Part shown: positions 1 to 64,000 of the stretch, in pieces
Layout: the number at the start of each line of letters is the position of its first letter
How positions within the stretch are numbered: the first letter of the stretch is position 1
Source: Astrocystis sublimbata
Taxonomy: Eukaryota > Ascomycota > Sordariomycetes > Xylariales > Xylariaceae
NCBI GenBank assembly: GCA_022453515.1
Contig: JAJNNY010000080.1
Span: 1-64,000 of the forward strand
Direction: 5' to 3'
DNA: 64,000 nucleotides
Notes under the pieces: model-generated
Told to the model about the DNA's origin: nothing
What the model saw: only the letters and a program-made list of their open reading frames with translations
Databases searched by the model: none
Made by a program: the position numbers and the translations under genes

Positions 1-1611
1 ATTGAGATGCCTCTCTTCCGAACCCTGCTCGTTGCGTCGACGACCGTTCTTGGACCGGCCCTTGGCCTGTTCGTCTTCTTCGCGGGCCTCGTCATTCTCG
101 GCCCCACCATCAGCATCGGTGGCACTATAGAGGTCAACAAGCTCGTCGATGGCTTCACTGCTGGTGGGATCCTCTGCATTTAACCCTTCAACAATATCTC
201 TAGCGGCCCTTGATCGTTTGGGCGGTGGTTGGAGAACTTGGGTTGGATCAAAAGGCACCACAGTGTCTCTGCTCTCTGCTGCATCGAATGATTTTGGTAG
301 AAACTCTGTGACCGGGCGCACTTTTGAGAGGTCTGGTGGTGGTCTTAGTGGAGGTGGCATGCTTGTGCTAGCCGACGGCAGGCGACGCTCTGGGTCTGCC
401 TCTCCATTTGCCTGGTCCAGCTCATCGCCATCGATATCCGCCAGCACACGCTTTCTCTTTCTTCCACTCTCCTCCCTTTCCTTTTCAGTCTTCTCTTTCC
501 ACTCGTCGGTTGCCTTGTAAAACGAGGGTGGATCATGACGGGACTCGAGAAATTCGCGGTTCAGGAAATTCTCAATGGAGAGGTTGCTGCTTTCGGTGAC
601 GGTGAACTCGCTTAGACGTTGTTCGATTGTGTGGGCGGTGACCTTTACAACATAGACGACTTCTCTGACGGTCCGTCGAAAATTCCACATCCGAGCGGCC
701 ATTAAGAGACAGGCGCCACAAATGCCGGATGGACGGCGGCCCCTGACCATCCAGTCTCGACCCATTCTCTGGCAAAGCCTCGTTGCATCAGCTGCAACAT
801 CCCTGGTGAGGTCGCCGAAATCCAGCTTTTCGGCGAACCGCATCATCAAATCTTCAGGTATGACGGTTCCGACACCATTATTCGAAAAAGAATAGATGCT
901 GCTCAAGTCTTTGAAGACATGACCCAGATCGTAGACATTAATCTGGACAAGTTCGGCAAAATCGATAAGCATTACATCGCATTTACTCTCTCGACGGCAA
1001 GCGGCATAGAGGCAGACGGGAACGACCCTGTTCATACCGCGACCTTGCAACCAGTTCTCGCTGAGACAGAGCTTGAAGATCATGATAGCGGAGTCGATGG
1101 CGCTTTCGCTGACGTTCCTGAGTCGCGACTTGTAACCCCACATCATGTTCTTGGCGTCACGAAGTGTTTTTTCTTTGTTGTCGCCGACTAATCCTCCCAA
1201 TCGTCGAATGCCCGGAGCCATATTCCGAGTTGTGCCCTGATCGGCAGCTACAAAGCTACCCTGCACCATGGCAGCGCCCGAGGAAGTCTCGCCGAAGACG
1301 ACTTCGGAGACAATGTTGGAGCTGTCGATGACACCACCACAGGCGGTACAGCAGCCTTCGTCGACCGGCGCCGAAGGATTAGGACATCGGGGATTGGGAC
1401 ATGTTGAACGGCCCTTGTTGGTAGGACGAGATGCTGGGGGGTGGGAAGGTTCAGAGCTCATGGCGCGCTCCCTCTCCATGCTGGCCCTGTTCAGGACTTG
1501 ATTGATACGAATCATGGAGCCAGCTCCTTTGGGACGTATGCGGAAGCCCTTGGGCCCTTTAGCAGCGGGCCTGGCGGGCTTGATGGGAGGCGCCATGGTG
1601 GGAGGCGCCAT
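1..1611 (-). CDS. BRF1: TFIIIB subunit BRF1 (partial, 3' end off window)
   Basis: Pol III initiation factor that binds TFIIIC and TBP and recruits RNA polymerase III to tRNA and 5S genes. The minus strand is open without introns from the ATG at 1611 to the window edge (537 codons seen). A basic N-terminus is followed by a zinc ribbon with Cys at about residues 71, 76, 88 and 91 (CTACGG). Two cyclin-like repeats follow at about 130-330, with strings such as RRLGGLVGD, LYAACRRES and GRRPSGICGACLLMAAR, typical of Brf1. The visible C-terminal part is acidic and low complexity and should lead to the Brf1 homology blocks outside the window. The start sits in a 15-nt tandem duplication, so a second in-frame ATG lies at 1596. 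It is divergent from the CWF19-like gene. The family call is secure; the 3' end is not seen. Confidence 0.93.
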   Translation of the reverse strand, partial: MAPPTMAPPIKPARPAAKGPKGFRIRPKGAGSMIRINQVLNRASMERERAMSSEPSHPPASRPTNKGRSTCPNPRCPNPSAPVDEGCCTACGGVIDSSNIVSEVVFGETSSGAAMVQGSFVAADQGTTRNMAPGIRRLGGLVGDNKEKTLRDAKNMMWGYKSRLRNVSESAIDSAIMIFKLCLSENWLQGRGMNRVVPVCLYAACRRESKCDVMLIDFAELVQINVYDLGHVFKDLSSIYSFSNNGVGTVIPEDLMMRFAEKLDFGDLTRDVAADATRLCQRMGRDWMVRGRRPSGICGACLLMAARMWNFRRTVREVVYVVKVTAHTIEQRLSEFTVTESSNLSIENFLNREFLESRHDPPSFYKATDEWKEKTEKEREESGRKRKRVLADIDGDELDQANGEADPERRLPSASTSMPPPLRPPPDLSKVRPVTEFLPKSFDAAESRDTVVPFDPTQVLQPPPKRSRAARDIVEGLNAEDPTSSEAIDELVDLYSATDADGGAENDEAREEDEQAKGRSKNGRRRNEQGSEERHLN

Positions 1612-1620
1612 GGTGGGCGG
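1590..1620 (-). repeat. 15-nt tandem duplication spanning the BRF1 start codon
   Basis: On the minus strand the unit CCCACCATGGCGCCT occurs twice in a row. Each copy contains an ATG in strong fungal context, in the same frame. The protein therefore begins MAPPTMAPP. Either ATG can initiate and give proteins differing by five residues. Confidence 0.85.
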
Positions 1621-2386
1621 TGGTAAGTATAAGATACCAACGACACTCACTATAAGGTGAGCGAAGGCGTGTAAGTGATGGACGAATAAGAGTATGGGGC
1701 GCGATATGGTGGTGAGGATGCTTGGGTTGGGGGGAGGGTGTTTCGCATGGTTGCGTTTGGGAGGATGAGTCTGAGGTGAGGTGGTGGGGGGAAAAAGGGA
1801 AAATGGTGTAGTGGTTGTCGCAGTGGCTTTGGGATAATGCGTGGGCACCCGGGCACTTCTGTGGTCCACATTGCTAGCAAAGTTTAGTGCGGCGGTGGGC
1901 GCCTGTAGTGTATCACCCAGTCTTGACCGGAGGGTTCGAGCCTGCCAGAGGTCAAGATTTTACTCGACGACGGTAGATGTACGCCACAACTCAAATGCGA
2001 ATTAGGTCCCAACCGTAAATCAGTCATACGTACACACATGTAAGTAAGGAAGAATATACCTAGTAGTTACATAGTAAAAGGTATAAAGTACATGTAGGTA
2101 GCACCTTTGTTCAGGTGTTGTTTTGATTGGTGTTATCTGAACGTTATTCCATTCACTAGAGATGCCTAGTCATTCCCGTCCACGGTACGTACGTACCCCG
2201 CTAATAGTTCGGTAGGCATAACTGCATAGCTGCATATTTTCGCAGCTGGTAGATGCATACCCAGGTAAGCGTTAACTGGGAAGCTCTGTCGTCATCCCCC
2301 GGCCATTAACTCAGGGTGTCAGGCTCTAACCCATCGCTATTGAATGTTCTTAAACACCTCCAGCCGCACGCTTCACCCTTCGCAAT
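1612..2386. promoter_or_regulatory. Shared upstream region of BRF1 and the CWF19-like gene
   Basis: This 775-bp gap lies between two divergent start codons and must hold both promoters and 5' leaders. It contains GTA/GTAC-rich stretches near 2030-2100 and 2185-2200. I see no further gene. Confidence 0.5.
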
Positions 2387-4546
2387 ATGGACGGCCTTGA
2401 CGAGTTCGAGAAGACACTCGCAGCCGAGAAAGCTGAAAGAGAACACACAACCCGCCATTCAGACGACCGAATCGAGCGCAAACATCGACATCACCATCGA
2501 CGCGACCGCTCTGCCGACCGTGACCGTGACCGTGACCGCGAGCGCGACCGTCACAGGCACAGGCATCACCACCATCATTCGCGCGAAGACGACGAGCATG
2601 GGGAAGATGGACACAGAAACAAGCGATCGCGCCACTCCAAAGATGACGAACGCGACGACCACCACAGCCGGAGGGACCGACACGGACGTAGTCACCGCAG
2701 CGAGAGAGCGACTAGCCATGACGTGCCAAAGGAGAATCGGATGAAAAGCTCAGATGCGAAAGGAGATCTCCCCTTGCCAGATGAAGAGATAGCAGCAGAG
2801 GACCATGCCAACCCCTCCCGTCCCGAACCACTTGCCAGGGACTTGTGGATGATGGCGCCATCCGCCCTCGATATCGACTACACGCAGAAGGGTTCTAAAC
2901 CAGCCAAAGCACCGCCGCCGAAGGACGAGCCGAAGCGGGCAATCCACGCGCGAGAGATGAACGCCCCTCACCTGCAGGGCTTGAACGATGGCAAGACAAC
3001 TGATGAGCTCGAGCTACCTGCCAAGCATGAGGTCAACTACACATTTGGCGACAGTGGGTCGCTATCACGCATGACCAAATTGAATGGCATTTACAGCATG
3101 GCCGAAAAGACAGGACGTACGGTCGAGGAGGTAGCGCTAGATCGGTACGGGAGCCTACGCGAATTCGACGACGCGCGCGAGGAGAAGATCGAGGTAGACC
3201 GGCGCAAAGTCTACGGCGAGGGCTACGTCGGCAAAGAAAAGCCCAGCGGCGAGCTGTTCCAAGAACGGAAACTGGCAGCGGGTGTACATGAAAAACGACG
3301 AGCATCACCACAGCCTTCGGAGCTCGACCAGGGCGCAGTCATATCTGATGATGCTGCCTCCCACCAGCCAACGCAAATGGACCAAACGGCTTTGAATCGC
3401 TTGAAAGCGCAAATGATGAAAGCGAAGCTAAGGAAGGCGCCGAATGCCGCCAAGCTTGAAGCCGAGTACAACCAGGCTGCTGCCGCATTTGTGGCCAAGG
3501 GGCCTGAAGCAGTCGTCCTTAACGTGATGGATAATCGTTTGATGGCAGGCACCCGAGCCGAGGCTAAAGCCGTTGACACCAAGAGAGGTCGCGAAAGGGG
3601 CCTAGTAGAGCAGAACGACGACATGTCGATCGAAGACATGGTTCGCGAAGAGCGGCGCACGCGAGGGCAGACTGGAGGCGAGGGACTTCGCCTTGCCGAA
3701 CGCATCGCCAAAGATGGGAAGTTCGACAACGACCTTGACTACATGGACGAAAATGCCGAGAAGCTGGCGAAGCGTGTGCAAAAGTCGGAGCTCAATCTCA
3801 GGAACGTCGCTGTCAACGAATTCCAGAAGATCAACAAAATTCTCGACAATTGTCAGCTCTGCCACCACGAAGACCGCAACCTGCCGCCCGTGGCGCCCGT
3901 CATCTCGTTGGGCACGAGGGTCTTTCTGACGTTGCCGACGGAGCCAGAGCTGAGCGAGGGCGGGGCTGTCATCGTGCCCATTCAGCACAGGACAAACCTA
4001 CTAGAATGCGACGACGATGAATGGGAAGAGATACGGAATTTCATGAAGTGCCTAACGCGCCTGTACCACGAGCAGGGGAGGGAGGTCGTATTCTACGAGA
4101 ACGCTGCGGCGCCCCAGCGGCACATGCATGCTGCGATGCAGGCAGTGCCCATTCCGTACGAATTGGGGGATACGGCCCCCGCCTTCTTCAAGGAGGCGAT
4201 GCTCTCGGCGGACGAGGAGTGGACGCAGCATAAGAAGATCATTGACACGGGCGCAAGGGCGCGCGACGGTCTGGGGAAGTTGGCGTTCCGCCGGTCCATC
4301 GCGAAGGAGATGCCGTACTTCCATGTCTGGTTCACGCTGGATGGCGGGCTTGGGCATGTCGTGGAAGACTCGAATCGATGGCCCAGGGGTGATCTGTTCG
4401 CTAGAGAGATCTTGGGAGGCATGATAGATGCCGAGCCGGACGTGATCAAGAGACAGGGCAGGTGGCACAAGTCAGATAGTAGGGCGGAGGGGTTCAAGAA
4501 GCGATGGAGGAAGTTTGACTGGACGAGGGTTCTTTCTGATGGTTAA
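2387..4546 (+). CDS. CWF19-like spliceosome-associated protein (CwfJ family)
   Basis: Homologue of S. pombe Cwf19 and yeast Drn1, nuclear proteins acting with the spliceosome and lariat-debranching machinery. Intronless, 719 residues. The N-terminal third is charged, with Arg-Asp/Arg-His repeats (about residues 35-65) encoded by repeated gaccgt/cacagg units, as in many splicing factors. The C-terminal half carries CwfJ C-terminal domain 1 (about 480-610), starting near DNCQLCHHED and containing the HIT-like string QRHMHAAMQAVPIP with His579 and His581. CwfJ domain 2 follows (about 620-716) with FHVWFTLDGGLGHVVED. The start at 2387 is the first ATG giving an uninterrupted frame; a longer upstream frame overlaps but is not conserved in type. 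The assignment is clear at family level; metazoan proteins of this family are called CWF19L1/L2. Confidence 0.92.
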   Translation: MDGLDEFEKTLAAEKAEREHTTRHSDDRIERKHRHHHRRDRSADRDRDRDRERDRHRHRHHHHHSREDDEHGEDGHRNKRSRHSKDDERDDHHSRRDRHGRSHRSERATSHDVPKENRMKSSDAKGDLPLPDEEIAAEDHANPSRPEPLARDLWMMAPSALDIDYTQKGSKPAKAPPPKDEPKRAIHAREMNAPHLQGLNDGKTTDELELPAKHEVNYTFGDSGSLSRMTKLNGIYSMAEKTGRTVEEVALDRYGSLREFDDAREEKIEVDRRKVYGEGYVGKEKPSGELFQERKLAAGVHEKRRASPQPSELDQGAVISDDAASHQPTQMDQTALNRLKAQMMKAKLRKAPNAAKLEAEYNQAAAAFVAKGPEAVVLNVMDNRLMAGTRAEAKAVDTKRGRERGLVEQNDDMSIEDMVREERRTRGQTGGEGLRLAERIAKDGKFDNDLDYMDENAEKLAKRVQKSELNLRNVAVNEFQKINKILDNCQLCHHEDRNLPPVAPVISLGTRVFLTLPTEPELSEGGAVIVPIQHRTNLLECDDDEWEEIRNFMKCLTRLYHEQGREVVFYENAAAPQRHMHAAMQAVPIPYELGDTAPAFFKEAMLSADEEWTQHKKIIDTGARARDGLGKLAFRRSIAKEMPYFHVWFTLDGGLGHVVEDSNRWPRGDLFAREILGGMIDAEPDVIKRQGRWHKSDSRAEGFKKRWRKFDWTRVLSDG

Positions 4547-5589
4547 GGGGAGGTCCAGCGTGTCTAATCTCGTATCTTAAGCCACGAGAGCAACGGGGAT
4601 TGGTGTTCCACTCCATCTTCCAGTTGATGCGAAATCTAGCTAGAACAGGTTATGAGGTATGGAACAATAATGTTAGTCACAACTGAGCGTCATGTCGCGA
4701 CGGCGGCGTCAGCGAATGTCTATTGTTTGTCTTGCTGGCAACACATAGAGTCACTAGCTGCATGTATGACACTCTAGATCGATTCCAAGTACTTCCTGGA
4801 AGCTACACAAAAACATGGGGATTGGTGGGCCTGTGTTCGAGTACCAACCACCTGCATCCAGGTAGGTACATGTAAGTATGTACCTATTGTAACAGTCCTA
4901 GTCCCTCTGAGCTGTTTACCCAAAATGGAACGCCTGGAGGCAAGCCAGAGACGCTGATAGGTCGTCGGGGCAGGTGCCAGTACAGTGCCCGTACAGCTAG
5001 GTAGGCGAGGTAGGTAGCTCGGCACTCATAACCCCCACATCCCGTCGTGACATCTGCCCCCTCATCCATTCAGTTGGAAGCTGCAGCTGAGCGAGACACC
5101 ACACCCATCAACTGGAAACACACCTCCCGAGCCAACGAGGTCCTCTTTTAACTGCCCATCCATCATCTATCTACACCGACCCAACAACATCATCACTTCT
5201 TATCCCACATACTCATTTCGATCCGACTGACCCATCAATCCTATCATTTGTAGATGGAGGAGAAAATCCCAAAGGGATTTCCCAGAGGGTACCGAGAGAA
5301 AATCCCAAAGCCATTTCCCAGAGGGTACCGAAACACTTATCCTAGAGTTCCCTTTGCAGTTAAAGATACCTACCGAGGCTACACCTCCTTCTCCGAACTC
5401 ATCCCAGGTCTTAGCCTGCCAGTTGTTGCCCCTCCTCCCGAGCCTCCGACGATCAACAGATCGAACTACCCCTCCATCACTCACTCGCAACTCCACCCCA
5501 ACCCGTCGCCACCTGTGACCCAACCGGAATTCGCTCCTCAAAGATTTGATCCTGAAAAAAAGAAGCGAGCGAAGGCGCGACTGAACAGA
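4547..5589. other. Intergenic region and 5' leader of the E2 gene
   Basis: It holds the 3' flank of the CWF19-like gene and the promoter and leader of the E2 gene. Apart from the 36-nt tandem repeat at 5263-5334 and GTA-type microsatellite tracts near 4860-4880, I see nothing. A frame starting at ATG 5254 is open and in phase with the E2 start (see findings). Confidence 0.5.
5263..5334 (+). repeat. 36-nt tandem repeat, two copies, with palindromic core
   Basis: Two adjacent 36-nt units start at 5263 and 5299 and differ at a few bases. The first unit contains the palindrome AAATCCC-AAA-GGGATTT. Each unit ends with an AGAGGGTACCGA segment. In the frame of ATG 5254 the units encode 12-residue repeats (KIPKGFPRGYRE-like). 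They lie 255 bp or more upstream of the preferred E2 start codon. Confidence 0.85.
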
Positions 5590-6266
5590 ATGTCGTCCAC
5601 GAAACGTATTACAAAGGTAAATTCTCCATCATATCCGCGAACACATACCTTCGTACATACATACATACCTAGGCAGCACGACCAATCCCATCTTCCAGCC
5701 AAACCGCCCCAGCATCCAACCCTCCATCTCCAACCCCCCAGCCCCATCTATCTACCTACCTACCTACCAACATATCCGCCAAGGCAAACCCGACCCGACA
5801 TGACATACCCACTAACTCGCCCCAGGAACTCGAAGAGTGCATGGCCTCTCCCGTCGCCGACATGACAATCGCGCTCGTGTCCGAGTCGGACCTGTACAAG
5901 TGGGCCGTGACCATGCCCGGGCCGCCCGGGACGTGCTACGCGGGCGGCACCTTCAACCTGACCATCACGCTGCCGCGCGAGTACCCCTTCCAGCCGCCTA
6001 AGCTGAACTTCGCCACCCGCATCTACCACCCCAACGTGACCGACGACTCGCTCGGCAACGTCTGCCTCGGCATGCTCAAGCCCGAGACCTGGAAGCCCGC
6101 GGGCCGCATAAAGGCCGTCCTCGTCGCCGTCCGCCAGCTGCTCGTCGAGCCCAACCCGGACGATCCCCTCGAGAACGGAATTGCCGAGCTGTTCCGCAGT
6201 AACCGCCCCGAGTTCGAGAAGAATGCCAAGAGTTACGTCCAGAGATACGCCGGGGGAAAGCCCTGA
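5590..6266 (+). CDS. Ubiquitin-conjugating enzyme E2, UBE2L3/UbcH7-like
   Basis: E2 enzyme that accepts ubiquitin (or a related modifier) on a catalytic cysteine and passes it to an E3 or substrate. Exons 5590..5616 and 5826..6266 give 155 residues, close to human UBE2L3 (154). The first nine residues MSSTKRITK join in phase to ELEECMASP across a 209-nt intron (GTAAAT...CAG). The UBC fold is complete: YPFQPPKLNF, the IYHPN motif, active-site Cys89 in GNVCLGML, and ETWKPAGRIKAVL. That last string resembles the UBE2L3 segment ENWKPATKTDQV rather than UBC4 or UBC2. The intron contains a CTAC microsatellite near 5749-5768. An in-frame ATG at 5254 could add 112 residues but these lack E2 similarity. 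The exact substrate pathway cannot be read from sequence. Confidence 0.9.
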
Positions 6267-7457
6267 GGTGGAGTAGGTGATTGATTGGTCGATTGATCGA
6301 TTCGATTTGAGGTCCGCCGTCCGCCTGTCATATTGGGCTTACGGGGAAAGGAGAGAGAGAGTACACAGATGCAGAAATGGAGAGAAAGAGAGTGGTACAC
6401 GGATACAGATACAAATACGGATACGGACGAACAAATAATAGGAGGACAAGGCGAATATATGCTTTATCTGGTTCCCGCTCGCTACGTCCTCTGCTCTCAT
6501 CCTTGGGGCAAGATGTGCGAGAGACTATGCGAGCGGTGATGCTACAGCGTGGCCTAGGAGTAACAACAGACCTTCTTCGGTAGAACAGCGCATGGGCTTT
6601 TCGCAAGGCATAAATAGCGATATGCTGTTTATGCCGAACTGGATTGGTTGGAAGAAGTTTACGAGGGGTATACGAGAATACATTTCCATCATCAGGTAGA
6701 AACAGCGATGACTAATTTCATTCTTCCCGAACTCAGAAGACGGGTGTGTTTCAAACCATCCGCTGTTCCTTATGCGTAGACTCAACTTTCTTAGCCGTGT
6801 TTAGCCACGCTCGCCAATGACCAGTTAGGCTGTCATACACATGGCTACGCAAACTCAATATCGCAGCGAGTATAGACTGAAGCACCCAAGTGGCTTTTGT
6901 TCAAAGATATTGTCTTATAACTAACTTTATCTCGCCATTCGTCACGTTGGCTCGTAGTTTGTTTGGCTGAATAGTGACTAACGATATGTGTTCCCGCCCC
7001 AACCAACACCTTGCGCCTTTTCACAGTAATGCTGATGATGCGTAATGCTAGTTTAGTGCCCAGCCAGCCCTCTTTTCCGTCTTGTGGCCCAAATGCAAGA
7101 ATGCGTCCAACGTCAATGCGCTCGCGTGCAGAACCTTTTTGTTGTGCAGGTCCATTGCTGCCGCTGTAAGCTTTCTCCACGCCGATGCCGATGCCGATGC
7201 ACTTTCTTTATAAATTACACTTAATTCCCGAGGATTGATGCCACACATTGGATCTTCCAGCGACCCTAGTTTTGTTTCTCGAGCGAGTTGCCCCTGATCG
7301 TTACATCGTGATATCTCATTAAATTAAGACAAAGAAAAGAAGACAGGAATGAAGAAAAAAAAACTCCACAGCGTTATATGGGAAGATACAGAATGAAAGA
7401 TAGTATGCCGTTTGTGGCTCAGTGCAGGAGACTTGGAGACTGGTTTGACTGGGAAAA
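6267..7457. other. Convergent intergenic region between E2 and TBC genes
   Basis: This 1.19-kb stretch separates two convergent genes and should hold both 3' UTRs and terminators. A short (GCCGAT)n run lies at about 7180-7200. Frames here are short and overlap on both strands; I support no gene. Confidence 0.5.
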
Positions 7458-10292
7458 TCACGTGGCTTTTCGGTTGAACAACGTGCCTTTCCTGGAGCCT
7501 CCATCAGTCTCTGCTGCTAGGAGTTTGGGTTCACCAGCGAGCTTCTCCTTCTCTGCCTTGACGTGTTTGCGCCGTTCAGTGCGCTTTTGCTCGATGGTTT
7601 CTTGGCTGAGATGACCAAACCCATTGCGCCGCTTGAAACAAGCTTCCATGAGGGCATTGGCGTCAATGAGCTTCCGAGGTATTGTTTGTACAACCTGGAA
7701 TATTTCCATTGGATCTCCCACTTTTCGTATTTCGGCCTCGCCCAACTTGAAAACAGTCAGTGCAATGCGGAATAATGTTTTGGAGCCTTCGTAGAAGAAG
7801 ACGTCCCACACACGCAAAGTACTCTCGATCGGTAACGTTCCAATGAAGCAGCTCATGAACCAGGCTGTCATGCAGAGGGTAATTGGGGGGAGTCGAGTCG
7901 TGAGTTCAACCCTCTGTCTGTGACGTCGACTTTTCGGCCGTACCACGTCTGTGCCATCGAGCTCGCCACCAATTTTTGCCCATACATGAGGCATCGTATC
8001 TCGAATGGACGACATCAGCACGCCCAGGTCTACATTCGCCCCTTCAAGACTCATCTCGTGCGTCCCGGGGAGATAGACCCTGGTGATAATGTTGAGTAGC
8101 CAGAAAGCGTTCTCTTCTGTTTCAACAAAGAGCAGTAGGAGCCCAGCCAGGAAGTTGAGTGACTGACAGTATCCGATGCGAGGATTGTAAATAGCGAAGG
8201 CGTGGAGAACCCGACGCAACGAAGAGATCATGGCCGATTCACCTGGTATAGCGGAATCCCTAGCTGAGCCTATCACCGTTTGCTGACTATTGCGCATCGA
8301 TACATCGTCCTGCTCCGGTTCACTGTGATTTGCTGCTGAACGAAACCTAATATTGTCCGGAAACGTACGGTGCAGATCTCGCTCAATGGCTTCAGCATCG
8401 ACTTCTTTCACTTGGCGGTCTAGGAGGTCGTCGTATAGACCTGCATGCTTCGCCACAATGGCAGGTCCGCCTGCATAGTAGAACCAGGCGGCTCCCCTCC
8501 AATCCGGCGGAATGCCCTTACGAACGAACCGCTTAGCTTTAGCCGAATGTTGAGGAAATCGGTTGGGAGAGTCCGTCATAAGATCGTTATCTTTCAGGAA
8601 TGCCGTCCACTTCTTGCGACGTCGGGCGAGGTACGGAGAATATTCCTTGTCCCAACGATCATACTGTTCGCAGGTAATATACTGGTTAGCCTTTTTGAAA
8701 CCGTATCGATCACGCTCGTCTTCTTTGGTAGTCGTCAGATTGGTATCGTGACGGCTTGGAGGCGACGGAACAAAATCTGGAGTCGAATTGGGTTGTTTAG
8801 GCTCGGGCCCAGGCTTGTCAAGTAATTCATCGCCTCTGGTAGTGTTCTCAGAGGGAGTTTGTTTGTGATTCGACATGTGGAAAATGGCAGCTGAGTCGCG
8901 CACAAGTGGGCCATCACTCGCAAAAACGAAAGGTGGTTCCGGGATGGTAGCAGCAACTTCAGTCATAATATCCAGCTCCGTAGCCCCTCCGTTGCTCATC
9001 TCTGGTACCCCCACCGCAACGTACATTTCGTCCGGTTCGTCATCATCATCTGGCCCTGAATCATCGTCGAAACCCTTATCGTACAATCCCAGAACATCGT
9101 CGACACTGAGACTGTCATCCACGTTTCCGTATACAGATGTCACTGAACTGCTCTTTGTCAAGACGCTGCTTCTCTCAGTTGTTAGTGTGCCTTGGGCAGT
9201 CGAATCGGTGAGCTGGGATCGGTAACTGGATCTCAGTTGATCGTTAGGCAGCGAGGCCATGCGAGGTATGGGATCCCTAACAAAGCCGAGCCCATTACCC
9301 TCGGCCCGGCCGTACGAGACAGGAGGGCGCGCAGGTGGAGGGTGAGGCTGCCGAGGCCCAACACGTAGGACATCACGGTGTGAATCATGTGACGGCCGAA
9401 CAGGCACGGAACCAAACGTAGAGGTAGACTTCATGGAAGAAATGGACGGGCCACGAGATCGGGGCCATGGGCCAACATGTGGGTTCATGGGATCGTGTAA
9501 ACTAGAGTCATGCGGCTGCGATGGTGTTCTCAGCTGCGGACTATCGGGATGAGCTCGCTTGATACTTGCCACACGAGGCCGTGAAAAGTTCTCAACGGGC
9601 ATGGGGCTGTGGGCGGTGTTTGTTTTGACTGTGGGCGCTGTAGGTAAAACAGGGAACGCATTTTGAGTCTCCGATGCGACTGAATCAATACTTCGATGCG
9701 ATTCGTTGGCTGAATGGGACGATTCATTGGTAAAACTGACGGCCACGGGCGAGCTAGGCGCAGATGTGGGGTTGTAGGCGGCGCCTTGGTTCATCGGGAC
9801 AGCCGAGTCCCATCGTAAGGAACTGGATGGCGAGGGTATACGTCGAGAAGGGGTGGGACTGTCTCGCAGGTAGGCCGCACGCGCGCGCGGATCGCGGCTC
9901 TGGTTGTTCGTCGCGTAAGTAGGCGTAGCTGGGGAATGGGGAGCCTGGTTGTATCGTTGGTCATATGAATGACCGCCCCAGTCGTGTCGGGGTGCCGGGT
10001 GCGAGGAGAAGGAATACGCCGGCGAAGGAGGCGGCAGGGTAGGACTTCTGGTGTCCTGCCGATAATTTGTATGGTTCAAAGCCCAGTCCCTGGTGGCGGG
10101 ATGTGCGGCTTCTCTGGTGTTCAAGCTCTGCTCTCGCCGGGGAAAGCGGACCGGCCCATCACCCGAGGTCAGCACTACACCAGAATCAGAATCTGCAATG
10201 TGGTCATCGGCACGCCCGCTAGGATGTCGGCCTAGGGGGTTCACAGGCATGTCGTCCGGGTGCCCAACAAGGGCCATTGTTCTTTTCGACAT
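7458..10292 (-). CDS. TBC-domain Rab GTPase-activating protein
   Basis: Predicted GAP that accelerates GTP hydrolysis by Rab proteins in vesicle traffic. The frame from ATG 10292 encodes 944 residues. The first 550 or so are Ser/Pro-rich and probably disordered, with an acidic patch (DDDSGPDDDDEPDE). A TBC domain follows at about 590-880. Both catalytic fingers are visible: the arginine finger Arg642 in IERDLHRTFPDN (IxxDxxR) and the glutamine finger Gln710 in YCQSLNFLAG (YxQ). A basic tail follows (EQKRTERRKHVKAEKEK). The frame is open a further 14 codons upstream without an ATG before a TGA, so an upstream coding exon joined near an AG at about 10382 is possible. The target Rab is unknown; general similarity is to the Msb3/Gyp group. 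Confidence 0.88.
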   Translation of the reverse strand: MSKRTMALVGHPDDMPVNPLGRHPSGRADDHIADSDSGVVLTSGDGPVRFPRREQSLNTREAAHPATRDWALNHTNYRQDTRSPTLPPPSPAYSFSSHPAPRHDWGGHSYDQRYNQAPHSPATPTYATNNQSRDPRARAAYLRDSPTPSRRIPSPSSSLRWDSAVPMNQGAAYNPTSAPSSPVAVSFTNESSHSANESHRSIDSVASETQNAFPVLPTAPTVKTNTAHSPMPVENFSRPRVASIKRAHPDSPQLRTPSQPHDSSLHDPMNPHVGPWPRSRGPSISSMKSTSTFGSVPVRPSHDSHRDVLRVGPRQPHPPPARPPVSYGRAEGNGLGFVRDPIPRMASLPNDQLRSSYRSQLTDSTAQGTLTTERSSVLTKSSSVTSVYGNVDDSLSVDDVLGLYDKGFDDDSGPDDDDEPDEMYVAVGVPEMSNGGATELDIMTEVAATIPEPPFVFASDGPLVRDSAAIFHMSNHKQTPSENTTRGDELLDKPGPEPKQPNSTPDFVPSPPSRHDTNLTTTKEDERDRYGFKKANQYITCEQYDRWDKEYSPYLARRRKKWTAFLKDNDLMTDSPNRFPQHSAKAKRFVRKGIPPDWRGAAWFYYAGGPAIVAKHAGLYDDLLDRQVKEVDAEAIERDLHRTFPDNIRFRSAANHSEPEQDDVSMRNSQQTVIGSARDSAIPGESAMISSLRRVLHAFAIYNPRIGYCQSLNFLAGLLLLFVETEENAFWLLNIITRVYLPGTHEMSLEGANVDLGVLMSSIRDTMPHVWAKIGGELDGTDVVRPKSRRHRQRVELTTRLPPITLCMTAWFMSCFIGTLPIESTLRVWDVFFYEGSKTLFRIALTVFKLGEAEIRKVGDPMEIFQVVQTIPRKLIDANALMEACFKRRNGFGHLSQETIEQKRTERRKHVKAEKEKLAGEPKLLAAETDGGSRKGTLFNRKAT

Positions 10293-13200
10293 GTGTCCAA
10301 GGCTCGTATTTCCGTTGCTGTGTGCTCTCGGCAAACCCAGTGGCTTATCCTCTACAGTCCAGCTCAGCCCAGGGCCGATGCTGAGCCCTCACCGGACCGC
10401 AGAATCAGCGGCAGTAGATAGCAGATCGGACTCGTTGTGGGGGACATGCAAGACTCGAGGTGTTTTCGGCGGTGTTCGGCGGTGGACTCGTGAGGTATGG
10501 AGATGCGTGGTCTCGTCTCGAAGTTTCGCGCAGATGCATAGGTCGGATACGTTGAGGGTACGCTGAACAAGGGGGTGGATGGGTGTGGCGGCGACGGATA
10601 ACAATATTGGCAACGGTCAAGGACCATCCATACTCCCGATGGGGGCTGATTCAGGTGATGCGGCTTCTGGGCCAGACAGCAGACGATCGGAAGCGGGAAC
10701 GCGAGCAGGCGCGGGAGATTTGACCGGGCGTAACGAATGCACAAGTCGATGCGTGTCTCAGCCTACGACTCGACCTAGCAGCAGGCGGCTTGAGACAGGA
10801 AGAATGACGCGAGTCGACGTCAAAGAATGGATGGATCGAGGAAGGTACGGGAGACCGAGACAGGGCGTTAGTCCCAGCAGGTAGGCAGTCGATGCAGACT
10901 CGGAGTAGACGGGTTGTCCGAGATAACGGAGAAAAGAGTGCGAGAAATAGGTAGGATAGACGGAGGGAATTGAATGAATGAATGAACGGTTGGGGTGGGT
11001 TGCGAACAAGTAACATAGGCATGAAACATATGCGTTAGGTACCGCAGGCGGCGGTAGGTGGTAGATGCAGAAGTGAGCACAGGAGTGAGACCTGGAAATA
11101 GGTCTTTCTCATTGTAATCAGAGAGAGTAAATAGAGTTGTAACGGTTCTAGCGAGGGTGTGTGTGGTGACTTGTAAGGGAGTGGTAGTGGTAGCCTGTAG
11201 GTCGGTATCTAATCATAGCCTGCTGCCACTACCGAGCATCAAGATTTTGACAGCTGGGCGGCTTTGACCAGTACCTACGAGTAGGTAGGTGCCAGTGCAG
11301 TCGTCGGCCCCCGTTGCGCGGAAAAAGGTGAAACGGGCGGGAGCAAGTGAAGCGTGAAGCCCCAGGACGGGCGGGCCTGCTGTCCAGACGAGCGGTCCCA
11401 GGTGTTTGCAGGGCCAGGAACGGGGATGGTCCCGGCAGCGAACCTGGTTTCCTGGTGCTTGGTTGAGCAACTGCCTTGGCCGAACCTTGGTAGTACGCTT
11501 GTGCAGATCAACCATCTTGCAGTAGCACCACAGCACCTTCCTCGAGGTCGCCTTGCACCAACTGACCAACCTCGCTACTTACACCCGTCCAGGTAGGTAC
11601 AAAAGGTACCACTCACTGCCAGGTAAATGACCAGAAAAGTGACTGGGTGCACAATGTCGCGGGTGTCAAATGAGCTGGCGCTACCCAATGGTCCTGCGTC
11701 TCTTTTTTTTTCTTTTCTTTTTTCATGTCACTCCCAGTAGTTAATTCGTGCCCTTCAGTCAGCTCAGGCACTGTCTCGCCCCAGGCTGGAAAGAAAGTAA
11801 GCCAAATGAAATGAGGTATCTAAATTACAGAGTCCAGGGCGGGGCAGCCAGTCCTGTCACTGTGGTATAAGTGAATGAGCGAGAGTGCATCTGTCCAGGT
11901 ACATGGGTGGGAGCCAGAGAAGGCGCCTTGACCCCGCCAAGATGCCTCCCTAAGATCTGTGCTTGAGGCACAAGCTGTAGGTACCTCTTTCGGGCCAGTC
12001 AGTCATCTAAGGTAATCACCTCATGGGCTGCCTGTCGAGCCTGTCAAGCCTGTCTGTCATACCTAGCTCAGGCAGCCTCCTTCTCTCCAGCACAGATGTC
12101 TTGCCTTGACATCATTGTCATGCTTTTATCCAAGTAAACATCCCAACTTGGATGCTGATTTACGAACAGGTCACCATGTAGGGCGAGCACGGTATGGATA
12201 TGGATATTGGATACCCTGCCAAAAAAGATATTCTGTACGCATATGCTAGTAGGTATGTCATGTTTTGCTTCTGTTCTAACGCCTTTTTGGTTGGTGAGCA
12301 AAGCTACCCGACTATCTATCTAGGTTCTCTCTTTGTAGACGCGCCGAAGCAATACCCGTCGAGACCCGCAACTCCATACCTCCAGCCGACACTGCACAGC
12401 TGCCAGGGAATTTGAAGTTGGCGCTTTGTCAATGCTCTCATCTCCGGGATGGCCTTGCTCGAGTTCTACTGCAGTGTCCTACTCGTGTTGTTGTCTGCCC
12501 GATAACCATCTTGATTGCTCAGACCTCATCCACATCATCTCGCATCTATCAGATCTGCCTCTTGCGGTAACTATCAGCTGCTTCCGAGCATGACGCATTT
12601 GCATTTCAGGGGTGTGCAGACAGAGAGACTCGTACCTGCAGCCAACATTGGCAGTTGCATATTGCAGGCCATCTCGTCTCACTCAGCTACCTTCAAACAT
12701 AAAGGCTGCTTCAGACTATTGAGAGATCCGCACATCACAACACCACACGCACCGTTGCAATCATTACTTGTTAGCAGGAACACCAGTTGAGCCAGTATTA
12801 CTATTTACCGAGCACAGGACCGAGGAGAGACGATGTCCAAACTAGTTGCACTCAGCTACTGCTTACAATATTTACAGTGGATTCACTTGATGCACGGAAT
12901 TCCAGCTCCCAAGGTAGGATTTAGGCCCGTTGCTTGGCAAGGAGTTCTTACCACAGTCTAGGCCTTTTTGATTGGCCAATTAGCTTCAAATTGTACCGAT
13001 GAGGAAAAGAATTCGAAGAGCAGGCTCTCGACAGGCTCTCGACACCTCAGGCCTTGTCCAACCCATGGAGGAGTCGGGCTCTCCTCCCTAGTGATCGACA
13101 ACCCGCGTGCCCGCGGCGAGCCCGCGGATGAGTTGCACCCGTACCAAGTATGTCCGCATACGAGTATGCTACATATCACATTCTACTTACTGCACTCCGA

Positions 13201-16081
13201 GCTGTTGAATTCAACCTAGGTGCCGAGGTGTCTACCTTAGGTTTTGCTGTTCTCATTGCACTCCGGAGTCATATGCTACTTTCTTGTGCAACTGGGTACC
13301 TAGGTAGATAACACGAACCTGGCGAGCTGGCATCCTGGTCTGTACAAGTGTACAGAAAGAAGTCCATGTCATCCATACAGTCATTCCTAGGCAGGCGTCA
13401 GTTATCAGATTATCAATCTGCTTCGAGAAGCACCGTTGGAAGAACTAATCGCAGATTCTTCGCTATACCCCTGCGGTCGCATGATGCGCCCTCGCCGTCC
13501 TCATTCAACCCATGCCGCACTGCGAAATGAAGATGGATGCTAGCTTCAGCTAAACTGTTCCGGACCGTCGGGATCCTAGTTCCATTCCAAATTTGTTGGC
13601 AAGTGCAATCCCGCCTTAACGATCTCTCGCCTTATTCCCACTAGGTAGTAGCAATTTCTGCTCACAACCAAAAAAGATGCCGACGAACATTCTGATTCGT
13701 ACCTACATGCAGCCAAAAACCATGCGCTCCGTCCGTCATGCTACTTGATATTCACTTCGGCACCATCCGTTCCATGCCTTGGCATGTCCTCAATGGCTGT
13801 GATTGAGCTTGAAAATCAATGAAGGTCTTGTTGTTCACTCAGCCGTGACGAAATGCAGATTGCTGTGGCCATGATGAGGGCAACCTGCTCGACTACATAA
13901 GCCACAAATAACAGGGCTACGAGCTCTAATACTAGCCTAGGTATAGGTAAGTGAATCAGAAGTTGTTCTGTCCTTCGCCGTCCTCCATGCTTCCCAGCCG
14001 GAATGCCCGTGCCTACTTGGCTAAGAGCGTGACGGAAAGGTAGCCAACACTGTCAGATTCATATTCTGACTGTGCTATTGGCGCGGAGAAATACAACAGG
14101 GACGAATTGTCTTCTTGCAGGCCGCCGCCACGCATCCGACTTTCGGCAGCAATTTCCTCGTCGTCTCTGAGGCTTTACAACTTGGGAAGTAGCAAAATGC
14201 CGATGCTTGTAGTTGGGTCGGCTCTGCCGAGGCATACACCACCATAACCATGTCCAGTCTTCTACTTTCCAAGTATGTCAGCATGCCCCCTGGCTCATCC
14301 CAAAGACAAAAAGGCAACGAACTCCTTGCTATGTTATCCTCGGACTCTCATCAACGATGTTGGCCTAGGTGTGCAATACCTGGTCAGACTGGACCACCGG
14401 AAATTGGCCTGCTGCCAGCTTACAGATCGTCAAACTCGACCATGTCTTCGGATTGTTGCCGGAGTTTGGCCGGAACATTGTTTCACGTGGTAGACAAGCT
14501 AGCACTACGGGCACCCATCGCGATCGGCTGTAGAGAGAGGCCTTGAGACACCCAGCATACCGGCATGAACTATTCTTGACCTGACTAACCTGACTAGCAG
14601 TGAGCGGACTCAACCCGAGCCTCCTTGAGTAATCACTCATTCAGCTAAGGAGCATTATATCTCGGTTCATCTCCGAGCGCGTCATAGGCAACTCTAGACG
14701 AATACCAAATCCGATTAAGTACGCGAAGTCGCGAAATCTGGAGAAGGAATGCGCCCAGAACCTATCTGGTCCGTTGAGCACAGATGGAGGAGTTAACAAA
14801 GCTTGACCCGTCTCCGTCGCGTCCTACCGTGTGCGCGCTCGATAGAGGGGCCAATGGGAGACCTGAGAGGCCCCTACCCCCAAGTTGCCAAGCTCGCCAA
14901 GATCCTCCTCTATCCTCACCACCCTAAGAGAGGTTTAAGAGGCCCAAGCTCCTCAAAACAACATCTCTACTGCACTACGCCCTATTCATGATGATGCCGA
15001 CAGGGATGCTAGATACACGGTACGGCTACCGCACTCTACATCTACCTTCCCGACGGAAGTACAGACGTCCGCTGTATACAATAGTACTTCGTGACTGGAA
15101 ACTAGACACACTGTGCTTACAGCCCATCGGTTTCTTATTCTCTTGGCTCCGTCCTCTTTTTATAGGATCGGATCCCTGCAGGATCTTGGAGCTTCCCCTC
15201 AAGAGGTGAGGACGCATTCGCCAGCCCCGATCTACCTACAAGTACATGCCTACGCTACATATGTACGGCATGCGACATACTCCAAGGGCTGGTTCATCCG
15301 CCTACGGATCCAGAGTAGCGTAGGGCAGAATGTAGGTCATGCGAGGTACCAGCCTATTACCTGCAGTGCTTAGAGTGACATCAGGTACAACATACCTACG
15401 AGTAGACCTCACGGGCATTTCTCCATGTCTCTTGACATTTCCTATTGCGACAACAGCCCAAACTTACCTCCCGATTTGCGGGTCGAATGACGCCTACTTT
15501 GTAGCTCCCATCTACACCCGCAGGTTCCTCCTTCTCCATCTGCTCCTCGTCATTCTACGACGTCCACCCCGGGGCTGCTCCAGCCTTCCTACTCTGGCCC
15601 ACGGGCCAGTCGGATGAACCATGCTGGAGAGTCCCTAGCTAGGCATGGCCTAGGTACGTCTATAGTAATAAGCAACCAGCAGGTAAAGTCAAAGTCAAAG
15701 GTAAGCTGTAGCAGTACTCACCCCAAGCAAGGCCTCGCCCACCTCGCCCGGTGCTTGGTGTCTCCCCCGCTCCCTTCTCCTTTCTCCCATGCCTCCTCGA
15801 CTCTAGACTCCCTCTATGCGGCTGGTTCCCCCCAGACCAGGTCAACTCACCCAGCTTACCTGCCGAGCCCCCCTCTGTCCCCTACTTCCACCCGCCCAGC
15901 AGTAGTAGCCTTCCTCAGACACGACAGTCAACACCCCCCAAGCTCCCACCCGTCCCCTTCTCCCCGTCCCTTCTTCCCTTTTCAATTCCGTATTCTGCTC
16001 CATTAAGGTTCCCACCCTTTCCACTCCCCAGAGCCATTCTCTCTCTCAACAGAATATCGCAAATCCAAAAACCACACCAAA
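10293..16081. other. Long intergenic region without a supported gene
   Basis: About 5.8 kb between the TBC gene start and the acidic-protein gene. The first kilobase or so is presumably the TBC leader and promoter. The segment 15750-16080 is pyrimidine-rich (CCCCT/CTTCTCC) as expected for the leader of the downstream gene. A T-rich tract lies at 11702-11725. A short perfect stem (AGGGGCC/GGCCCCT) occurs near 14846-14878. Frames are short, mutually overlapping and without recognisable domains. No tRNA, 5S or snRNA signature was seen by eye. Unannotated lncRNA or small secreted-protein genes are not excluded. Confidence 0.45.
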
Positions 16082-16394
16082 ATGAGCGCCCGTAAGAGAG
16101 GCCGAGACGAGGAAGAGCTTGTTGCTCTCCCCAGCGACGAAAGCGAGGAGGAAGAGGAGTAGTGAGTGTGCCCTTCTCCGTGCTCCCTATTGAAGCCCCC
16201 CGAGACTGGGTAGTTGCACATTTGGTGCGATCAAGCAGTGCCACGCTCCGATGTCGCCATGCAAAACTAAGGAACAATCGACTTCTTAATGTCATTATTT
16301 CACTTCCCTGGGTATTCTGGTGAGGGTAGGATTGTATTGTTTCGCTGACGATTTTGTTGTTAGCATTTCTGATGAGGAGGAAGTGGATGACGAC

Positions 16395-16429
<35 letters not shown>

Positions 16430-16857
16430 CGACGACGACGAGAACAATGATGAAGAAGTTGATGAAAACGTACCAGTGAGCAAGAATGGTGTAAAGCGTA
16501 AGTGGTTCTGTTGGAGCTATGGCTTCCCTGCTTCCACGCCCATGGTTCAGTCATGCCAGATCATTGTGCAATCTACTGACATTCTGAATCCATCCAGCAC
16601 CTCAAGCTCCCCCGACAAAGAAACAGAAAACGGGGACCGCTCCGACCGATCCTGTTCCTATCGTCGATGACGAGGAAGAGGACGAGCTAGAGAATGAGGA
16701 GGACGAGGAGTTCGATGAAGACGACGTAGAGGAAGACGACGAGGATGCGGATGCGGACGACGAGCCAATTTCCAAGCACAAACTCGATATCGATGTCCCC
16801 AAGGCCGTCAAGAACGGTGCCGTAGCGGTCGCCGCTGATGGAGACGAAGAAGATTAA
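16082..16857 (+). CDS. Highly acidic low-complexity protein, probably nuclear
   Basis: Not assigned to a named family with confidence. Exons 16082..16161, 16364..16497 and 16598..16857 (introns GTGAGT...TAG and GTAAGT...CAG) join in phase to 157 residues. The protein starts MSARKRGRDEEELVALPSDESE, then has a run of about 18 Asp encoded by a GAT/GAC repeat. A basic KKQK patch in the middle could be a nuclear localisation signal. Long Glu/Asp stretches follow and the end is DGDEED. Composition is that of histone-chaperone-like or nucleolar acidic proteins, but I do not see a CHZ motif I can vouch for. Exon structure and clean splice signals support a real gene. It is convergent with the pectate lyase gene. 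Confidence 0.75.
16392..16442 (+). repeat. GAT/GAC trinucleotide repeat in coding exon 2
   Basis: About 17 successive GAT or GAC codons encode an uninterrupted poly-aspartate tract inside the acidic protein. The central pure GAT run makes length variation between strains likely. Confidence 0.9.
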
Positions 16858-18368
16858 TCGAGCTGATCACTCGTGGTCAACGTCAATACTCAAACACATA
16901 CCCCGTCTTCTGCCCTCTTTGCTGCGCTCCCTTAAGGTCAGCTCTCCTCCTCATCTGGTCAGCTATGTTAATCTATACTTCCTCCATAGCATGTTGATGT
17001 GGAAAGGGATAGATAGATAGTACTGTAAGGTGGATCTTTGCCCCTAATATTTCGATGCCTGAAAAAAGATATCGTATGGTAATACAACGCAGAGGTCATT
17101 TCGTCTACCTGACATTGAAAGGGAAGCAATTCTGGGTGAATGTTGTTACACAAATCGTAGTGTCTTCAAGTTGGGGATGCATCCTTCCAGTGCATTCGAA
17201 GTTGGCGGATCGCAGCGCAAATCGCAAGCTGCGAAAATGATGAAGCACGAACGGAAATTGCACTTGAAATGCCCTTAGTCGTGGAATACTTGAACTCTTC
17301 ACCGAGCAACCCCACAACCCCACGCTTTTTTTCCTGTGCAGTGACCTTTCTCTCGCCCTCGCTCCCTTGACAACTGTCAAAATAACTCCGGTTGGCTGCT
17401 TGCTTGCACACACGTCCCATGATATGCGGCCCATCGATGCAGCCCAACTAACCCTGTGTGTATGTAGTGCGAGAATTAAATACAGGTGCCATTTGAAGTC
17501 GAGCGCTCTCTCGCTATATCAGTTCTCCATTGAATAGCTGGTGATACACTGTTTTCTGGTATGATTGTGTATGTAGAGCCTGTTCAACGCATTCTTTACC
17601 CAGTAGTAGTTTATACGTTAGTCATCACGAAATTCAACAGAATATTGAAAAGAGGCTTGTGTAAACATCTCTTCTTCTTTTTTGCATTGTTTGTTTGGTA
17701 GGTAGGTAGATGTGTTGCCATGTGCGCTTCCAGACCTTCGAAGCCAGTCAGTGACATTGCGAGAAGATTCGGGTAGACATCTAGGCTCCCAACTGTCTAG
17801 ATAGTCTCTCAGCACGTTGAATCACTTTGCATTGCTCAGAAGCCATCGTTGGCAGTCGCAGATCCCATCTCACACACCACACATGGATCGATCGACAGAT
17901 TGCCATCCCTCCCTTGCTTTGCTGTTTGTTCCCAAATGGAGTGGAGTTGATCATGAATCTAACGTTTGTTCCTGAGACAACGGCACATGTAGCACATGTA
18001 CATGCACACTCACACGCACTTGATTGACTTCCTTTTTCCGAGCCCATGGGCAGGGCAGTCAGTGTGCGTGGTCGAGGTATGGGATTTGAAACGGACTATC
18101 TTACGATGTCGCAGTCGATGTTCTGGACGTCAGAGTCTGCTCACTGCCATGTCTCGCGGGTAGCTTTTCAGTACCCCTCCGAGACTGTTCACGGGATGGG
18201 GCTCAAGACATTTTCAACTCCAGCAGTCACCAGCATCTAGATGGTTCGGCAGCATTGCACTGTATCGCGAAGTCGACCCAACTCTGGCACTCTGACTCTC
18301 GGCGCGACATGCCTCTCTTATTGTCCCCCACTCTCTCTCTCCACATTGGTATCATAGTTTAATGTTCC
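16858..18368. other. Convergent intergenic region
   Basis: About 1.5 kb between the 3' ends of the acidic-protein gene (plus) and the pectate lyase gene (minus). It contains a GGTA microsatellite near 17697-17709. I see no gene or RNA. Confidence 0.45.
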
Positions 18369-20092
18369 CTAAGCCGCAACCAGCGAATTAACATACCTCT
18401 CCAAATTCACATACCCATCCGCCCCAACCCGCATCGCATCCCCCGCATCCCTTGGATCCAGGCCATTTGCCTCCTCCCACGCATCCGGGATGCCGTCACC
18501 GTCGCTATCTCTCGGCTTCGCGCCCCCCGCCACAAAGCCAGGGCCGTACATCGGCGCCGCCTTCTCGTCGCTGATGAGCTGGCCCGATCGGCCGTAGCTG
18601 CGCACTTCGGACACCAGGTGGGCGTCGACGCTGTCGCGCGACGGAAAAGATGCGCCGACTTGCGAAAGCACGTGGCTTACGGCGTCGCGGGGCGATAGCA
18701 GAGTCGATGGCCCGGGGTAGGCGAAGGGGGTGCGCGTTACCGCCATGTTGCCGTAGCATGAGGCTTGGGCGCAGAGGGGCGTGCCGTCTAGGATGCCGTT
18801 CTTGTTGGCGTCGTGGAAGTTGTTGGATATGTCTGTTGGTTTTGGTGATGTGTTAGTTACCTACCGTGGACGAAACAGAACAGAATGAGAGGCGGGTATA
18901 TTGGTGAGTAGGCAACAGGTAGGTAAAGAAAGGTAAAGGCAAGACTGACATCCGTGGAAGTTGCCATTGCCGCGCGTGAAGGGCGCTGCGCCTGTGATGG
19001 GCCCCGAGATGAAGTAGTTGTTGATGATGTTTGCGTAGCTCTGGCCGCTGCTGTCGCCTGCAATGTAGCCGCCGCCGCCACCCCAGTTGTAAATGACCTA
19101 TATATATGTATCATCGTGAATTGTCAGCAAACTTGGACTTGGATTGCCCTCACAAACCCCTGACTCTCTCTGTATGTGCATTTAAGATCATGTATAGATC
19201 ATACTCATCGAGGATACCAACAGAATCAAAAACCTACGTTGTTCTGAAAGTCATTCACCCCCTTGACCTTCGGATTCCGCGTCTTGTTATCAACATACAA
19301 GTTCCGGAACAAGCTCACGCCGCCATCCGTCTGTATAAGGCCGCCGCACGAGTGCGTGTCCAAGCCCTGGCCGATAATCGAGTCCTGGATCGTAACATTC
19401 GACACATCCCCGCTGATCGAAAACGTCTCGTCCCGCCCCCACGTCACAGATACGTGGTCGAAGATCATGTTCCTGCCGTCGGCGATGGTGATTCCGTCTT
19501 TTCCCTTGGCCCCAGACTTACCCATGCGGAAGCGCATGTAGCGCACAATGGACTCGTGCGCGTTCGACCAGGACAGTCCGTTGCCGTAGACTGTGATGCC
19601 GCCGCCCGGCGCGGTTTGGCCGGCGAGGTAGATGTTTTCTGGGAAATATGGGTGAGCTGGGGGACTATAATTCGAAGGGTTGCCGGACACGGAAGTGAGT
19701 GGAGAGTACATGTGGGCTTACTAGACACGACGACGCGGTCGGTGATGTTGATCGTGCCGCCTACGTCGAAGACCACGATGCGATTAGCCTGCGAGACGGC
19801 ATCGCGGAACGACCCCGTGCCCTTGTCGCTGTGTGCTCACGTGTCGTTAGCCTTCATGATTTTTTTTTTTCACTTTCCACCTTTTCACAACCATAGTTTG
19901 GATACGTGATGTGTCTACCACCCCCGAATTTTGAACATACTTTAGATTGGTAACGTGATAGACGCTCCCGCCCCGGCCGCCGACAGCGTTCCGTCCAAAG
20001 CCTTCGGCGCCGGGAAACGCGAGCAGCGCAGAAGCGCAAGGGGCGGCGATTGCCAGCGCTAGAGCTGTGGTGAGATATTGCAGCCAACCCAT
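18369..20092 (-). CDS. Secreted pectate lyase-like polysaccharide lyase
   Basis: Extracellular beta-helix lyase expected to cleave pectate by beta-elimination with calcium. Five exons (20092..19941, 19828..19722, 19638..19238, 19097..18950, 18832..18369) join in phase to 423 residues; all introns are GT-AG. Residues 1 to about 22 form a hydrophobic signal peptide (MGWLQYLTTALALAIAAP, cleavage near ASA). The mature start FPGAEGFGRNAVGGRGG and the string GTGSFRDAVSQANRIVVFDVGG are typical of pectate lyases of the PL1-like fold. Repeated Asn-rich turns follow (GKDGITIADG, RNMIFDHVSVTWG, QNNVIYNWGG). Near the C-terminus DSDGDGIPDAWE is a calcium-binding thrombospondin-3-like motif, then DGYVNLERYVN, as in related bacterial and fungal lyases. 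Exact CAZy subfamily is not determined here. This is a plant cell wall-degrading gene, consistent with a plant-associated or saprotrophic fungus. Confidence 0.88.
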
Positions 20093-20752
20093 CGTGAAGT
20101 CCCAATGAGCTCGCTTGAGTGATGTCGATAAAAGTTGAGATAATTTTCACGCGAGCATAAACAATGCCATGCCATTATGAGAAACATTCTTAAGGGCACT
20201 TACATATATATCGAAGTGGGCTGTTCCATGGGTCCCCCGGTCTTGGGGTCCTCGATGCCAATCTCTGTTTGATGGAGAAATCAACACGAGGAGGTATCCA
20301 TCAAAGCGCCAAGGGCTGTTTGGGGCAGATGGAGTGTGGTATTCCGAAGAAGCCTTTGACGGTAAGCTATACCAAGGATCTCAAAAATGTCCGACGAGTG
20401 TCCTGCATGCAAAACAAGGTCACATTTGCATACAGGGACTAGTACTTATGCTGGCTTGGGTATTCTGTTCGGAGCTCATACATTGTGTGGCTTAAAGTTG
20501 TTTCGATATCGATATTAGCTGTGGGATGCGGTAAAGGCTTGCCACAACAACACATCGATAGTTCAACATTAATTGGAAAATTATATCTACAAATAGTACA
20601 GCATGCACCCACAACTCCTAGCAAACGTAACAATTATGATCTCTGGATGGTGAGCCAAATAGCACCCAATGTACACTTTTCCAGGCCTAGCTCCAACACC
20701 TCACTCAAACACAACACGGCTGTCCATTCCGACGCTCTTTGAAACGGGGAAT
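20093..20752. other. Intergenic: pectate lyase promoter and RRP3 3' flank
   Basis: 660 bp between two minus-strand genes. It should contain the pectate lyase promoter and leader and the RRP3 terminator. No gene or RNA is seen. Confidence 0.45.
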
Positions 20753-23173
20753 TTATCCCTCCTCATGATCCATATTGTCACGGCGTCTCTTCGTAGCACT
20801 CTGGCCCGCTTTGCGACCACCGAGAACCGAGCCCTTGTTTCCTCGGTCGTCCATCAAGTTCTTCATCTCGTTTCGAGAATGTCGCTGTGCCTCTTCCGTT
20901 CGTTGACGGAAAACCATAATTTCATCACGCTCGGTTGGATATTCAGGCAGCTTCATTCCTAAAGCTTGCTCTATTCGCTGATAAGTTTCGAGGTCATACT
21001 GGGTAACAAGCGAAATGGCCTGGCCTGATTTTCCAGCTCGAGCAGTTCGGCCAACCCTGAGTGTGTTAGCGCATTTGCAAAAGAAGGGTTGCGTTCAAAT
21101 GTGCGTTTTACCTGTGAATATAAGTTTTGCTATCACCAGGGAGATCGTAGTTTAGGACCTAATCGAGTCAGTGATTGCCTGTTTAAGTAAAGGTGCTGAT
21201 CGTGAAACGGGGGTTTGCAGGTGTCTTGGGAGTACATATGCCCATTAGGGTAATCTATGCCCCCGAGAATTGCCAGAAACGGGAATAAAATGACTCCAGC
21301 GAACAACATACCAAGTCAACACTAGGTATATCCAGACCTCGGGCTGTATGAAACCGTCAGAATCTTCATTTCATTGGATTGGAACTGTGTGGCATACCTG
21401 CAACATCGGTACAGCACATGATGTCTCGCGAATTACTCTTGAATTTGTTCAACGCTCCTAACCGAGCAGCTTGTGATAGCTGGCCTGTAGATGAGTCAAT
21501 AACGAAAAGCATCAAAACACAATGGAGTTGAAAAGCTTAGAGGTAAAAAGCGGCATACCGTGAAGAGGGATGCCCTTGAAGCCGAGATGTCGAATCAATA
21601 TGGAGAGTCTCTGAGCTTCGAAGACCGTCCGTGTGAAGATGATGGTACTCCGGCCAGCAAACTCGTTCAGTAGGTATACTAGTCTCATTGTCAGTTGAAT
21701 TTTCCCTTCGTCAACATTTGAAGGCGGGGCGGGTCTTTAGCTTACTGAGGTAAAAATCTTTGAAAGAATGAGGCAAGAAACACTGTGAATAGGTGAGCAT
21801 AATTGCGCCGGACCAAGTAGAGGTGAGGATCTGTTTTGTTCAAACGTACGTAGAACTGTAACACACAAGTAGTTAGCTGGAGGAACAACATTGATGATTT
21901 TACTTAGGTAAACAGGCAGAGAGAGACTAACCGATTTTAAAGTTGAGACAGTCTGATATTTGGATGACACGGAAACGCGGACGGGGTCGCGCAAAGAGGC
22001 TCGTTGCAGTGATTCAAGCTAGATGGAGATGGTCAGTATGTCGATATTTGGAGAAGGAAAAGGGGCCACGCACTTTGGAGCTCATTGTCGCAGAGAAAAG
22101 GAATGTCCGCCCTGAAAAAATTCTCGTTAGTATTGCACTGCAAGGACACACAAGTCCATGACTAATACGTACTCTCACGAGGGAAAAACTTCAAGAGTTT
22201 CTCGAAGACTGGTCCGAAGTCCATATCCAACAATTTGTCACACTCATCAATGACGAGATATTTCAGCGAGTTCAGCTTGAAACCCTTCGTCTTCTCGAGA
22301 TGATCAAGCCTATTTCACCACGAGTCAATTGCCGAAAACCCAAGCATATAGGGCTTCGTTGTGCCACTTACAGACGGCCGGGTGTGGCGACAACCACGTG
22401 AGGTTTCTTTCCCAGGGCAATAGACTGAGCCACCATGTCGAGGCTTTCGCATCAGAAGTTAGCCAGTTTTTCTTCAATTTATAGATGGACGGCTTATGTC
22501 GGATAGGTGTTGTCTAGTGTGGTCATGGAAGAGACCCAATCACTCACCCTCCGACAATGGTACAGCTGCGAACATTGATGGTGGATCCCAGCGCGTCGAC
22601 CTGCTGGCCGATTTGAGTTGCAAGCTCACGAGTAGGAGCCAATATCAAAGCATATAACGGTGAAGGGCGTTCGAGAAGTGCCTGCAGGATTGGTAATACG
22701 AAGGCGGCGGCTGTTGGTGTCGGGTTAGTGGCGATATGGTAGTTAGGAAGCAATTGAGGATGTCGCACTCTTTCCGGAGCCGGTCTCTGCTAGACCGATG
22801 ATGTCCCTGCCTGCGAGGGCTTCGGGGATGGCTTTTGCCTGGATAGGCGTGGCATGTGTGTACTTCAACGAGACGCAGGCATCGCAGAGGGTGTCGACGA
22901 TGCCCTGACACAACCAGGCGTGTTAGCTCACGGGTGACGAGTAGAGGTATAGCAGCATGACCCCACCAATTCTTTGAAGGACTTTGGACGATCGTCTTCG
23001 GCGGCGGCGACAGTGTCATCGTTGACAATATCTTCGGTGTCTTCGTCTAGGGTAGCTGAGTCGGTGGAAGAAGATGTCTGCTTGGGAGGCTTCGGGGCTT
23101 CATCGTCGCTGTGCTTCTTCTTATCGCTGGTTTCGGGTCGCGCTACCTTGCGCTTTTTTATAACGGGCGCCAT
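20753..23173 (-). CDS. RRP3: ATP-dependent rRNA helicase RRP3 (DDX47-like), DECD variant
   Basis: Nucleolar DEAD-box helicase needed for 18S rRNA maturation. Fourteen exons can be joined in phase to 490 residues: 23173..22967, 22904..22769, 22710..22548, 22443..22372, 22309..22173, 22111..22074, 22018..21932, 21855..21850, 21782..21746, 21678..21559, 21484..21398, 21343..21312, 21158..21112, 21056..20753. The N-terminus is basic then acidic. Helicase motifs in order: Q motif ([16 protein letters not shown]), [27 protein letters not shown] at residues 214-217 instead of the usual [18 protein letters not shown] and [10 protein letters not shown]. The tail is basic ([14 protein letters not shown]). 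The predicted 6-nt exon at 21855..21850 restores two residues that align with the family but needs RNA support. It is head-to-head with SSF1. Confidence 0.92.
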
Positions 23174-23721
23174 GTTGGATGAGGATCAGAAGCTCGATCG
23201 ATGCTTTTGTAGTCGCGCAGGTCTTGGGTGCTCGAAGTGGAAAATTGTATGCGCAAATTGCCCAGAATGGTAGGTATGTTGTGAGGGTATTATGCTGGAG
23301 CTTAAAGTGTCGCGATGCTCAGATGTTGAATTGTCGAAAAGTTGGATAAGATATCAGATAAGAAGAGTAGTGGAGCGTGTAGGACTTGGCAGCCCCGCCT
23401 CATAGCTAAGAATGAGCTAGCGTCAGCTGCAGCATCATTGCGCTAATCTGTATGGAGGCAAGATGATGATCTAACTCAGCGGATATGCCCCATCTCGCCC
23501 CACCAAGGTTCCAAGATTGTCTTATCGGCGTCTACAAAGTACTTGCTGTACATGATTTTTTTCCTGCCATCATTCTCGACATTCAACCAGCTCATCATAG
23601 CCCCAGCTCAGTCGAATATCTGAGCCAATTGGCCTCCCTTTCGCGCTCACACTTCTATCGCTATATTATCCGTGGGAAATAACATTGGTCACTACTGTTG
23701 AAGTCACCACGAACAGCAAAT
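23174..23721. promoter_or_regulatory. Bidirectional promoter region of RRP3 and SSF1
   Basis: 548 bp between divergent start codons of two ribosome-assembly genes. Shared regulatory elements are likely. I could not confidently identify a named element by eye. Confidence 0.5.
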
Positions 23722-25211
23722 ATGGCGAAACCGCGCACCAAGAAGCGCACCCATGTGGGCGCCAGCCACCCAAAGCACCAGGCGGCCCCAACCGGCCGCA
23801 AAGCTATCGTGGACCCCAAGAGCATGGTCATCCGCATCGGCGCCGGCGAGGTCGGCTCCAGCGTCAGTCAGCTAGCCAAGGACGTCCGTATGGTCATGGA
23901 ACCCGGCACCGCCAGCCGGCTCCGCGAGCGCCGCGCAAACAGGCTGCGAGACTATGTCACCATGACCGGTCCGCTGGGCGTCACCCATCTCCTGCTCTTC
24001 TCGCGATCCGACTCCGGCAACACGAATCTCCGCGTCGCCACCACCCCGCGAGGCCCCACCCTCAACTTCAGAGTCGAGAAGTACTCTCTATGCAAAGATG
24101 TGCGCCGCGCCCTGCGGCATCCGCGCGGTGGTGGCAAGGAGTATGCCACGCCTCCATTGGTACGCATCGCACACACATAAAACGAAAACCGAGTTTTGCC
24201 CCTGCTCTCGACAATTGCTAATCTGTGTCACTGCAGCTGATCATGAACAACATATCCACCCCCGGATCCGACGCCACCTCCGCTGTCCCCAAACACCTCG
24301 AGACCCTCACGACCACCATCTTCCAATCCATGTTCCCGCGCATAAACCCCCAGACGACACCCCTCAAGTCAATACGGCGGGTGCTCCTCATAAACCGAGA
24401 AAAGGCCACCGACAAGGATGACGGCACCTTCGTCCTGAACTTCCGCCACTTCGCCATCACCACCAAGGCCGCCGGAATCTCCCGGCCGCTGCGCCGGCTC
24501 AACGCCGCCGAGAAGATCCTGAACGGGAAGAACACTGGAAAAGGAGGCGTCCCGAATCTGGGCAAGCTGGAGGATATCGCCGACTTCATGATCGGCGGCG
24601 AGAATGGTGAGGGCTACATGACGGACGCCACGAGCGGGAGCGAGGCCGACACCGATGCCGAGGTCGAGGTGCTGGAAGACGCGCCGAGAAAGGTCTCCAC
24701 CAAGGGGCGTGCTGCACGCGAGAATGGAGATGATGGTGAGGAGGACGATGAGAGGGTAGAGCGGCGCAAGGTGAAGCTTGTCGAGCTTGGCCCGCGCATG
24801 AAGCTGCGGTTGACAAAGGTCGAAGATGGTCTCTGTTCGGGTAAGGTCATGTGGCATGACCATATTCACAAGTCTAAAAAGGAGATCCAGGAGACGGATA
24901 AGCGGTGGACCCAGAGGACGAAGGAGAAGGAGGCCAGGAGAAATTTGCAGAAGGCCAATGTTGAGAAAAAGAAGAAAGAGCGAGCAGCTAGTGGGGCTAA
25001 ACGCCCTGCGAAGGAGGGCGAGGAGGGCGAGGAAGGTGAGGACGACGATGATGAGTTCGATGGTAATAATAGTGATCTATTTGATGAGATGATGGATGAT
25101 GATGGCATGGATAGCGAGGGGCTGGCTGGTGATGGTGAGGCAGCTCTAAATGAGGCGATGGACGAGGACGATGAGTGGGAAGACGAGAGGGCAGAGATTG
25201 CTGGTTCATAA
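23722..25211 (+). CDS. SSF1: Ribosome biogenesis protein SSF1/Ppan (Brix domain)
   Basis: Nucleolar Brix-domain factor for assembly of the 60S subunit and 27S pre-rRNA processing. Exons 23722..24159 and 24237..25211 (intron GTACGC...CAG) give 470 residues. The start MAKPRTKKRTHVG matches the Ssf1 N-terminus; an ATG 24 nt upstream is in frame but less likely. The Brix domain spans about residues 30-340: KSMVIRIGAGEVGSSVSQLAKDVR, RRANRLRDYVTMTGPLGVTHLLLFS, and the closing VELGPRMKLRLTKVEDG. A basic coiled segment (KEKEARRNLQKANVEKKKKE) and an acidic tail follow, both usual for this family. It is divergent from RRP3, so 40S and 60S assembly factors sit side by side. Confidence 0.94.
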
Positions 25212-27427
25212 AAGAATATACCCGGTGCTGAGAACACCAGACCATTTTGTTTTATCTTCAAACGTTCCATATTATGATGCATTTGCGAGTGTCCTCTGCA
25301 GTCAATCAAGCCGATGATTTGAAGGTGAGATCTCATACTAGCAGCTTTATCGAGGTAATTTCGACACTTGACAGTTCGTTCTTGATACCGCTTTCTTGTG
25401 TCCAGAAATTTTAAGTCGGTCATGCTTTCACGCCATCACGTACACTCAAATTGTATATAGGCAGGATATACTACCAGTTCTGGGAGATATTCATACTGTC
25501 CAGCTTTCATTCCTTAATTCCTGCAAGGAAATCCTTAGGGATGTCTCACAATATCTCCCGGCGTAATGGCGATGATCGCGTACAACACTCGTTCTGAAGT
25601 CGACCAACCTTATCGTCGGCGCCTTCTGACCTATAGTTGAGTGAAGTCAAAAGTTAAGGATTCACGTCCTGAGTGCAAATGTGTTTTTCGGAAGGGATCC
25701 CTCGTGGTCTAGGCTTGCTGCTATTTTTTTTTTTTTTATAATTGAGAGGTGGCCTCGTCCTCATGTTCATGCTATTGGATTTATGCAATGGCAATTTACG
25801 TACGTAGGGCAGTCCATGTTTCGAGCCAGTTCGTGTACATTCATGTGAATACCCAACTACTCTTTGGTCCTGTTCAAACAGCACATTGGCAATGGTCGAT
25901 TTCTCGAGCTATTCGTATATATTCGAGCAATAGTATCGGGGACATGCTAAGTGGATGCACGGTCTAGGTTCTAAAGAGCTCGGCATGTTATGTTTTTCCT
26001 AGCATGTAGTGGTCGGGTCGGGTCTCGTAGTTGTTATCTTCCATCCTTGCCGCTCACGTGAGACTTTCCGGATTTCGAATCCCTTATGGGGTAAAGACTC
26101 TGTATACATGCCCCTTGGCTGAGTCCAGAATCTCGCCTGGCCGTGTGCTCTAGAAGCAGCCGTGGCTTAATTCTGAACCTTCTAGTGCACGCGACAATTT
26201 ATTCACAAAGGATACATACATACAGTGCTAGTCTAGTGGCTACCCTGCATCACTTCTGTTTTTGATTTGTAGTAGTATGAGAGTGCGTACCCCGTAGATA
26301 AAGTAAAGTAAAGTAGATAGATAGCACAGATTGCGGAAGGATTTCTCGGAGATACCTAGCTCGAGCCCCGGGAGACTTGGCAGGTCACTGATTGATTGAT
26401 TTGATTCGATCGCGGGCGCTAGCTGATTACTTTATTTTGCCTTTGGGGGCAGAGGCGGAAATAAATCCGGCTTCAAAGAATACCAAGAGGCCGTTGGAGA
26501 GCGGACTGTCAGACCGGCTGTTGTTGATTTGCAATATTTTAGGTAGGCCTTTCTTTGGGCGACCTTGGTGATTTGGCAGCTACTGATTACCTCAAAGAGT
26601 CCTGGAATTTCCATTTGTCTCACGCTTTGACGTATACTCAAACTGTGGGAGATAGGTACATATTTATTCGTGAGGTAGCTCAGTGAAGTATTCGGCACCA
26701 CTAAGATATCAGCTTCTCCAGTCTCTGGGCCCTAGATCTCGACTGTCATGCAGATATACTGATTAGAATCCACACGTATACATAGAGACCAGTCCAGATT
26801 CTTCAATTCTTTCGGCTCGACACAAGCAAGGCATGGTCTCGTGACCTAGGCGCCGTTAAAATCAGTCCAAAATAGAGCGCTTTTTCGGCCTCCTCCCTAT
26901 CTGGTTCAAGCGGGATGTGCTGCTGGGACTAAGTAATAAGGCTGCGTAGATTGGATAGGAAAAAGAGGCCAAGGATTACGGAAAGCCCATCCCACCACAC
27001 GTGGTGTCGAGCGATCACCCAGACATATGTATTGTACCCGTCTCGGTCAACCACGGATCTCGCCTACCAGCGACAGACTAATGCAATGTCACCCCAAGCT
27101 GCAGCAATGCTGGCTCCCGATGTAGGTAGGTAGGCGAGTAGGTAGGTATGCATCCGTGATAGAGCTATATCGGTCCCAAGCATCTGGTAACAAGACACAC
27201 TATACCGAACGAAGTGCTACGTTGCTGGGGTGTGACTTCAAAGTAGTCACAATGGCCATGGCTTTCCCGCCTCTGTGTTACATACGTTCATCTAGCACGG
27301 AGATATCAAGTGTTCAGTAGTATGTTTGTTTAGCAGTTGAAGGCTTGGGCTAAGCGATTTCAACGCCCTTTGCTTTGGGGGCGGGGAATATAATCGATTC
27401 TACAACGCCGCAACAATCACCCAGGTT
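25212..27427. other. Intergenic region upstream of the tRNA gene
   Basis: 2.2 kb without a supported gene. It has a T13 tract at about 25725-25737, short AGTA/GATA repeats near 26300-26320 and a GTAG microsatellite near 27122-27145. Frames on both strands are short and unrelated to known domains. Confidence 0.45.
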
Positions 27428-27558
27428 TCCTCGGTGGCGCAATTGGCTAGCGCGTCGTAAGTTGCACCTTTCAAATAAAACTCACGATGCAATGGTGTCT
27501 AACAGAAGAACAGTGACTGTTAATCAGGAGGTTGAAAGTTCGAGCCTTTCCCGGGGAG
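27428..27558 (+). tRNA. tRNA-Asn(GTT) with a non-canonical 57-nt insert
   Basis: Removing 27457..27513 leaves a complete 74-nt cloverleaf. The acceptor stem is TCCTCGG (27428-27434) with CCGGGGA (27551-27557), and the discriminator is G27558. The D stem is GCGC/GCGC. The anticodon stem is TCTGA/TCAGG with a seven-base loop CTGTTAA (anticodon GTT at 27519-27521). The variable loop is AGGTT and the T arm is GAAAG-TTCGAGC-CTTTC. Internal A box (TGGCGCAATTGG) and B box (GTTCGAGCC) are intact, and a T6 Pol III terminator lies at 27563-27568. The insert lies between positions 28 and 29, inside the 5' strand of the anticodon stem. Eukaryotic tRNA introns lie between 37 and 38. The GTT anticodon and stem sequence are typical of eukaryotic tRNA-Asn. 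Confidence 0.85.
27457..27513 (+). other. Spliceosomal-type intron-like insert inside tRNA-Asn
   Basis: 57 nt beginning GTAAGT and ending AACAG, with a CTAAC branch-point sequence at 27499-27503, 10 nt before the 3' border. These match the introns of protein genes in this window in length and signals. The borders are fixed by the cloverleaf, because only exact GT...AG excision restores the TCTGA/TCAGG stem. Confidence 0.8.
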
Positions 27559-27562
27559 TTGG

Positions 27563-27568
27563 TTTTTT
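27563..27568 (+). terminator. RNA polymerase III T-run terminator
   Basis: Six consecutive T residues, four bases after the predicted tRNA-Asn 3' end. This is the expected position and form of a Pol III terminator. Confidence 0.8.
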
Positions 27569-30500
27569 GGGGGGTTGCTATCTGTTGAGATCAGGATCCA
27601 ATTTTTCGAGCTTTAAATAAAAGGTCTCGTCAAGTCTGTCCCGAGCCTGTTGCTATAATTCGCATAAATACATGAGGATATTAAACGAAGATAGGGAGGG
27701 GTCTAGATAGGTAAATGTCAAAATGATTACATGTGACAACGGCATCCATGCCTATGATGGAGCAGGAATTGAGTGATAAGTTGGCCGCCTAGATTGCAGG
27801 GTATCGCTATATTAGATCTGGGCTTCCGTTCCTTTAACTTTAGCTCACGGAGAACAGGTACGAAAAGGGGCTAGTAAACTGATAAGGTCCCGCGTCCGAG
27901 GTTCCACCTGTTTGTTTGTCTGAGATGCTCGTTCCGGTATCCTTGAGTATCTACCTAAGATGTCTTGGATGTAAGGGAGAGAGGGCGAGATATTGCCAGC
28001 CACAGGCCTTATGACTGTTGTGCTGTTCGAGCTGTTCGCAGAGCTGATGACTTGCGGGTAAAGACAGTCTGACAATTATTGCAGCAATAATATTGCCCGC
28101 CCATCCTAACAATGTGTATCCTTTCAATCAGAATTCAAGAGTCCGCGTGCGACATTACTTGATGTATAACAGTACGATGTCGCTAATTTTTACCTCGGAG
28201 GGCAAGGCGAACACTTTATCGAATGTAGGTATACAGCAGTGGATAATGTCATCGTCTCGCCTTAGTATCGACGTAGTGTCGATCTAATGTGAGTCGTGAA
28301 TCTGATCACATCTGCCTGCCTGCATGCAATACTGAAGGGAACCGCCAAGTCTTGATCCCACACGTGAAATGCAATGTGAAGTACAGAACATTGCCATGGG
28401 CATGATGTGGTACGGTATGTGCAATACGCATAGAAGCGTGCGCCAAGGAAATAGTTGATGCGCAAACTGATATTTGCCCCAACGCCCTGACAGCTAACAC
28501 CTACCTACGTAAAAGCTGTCCACTATGGGGACGCGGGGAATCTGATGTTGCCATCCGAACGGACAATGTTGGAAGCGGAGCTTGGAGGTTTGAAGACCGT
28601 GAGAGCTGAGCCTAGCTCCCTGTCTCGCCTGTCTAAGCCATTTCAAGCCAAACTTTAGTGTCGCGTGATAGACATCGTACATCAGACAACCGGCGGCAGC
28701 AATGAATAAGGGAATTGATGAGCAAGCAGATCGATCTGGCGCCTGTATTGCTAATGCTCAATTGCTGACCGGGCTTCCGGGTTTTGCAGCTGCCCACCAA
28801 CCATAAAAACTACAATGTCGGATCATACTTACTGAAGTAGTTTTGTCTTGTCGCGGCGAGGGGTAAAAAAAGAAGAAAAAAGACAAGACAAGACAAGACC
28901 CTTTAAGGCGGTGATCAAGAGAATTGCTTCAGTTTATGGCGTGGTTCCAGTATATGTTCTTTCGAATCACTGCCTCTGGCTTCGCTTCTCATGTCTGTTG
29001 TTCCATGAATGCTGGTATAAACGCACGCCGCATATCCTTGCAACCCTTATCTTGAACGTCGTCGAATGAAACGTGATAGATGGCATCGGAGTTGACGGCT
29101 TGGCACATTTGATCCATGTCTCTGGCATTCTGTTGGACCAGGATGGCTGGGCTGGCCGAGAAGAACCGAGGCAGTTGGCCCCCCGTGCAGCTGCAAGAAC
29201 CACTGTCGTCAGCGCAGACCGCACGCACATTGCCCCCGACGATCGATGATGTATGTCGTCGTGCCGGCAGGCTGCTCACGCTTCGTGCGACATCAGTCGA
29301 CGATTTGATTCAACGGGTCGCATCGTCGGTCGCATCATATGTCCTTTTTAATATATGCAGGACGTAGATTTGCGATGGAAGATATTTGTCTTTTGTAACA
29401 GTGCTTATTGTCTATCATGATGCGTAACTTCGTTCTACTCGGGCGAACTATCTGGGCTGTGTATATTGCGTTGGCTCCCTTGGTTGAGGCGTGCATTTGC
29501 AGCTTGCTTGCAGCAGCTGACACTTTTGTTGCCTCGTTGCAACTGCATTTCCTGCAGAGCTCCGTACAGTCGGTGTTTTTCTCCAAACTGTATTATTGAA
29601 AATAAATACGTGCCCATGCGATCAATTCAAGAGCAGTACAGGAACGGGTTGTTGATCGGTGCTTGTGGAACAATTAGATGACCTTCAACTATCCATCATG
29701 AGGCATTGGCAATGGCAGGTGGTTGACCGGTGAAGGGCCGGGCGATCGACTGCATCTCGGCAGCGCCATCGTAGCACCAAAAGTGACTGAGACTGACAGG
29801 TGACTTGCTTTCACTTTCGCCCCGATGCAACTACACGGTGATGAGGTTGACAATTGACTACCCACTCAGTGTGCGATGATCTAATTGTACTGTAGATAAT
29901 ACAACAACTGCATTTTATATCAGTTATCGTGGGCTAATCATGGGGATACAGCCCCCTGAGACATACACACAGTAGTTCATACGAGTAGCTATGGTCCGAA
30001 CCATGGCCCCAGCGCAAGCGCTACGCGTTCGATATAGTAACTTACCTAGATCAAAAGAAGAGAACTAAGAAGGAGGATAAAGTTTGCCGCACACTCCAAT
30101 CGACCAGTCTCTCTATTCGCGGCGCGCTAAAGAAGTTTTAGTGCTCTACAGCCGAGCTGTATTCGAGATAGCAAAATACTTGAAGCTAGATTGCAGATGG
30201 CTGTTCTCAAAGCCAAAAGCTCCGGGGTTTTAGGACTGTGTTCGCGAACCCACTGATAGGAAAATGGCACGGTGCAGTACCTGTGCCGCATGTCCTGTAG
30301 TTGTACCACACATGGGAATTATAGGTTGGGATGAACCGGATTGGAACCAGGCTCAGCAGTATTTAGGGGAACTCTGGCGAGCTGGCAGGGCAGGGCCACA
30401 AACCCTTACCCCAAAGTCCTGCTGCCCCAGTCGTGCGCCGTATCCGCTCAGTGGCGCCGCACGCAGTACGGCCTTCCGCTTCTAGAAAAGACCCCCCCAA

Positions 30501-30950
30501 AGTGGCCCCGTTAGCTCGGTCGGGTCCCATGTCTGCACAGTCTGCCCATGCTAGAGCCGTGCCTTAGCGCCACCAACACCAGTTTTTCTATCCCTCATCT
30601 AGACCAACAGCCCTTGCGATCGCCATCAGCCAGCGGCGAAAAGAGTGATACGGGAGCAACATGGACTTTCGCTAGCCACCCAATCATCGGGCCCGCCCAG
30701 ATAGCTGCAGCTGGGCGAGGGTGGCCATCGAAGCAGATGTTGCTTGGCACATGTCCCTGTCTGGCTTATATACTCTATCCGTCTCCTCCCGACTGCGCGT
30801 TGAGAACAGGAGATCTCCAGCCCTTTCGGCCGCAACCAATTTTCTCCCACTCTTCACCGTGTCGCTCCCTTGGTGATCCTCGGTCGAGCCAGTTGCTCCC
30901 AACCTAGCGAACTGAGCAGGTTTAAAAGTGCAGACAATCCTCGCTGCGCC
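27569..30950. other. Intergenic region before the nucleoside transporter
   Basis: 3.4 kb without a gene I can support. It has a GACAA repeat at about 28880-28899. A minus-strand frame at 28989-29230 has coding-like codons and several Cys (see findings) but no start or family. The last 400 bp or so are the transporter promoter and leader. Confidence 0.45.
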
Positions 30951-33075
30951 ATGAGTTCCCCCGTGGAGAAAGGTCAGGCCCTGGATGCCAACTCGCACGA
31001 GGGCGTGAAGCCTGCTGTGGAGTCGCATCGCCACGAGCATACTCACCACAGCGGCGCCGCTGCTGATCACACGAATCACGCCCACGACGTCATGTATGTC
31101 GACACCACACAGCCGAGCCGCGTGCAGAGCTATGAGAAGAATGCCGACTTCACGAGCGCCGAGAAGGCCTCGCTCGGCACTGATGAGGAGATGGGCGACG
31201 TCGACCAGTCGCGTGATCACAACGACCCGGCATCGTCCACCGGCTTTCTCAAGAGGTGGTACCGGAAGCTGAGGCCTTTCGTCCACCTCTTCATCTGGCT
31301 TGTCTTTACCGCGTGAGTCTCGACTTTGTCACTCCTCGCCTTTCATGGCGAGGTGTTCCTCATCCCGTGGTGATACTAGCTAAATGCGAATTTGGCTTGC
31401 GCGCCAACAGTTGGTGGATCTTCGGTCTCATCAAGTTTCGCAAAACGAAGAACTGGTTAATTCCGTTCCTTGTCTATCTTGCCATCACCCTGCGCATCAT
31501 CTTCTTGTGGATTCCCGTCAGCTACATCATGCGACCAGCTAAGATGGTATGGCGCCATACCGTCTTCAGGGGCTACGAGATGATTCCCAAGGTTCTGCAC
31601 CGGCCGCTTGCTGCTGCCGGAACAGTCGCCGTATTCCTGCTCGGCACATTGGTACCAGCCGAATCTGGCGACAACACCAGGCTTGGTCGTCTTCAAGCTC
31701 TTTTCGGATTGGTTGTCATGATCTTTATCATGTCGGTCACATCGAGGAAGTTCTCTGCCATTCCCTGGCACACTGTCATTGGTAGGTAACAACCAATGTC
31801 TTCGGCGCCTAGCGTCATTTCTCATAGGAACGTGAGCTAAAACTCGTCCACAGGTGGAATGCTGTCTCAGTTTATCGTTGCCCTTTTTGTGCTGCGAACA
31901 CATGCAGGTTACGATATCTTCAACTTCATTTCCGAATTGGCGCGAACCCTCCTGGGTTTCGCCGATCAGGGTGTTGTATTTTTGACGGATGAGAGCGTGC
32001 CCAAACTCCCCTGGTTCTTCATCGGTGTCATCCCGCCTATCATATTCTTCATTGCGCTCGTCGCTCTCCTCTTCCACGTTGGTTTAATCCAGTGGTTCAT
32101 CGGCAAATTTGCCGTCTTCTTTTTCTGGACCCTGCGTGTTTCCGGAGCCGAAGCCGTCGTCGCGTCAGCTACTCCTTTTATCGGACAGGGTGAATCCGCC
32201 ATGTTGATTCGACCTTTCGTTCCGTATCTCACCCTGGCCGAGATCCATCAAGTTATGACTTGCGGTTTCGCCACGATTGCTGGTTCCGTGTTGGTCGCTT
32301 ATATCGGATTGGGCTTGAACGCTCAGGCTCTGGTCTCGTCCTGCATCATGTCTATTCCGGCGTCACTCGCTATCTCAAAGATGAGATATCCCGAGACGGA
32401 GGAGTCGCTGTCTGCTGGAAAGGTGGTTGTTCCCGAGGACGAGGAGGACAAGGCCGCGAACCCACTCCACGCCTTCGCTAACGGCGCTTGGCTGGGTCTC
32501 AAGATCGCCGGCACAATTGTGGCCACCTTGTTGTGTATCATTGCATTTGTCGGTCTCATCAACGGCCTCCTCACCTGGTGGGGTGGTTACTGGGGTATCA
32601 GCAACCCAGACCTGACTCTCCAGTTCCTTCTCGGATACATCTTCTACCCCGTCGCCTGGCTCCTAGGTGTACCGCCAGGAGAGCTTCTCCAGGTTGGCGA
32701 GCTTATCGGCCAGAAGATCATCATCAACGAGTTTGCTGCCTTCATCGCCCTTACCACAGAGCCTCGGTACATGGCCTTGAGCCCTCGGGCCACTATCATT
32801 GCCACATACGCTTGCTGTGTAAGTCAATATCAGCCATCCATCAAACATCTACCAGGTACTAACGTGGGCATCTTCAGGGTTTCGGAAACATCGGATCTCT
32901 TGGTACACAGATTGGTGTTCTGTCCCAGATCGCCCCGGCTCGCAGTGGCGATGTCTCGAAGGTGGCTTTCTCGGCTCTGGCCGCCGGTGTTGTCTCGACT
33001 CTGACCTCTGCGGCGGTCGCTGGAATGGTGTATACCGATGGAATCGGAGCTGCTAAAGTGGTGCTCAACTCATAA
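30951..33075 (+). CDS. Concentrative nucleoside transporter (CNT family)
   Basis: Plasma-membrane cation-coupled nucleoside importer of the CNT/NupC family. Exons 30951..31312, 31411..31781, 31854..32818 and 32878..33075 join in phase to 631 residues. The N-terminal 105 or so residues are hydrophilic and His-rich. Multiple hydrophobic segments follow, beginning at LRPFVHLFIWLVFTA. CNT signatures are present: VSGAEAVVASATPFIGQGESA (substrate-site hairpin), GQKIIINEFAAF, which fits the family motif (G/A)XKX3NEF, and GFGNIGSLGTQIG in the last exon. A hydrophilic loop (PETEESLSAGKVVVPEDEED) lies mid-protein. Length and topology are as in fungal and animal CNTs. Direct substrate range (purine or pyrimidine) cannot be read. 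Confidence 0.93.
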
Positions 33076-34080
33076 TCAAGCTCATCCTGGAATAGAGTAT
33101 AGAATACACAAGTAGGATACCACGATCAAAAGATACGAAATTGGTAAAACAAAGAACCCCCTCGTATTTCTATGCAAGTTGGTACAAAGCATGTTAAGTC
33201 ATGATGAGGTAGTAGCTTGAAATTGCTTTTAAACACTTAGTGAGGTGAAAGCTGGACTGACTAACCCCCTGGTCGGTTGCCTAAATCTCCGGTTCGCCGC
33301 CGGAGACCTGCGGCATGCAGGTGATGGCTCTAGTCCTGATCCGTCAATCCAACCAGCGCTCACTCATCGTTTGGTGCTTACATAAACTGACCGCGTCTAC
33401 GCATACGAGGGAATATGTTTTCTCTATAAGACGTCGAGGGTGGCAATCAGCATTTATTTCGCCTTTGGCTTATTCAGAGAGGTGGCCTATTCAGGTGAGT
33501 TGATTACTCTATATCAATGTATCCTTTTCCTTGCACTAAGGACCTCAATTGTTACCTGCTCACTCCTACGTTATTGGCAACAAAAGAATGGTGCACACTT
33601 TGGGTTCGAGAATATATTTCTGTGTAGAGATAATTGATGATCTCGAATGAATAAGGCAACTCAAGCTATTGTCAATATTTCATCACGTTCCAACTGACTG
33701 AATCAGCCAGGCGTGAGGATAAGGAATCAGTATTAGACCAACGAAAGGGTTGTATTATTGATTTGACTAAATTACTAAGGGTATGTTACAAGTGCTAAGA
33801 CATATGGAAAGCTAAAACTAGAAGAATGAAAACAGATCGAGTGCGAAACGAGATGAAGCAGAATGTAGCACAAGAGCACAGGCTCTTGGCCACTGAAGTA
33901 CCAGCTACTCATAATCGGAACCGAGTCCCGGACACCGGTTTGGATCCTTTCCAATACGTCTCCCGCCGATCTCAGCGTTGCAACCTTCCATCATTGTCGA
34001 AAAAGGTGGCGGAAATCCAATTGTGTTAGGCTCCGGACGAAGCACCGAACAGTCGATCACAAAGGGCATTATGATGTTAA
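33076..34080. other. Convergent intergenic region
   Basis: 1.0 kb between the transporter 3' end and the 3' end of the J-like gene. AT-rich, with no supported gene or RNA. Confidence 0.45.
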
Positions 34081-34644
34081 CTAACGCCGCCTATTGTCGG
34101 TGCGAAGAATCGAAATCTTGCGTGTGGTTTCCTCCATCACAATAAATTCTTCTTTACCGTTTGAACTTGACCCGTACGTGGTGCTCACGGCAAGGTTCGA
34201 GGGGTTTCTAGCGACAGTCCTATTCACAGTCGTCGACGGCATTCTAGAGGAAGACGCGCCGTAATTGCGGCTTGCTGGCACTACAGACGAAGATGCACCG
34301 TAATTGCGGCTTGATGGCACTACAGTCGAAGCTGTGCCGTAGTTGTTTGAGGAAGTCCTAGGGATGGTTGGCGGGATGTATGACGACTGCGGCGCTCTGG
34401 AACTAGAACCTTTAGTGCTGTATTTCGAATACGTAGAATTATTAGCTGTGTAGCTGGAAATGCCGTTCTTGGAATCGTACTCGGCGCGTTTTGAGCTGTC
34501 GCTGAGAGTCTGGTACGCTGTGGACAGTTTGCTGGATTGCTTGGGGTCCTTGGAGGCCGCAACCGCTTTGGAACTATATGACTTTTGAATAGTTGCTTGG
34601 TTGGCGGTGTGGGGTACTCCGAGTTGAGCGTAGTAGTCTGGCAT
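34081..34644 (-). CDS. J-like protein lacking the HPD motif
   Basis: Intronless frame of 187 residues from ATG 34644. The first 60 residues (MPDYYAQLGVPHTANQATIQ ... LSTAYQTLSDSSKRAEYDSK) follow the order of a J domain: the YYAQLGV start, the helix II IQKSY segment, then the AYQTLSDSSKRAEYD signature of helices III-IV. The HPD tripeptide that stimulates Hsp70 ATPase is absent; the region reads AVAASKDPKQ. The rest is Ser/Asn/Tyr-rich and contains a 13-residue repeat (NYGASSSVVPASR) encoded by two 39-nt units. It resembles small fungal J-like proteins, probably not able to activate Hsp70. A real gene is likely but function is unknown. Translation could also begin at an upstream in-frame ATG at 34800. 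Confidence 0.7.
   Translation of the reverse strand: MPDYYAQLGVPHTANQATIQKSYSSKAVAASKDPKQSSKLSTAYQTLSDSSKRAEYDSKNGISSYTANNSTYSKYSTKGSSSRAPQSSYIPPTIPRTSSNNYGTASTVVPSSRNYGASSSVVPASRNYGASSSRMPSTTVNRTVARNPSNLAVSTTYGSSSNGKEEFIVMEETTRKISILRTDNRRR
34259..34336 (-). repeat. 39-nt tandem repeat within the J-like gene
   Basis: Units begin at 34259 and 34298 with CCGTAATTGCGGCTTG and differ at a few bases; a diverged third copy starts near 34337. They encode the NYGASSS...VVP repeat of the J-like protein. Confidence 0.8.
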
Positions 34645-35369
34645 GTTGATGGTTGGGGAGTTTTCTTTTGGGAAAGGTATTATGTGTGTGTTGTTGGGGC
34701 AATGATCTGATCGTGGGTGTGTGTGTGTGAGTTGAGTGAGTTGCTTTCTGATGGGTGCCGCGATGTTTGGCCTGCTTATATGTTGCGAATCTGGGCCCAA
34801 ACAACACTATTGTTCGTCATTTAGAATTTAGATAAGGGAGCATACCTTGAAAGTCAATAAAGAAGATGTTTTGGAATAAAAAACCTCCAGTTACAAGCAC
34901 TCTGAAGGGGACAAGTAGATATGATAGTCACAATGCCTTGTTCCGTGAGCTATGAAAGCAGCACACAAAAGGTTATGATCTGACCCAGCTTTGTTCAGCT
35001 TACTTGTGACAGAGGATCGCATATTGATCTATTGATGTTGAAAGGAATACCATGCACTTGGGAACATGAGAGTACATAGTGTTACCGAGTACCCTCCTCA
35101 CAATTGAAGTCGTATCACTACCCAAAGTGCTTTCAGACGTAGAGTAACTTAATAAAATGCCAAAGGGTTACTTGAAGTATGGAACAATGACCACAAGCAG
35201 CTCTTGCAACAGTACAATGGTTTTCCGTAGGATTGAATCAAGTGCACAAAATTTGTTATACACCTGTCTATGAATTAAGTACTTGGTGTTTTTCGTGTTC
35301 AAGTAGGGTTGCTCTCAATTCTGTTATCCCTTGAGATATGATCTTATCGACTTTTTTGCCTTAAATGCT
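34645..35369. other. Intergenic, AT-rich
   Basis: Promoter side of the J-like gene and the 3' flank of the transporter pseudogene. I see no gene. Confidence 0.4.
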
Positions 35370-36740
35370 AGAGAGCCTGGCTTGAGGAAGATTCGTAAAC
35401 ATATTCTGCGAGACTATACAAATAGTACGGCACCAATGCTGGCGACGAATGAAATCGCTGATAGTCCGGCAGGAATGTCTTTCGCCGGAAGTGCCGTCTG
35501 AATCGCTGACCAAGGCTACGGGAATGCTGCCCCGAATCCGAGTGCAAGTAGGACTTGCATCCACGAAGATTGCCAAATTGCCGGGGTGAGAGTCGTGAGG
35601 AAAACGAATCCGACGATCATCAACGTTGACCCAAGCAACGTCAGAGGCGTATAGTACCCGATGAGAGAATCAATGAAGCCTGAGCTGATAGCGGCAACTG
35701 CGAGGCTCACGATTGGCGGTAGGAGCATTGCTCCAGATTGAACTGCTGAGGCGTCGTTGACCCCCTGAAACCAAATGGGCAGCTATGTAGCGATGCAATT
35801 AGTTGCTCTGCAGGCAAGTTGATCTAGAAGCTATGTTGAGCAAAAATCGTTAGCAAGCTTGCTTTGAGGCTACAATTCACTCACTAACACCCCCAATTAA
35901 TATAGGTTGTCAGGGTACCGCCGCCGATGAAGGGTTCTATGATCATAACAATGCATTCGAGATCCCCAACGATGCTATTGCAGATCGGTCACCAGCAGGG
36001 CGGAAGGGAAGTGGTAATCGTGCCAGATCAGACAAGTGAATATTGAGCCTCAAGGTGATTCGAACATATCTAGACAGGAGAACAAACATGAAGACTCCGA
36101 TCAGAATCACAGCAGAGCCAAACCCTGCTATCGCCCCTTTCTGACGATGATAAGTGCAGCTGAGTTAGCTGCCGTAGTACATACAGTGGACCCGATCTCG
36201 AGGATTTCCACGGCCATAACGATAATACATTTCACTCAAAATTGGTCATATACCTTGGTGAACAGGAATTGAACATCTGGCGAGCCTGTTCTTTGATTCG
36301 TCAATTGAGTGCTTTGCGCACGCTGCTGGGTGTCGAGGCTGAACCCAGCAACGACCAAGTGTGACTTACACGCTCCGGCATACTAGGCAAAACCCGTCAA
36401 CGAATGGAATTCCTTCGTGATGGTAGCGGTCGCCGCGCCTACAATTGTGTTGTCCTAGAATGGCAACAGTGATTGATTGGGTGAGTTCTCAAATGGATAG
36501 GTCATGAATGCCTACGAGACCTAAAATGACAATGGCGAGGGTCAGAGCAGTGAACACTGATACTAATTCCATCGGTCGCAGGAAGTCGGTCTCATCACTT
36601 TCAGCATTACGATCATCCTCACCCAAGTCGTCATCAGGCGCATAATCAGGTATCGTTGATTAATTCCCATTTCTGCTATTTTCTACAATAGTAGTGCTCT
36701 CAAGAATGGCGTCGGGTGTCGTTTTTAACCGTGTCTTAAT
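35370..36740 (-). pseudogene. MFS transporter pseudogene (DHA-type drug exporter)
   Basis: Degraded multidrug-type major facilitator. On the minus strand a hydrophilic N-terminus (PDYAPDDDLGEDDRNAESDE) is followed by MELVSVFTALTLAIVILGL. After an intron comes DNTIVGAATATITKEFHSL, the typical TM1-2 DNTI motif of DHA2-type exporters. Later pieces are LFTKVYDQF and IVMAVEILEIGSTV (a frameshift follows), IIEPFIGGGTLTTYINWG, WFQGVNDASAVQSGAMLLPP, then IGYYTPLTLLGSTLMIVGF. In-frame stops lie at about 36661, 36385, 36238, 35518 and 35416. Several are explained by CAA/CAG to TAA/TAG or TGG to TAG changes, the pattern of repeat-induced point mutation. The middle of the protein appears deleted. It is probably an old efflux gene of the adjacent metabolite locus. 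Confidence 0.82.
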
Positions 36741-38117
36741 TGAAAAGAATTAAGCACTACCTAGCTAAAATCTGGATTCAGGTGAAAGGAAACTAATGCT
36801 GTCTTGTAAGACAGTCTGTTTTTGCTTTGAGGAACCACCAGGGAAGTGTATCCATTGTATCTTGATTCGGTAATCTATTGACATATGTAAACTACCAGTG
36901 CTAATCTATGAAGAGCCAACATGATTCACGCAGTCGCCTTGTCGCAGCCTTAGACGAAGCTTGACGGGGATTTGGGACCTCCCAGCACCCCTCAGCTGGG
37001 CCTCCTAGTTGCGCAAATATTCTAATAGTTGCAGAAGCACAAAAGACCCGTTATAAGGTGTGACAAATGAATTGACGTAGCATATGTAGCTGTGTCATTT
37101 GCTTGAGCTTACCAGGAGACTCGAACAATGTAAAGAGGAGCTAGACCGTGGAAATAAAAAAGAGTGCAACAATCGCGTGTGCCGTGGACTGTGTGTTCGT
37201 GGCACTTTGAAAGCTTGCTCGATTTTCCGGCACCCCCAATCAAGATCAAGAATGGAACATAGCAATTGAGCCGGTATAAATATACCAAAGGAAGCGAGGT
37301 TGTCATTCTCAAGAATGAGTGAACTATTAATCAAAGAGAACACATATGTCAGTATGTACCTAGGTTTTGGTCTATCACGGCGGTACTGCACTTCAGCTTA
37401 CATCACATAATTGATCATTAAAGCATTCGAGCTCCTGACAGTAGAGCGCGTTCCTGCATAGGCCATCAACAAGCTTTACGGCTAGCTGATTCGTGAAGGC
37501 GCTACTCAGAATGCGAAAGCTGGCGGCCTCGCCAGTCACACTTTACAGCACATACAGTTACAATTCCTAGTGATATGAAAATCACCGGAAATGTCAATTG
37601 AACGATTCAAAATAAGCTGAATTCTATCAACGAGTGAACCATATTGAGGTCGACAAGGAACGGTCGCACTGAATCATATTACAATCACGGACCAGTCACG
37701 CAGTGGGCCAAGCACCCAGGAACGCTAATAGTCCAGCTTCTTTGGTTCCGAGAATCTGTATATACAAGTGGGTTTTAGGGCTAATGAACGAGGGATATTA
37801 CTAATAATCCAAGATGTAAGGATCAAATCCAGCCCTGCCGAACTTGCGAACCAGAACAATTACGTGAGCAACATATGTAGCCTGTTGATTGGCGAGATTG
37901 GGTCTATCGGGATTTAGCGTTCCCAAACTTCCTCGGATGAATCGCAAATCCACTTACAAAAATCGCGGAGGTGAAGTTTGAAACGGCGCTCCAGGGGAAG
38001 CTTTCCGCCATTGCGCAACTGCAGCCCCGCGGCCCAGTCAGTCATGCCAGAGTGAAAGTCAATCGAAAGGGCAGGGAGCCGGTACCGTAGCCAACCTTAG
38101 ACACTCATAATTGGCTC

Positions 38118-38137
38118 GGTACGGTACGGTACGGTAC
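38118..38137. repeat. (GGTAC)4 microsatellite
   Basis: Four perfect GGTAC pentamers in tandem in the AT-rich intergenic region. Confidence 0.85.
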
Positions 38138-39120
38138 ACTAAGCTGCATGTGCGACTCCCAGTGGAGATTCACTTATGGATCTACTCAGGGATCATACCT
38201 GAGAGACAAATGCGATGCCTGAATGGCAACTGGAGCGTGAACTCGGGAATAGAGTCATACGGTAATTGCTAATATAGTAGTGTAGCAGAATTTATTCCCA
38301 GGCGCACGAAGCTAGGTACCGTCTTTCATAATTCGTGATGACGGCAATTTTGGCCGCAACCCGCCACCCCTGGCAGCGTCTCCCTCACTGGATGATCTTA
38401 TGCCAGAGGAGCTGAATCAAATCTACCCTGGGGCAGCTCTTGAGAGTTGATAATGCGGTGACGGAACACATCGTGCGGCGCGGCAAGCCAGTCAGACTGA
38501 TTTGAATACTAATAGCTGGTCACCAATGCCGCCTTGATTTTCGGCCCTGTCAGACGCAGTACAACAACGATGATGCTTACTCACCGCTTATGTGGTCCGA
38601 AGACCTCATGCTCGGCATTTTGTGAACGTAAGATCTTGTTTGGAGCGGCAGGCAGACATGCTACGAGAGCCGTCTGGCGGAGGAGATACCATGGCATTAC
38701 GGGATCCTCTTACCTGGCGAGCCTGGGTAAGAATAGGGACCCCTGATCTTTTGTGCTCAATTCACCTACGACCCTGGCACGAAAGTTTGCGTCGACGTAA
38801 GCAGACCAATTTGACAGTTTCAGTCTGCAAGGAGTCTTCCGAGCTTACTTCTTGGGATCCTGTAGCGCCTGTCACGGGCCTGTCTAGTCGCTTGTCAGGC
38901 GTGCCCGCGTATCAGCAGTTTTTTCCTAGATGATACAAGCTCTATGCGTAGGAAATCAAGTGGTGCAGATACCTCGAGACAGAGGTACCTACCGGGTCCA
39001 AGGTCGGTGAGTAAAGGATCGTTGTCGGTAATAAGGATGATCGATTTGCAATGCTATATACATGTACTATATCTCGTTCGTCATCAACTTATAAGTCAAG
39101 AGGCACATGACAACGAGATA

Positions 39121-39170
39121 GAGCAAGTCAACCAGAGCAAGCCAACCAGAGCAAGTCAACCAGAGCAAGG
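39121..39170 (+). repeat. 14-nt tandem repeat in the GNAT gene leader
   Basis: Unit GAGCAAGTCAACCA occurs three times (one copy with a single C for T change) plus a partial fourth copy. It ends about 50 bp upstream of the acetyltransferase start codon, so it is probably in the 5' UTR or core promoter. Confidence 0.85.
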
Positions 39171-39218
39171 AATACAGCCTAAGAATCGACACAGACCGAC
39201 AGCACCGAATCGATAACA

Positions 39219-39830
39219 ATGAACGAACCATCGCTATCGCACCATGTCGCCGAAAGCAACAACTCCAACATCGAGATCCCGCCAGCCTCTGCGGCAGATG
39301 ATGAGGCGTTTGCGAAGTTGCTCGTCGACATAATAAACGTTGAATACCGCTGGGGCGAGGCCGGTGTGGTTGTTGACGGCACCATGCGCACGACATTCTC
39401 GGAAGTCACAGATCAGTTGCGTGCGCGCCAGCTCATCGTCGCCTTTGACACATCGCCAAGCGGGCAACGCGAAGCCATCGGTTGCATCTACATTAAGAAG
39501 CTGAATAGCACCTATGGCAACCTTGGCTTATTGGCAGTCCGCAAGAAATATCACGGCGGCGGTATCGCCCGAGATCTAGTACGGTTTGGCGAGGAGTATT
39601 GCCGCAGTGGACTGGGCTTGGACTTCATGCAGATTGAGCTACTTGTGCCAACTAGCTTCGAGAGTCCACACAAGGTTCGCCTAGAGAAATGGTACACAAA
39701 GAAGCTGGGATACAAGCTGGTGTCTAACGGCGATTTTGCCGCTGACTATCCGCATATGGTACCGGTGCTTATAGGATCAGTTGACTATCGTACTTATCGA
39801 AAGAACCTCAAGACAGGCCCTAAGCTGTAA
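39219..39830 (+). CDS. GNAT-family N-acetyltransferase
   Basis: Predicted acetyl-CoA-dependent N-acetyltransferase, single exon, 203 residues, substrate unknown. The core shows beta-strand IGCIYIKKL followed by YGNLGLLAVRKKYHGGGIARDLVRFGEEYC (about residues 98-125). This fits GNAT motif A with the acetyl-CoA pyrophosphate loop (consensus Q/RxxGxG/A, here KYHGGGIA). The C-terminal LEKWYTKKLGYKLV (about 150-163) is the usual last helix and strand. The first 30 residues are polar. It lies alone between the MFS pseudogene and the P450/prenyltransferase pair, so a role in tailoring or self-protection in that locus is possible but only inferred from position. Confidence 0.82.
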   Translation: MNEPSLSHHVAESNNSNIEIPPASAADDEAFAKLLVDIINVEYRWGEAGVVVDGTMRTTFSEVTDQLRARQLIVAFDTSPSGQREAIGCIYIKKLNSTYGNLGLLAVRKKYHGGGIARDLVRFGEEYCRSGLGLDFMQIELLVPTSFESPHKVRLEKWYTKKLGYKLVSNGDFAADYPHMVPVLIGSVDYRTYRKNLKTGPKL

Positions 39831-41655
39831 ACAGCAAATGAGAGCAGCATCTCAGGACCGCCCTGTACTGTGCGAGTATGTATATCAAGCGTCCGAAAGC
39901 GATGGAGTTTGCATGATCCCAATAACTAGCCTTCTGCAATCAACGTGTGTGCCTTCTGTGTGCGTGTTCAATTTCGCCAGAGCTTAGCGTCCTTAATACG
40001 ACGTATAAGAACTGTTTAATGCAGGAGTGAGGACCCTGATTCCTGAATGCCAAAAATGCAACTTTGCCGCGTCGATGCAGAATGGGCACAGATCTTGGAC
40101 GTGTCTATCAACACGCCGTGTTTACACTGAGAATAGCTAATGAGTGCAGTCCATAGATCAGCACCGCCCCAAGTGCCCCGCCGTCCACGTCTTGGTCTGG
40201 CTTGGGCCTGAGGGGCCGACAATTCGGCGGCCAACCGGCACAGATCATCCAGGGGCTGAATGGCCCGCCACCCGTGGAGCAGTATGTGCAGTAAGTAAGA
40301 AGTCGCTAAAGACTCAAGGTCATGATTTGCTAAAGGGATAGAACCCATTGGGGAACTCCAATGGGAAATAAGACAACGGAGCTTGATATCGTGCAGGTCC
40401 TATGGCTCCCATCAAGCGTTAGAGACGCTGTCGAGGCTGTTGAGCTGTCCGGGGCCGAGCCTCGACTCCATACCCTCCCCGAATCGAGGGGCCCCGACAC
40501 TACGAATCGGCCGAGGGCTATTCCCGCGCGGAGCTTGAGTCAGCCGATAATATTATTATGCTCGTTCATTGAACACCAAAAAGACATCCAGCTTAGGTAC
40601 TGTGAATGCACCCGGTGGTTTCAAGATTTCTACGAGATTGGAAGGAGCTCGGGAGCTTGCAAGTATAGTAACACAAATAGGACGATGGAAGCACGGTGAT
40701 TCTTGTAAACTGAAGTTCTTGCATTCTGTTGAACGGGGCTATGTCACTGAAGAGTTCCCAACTTGTCAACTCCGCCAAAGGATCTTCGGGGATGTTCGCC
40801 CGGCCCCCTGCTCCGCATGCCACCTCGTAATACGGAACTTTCCAGTGAACATCACAGGTACCGAGGGGCTAGAACGCCCATGGCGGACTGGAATCGGATT
40901 TAAGCCGGGACTTAAAGGGTCTTTGTGCATATCTCAAATCGACCCCTGGTGAAACTTTCCTCGAGCCGACCTCGCTGACGTTGCTTGACATCCAGTGAAA
41001 GTCGATGTATCGCCGCGTCTGTGCGCTTGAACTATTCACTTCACGTTCATTATCAGCTTGAGGCTATTCTTGATCTTCTTCACCTACCTAACTCGGTTAC
41101 CTAAGTTTCCAAGATGATCCATCTCGTACACATTTGTATGAGTAGGATTTCAGGGCTCGTGCCGCGCACGTGCATTGGTTATTGATCAACTACCACCTCC
41201 CCTGCTTACCCCGTAACTCCACTTACGTCAGGCAACAACATGCAAGCAAGCCGATAATAACCTTGTACAATGTTTAATTGCTCGGGTGTCAATGAAGTGC
41301 TGACTAAGCAGGAATATTCAATTTTGCTTGTGATCCCATAGCATGGTGGTTCTGTAATGCTCTGCTGGTTTTCAATGGGCTAGCTACATGGTATCAATGA
41401 TCAACTATCTGCAATTATGTAACCTTTACATGCTGGATTGCCCAACTATTTATAGAAGACTTGGCATCGAAGGTGATCAGAACCGGAAATGTCTACGTTT
41501 TGATCGAAAGTCTCAAGTGAAACACATGAATGTAGTAGGTATTGTTTGTTTATTGCTCTTTATGTAGCTACTCAGTAGGATTCCGAGTTTGCGAGATCTA
41601 CAGTCATAAGGTAAGGCCAAGCAGAGTGCCATCGGCAACTCCCAGCTCAGTCAAA
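39831..41655. other. Intergenic region
   Basis: 1.8 kb between the GNAT gene and the P450 3' end. It contains GC-rich palindromic patches at about 40210-40250 and 40430-40520, including CGAGGGGCCCCG. I see no gene or RNA. Confidence 0.4.
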
Positions 41656-43654
41656 TTACGCTCCAATGAGGGATCCCTTCTTGCCAATGATCATATCCAT
41701 ATCGCTCTGTCTAGTGAGCCAGCCTCCCGACACCTTCCACTCCCTCTCCGGGTGGGCTAGCATGATGTCGTAATGTCGGTACAGTTCCGTGATGATCTTC
41801 GTAAGCTGCATCATGGCGAGGTTCCTGCCAATGCAGTTTCTTGACCCTGCTCCGAACTAGAATCCTGTCAGCATACTCTCACCAATGGCATCTCTTGGGG
41901 AACACATACTGTCATCATGTTCATCTTCATGGCTGTTACGGTCTTGGTGTCAGCCTCGATCCACCGTTCGGGCCGGAAGGTGTCCGCGTCCTCGCCGTAG
42001 ATGTTCTTATCCTTGTTCATGACCCATGCGTTCACACCGATGTGGGTGTTCTCCGGGATGTGCTGGCCGCTGCAACAGTCTAGGTTAGATGCCAAGGGTT
42101 TTGCCGTGAAATGTGGGCATTGGAGATGTGAATCTCGCCAAGCTATGATCTCAACTTACTGCAGGGTAACACCACCCTTGGGGGTCACGCGCTCGAAGAT
42201 GATGCCAGTGCTAGGGTGGTAGCGAAGTGTCTCGTTGGTGACAGCCATGCTGAAGTTTCAAATATCTGTCAGCTTTGAATCGTATACCAGATAAGAACGG
42301 CGGGTGTTGAGTGCTTACACATAGTCCATGGCGCTGATTTCCGTGTACTGCGAGGGGGTAGACAATTTGCCTGCCTTTTCCGTATCCTCGATTTCTTTCT
42401 GTAGTTTCTTCTGGACTTCGGGGTGTTTGGCAAGGTAGTACACTGTGCCTCGTAGTGTAATAGCAACAACATCGTGGGCAGTGACACTGTAGCAAGGGTA
42501 AGTCAATTTGTCCAGTGCCTGGGGTGTCTGTTATGCCTTCGATGGCACTTACACATTGATGTATGCCGCGGCTAATAGGTCTCTGTCAGTGAACTTCTCC
42601 GGCGCGGCATTGTGCAGGGCCAGGAACGAGTTCAGCATATCCTTTGCGTCATTCGGGTTGTCTTGGCGGTCCTTGATGGCTTTGACGACAAACTGTGGGG
42701 GTTAGCATGCTTTGAAGTTCGAACTAATGATGACTAGGATCACTCACATGGAACAGAGGATTCTCTTTCTTGGTAGTAAAGGTATTCTTCAGAGCTGAAT
42801 ATATCTTCTCAACTGAAGCTATTTGGCCCCACTGACTCAGGCGAATGCCTCGTTAGCACAAACAAATGCAGGCATAGCAGGGCTGTAGATAAAACGTACA
42901 GTGGCAAAGTAAAGCATCTGGTCATGGTCGTAGTGGCAAATCCCGTCAAGGTCAACACCAGCTTCGAGGAATCCTAGTTTCTGGGAGAAGTTGATCATTC
43001 CTAGAGAGTCGAAGGTATAGTATTGGAGCCAGCCCGCCATGTCGACAGGTGCTGATTTCCTCGAACCAATGAGTTCGTCCATTTTGTGAAGGAAGAGGTT
43101 CGTGCATTCGTCAAGGAAGTGCTCTAAAGGCATCACGGCCGTGGTCGTATACAACGTACCCATGGTACGCTTGAGCGCCGCATGGTATTCTGGGTCTTGA
43201 GTCGAGAAGATGTTGTGCAAATCTCCACCTTGATATTTGGGCTGCAAGATGCCGTACATCGGGGCCTATTCATGTTCAGCACTGCGTGAAAAAAGACCGA
43301 AGATCAATTAGAGCAAACCTTGACGAAACCATTCCTGCCACGGTGAACAAGAGTAACTGCCTCTGCGCTTGAAGCGGAAATGTGGTTGGGGCCGATCCTG
43401 ACTAAGGGGCCATACTTGTCGTGCAACACGGCACTCGTAGTGTGCATCTCTTCTCGACGAACCTGATTCCACTTCCAGAGACTAGTGAGACTAGCAACGA
43501 AGGGACCAGGTATCTTATTAAGTCCATTGTAGTAACGAGTTCGTATAAGATAGACGGCAATAAGGAAAAATACGACAGCAATACGATCTACTCTCGCGGA
43601 TGTGATAAGAGTCGTCGCAAGGTGCTGCGTTGATTCCATGATGGTGGACTCCAT
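41656..43654 (-). CDS. Cytochrome P450 monooxygenase
   Basis: ER-anchored haem monooxygenase. Eight exons (43654..43319, 43265..42900, 42831..42748, 42692..42553, 42486..42319, 42249..42160, 42069..41910, 41856..41656) join in phase to 514 residues. The N-terminal anchor is about residues 22-38 (RIAVVFFLIAVYLIR), followed by the proline hinge NKIPGP. ExxR is NETLR (Glu371, Arg374). The PERF-like segment is TFRPERW. The haem loop is FGAGSRNCIGR with ligand Cys456. The I-helix reads VVTAHDVVAITLRG: the acid Asp314 is kept, but the usual Gly and Thr of AGxDT are replaced. General similarity is to pisatin-demethylase-like fungal P450s. Divergent from the prenyltransferase gene, it is a good candidate to oxidise the prenylated product. 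Confidence 0.92.
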
Positions 43655-44921
43655 GATTTCGGCTTGAAGAGATCAGTTGGAGTTTGCCTAACAATGTCTG
43701 TGAGACTTTGGGTTTTAATCGACTCTAAGAGCAGAGATCTTTTAAGAAGCTTGACATAGCACAGAGGGGTCGACGTTCAAATTCCTGGATGAGGGGTCCC
43801 GCCTAGTGTGGGTAGTCTGGTAAGGATAGTGAGTGTCCTTCCTTGTACAGACTCCGTGCGGCGAGGTCCATGAATGATAAGCAGCGGGCGGTGTGACTCG
43901 CTTGCCATCCCGAGAGAATCTAGACAATCATGCAGTCGTCGTTTGGAATTTGATAACTATTGCTCCCCTCGTGTACCGACTTAGTCATCGAGGATTCGAG
44001 GTGTGGTGTGCCAAGCGCGGCAGAGTCAAAAATTAGTGATCATGTCTTGGACGCACTCCTATGATAGACACGATCACTAATTATTAATTTTGCCTCGCCA
44101 AGGGACTGGACAAATCAGATTGAGGGTAACATGCATCGTCTTCCTTCGGCAGTCTACCCTGCAATGCAGGTAAGATGAAAGGGCGGGTCAGAAAGCGGAT
44201 AGGATCTGTTGCTATTAAGGAAGGAGAACGCGAGCGGGCCAAAGTCAAATATCACCAAGGTTAGCTTGGGTATTGATAAATGATTAGGTAGTTTATGATG
44301 ATTTTAACGTCAACGCTCAGGTATCTGCCTTGGGAATAGACATGTTGCTCTGAAGGAAAGAGAAGACGAACGCTGCGATGTCAACTTTGAGTTTGACATA
44401 TGATAGCCTATAGGGTGTTACCAAATTGTGATTGGTCAATGCTTGGGCTCCTGTGCCGCAAGCAAGCACAGCATGTAGCTGTGACGAAGATGCATGCTCA
44501 CGAAGTCTACATTGAAACACACAACCTGATTGCAGCGTCTTACTCGTAGGATGATCAACAGATCCACATGTAGTGTACATCCAGTCATCTAGCGGAGAAA
44601 GGGTGCATAGATGGATTGGTATATCGATACATACGGATAGAGAGCTTACCGACTTACAAAACTTATACCGGATTCAAATGTATACAATAATTATGAGAAC
44701 AAACAACCATGAAAGCAGAAGGTAGGCTAGATATGTTCAAGCGTCCTCCTTACGTCAACAGGGAAGGGGTTCACTTGGTGTGGATCTAGTTTCCCTTCAC
44801 AGCGAATGGAACAGACCTGGATTGAATTGAAAACCTTGACATTCGCAGGATCTGAAGAACTGGGCAGACTCGAAATCTTGAGTCTGTTCCTATCTACCAT
44901 CGTTGCAGTTGAGACAGCAAA
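43655..44921. promoter_or_regulatory. Shared upstream region of P450 and prenyltransferase genes
   Basis: 1.27 kb between divergent start codons, likely a shared control region. The most striking element is the inverted repeat at 44016-44097. A plus-strand frame at 44806-45006 overlaps the prenyltransferase start in another phase and is not supported. Confidence 0.5.
44016..44097. repeat. Imperfect inverted repeat of about 32 bp with 18-bp spacer
   Basis: The arms 44016-44047 and 44066-44097 are reverse complements at about 26 of 32 positions. The inner 17 bp match at 16 of 17 (AATTAGTGATCATGTCT against the complement of AGACACGATCACTAATT). It could form a long hairpin, be a two-fold regulator site, or be the remnant of a tiny terminal-inverted-repeat element. 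Confidence 0.75.
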
Positions 44922-46516
44922 ATGTCTTCATTGCTCGGTCTGTTTAGTGACGGGCAGTTGCCCGTCACCTCATATTATTATCTTTCAACTCTTTCGACAT
45001 ATCTGATCCCATGCTTTTTTGCACTGCTGGCCCTGGAAGCACTCAACATTATCTCTGGAGGTTGGCTCCCTAGTGTGATGAAAGCTATTCGGTCGTCCCG
45101 TAGTACCAGCACATTCAAGCCACATTTTAATCCCAATCCTGTCAAGATCGAGTCAAAGACACACAAAAATGTTATTGCTCCGAACCCTGAAGCTCTCCTA
45201 GAACTTTTGATCTGGAACAAAGTCAACGCAAGACTGGCGGTTGAGAATACTCACCATCGCTTTTGGTGGGAAAGGCATACCGGGAGAGCCCTTGCTATCC
45301 TGCTACACGCTGCTGAGTATCCTGAGCACATCCAACAACGAGACTTGGAGTTCTTCGCAACTAGTGTGGCCCCTTATCTTGGTATCTCCCGCGAGACTAT
45401 TAAAGATCAATGGCCAAGCTTTATGACAGACGACGGCACTCCGCTCGAGCTAAGTTGGGATTGGGGCACCAAGGACGGCCCGCCAACAATACGATACTCC
45501 GTAGAGCCCATAGGACTCACTGCTGGATCTTCGCTTGACCCGGGCAATCTACTTGCTGGACCGGCTTTCCATCAGCAACTGGTTCGTTCGTTAGCAGATA
45601 TGAGACTGGAGTGGCATCAACACTTCCAGGACTTTTTCAATGGCAACGATAAAGCTGGCTTTGCCCGAGATGCGACGGATCACAACACCTCCATCTTTTA
45701 CGCTTTTGACTTATCGCCAACTGAGGTCACCGCGAAAACCTACTACTTCCCAAAAATAAGGGCCCAAGCCAAAGGGCAGTCGAACCTAGAAGTCCTCTCA
45801 CAGGCAATTCGGTCTGCTCCTCTTACTACGAAGAAGAATCTCAAGGCGTGGGACATGTTTTGCGACTTCACTTCTGACTCGAGCAGCAAAGAAATCGAAT
45901 ATGAGATGCTCGCTATTGACTTGATTGACCCTCTCGAATCACGTCTCAAAATATATTTCAGGTGTCGCGAGACCACATTCAACTCCGTCATCAACGTCAT
46001 GACGATTGGTGGTCGTGTCAAGAACCCTAAGCTACGTCAAGGACTTGAAGACCTAAGACTCCTCTGGAATGCTCTCTTCGACATCGACACCAATGCCAGC
46101 CCAGACGCTTCTCTACCAGCGGTCGGACACCGAACGGCTGGAATACTCTACAACGTCGAGTTCAGGCTGGGCGAGGAACATCCCGTTGCCAAGATCTACC
46201 TACCGGTTCGGCACTACGCGAAGAGCGACGATGCAATCATCCAAGCTCTCAATACTTATTTCCAGCATCATAAGAGGGGCAAGTATATGCCGAGTTATGT
46301 CAAAGCAATGCGAAAAATCTTGTGAGTATCCTATACTAGACCAAACATGATGTCGAGCTTGGCTAATATCATTTCTACAGTTCTCAGAAATCAATGGAAG
46401 CAACATCGGGTATTCAAACCTATGTTGGCTGTTCAATCCGGCCGAATGGAACACTCAGGGTAGTGTCATACTTCAAGCCGGGTATCCCAGAGTTCTCGAC
46501 GTCCCAGAGAGGATAA
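44922..46516 (+). CDS. DMATS-type aromatic (indole) prenyltransferase with hydrophobic N-terminus
   Basis: Soluble-type ABBA prenyltransferase that transfers a prenyl group to an indole or other aromatic. Exons 44922..46321 and 46381..46516 (intron GTGAGT...CAG, 59 nt) give 511 residues. The domain begins near residue 105: FWWERHTGRALAILLHAAEYP, then LEFFATSVAPYLG. Next is DGTPLELSWDWG, whose Glu176 corresponds to the indole-binding general base of the family, followed by IRYSVEPIG. Tyr/Arg/Lys positions of later beta strands (KTYYFPKIR, LKIYFRCRET, AKIYLPVRHY) are kept. The first 60 residues hold a hydrophobic stretch (LSTYLIPCFFALLALEALNI) not usual for DMATS enzymes of about 450 residues. 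A later ATG at 45079 would remove it. The partner P450 is divergent. The native substrate is unknown. Confidence 0.9.
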
Positions 46517-48700
46517 GTCAAAATGTATTTGAAACCAACCACAAGTGGTGGTCAAACTAGTAAAGATCAGTATTACAACTCATAGTTCAGTGAACTGCAT
46601 GTCTATAATTCCCAGCCATGTGTCAGGTGCCAAGGTAGCATGAGCCTCATAGTGACCCAAGGGCTTGCAAGCAAGCAACATGCGTGAAAAAACATTGATA
46701 TGCAATTCCATGCCTCAGTGGCTAATGCCTAAAACTTTAAAATAAGACGTAGTTATGTTATCTGTAGTTAAAGTCGATGGGCTATTTACATGAGAGCCGC
46801 TAAAGGACGACCAAGCAGCGACACAAGCACGCATCCACGAGTAAATATGATATTACCTGCCGACAAGTAACATGCGTGCTTAAACAGTTAATTCTTCTAC
46901 GATACCGAGCTCCTAAGATGATCCAGATTGATGAGTAATGAAGAAGAGTGAAGCTATTAACATTATCTCCCAGTTGACCCTATCTGCCTTACCCCTGAGC
47001 TCATCAACTCAATCGACATGAAGTATATGTTATGATACTAGCTCCGATATGCGAGGTACTTGAACATGTGTTATAACGACTGAAATATCCCTTTCTTTGC
47101 GTAATGCGCCGGACCCCTCATATGAAGCAAGTACCAACAACGCACGGTCGATGGAGGTGACGAGTAATGTCAGTGCTTTTGCACTAAAGTAAAGGATAAT
47201 AGCAGTAGCCACGTAGCTAAGTAGAGTAGTAGGTAAGGTGTCAGTTCTATTGATTCCTGAGCTCTCCCATAATTACAGTGGGAGCCGCTCAGTCCTTACA
47301 TACACAGATCTCGTAGCCCAAACAACCCCTACAAGAGAGCCCCTAGGTCATGGCGAGGCTCAGACTACCTTGGCACCTGACAAGTAATAGTCATAACATA
47401 CAACACATGTTGAGATACTATTCGGCTCCTTTGAGCTACAGGCTTTGACTTTGAAATGTCTGCTTTAGCCTCTATAATCGTTGTGTTAACAAAAGAGATT
47501 ACCTCTCTTCTCCATCCCTTAGTTTTCCACAATGCCTCACAATATTCACTAGACGTCTCGCCCATCCTAAATTCGCCATACTCGCTCTTTGGTGCGCCGA
47601 TATCTCATCATGACATCTCGTCCTTGCTCAGCTTGACACAACGGGCTATGGTCATCAAACCATGACGGACTAGCGTACAACAATATGATACAAGGCAAAG
47701 CAGTCATTCCCATCGTTCACAAGTAATTACAGAAGATAGAAGAGATGATCTAGAACTAAAGCCGTCGTGCCTATGAAAATCTAAGCCGCGAAGTTCGATA
47801 TCGTACAAATATAATACGCTAATAGGTCATGTTATGTACTGTTTTAAAATAGGGCATGAATTCACGGCTCGTGTGCATATCATAAGATGATGCAACTTTT
47901 CCCACATGCATAGTATTGCTACTGAAGGTTGATGCTTATGTACATTTTGCGACACCAAGTCGTCTGTTCAAAACAGTAGCTTGTTGGAGTTGTAGTTAGA
48001 GGTCTACGAGCGAGTATGGGCCAGTGTGCGGTTCTCAGTGTTCACAAATTTCGTGATGAGTGCAGCGTATCAAGTCCAACCATCTGGTAAACGTGCAAGT
48101 CAAATCAGAGTATACCTGCTGCAGGTTTTAAATCGAATAAGTGTCAATCGCATCGAATTCGTCCTCGACTAGAGACAGCGACAGCGGGAGTCACTCTGAT
48201 AGAAACCAAATAGCGAGGATAGACAACGTACACCATCAGTTTATGTAAGCTGTTTTCTTCCCATTTCAATGGCCTTTTAAGTACCTTTTTTGTTGAAAAT
48301 TCACGTGTATACTTGATCAGACTTGTAACAAGAGCATACCATCTCAATTATTCATTATGTACCCTTTAGCAAAACGCCTAGCTTTTACGCATCCAGACCG
48401 TCGTGGCTTCATACAAATCTTGCAGACCATCCAGATTCCAGAGAAGCCCCCCAAAGGTTTTCTCTATCCCAGCCGTTCTATGCCAACGTATCGCCTACGT
48501 CGAACCGGCATGCTGAAATGCCTAGGCGCCAACTGAGAATGCACTATAGGATGCCGTTATCCACTAACAACCAACGGCTATATAGTGTCTTGGATTTCCT
48601 GCTTTATCTCGCAGGCTTTAAGATCTATCGTCTACTGGGGTGGTTGACCCTTTCGAGTTAGACAGGGTGTACGGTGCCTAGAAGATCGACGATATTAGTA
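46517..48700. other. AT-rich intergenic region
   Basis: 2.2 kb between the prenyltransferase and CHO2 3' ends, with many stops in all frames. I see no gene, RNA or clear transposon. Old mutated repeat DNA is possible but not shown. Confidence 0.4.
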
Positions 48701-51690
48701 TTATAGGCTCTGACAATTGAAATGACAGAGAGATAGGCTGAAAGGTTCAGATGAAGAGAGAAGGGCAAACGCAATTGAATTGAAACTCACAAGAACCTGC
48801 TTCGCGTTGCAGACGCGCCACGCCAGCTTCTTGATGTTACCGTCGACACGGACGACCAACGGGGAGAACTCGACACCGAACATCTGCCCAACGGCATACA
48901 CGATGCGCCTCGCGTACTTGCCGTCACGCTCGACGTGGCTACCCCAAGGTTCCTCAGGCTTGTTAGGCGCGATATCCGGATCCCGGTCGAGACAGTTCTG
49001 CACAACGGAGAGCAGTGCCGACTCCACTGCAGACTGGTAGGCTGCAAGCGGATCGGGGCCCGCGGGCACGTCGTCGTCGTCGAACTTAGCGACGTGGATC
49101 TCGAAGGGCTGCGAGATGGCCATGGCGTTGTGGGTGCCGTCGTGGTGATAGCGGAACTCGAAAACACCCTGCGTCCACCAGAGCTTGTCTCCTGAGAACA
49201 TCATCTCGCCTTCGACTAGACCGGACCCCAGCGAATCTTGGCTCTTGACCGAAATATCCGACTTGAGAATGCCCTGGTCAGCTGTGGTAGACTCGTATTG
49301 ACCCGAGTTCGTCGGAATCCAACGACCCAAGGAAGAAATGTCAGTGCTGTTTCGAGATCTACTGTCGGTTACCATGTAGAGTCCAATCCAATCCTTCTTG
49401 CTGTGGTTTGCAGGTGCGGTCCATTTGACCTTGATTGGTGTGCCGTACTCGAAGATCAAGGTCTTGACAGAGTTCGGGAATCTGCCAGCTGTGCCCTCCC
49501 TTCCACTTGATTTCTCTGCAAGAGCCGAGCAGGAAGCGCTCTCTCCCTGGAAGGTGACGGAGTAGTGTTTGGGATTATAAGTAGCTAGATCGGGCATGGA
49601 TCTGTTGAGGGAGAGCCGAGCAGGGTATCTGTTGAAGAGGGCAGTGGTGTCTCTGACAATCGTGGAAACGCCCGCCGCAAGCTTCGGGCGGGCGGCATCC
49701 AATAGCTTCTCAACCAGATGTGAAGTATGGTCCATAACCCGGTTCACACTCTCCTGCCATTTTACCACATGGCGCGGCAATGACTTCTTGATAAATTTCG
49801 TTAAGCCGGCCTCATCCCTCAGCCTCTCGCCGTACACCTTCTGCATGTGAGGTTGCTCAACGAACTCCAGGAATCCAATCGTGAGAAGATGGCTTATGAA
49901 AGCCAGGACGAAAAGTGAATTGCTCCAGGTGATCAGAGCCGCGCCCCACAAGCCCGCTGTTCCAATGATGCGTTCGGGTTGGTTTAAGAAACGATAGATC
50001 TGTGTATAATTGAGCTTCACACCTCGGTCGAAGAAGAAGTCACCACAGAACCAGCCAAATTCACCTAGAGATTCGTAAATGCTCATGGCAGTCCAAATTT
50101 GCAGGGCGATGAGATTAGCACCGATCACATGCCGTAGGAGAACGAATCCATAGCTCCAGTCAGTGGGAACCGAGTACATCTTCCAGCAAGCTGCAATAAA
50201 TGAGGCATGGCAGAGCATGTGGGATATATGATACATGCCCTTCCATTGTCTCCATGCCTCGTTTGTTGTATCGCCAAACTTGAGGAAGTGGCGAGTCCAC
50301 ATCTTGTCTTTGGATTGGCGGTGCAAGATGGATCCTAGACCGACGGAGTACCAAAAGCGCCAAGCGCCCGCATGCATGACAAACAATATCTGCCAGAAAG
50401 GGGTTCGTGGTGTAACAACTGCCAGTACGACAAGATATAGGAGCAATAGGCAGGTTGAATAGTCCGTGTTCCGGAACAAGTCGATGTTTTGGAATCCAAC
50501 AAGTTGATGAATATCTTGGGGTGACTCTTCATTATACTCGTCTGTCTGCATTTGTTCGTGCCCCAAAGAATCGAGACGCTTGCGTGGGGCGGGCGGGTTG
50601 TAGGTCTTCTCAATGTGAGGATTTTCAACCAGAACCAAGAAGGCAAATTGACAGGTGTGGGCGAGGATAGAGACGAAGAGGACGGCGTAACTGCCGGCCA
50701 TCATGGAGATTCCGTAGTACCCTGCGTAGCCGATGGAATACATGGGATGCGGCGCCATCTCGAAAACACCGTCGAACGTCAATTCTTGGTCGACCAGAAA
50801 GAAGAAATCACCCCAATACCAAGCATAATCTTTCACAACCCGCAGGGCATCAATCTTGACCCAGAAGTTGAAGGCGACGATGGCTAGCCCCAAGACCCAG
50901 CGGCCCATAGTCATGAGCACATGTTCACCTTGTGGGATGTGGGTGCACGCAATGGCAAAGAGGACATAGGACACAAAGTCGCACAGAAGAATGAGGTCGA
51001 CGAACCGACGGAAGACAAGCCAGGTGTTGTACTCAATTGGCGCGTTCTCAAAGTCATACTCGCCATGCACTTCGGTCTCAGATTCACGCTTGAGCAGGTT
51101 GTACAGCCATGGGCGCGGGTTCTTGCCCGTCGAAGGATGTTCGAAGAGCTGCCACTTTCGAGCCCATGCCACAAGTGTATGGTCATTGGACTGCCAGCGC
51201 AGTAAGATGCCGATACCCAGATTGTATGAGGCCCGCCAGAAAAGATACACAGTGGCAAAGACGTATTGGCTCAAGGGCGAGGGCAGAGCATAGAGGGCCA
51301 GGATGTGAAGGGCCAGCACAGCAAGCACAGCAATGTCGCTCACGTTCTTGGGCTGTCGCGGGTCAAGCATCTGTGGAATTCTATCTTGAGTGATAGGCAC
51401 TACAAAGACTAAAGTAACAAAGGCACGGGCGGGTTAGTTTGGTATTCTATTATAAGATAGACGAAGACGAAGGCTGTCGCCGGCAGCGCCACCAACTACT
51501 TACCCTTTCCACCACGAGTTCGACCAGACGTCTTCCTCGTCTTCTGTTCCTGTGGCTCTTGGCTGTCATCTTTACCTTGAGGCAGGGACTCATTATTCCC
51601 GAGACGGGTGTGGGTGGTGTCGCTGCCTTCTTTCTCGCCAGGAAGCCTGTGACGCAGCTCAGCGGCAGGGTTACCGGTTGATGAGGCCAT
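48701..51690 (-). CDS. CHO2: Phosphatidylethanolamine N-methyltransferase CHO2
   Basis: ER membrane enzyme that makes the first methylation of phosphatidylethanolamine on the way to phosphatidylcholine, using S-adenosylmethionine. Exons 51690..51504, 51399..48791 and 48709..48701 join in phase to 934 residues. A polar N-terminus ([15 protein letters not shown]) leads into many membrane segments. There are two copies of the methyltransferase unit: [37 protein letters not shown], and later [37 protein letters not shown]. Each is followed by a helix ending in an ENPH or EQPH motif. The C-terminal part is soluble. The last intron (48790..48710, GTGAGT...CAG) is 81 nt long and free of stops, so retention adds 27 residues before the same stop codon. 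Length is as usual for fungal CHO2. Confidence 0.93.
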
Positions 51691-52967
51691 TGTAATTGGC
51701 CGGTCGTGGGATTGGCATGTGCCGCAGAGTGAGATCAATGTGCGATGACGAAATGTGTTGAACTTCGTCTCGTCGCTCGCAGCTGCGAGGCTGGAATGTT
51801 GAATGAAGACAATGCACAGTTGGAAAAATGCGTGAGTCTTTCCCGGAGAAAAGGATAGGGGAGGAAGGTAGGAAGAAAGGAGAAGAAAGGAAAGGAGAAA
51901 GAGAGGGCGGGAACGGTACGTAGATACAATGGGTATTATCGACTGGTACCGACTTACACAGCTAGACATATGCTGCACGCATGGTTACCGAGGTATAGGG
52001 AGGCAACGTAGGTCACAATGACTTGGTAGGTTGGCGACTTCCCGACTGAAGAACAGTAGTGAATTGCATCTGCCGTGGAATGGCATAACGTCACCGGTCG
52101 CAAAGCCAAGCATCTGATTTTGCGACGGCTATAATCACTTATATAATATATATATATACCTGCCCTGTACCTTGGGAATAACCTGGATGAGCCTGGAACC
52201 CACGTATTCGACTGGGACTCAGTGGCCACGTTACTTGTAATTGAAATCTGTCACCTACCTTACATGTAGCTACCTGCGTACCTGTGAATGTATACCACTG
52301 GTCACGGTTGTTGTTAAGCGTCTTATTCAATGGTGCATGGCGTGAACTCGCCCAGTTACCGTGCTCCAAAGCCAAGGCCAGCAGCACGTTTCTCCAGTGC
52401 TTGGGTCACGCTCAGTGTGGGGGGTGGGGGGTTGTGGGGGCATTACTCTACCTAGGCGAATGGGGAGCGGCTGAGCGGCAGGCAGTGCGTTACCTAAGAA
52501 ACCTAAGAAGGTATCCAGGCGACCAGGCCCGTGCCCGGCTGTAACGACCGATCCTAGCCGTAGCTGTAGCCGACAGCCAGCCCACCCATCCCACCTGGCA
52601 GCAGGGCGGGGTTCTTACCCGAAGAATAGCCTCTTAGCCTGCTCACAAAACCGCTGCATTAGGTATCCCGATGTCCATGGTGCAGGCAATCGAGATGTGT
52701 AAATACTACCTAGATACCTCAGTCTAGCACCAAGGCTTTGTTTGCACTGGGAGTTTCACATGCAAACAGCCCTGAGACCTTATAGCATGAATAACTCAAG
52801 CCGGAGGTAGAAGGGGAAAATGAATTTATGAACTAAAAAGAGGGACAAAAACGCCATTCCCATGTTGATGAGATTCAAGTCATCTCTCTCTCCTGCACAG
52901 TGAAACTCTATTTCGCTATGCCTGTGATGATATCTTTCATGCCAAATCGTTAAACATTTCGCGTAAT
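51691..52967. other. Intergenic: CHO2 promoter and eIF3g 3' flank
   Basis: 1.28 kb. It contains a purine-rich GGAAAGG tract at 51840-51905 (pyrimidine-rich on the CHO2 sense strand, a typical leader or promoter) and an AT microsatellite at 52139-52157. I see no gene. Confidence 0.45.
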
Positions 52968-53989
52968 TTAGGTAGCCTTCTTGGCGAACTCTACACGCAA
53001 GATCAAATGCTTGAAACCATACCCATCCATCTTTGCAGCGGCCTTGACAGCATCGCCCCTATCCGCGAAGCTGATGAAGGCAAATCCCTTGGCCAGACCG
53101 GTGTCCCTATCCTTGGCCAAGAATACACGTGTGACGCGGCCAAACCTCTCGAACATGTCGCGGAGCTCGCCTTCCTCTGCCATTTCCGAAACCTGTGTGG
53201 ATGTCAGTAGCTGGTTATATTGACGCAAATATATATATATATAAAGACGTATCGTGTGTGGGGAACTCACGTTGGTAACACGTAGTGTGGCGAGGTCGTC
53301 TCTCTCGCCATATTTGCTGCCACCCATCCTGTCTCCAGCTCCGGCACCGGCTCCGGCACCTCGCAGCGCAGGGGGCACGTAGCTGCCCTTCTTGCCCACG
53401 GCACTGCTCGCAGCAGCCAGGACCTCGTCGGAGATGCCGGCAGCAGCAGGGTCGGCACCGCCCTCGGCGCCCACGGGGGCCATGGTGTCCTTATAGGGAC
53501 AACGGGCTGTGAAATGCTCGCCGTTACAGATACGGCACTTGACGATCTTGTCCTTGAGCTGCTCCTTCATGGCGTTGGCGTTGGGGTCCTTGGCCTCGTC
53601 CTTGGTGTCCTGGCGCCAGTTGCTGCTGAGGCGGAAGATGATGTTCTCGCCGACGGAGGTGGTGTCGGTCTGGGGGCCGGCGCCATCCTTCTCGGAGAGG
53701 CCGAACTTGCCCCAGGTCTTGCGCTCGGCGACGCGGGGGTTGACGACCTCGCGGTGGGTGACTAGGCGGATGCGGCGGGTGGTCTTGACTTTCTGGCCGT
53801 TCTCGTTAAGGCGGTATGTGATGGTGGTCTTGGTGCCGTCTTTGTTCTGGATGGTCTGGGGGGGCGGCAGCTCGACCGAGACCTCGTCGCCCTCGTCGTC
53901 GTCGGCCCAGTCTCTGCGCGTGGCGTTAGTGGGTGGTCGAGCGACATTCGTAGGCGCGCAATGACATACCTAGGCTTTGTTGACGCCAT
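52968..53989 (-). CDS. TIF35: Translation initiation factor eIF3 subunit G (TIF35)
   Basis: RNA-binding subunit of eIF3, needed for scanning and reinitiation. Exons 53989..53970, 53913..53271 and 53192..52968 give 295 residues. The first exon codes MASTKPR, continuing as [19 protein letters not shown], the standard eIF3g start. A zinc-knuckle-like [14 protein letters not shown] begins at Cys133. A Gly/Ala-rich linker follows ([14 protein letters not shown]). The C-terminal RRM (about 215-293) has RNP2 LRVTNVS and RNP1 KGFAFISF. The last intron (53270..53193) contains an AT repeat. Length and domain order are standard. Confidence 0.95.
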
Positions 53990-54973
53990 TTTCACTTGCT
54001 CGGTATGCTCCGGGTTGATGTGCGACGGTGTGCAGCAGTATTTCGAGGCGTCTGCAGCTCTGTGGTGGGTGTGATGTGTATCTCAGGTGCTGCTTGTGTG
54101 GTTGTGTTGAGGCTGCTGTCAGATGGGCATTTTTGCGATGGAGAAAGAATTCGAAACATTGGAGGGCTGTGTGGGGCAACTGGACTGCCCCGCGCTGTTG
54201 TTCTACCGCCTAACTGTAGCTGCTGCAACGCCAGGCTGACCCAGCCCTGGAGCAAGTATGTAAGTACCTCTCCACCTCCAATCGCCCGCAAGGTACTTAC
54301 TTACCCTCACAAATACAGTCTACCTCTCTTCTCTCCTCCGCTGCAACGGAAATAAGGTTAAAGTTCGAAGGAGTATAAATATTCAACACCAACTTGGAAG
54401 AGGACGGGGAGGAATCCATCACACCTTGGGGATGCCTTCCAGGTTCAATCTATAAAGTGAAAAATCACTTGAATCAAAAAAGAATATTCAGTTTGTGTTA
54501 AGCATGTCAGACTGGTAGCAAGAATTTAAATCAACAAGGTGAAAATGATTAGACAGAAGCTTCTGTCTTTTGGATATAGAGCTACTTAGGAAGTAGGTAT
54601 GTAGGACTAAATAGCCACTGAAATACGAAAACGCCAGCCAACCGACTTTGCTCGCCGGCATGCTGGTTGGTGTAGGTACACATTTTGTAACACCCCTTCC
54701 CATATATTATTAATCGTACCATCCCATAAGGTTCATCACACATAGTAAACAGCCGTCGTTCGTGCCAGGTTTCCATCGCGCCAATCAATGTCTATCCATC
54801 CATCCATCCAAGAATTGAGTCACTCTCAAATCTACCCCGTTGCCTCGTTTATAAAAAGGAAACCCAACATCGTTAGAGGCGTAAGGGGATATACATGATT
54901 AGGTAGGGACCGTTTTGATTATTGGAAAGCTTTGCGTTTCCAAGGGTTCAGACACAAAGGGAAAATAACCAGT
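53990..54973. other. Intergenic: eIF3g promoter and PH-gene 3' flank
   Basis: About 1 kb. A (CCAT)n/TCCATCCA tract lies at 54791-54810. I see no gene or RNA. Confidence 0.45.
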
Positions 54974-57292
54974 TTAAGCACTGGGACGTGAGTATTTGCG
55001 CGGGATGGGAGGCAGCGCACAGTTCGGCGGCGGCGCTGGTGGTGGCCCGTCACTCAGATGCGGCATGCTCTTCCTCGCCTTGATGAGCTTCTCTTGCGAG
55101 TCTGGCGAGAGAGGCGGTCGCAGGGACGGCGCTGACCGCTTCGGCGAGCACGATGCCTTGGGTGCAGGTGCAAGCTTTTCCGTTTCGTCCGCGGTGGTCT
55201 TCAGCGCATCCATATTCTCCTTCGACGAACTTGTCGAATTGTGAGAGACGCGCCTCTCGCTTATAAAGCTGGATCGTTTCAAGACCGAATCTTTGTTCGC
55301 AGGCAGCCCAGAGAACCTGCGTTCGGGGCCGTATGAGCCGAGCGAGGAAGCGGCTCTAGGTATGATGTCTTTTGGTTTAATGCCCTCCATCCAGGATGTC
55401 GGTCGACGTTCGCCGTAGCTATGGCGAACGTCTAGGCTTGCGAGCGCGTGGTTGGCATCGAATGGAGTGCTGTGGCTAGAGTCGATCGACCTCGACAGTG
55501 ACATCGGTGAGCGAGGCGATCGCGGGGATGGCTGATCAATAACGATCGATAGAGGCCTTGACATCAAAAGCGCAGTGGGCGGGGCTTTCCGTGTTGACTT
55601 GCCGCTCCTCTCGTGGTCGAGAGACTGCGGAAGGTGGCTCGTGCCCATTACTGCTGACGCGTTGAAAGAAGACCTTTTGGTGAGAGGTACACTAAAGTTG
55701 GGAATGATAGGCACGCTTGATTGTTCTTGCTCGTGGTGCGAGGCCGATGCAGCATCAGCCTGTGGTTGGGAGGTCTCCTCGTTCGTTGTTTCGAACATCG
55801 AAATCAAGGTTTGCATTGACTGTCGTCGGTTCGCGATGGCGCCGGCATTGGGTCTCAAGCGCACCTCCGAGGTGCTCAGAGGGGGCTGTGACTCGTCTTT
55901 CTGGCTAGAGAAGCTGGCTCTTGTTGGGGAACAGGCTGGGGATGAGCCTGCTGAGGTGACCATAGTCCTCTGTCCGGATGACACGTACGAGTAGCGATGG
56001 CTTCCGGTACTATCCCGCAAGTTATCAAGTCGCAAACCGTCCGCTGATATCATGCTAGCTGTTGGTGAAGAATTCTCGAGTGTATAGTTAGAGAAGCGGC
56101 GAGGCGGTGAAAGGTCGAAGTCCTCGTCAGTGATCTCAATTGGGCCGCTGTCTTGAATCTGAGGTACTTCCTCCGTGATAACGCACGAGAACCGGGTATG
56201 CTCCTTAATAGTAACGGCTCGTTGGGTGCGTTGTTCTTCTTTAGCGGAGAGTGAATCGTCGGCCTCTACTGCCCCCGTCTCGGATATCCTTCTTTTACCA
56301 CCGTGGATTTTTATCTCTCTTCGGAGAACTGTCAGCCAGTCATCCATACCCTCGGGATCCTCGAAGATTAGTAGCATGTTAGAAACACGCTTGCTGTCCC
56401 TCATTGAGAGCTTCGACCGGCGAGATTTGGTGTCCATCAACGAGTTCCCCTGCGCGTCCGTCGCGGAGGCTACTTGTAGAACCCAATGGCGCCCTGGAAT
56501 GAGATCACTGGCGTAGGCAGCAGATGTCGCTGTTAGTTGCAGGATCTTTTCTGGTGCCCGGTTGTAGGCCCCTTCTGCTGCGTATTGGAGCAGGTATCCC
56601 GAGGTCACCAGGACAAAGATCTTACTTGTCCATTCCACGGCAGTTTTCGCACCAGTCATTCCATGTCTCTTCTTTCGCAGCGTATCGCTTTTTGCCTTGG
56701 CTTCTAATCCAAATCCCTGCAGTGCCTCGCTATTACGGGTGAGGATTTCCACGGGGACATTGCAGGCTGGTAAGGTAGCATGCTTCACTGCCTGCGGGTA
56801 AACTTGAAAGAGTGGAGGTGGGTTCCACGGTGAAGATACACGTCCACCGCCCGGGCGCTCGACTGTCGGAGGCTTGGATGCATCCTGACTTCCTTTGATT
56901 GGTGATAATGGGCTAGAAGCACCGCTAGCAGCTGACCGTGAGTCCACGGTTGTCGTGTTGGAAAGTGATGTTGTTGAGCGAGATGAGTGCAGTTGGTAGG
57001 GCCAATTGCTGAAATTGGCGAAGGAAGCCCGGATGCCTGCTGGCCGTGGGCCGGCATGCGAAGACGTCTCTTCGGCGTCTCGATCTGTTCGATTGGATTT
57101 ATGCCGAGAGAAAATACTCTTGAGACCAATCATCGAATCTCTTTTCATCGTCCTCTCAGCTCGGAGCGGTACCCTGTTTTCCTTCAAAATGACATCAACA
57201 TCCGGGGGTCGTGCTCGTCGCAGATGATCTGGCCGTTCATGAATTGCAGCGAGACCACTACTTGAGGGGTTGGAGGGCTGAATGTCTGTCAT
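54974..57292 (-). CDS. PH-domain protein, fungal, function unknown
   Basis: Intronless frame of 772 residues from ATG 57292 (the frame is open a little further upstream with a weaker start at 57349). The N-terminal 200 residues are Ser/Pro-rich and basic. A pleckstrin-homology domain is at about 205-330: AVEWTSKIFVLVTSGYLLQYAAEG for the first strands, HWVLQVASA, then MLLIFEDPEGMDDWLTVLRREIKIHG with the invariant C-terminal Trp. The rest is low complexity, Ser/Pro-rich, ending in a proline-rich SH3-ligand-like tail (PPPAPPPNCALPPIPRKYSRP). A role in phosphoinositide-dependent membrane signalling is inferred from the PH domain only. Confidence 0.82.
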   Translation of the reverse strand: MTDIQPSNPSSSGLAAIHERPDHLRRARPPDVDVILKENRVPLRAERTMKRDSMIGLKSIFSRHKSNRTDRDAEETSSHAGPRPAGIRASFANFSNWPYQLHSSRSTTSLSNTTTVDSRSAASGASSPLSPIKGSQDASKPPTVERPGGGRVSSPWNPPPLFQVYPQAVKHATLPACNVPVEILTRNSEALQGFGLEAKAKSDTLRKKRHGMTGAKTAVEWTSKIFVLVTSGYLLQYAAEGAYNRAPEKILQLTATSAAYASDLIPGRHWVLQVASATDAQGNSLMDTKSRRSKLSMRDSKRVSNMLLIFEDPEGMDDWLTVLRREIKIHGGKRRISETGAVEADDSLSAKEEQRTQRAVTIKEHTRFSCVITEEVPQIQDSGPIEITDEDFDLSPPRRFSNYTLENSSPTASMISADGLRLDNLRDSTGSHRYSYVSSGQRTMVTSAGSSPACSPTRASFSSQKDESQPPLSTSEVRLRPNAGAIANRRQSMQTLISMFETTNEETSQPQADAASASHHEQEQSSVPIIPNFSVPLTKRSSFNASAVMGTSHLPQSLDHERSGKSTRKAPPTALLMSRPLSIVIDQPSPRSPRSPMSLSRSIDSSHSTPFDANHALASLDVRHSYGERRPTSWMEGIKPKDIIPRAASSLGSYGPERRFSGLPANKDSVLKRSSFISERRVSHNSTSSSKENMDALKTTADETEKLAPAPKASCSPKRSAPSLRPPLSPDSQEKLIKARKSMPHLSDGPPPAPPPNCALPPIPRKYSRPSA

Positions 57293-60200
57293 AATTGCCG
57301 TTTGAATGTTGGCGTGTGATTGGCAACTGCGAATCCAGTACCTAAACAAGGATTCCTCGTATTCTAACTGTTACGCACATAAGATGAGCATAACAGTGTG
57401 ATATTGCCCAGATGATGTCCTCAATAAAAGTATATCCAAGTCTTAAAGTGGTACAACAAGCGACAACCAATGCGAGGTATGATGTAGATGGTTTTTTGCA
57501 CTCAGTTAGTCTCTTGCATGAGGCAACAATGAGCGTAATAGTCCTGCTAGAAGGTCAATGTGACCTTAGATTGCGTGTGACGCGCGATATCCTTGACGGG
57601 CCAGTGAGAGCAGAGACAATAATCTTATGCTGTAAGTCCCGTGAATCTCGAGACACTTCCGTAGTCGTAATTTTCCGATTATACTGTCGTGACACGTATC
57701 ATGTGTAGTCAGGTGTTTCCTATCACTCAACACCAGGGTCGAGAGTTCGGATTCGGCAAAGAACGAGCGAACAAAGGCGGCGCTGTTGGTAATGCGGAGG
57801 TAATCTTCCTATTTTGGCAAGGAAGCATTTATTCCGTCGCTGGCGCACATCAAATATCCAGAGGTGAATGCGACAAAAATCGAAGTCGGTAAAAAGTAAG
57901 TTTGGGCAACTCAACAAGAGGGCGACGATACTAGTAAAAACAAGAGACGAAAGAAAAGCTCCATCAACAAGGGATGGGTTGATGCCGGAGCCAGTACTAG
58001 TTGTATGCGGAGCGCCATTAGACCATCGGAGGCTGTAGTAGCGCATGGGGCATCGTGCTGCAACCTTATGGAGCGACAGACGGTGGTTCGCGCTGGGGTC
58101 ATCCAAGAACCCCCTGCAGCTGCGCACAGTGGCACAGACAACCGGGGCTGGTCAGGAAAGAGTCAGGGATCTAGGTATAAGATTAGAGGGCGGGACTTTT
58201 TAGGACTCTCTCTCTGTCCTCACTGCCCAGACTCTCGACTGGTCCTTGAGTCCTTGGTATACATCCTCCGCCCACCTGCACCAACACGGTCAAGACAAGT
58301 CTTGACGGCCACCAAGATCCAGACTACCAAGTAGTTACTTACATAGCATGGTGTAGTGTAGATCGACACTTTCTGTTGCAACCATGATCTGTCAAAAATT
58401 ACGGCAATTGCTCAGCAGCACGTGCATCTACGTACCTATGAGGATCATCAATGGGTAGCTCAGCTCTTGCTCACCCCAACATTATAAGTCAGCATTATAT
58501 TGATCCAACCACCAACTTACAGCACAATTACTGGCCATCATGGCTCTGTGCGGCACCCCAGTCCATTAATCGTTCAGCTTAGGCCGTCAGCAGTGAAGGA
58601 TATTGTTTGTGATCTGATCAGCGAAACGCCCATTCCAGCAACCAACCACTTTGCTCTCGTCAAACATACAATTGGCGTCCGTTTCCTATTCTTAGCCACT
58701 TCATATTGTCTACCTTGCACGTTGGGACCTATTGTCAGAGACAGACAATGGGTATGTGGAGAGGTAGGTATGTAGGTAAGCGCCGGCCGGTGATTTGCAC
58801 GGTCGCCACGGCAAAGGACTTCGGATTCTCGGTCTCAGCTCTCTACAACAACCTCGGACGGCGACCGACAGCCTTGGAGAAAGCTCCCAACACTGCCGAA
58901 AGGAAACGTGCAATGAATGCTGATCCTTGATGAAATCACTCCGTCTGGAGTGCATCTCGCGAAGAAAACCGATCGAAACTCATGCACGCCGCGCATGTGC
59001 GTGCGTAAGATCTGTCTTCCAGAAATCGGGGTTGTGTATTATGCGATAACACCCAATTATCTTCAACTTTGAGCACTCTTGCGGGTCTGTCCCGTTCCGA
59101 GCCGCCGCGGGGTTTGATCATGTTTGGAGTTGGTTGGTGCAGAGATACGCGGTTCGTGTCGCCCTGAATCCCTGACCGGTCTAGCGAATCATCGACGTGT
59201 CAGGAGTAAACGTCACTCTGAATCTGCTCATATCACCATGGAGTATATACCTACATCGGTATGTTTTGTTTTGTTTCCAGCCATGTTTTGCTTCAAGAGC
59301 TCCGAAGCAGCACGACTTGAAGCATTTGACCCGATGGCTCAGCAAACTTCCGTATCTCTGCATGAGTCAAAGCAAATGAGGACGTTGTTCATGCCCGAGG
59401 AGATGTCTATCATGGCATGCAGTATGTAGATGAAAAGTGTGTGGAAATACAACAACACACCTTTAAGACAATCGCCGACATAGCGAAAGAGATGCCCGAA
59501 CGACACAACCACTCTCGGCTTTGGCTGGCTGCACATGTGACACCAACGTCGGCGATTAATTTCATAGCACATTCGCCATTATTAGTTACTCTCTCGTCGC
59601 ATTCTTTCGGCACAATTTCTACTAAATCGTAAATGTGGTTCAGTTCTCAAATGCAACTTTGAACATGAATGCCGTTGCTAAACCTCAGTGTTGATAAACA
59701 TTTACTGAACCTGAATAAGTACACCTGGAGATCTTCGCAAGTATTAAGTAAATCGTTCCACGGTGGCTCGATGCAACTCGACCTGCTGCGCGTATCTAGG
59801 AAGGGAATCTTATAGGTCGGGGTATCTATAGCAGACGACGCCCATGTGGTTGGATCCATCCGATATGCAGTTTGCGAGAACGCAACTTCCCGCAAATGCT
59901 TCATTGCTGAAGAATAACCTGTTATCCATAACTCAACTCAAACTCTTCCACATTGTGAAATGGACATTCTCAAGGTTACACTTCCCCCGCCTGAATGTAC
60001 ATTTGTCAACGGAGTAAGTAATCCAATCAAGACGCTCATGAAAGTCTCCATTCACGAGCAATTTCCACGCGCATCAGCCTGTGTAGCCTTCTCTGCCTGC
60101 CTTAACTGCACATATACCTATACTTCTATGCGCAATCAGCCATACCTGCATTAGTACTATTCGCCATCGAATCCGCGCTACAGCATCCCACCGTACGCTA

Positions 60201-62067
60201 CTGCGGCCATTATCTAGTACAGTGCCACTGCATCTGGTTCCTGCAGTAGTCTAATACACTAGATTCGTCTGGCCTTGCGGAGGGAGGCGGAGATTCGAGC
60301 CTGCTGGATGACCACGACAATTCTGCTCTGAGCGGGCTGCATCGTTACCATGGCTATGAGCTTTTTGAAAAGATGCTATTATGACGTTGTAAGTACGAGT
60401 AGACTTCTGCTTATGGTGCCTAACCGCAACGACTGCTTGGTTCAAACCTTCATGTTTCATCTCATGTACAAGTCTTTCCTTTCAAAGTGCTAGCTCATCC
60501 GAACCCTGCTAGGCTGCACTAACCAAGTTGCTACTCCTCTAGCAGAAAGTTGGCCGTTATACTAACAGACAAGCTACTTCCCACTTTCCGCCCTACCGGG
60601 CCACTCAGTTGTTGCTCCAGATTGTTTAGCTTGCGGTAGATCAAGGTCAGCTGTTTCTTGGTATGTACTGAAATCAAACCTCCACATAAGAACCCCGTAG
60701 ACGTGTTACAGGATCAACCTTCGACGAGCTTCTCTTCTGGGGACGAGAGAACAAGGGACCCAAACATCTCGGGGCGATTAGGTCGGGCCCGAGATAGCCC
60801 GATGCATCTTGTTCGGCCAGCGAGAGTCTGAGTAGGTATGCGAGTGAATATAACGTCCTGCACCTGTGCCCGGACATGTAATATATTACAACGCGTATCC
60901 GACACCACCTCAATAACCACCTTCTTGGACATCTCCATCTCCAAACAAGGCTTTTACGTTACCATGTGTGCAAGCCACTGTCTGTCCGTCGCGGTCGCGT
61001 CCACCAGTGAGGGTCGACCCATTGTGATTGAGCGTGTCACCTACCTAAGCGCAGGATTTCGATACAACAAGGCCGGTAGCGTGGTGTAGAGAGCATGGAT
61101 AAGGTGTTGAAAAAGCTGCACTGTGGCTTGTCATTATCAAGCGATTAGCAATACCGAGCACCCGTTGCACACCCACTGACCCGAAATCGTGGTAACACCC
61201 TTGCGTCTCCCCGAGAAATCTTACCGAGCCTAAACTAGTTCTTCAGTATTCGCAATTCCTGATGGTGGGATGTTGCATCGTCATGGACAATGGCATGCCA
61301 ACTATGGTCAACATCAGACTCATGTTGTGGCTCAGAGTAGTAGTACAGTATAGCATTGACCCCGAGCGTCACCCTCGTCCATATTGGAAAGACTACATCC
61401 CAACAGTGCAATGATGGTAGCGGATGTCATTGATTGGCCCAATATCGATGCTTACTGTCGGTCTGCATCTGAATACTCGTATACAGGTAATATGTTGGGT
61501 TTTCATGAATTGCTTTTTCCAAAGACTAGTGACCGACGGACTCTTCTCAGCTCGTCAACTTTTCCTTGGAAAGAAAAAGATCCCCAGGTTGCACCTTGGG
61601 GGCTTGGATCCAGAATGAGGAGTAGGAGAAAACCTTCTCCCCACGAGCGACGATCAGTATCCAGATGAAAAACTTTGCAACAACATTTACATGGACGGTG
61701 GCGCATGTGCAGAATGACTCGCATCGCTAACTACCCGGAAGATCTCTTGCATTGCTTTTGCGTACGAGTAGTCGCGCCGACATAGACGCCCAGCCTCGCC
61801 AGTTACGCCTCAATCGCTACCTAACTACCTACATCAGCGCCCTAAAACTTACTGCTTACATAGGTGAAAAAAAATTGAGATTGAAATCTGCTTCTCAGGA
61901 TCGGTCCAACTTGGCTCCCCTCACCTCCAGGGCTCGTCGATTCTATTAATAAGAACCACCCCCATGTCTGGCTGGCTATGCCACAAACGTGCGTACCGTA
62001 TAACGCGCTCCGCGTCATCCGTCGGAGATAACCAAGTAAGTTGTATATGTGAGCCTGTAAGTAAGCC
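57293..62067. other. Long intergenic region without a supported gene
   Basis: 4.8 kb. Small frames on both strands have no domain or splice support. I found no tRNA, rRNA or transposon by eye. Short repeated purine/pyrimidine tracts only. Confidence 0.4.
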
Positions 62068-64000
62068 CTATTCAACACCAACCGGCTTACAAGTTGATCC
62101 GTCGAAAAGCCGTTCAAGCTCCGTCAGCGAGACTCCGACGAGCTTAGAAAGCCGCTTCTTGAGCTCGTCGACCGAAATGCTGTCGCTGGGGTCATGACTT
62201 CCCGCAGGATTGTAGCCGTGGCTATTGCCGTCTGCTTTGCAGCCACCTAGTATGGCCTCGTCATCCCCACCACTACTAGCACTTCGATGCTCTTTCTCGT
62301 GTTGTCGCATGCGCAGCGCTGATCTCGACTTGTCTCGATGTTCTGCGCCGCAGTGCTGGTGGTGGTCTCGAGTCTGGGCCGGCGAGCGCGAACGACGCGC
62401 TATCTGCTCTATTTGTAATTTCCCTCCGGCAGCTCTGCCACGAGCCGGCGGCAAAGCCTTCATCTCCTTAGTCCACCTTCGCGGCTCGCTAGCCTCCATG
62501 CCAATCCTCGGAGCCGGCCAGCCGCTGGACCTAGGTCGTAGACTTCTTGTTGTAGCAGGACTCGGAAGTGCAAGTTTACGCGTGCTGTAGTCGCTTTTTA
62601 ACATTGCACTCGGCTCCATCGCCGCATTCCTGCCTGTAATTCCTTGTTTTGCTGCCTTCTGGGTCTTAGTCTTGTCGAATCCATCGTTTGACGGCATTCT
62701 CACTGTCTCTGCTTTTTCTTCCTCTTTAGTGCAGCCCGCTCCGATAGACGACCGATTTGGTGGCGATGAGTTTTTCGCTGGCGTCATCTGCCTGTGTTCC
62801 TTCGCCTTCGCTGCAGGCTTGAGAACGGAAGTTTCCGAGGATTCCATGGGTAGCTTGGGCTCTGGACATAGAAAGCCGTCGTAATACGGGATGCGGAACC
62901 GCGCACCAGGCCGTCGGTTCCAGACGCGACGATCGCCTTTACCGTGGAAGTCGGCAATCGCGGCCGTTGCATGCTGGTTCGCCTGCGACAAGGGTGCATA
63001 TAACGAAATTGTGCGCAATGCAATGCTATTCCCGGTAAGAAATTGTGGCCGGATCAATTCCCGTGCCGCAGTCGCTGTTGTCGACCAATTCGCATCGGTG
63101 AACAAACGCGTGATGCTGGAAACTCGTTACCATCGACGATCTCGGAAGTGAAATCTGTTATCTCAATGGCATGAAACATCACCAAGTAATGATGGCACAG
63201 ATGAAGTTCAAGGGCAAACCTACTAGTCTACAGATATTGAGTAATGAGCGCGGTACTTAGGTCTCATGCGATGGTGATCCCAACTCAACGCTTGTCGCCA
63301 GGCCACTCCGTCTGCGAAACTGAAGTCTTGTCGTAACCTGGAAGGTTCGCGTACGGGAATTGGGACCCAGCCCCCGAAAATGGCAGCAACGAAGCTGTCT
63401 CCAAGCTCCATCTCCAGATCGGCGCCGTAGAACGGCTCACGCATATCCTGCGTTAAGGAGCGTTTGTGTTGCCAATATACTGCGTGACCAAGCCTAGAGT
63501 CGGTCGTTCATAGTCAGTGAATATAGTCATCCCGAAGCCTGTATGTTTCTGTTTTGGTGCTACTCAACTCGTGTAATATCGTCACAGTTGCCATGAATGC
63601 AGTCAGAAGATACTCCTCGCCCTGCGCTTCTCCCTTCCGTCTAAGTTCTGCGAGGCGGGCTGGAAATTCGGCCATTATCAAGATCGTCAGGCTTCGCAAG
63701 TCTTGATCTGGAGACTGTTCGTCGAACGTCTTGATGTTCTCGTATTGATCTATGTCATCCAGGGGCAGGTCACCTCTCGGATGGCGACAAGTATAGCCGT
63801 TCCAGCCTTTCTGTTGGAACATAATTCCATCTATTTGCCATTTTATCAGTTTGGGAAACTGGATGCTGAGCTTGTCGCGCGTGTGTTGTCTCCATTTCGA
63901 CTGAATCCTTGGCGTCGCCCAAGAAGCCGTGTGATATCTCACAATCGAACATGGGATTTTGCTATCTTCGTATGCTACCGCCGTGCCAGAAATCCCGGTT
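62068..64000 (-). CDS. HELGH-motif protein, putative zinc peptidase-like (partial, 5' off window)
   Basis: No named family recognised. The minus strand is open from the right edge to 63569. Splicing 63568..63494 (GTTGAG...TAG) joins CAC-GA to G-CTT-GGT and produces ILHELGHAVYW, a HExxH motif. About 25 residues on comes MELGDSF, where a gluzincin third ligand could be, then VAAIFGGWVPIPV. Exon 2 (63493..) either ends at a TAG at 63225..63223 or is spliced at 63257 to 63115 (141-nt intron GTACCG...CAG), entering a 349-codon open frame to 62068. The latter restores ITRLFTDANWSTTATAAREL and a basic Ser/Arg-rich tail ending in SISVDELKKRLSKLVGVSLTELERLF. I prefer the spliced form but the join is unproven. 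Catalytic function is inferred only from the motif. Confidence 0.5.

Follow-up and report, generated by a model that had tools for sequence, protein, structure and literature searches.

In teaching, the introns of tRNA and those of mRNA belong to two splicing worlds that are kept apart. The U6 RNA of S. pombe is a Pol III RNA with an mRNA-type intron that is removed by the spliceosome (PMC8917221), and fungal U3 snoRNA, a structured small RNA, has normal GT-AG introns, with interrupted and uninterrupted copies side by side (PMC5832005). According to the latter paper, from 2017, frequent interruption among small structured RNAs was known for U3 and U6 only. A title cited in PMC11782384 concerns an mRNA intron in fungal 18S rDNA. 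As for tRNA genes, inserts outside 37/38 in a red alga and in nucleomorphs are of the bulge-helix-bulge type or very short (3-24 nt; PMC4090602, PMC3978253). Within the same order, intron gain is reported from a related family, the Hypoxylaceae, in the form of introner-like elements and proliferating stwintrons (PMC8469720, PMC9024468), and the word tRNA is absent from the excerpts of these two papers. Introns of Fusarium have a median length of 57 nt (range 42-529), and 91% of them have the branch site CTRAY; the branch-site motif classes CTRAY and TTRAY applied to the inserts below are taken from the same source (PMC5677156). Spliceosomal introns in small Pol III RNAs are known, and no precedent was found for tRNA as a host-gene class. 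The sequence-only reading of the present locus knew of no established case in a tRNA. Among the open-access literature matches listed, no earlier paper reports a tRNA gene with a spliceosomal intron; given this scope, the absence of precedent is not proof of novelty.

The window, i.e. the whole 64-kb stretch that was analysed, corresponds to C169:1-64000 of a 42.6-Mb assembly with 189 contigs. Between SSF1 (23722-25208) and a nucleoside transporter gene (matches 30951-33069), whose proteins are closest to those of Xylaria scruposa (SSF1/Brix, 84%) and Xylaria curta (96%), respectively, it contains a tRNA-Asn(GTT) gene interrupted within the anticodon stem, between standard positions 28/29 (linear 29/30; Table 1). 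These two proteins indicate that the organism is a Xylaria-like fungus. No ORF of at least 100 aa is listed over 27428-27558. The A and B boxes, assigned by their consensus, are read from the sequence together with a T-run terminator, as in a functional tRNA gene. Regarding upstream signals, in the 65 tRNA upstream regions of this genome TATAW is most frequent at -50 to -59, so that the TATAA of the window lies off the usual distance. The predicted minimum-energy fold of the precursor pairs part of the intron with exon 1.

Table 1. Coordinates of the interrupted tRNA-Asn(GTT) gene and of the related introns and genes. Plain coordinates refer to the window.
Feature	Location	Strand	Details
tRNA-Asn(GTT) exon 1	27428..27456	+	5' strand of acceptor stem, D arm, and standard positions 26-28
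A box TGGCGCAATTGG	27435..27446	+	sequence; assigned by box consensus
57-nt spliceosomal-type intron	27457..27513	+	excision scan, signal shuffles, no second genomic copy found
5' splice site GTAAGT	27457..27462	+	sequence
Branch-site motif CTAAC	27499..27503	+	branch A 11 nt from last intron base
3' splice site CAG	27511..27513	+	sequence, excision scan
tRNA-Asn(GTT) exon 2	27514..27558	+	standard positions 29-73
Anticodon GTT	27519..27521	+	ARAGORN, excised form
B box AGTTCGAGCCT	27537..27547	+	sequence; assigned by box consensus
T6, Pol III terminator-like	27563..27568	+	sequence
TATAA at -39, possible TFIIIB site, weak	27389..27393	+	
Nucleoside transporter intron, 59 nt	32819..32877	+	GTAAGT..CTAAC..CAG; exon ends from Xylaria homologues
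Interrupted tRNA-Lys(CTT), L092	C13:4239		insert 60 nt
Interrupted tRNA-Lys(CTT), L091	C88:18075	-	gene and 60-nt insert same as C13
Interrupted tRNA-Lys(CTT), L093	C24:402087	-	insert 55 nt
Interrupted tRNA-Lys(CTT), L094	C102:448548	-	insert 61 nt
Interrupted tRNA-Lys(CTT), L127	C117:196945		insert 67 nt
U6, L046	C1:11589-11744		68.8 bits; 57-nt mRNA-type insert
U6, L047	C130:152546-152701		68.8 bits; 57-nt mRNA-type insert
U6-like, diverged, uninterrupted, L048	C135:326268-326365		56.6 bits

Joining 27428-27456 to 27514-27558 gives a 74-nt tRNA-Asn(GTT) with all 21 stem pairs (7+4+5+5) formed, and the initial claim that removal of the insert leaves a perfect 74-nt tRNA followed by T6 is thereby confirmed. 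In a scan of 1020 excisions (68 starts x 15 lengths, 50-64 nt) only the GTAAGT...CAG one yielded 21 pairs, while the next best two had 20. Thus, the insert borders, for which a single register is possible, are fixed by tRNA structure independently of the splice signals. A placement at 37/38 or an alternative excision was rejected on the same scan, which contained no better 37/38 cloverleaf of the kind that would have spoken against an intron. The splice signals themselves (GTAAGT, CTAAC and CAG) are present as first described, and at the borders set by the tRNA the combination of GTRAG, branch motif and YAG was equalled by 3 of 100,000 shuffles of the insert. The insert has the ends, branch site and length of a U2-type intron, and its exact removal restores all 21 stem pairs of the tRNA.

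ARAGORN types the excised sequence as tRNA-Asn(gtt), whereas for the unspliced DNA, when run with introns allowed, it reports only a poor tRNA-Val. The latter was rejected as a candidate gene, since it would require a long variable arm and a 40-nt intron as well as non-standard pairs in the anticodon stem. The Rfam tRNA model scores the unspliced locus at 16.9 bits in a wrong register, below the cut-off of 29, and neither ARAGORN in bacterial mode nor Rfam at cut-off reported anything at the unspliced window locus.

According to the sequence-only reading, the insert was also identical in style to the protein-gene introns of the same DNA. This holds for the transporter intron, which carries the same three signals. 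The pattern GTAAGT-N34-54-CTAAC-N6-16-AG has 2 matches in the 64-kb window, namely the tRNA insert and this intron, with 0.19 expected, and at least two matches per window were obtained in 3 of 100 shuffles. The SSF1 intron is 77 nt long and reads GTACGC...CTAAT...CAG. Insert lengths of 57 nt (Asn) and 55-67 nt (tRNA-Lys, see below) are normal for filamentous fungi.

The genome contains four further tRNA-Asn genes (C103, C134, and two on C154), all of which have an ordinary intron of 10-11 nt at 37/38 that the window copy lacks. A DNA query with both spliced tRNA-Asn forms returned five candidates, all scored, corresponding to these four genes and the window locus. The two genes on C154 (129949-131772) face each other at a distance of about 1.8 kb. 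Exon 1 of the window gene differs from the other four at 2 of 29 positions, and the 28-nt core of exon 2 occurs at one genomic place only, with up to 3 mismatches allowed. Over the whole spliced tRNA there are nine differing sites, eight of which form four compensated base pairs (linear numbering: 6-68, CG to GC; 29-43, TA to CG; 30-42, CG to TA; 52-64, CG to AT), the ninth being A to G in the T loop. Among 200,000 random sets of nine substitutions none reached four compensated pairs, and all pairs were kept in 897. The cloverleaf of the window tRNA-Asn is kept under selection, and the compensated pairs show long selection on the spliced tRNA form. Pairs 6-68 and 29-43 span exon 1 and exon 2, and base 29, the last of exon 1, shares one anticodon stem with base 43 only after removal of the insert. 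What these pairs date is the selection on the tRNA; they give no date for the insertion.

This bears on the possibility that the window gene is a dead or dying copy, in which an intron-like piece landed recently and stays unremoved, too soon for decay to show. The four other tRNA-Asn genes would cover the need, and the insert is present at this single place and is undated. On the other hand, its splice signals are complete. With its compensated pairs, the copy does not look dead, and such an origin is considered unlikely.

The interruption is not confined to tRNA-Asn. For tRNA-Lys(CTT) all eight first-look candidates were scored; two T-arm-interrupted genes came from the genome tRNA list, and three more were found afterwards. 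In total, five of the eight genes are interrupted between positions 52/53, in the T arm, by GT-AG inserts, four of which are distinct; the three uninterrupted genes are located on C1, at C102:1309997, and on C189. The four distinct inserts start with GTAAGC, GTAAGT, GTAAGA, and GTGAGT, end with TAG, TAG, TAG, and CAG, and have the branch motifs TACTAAC, TGTTAAC, GACTGAC, and TACTGAC with the branch A 12, 12, 14, and 12 nt from the end, respectively. Each can be placed in four registers, GT-AG being one, and with all four registers allowed the signal test was passed by 2 (C13), 1 (C24), 7 (C102), and 0 (C117) per 100,000 shuffles. The end of the insert, AG directly before GTTCGA, leaves the B box downstream.

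All 73 exon letters of the mature tRNA are identical across the eight tRNA-Lys(CTT) genes. The aligned inserts are 47-57% alike, for most pairs little or no more than shuffles, and the trailers 75-82%. Continued splicing would lead one to expect identical exons together with diverging inserts. On C189 there is a Lys copy that has truly decayed, with deletions in its acceptor and D arms, and no such acceptor or D-arm decay is seen in the five interrupted genes; that genes with such unlike inserts keep identical exons further argues against a dead copy. The tRNA is followed by CAATTCCT in the five interrupted genes and by CAATTCCC in the three uninterrupted ones, a split that suggests one gain or loss, then duplication and drift.

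The structured 3' trailer is conserved in all eight tRNA-Lys(CTT) genes (L001, L002, L003, L091-L094, L127). In it CCCGATGC or CCTGATGC (one variant, CCTGGTGC) can pair with GCATCGGG of the tRNA, and a second hairpin lies further along, with varying stem letters and pairing kept. The loci on C13 and C88, 4 and 18 kb from the contig ends, respectively, have the same gene and insert and near-identical flanks, and are perhaps a recent segmental duplication.

The conserved trailer could be taken to favor a Pol II transcript or another non-coding RNA, with exons that resemble tRNA by chance and an intron, from which no tRNA is made. The A and B boxes, the T6 stop, and the compensated cloverleaf speak against this view, as does the identity of the interrupted Lys exons to the only tRNA-Lys(CTT) genes found, and it is regarded as very improbable. 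A tRNA-type intron at an unusual position, cut by the tRNA-splicing endonuclease, has its parallel in the algal systems. The statement of the sequence-only reading that nuclear tRNA introns sit at 37/38 is correct for most, with exceptions in nucleomorphs and a red alga (PMC4090602, PMC3978253). The positions found here are likewise different from 37/38, namely 28/29 (Asn) and 52/53 (Lys). The borders, however, form no bulge-helix-bulge: 0 of 4 central-helix pairs are found for Asn, and 0, 2, 2, and 1 of 4 for the Lys inserts, counts that come without a positive-control yardstick. Cleavage by the endonuclease would also leave the GT..AG ends and branch motifs of all five distinct inserts unexplained, and it appears highly improbable. 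Spliceosomal removal is the preferred reading.

As for the origin of the inserts, DNA searches, which are insensitive to diverged copies, found no second copy of the Asn insert in the genome and the four Lys inserts only at their own five places. An introner-like origin, for which a search of the genome had been proposed, is not borne out, with the Asn insert at one place only. The inserts were also compared pairwise (21 pairs; splice-site ends trimmed off, branch site retained; 200 shuffles each). The two U6 introns described below are 88% alike, and for most of the remaining pairs the likeness does not exceed that of shuffles. The likeness to the U6 introns was reached by 1 and 2 of 200 shuffles for Lys C117 and by 3 and 11 for Lys C24; corresponding values are 7 of 200 for the Asn insert against Lys C13 and 10 of 200 for Lys C24 against Lys C117. 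A duplicated segment was rejected as a candidate: 26900-28200 matched only itself, in a weak search that also left the known tRNA-Asn relatives unreported.

Pattern searches added little. The combined branch-site and B-box pattern, which cannot match the window locus because its T stem departs from the pattern, gave 40 matches versus 62 for the control, and among 30 loci obtained with it a paired T arm is present in seven (six tRNA-Val and an odd tRNA, L040). The B-box pattern gave 30 matches versus 26 for the control; ARAGORN finds 10 tRNA genes in these 30 loci, and the three other loci of this pattern with four T-stem pairs are not tRNA-like. In the genome-wide tRNA family search the best 63 of 1291 candidates were scored and 39 of 62 places examined, and with the joined query for 24 tRNA types (Phe, Trp, and several others outside) the best 40 of 96 candidates were scored. 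With this coverage of other tRNA types, the total of at least six interrupted tRNA genes (one Asn, five Lys) is a lower bound. They lie on six contigs and have different inserts, and shuffles rarely pass the signal test, which leaves an assembly artefact or chance similarity, conceivable in that one assembly only is concerned, with negligible probability.

Several other tRNA-like loci were observed along the way. Those at C129:91895-91906 (L118) and C161:127780-127791 (L124) are odd, mutually similar genes with the D arm GTGGTGTAATGG, which ARAGORN either leaves undefined or assigns to tRNA-Pyl(cta), with an intron of 33 nt. At C171:12419-42973 two pairs of back-to-back tRNA-Val(AAC) genes are separated by about 28.4 kb.

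Regarding U6, three matches lie above the cut-off among the best 47 of 2232 candidates scored. The mRNA-type introns that the sequence-only reading mentioned for fungal U6 genes occur here as well, in the two best-scoring genes (C1 and C130). Both inserts follow ACAGAGAAGAT, start with GTAAGT or GTAAGA, and end with CAG; the branch motifs are TTGAC or CTAAC, and each insert contains a B-box-like stretch. Distances from the branch A to the 3' end are 11, 12, 12, 14, and 12 nt in the tRNA inserts and 12 nt in both U6 inserts. Should the two interrupted genes be the functional U6 copies, the spliceosome of this fungus would itself depend on the splicing of a Pol III RNA.

Based on these results, the locus is probably a nuclear tRNA-Asn(GTT) gene that is alive and that has, in the anticodon stem of its precursor, a U2-type spliceosomal intron. 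Of the two outcomes initially considered, the one in which the tRNA depends on the spliceosome is supported, and further strengthened by the compensated pairs and the five GT-AG Lys genes, with excision itself inferred, whereas the case for recent interruption of a possibly dead copy is weakened by the same pairs and by interrupted Lys genes with identical exons. The splicing reading rests on the exact anatomy, the constraint on the spliced form, the splice signals, the recurrence in tRNA-Lys, and the interrupted U6 genes. Interrupted tRNA-Asn and tRNA-Lys probably pass through the spliceosome. Pol III would use the A and B boxes for transcription and stop at T6, the short intron would be removed by the spliceosome by intron definition, as with fission-yeast U6, and the cloverleaf would fold fully and have its ends trimmed only after intron removal. 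It is also likely that the spliceosome is a regular tRNA-maturation machine in one fungal lineage, in which a long-lived tRNA-Lys(CTT) class and a tRNA-Asn are Pol III transcripts needing mRNA-type splicing, beside sisters that are spliced by the endonuclease (Asn) or uninterrupted (Lys). As sister genes without such an insert exist for both tRNAs, the cell may not depend on the interrupted copies.

The sequence case for spliceosomal introns in tRNA genes is strong, and it is function that we infer. If tRNA is indeed spliced by the spliceosome, the two splicing worlds would be joined, with a natural test of the spliceosome on a short, highly folded Pol III RNA and with spliceosomal introns living in genes that have no reading frame. 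Standard tRNA annotation would then miss or misname working genes.

In comparison with known systems, canonical 37/38 introns likewise interrupt the anticodon arm of tRNA-Asn, as in the four sister genes, but they are 10-11 nt long, in contrast to a 57-nt insert at 28/29 with GT-AG ends and a branch motif. The ectopic tRNA introns of Cyanidioschyzon and the nucleomorph inserts also lie away from 37/38 (PMC3978253, PMC4090602); unlike them, the inserts described here are neither of the bulge-helix-bulge type nor 3-24 nt long. The Hypoxylaceae elements form repeated families with terminal inverted repeats, whereas the searches with the present inserts gave no copies other than those of one duplicated Lys locus. 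Fungal U3 snoRNA genes resemble the tRNA genes of this genome in having GT-AG introns and mixed copies, U3, however, not being a tRNA. Fungal U6 genes, in S. pombe and others, likewise combine a Pol III gene with a short GT-AG intron and a branch site; they differ in that the host RNA is not a tRNA and that the B box lies inside the U6 intron here, while the boxes of the tRNA genes are exonic.
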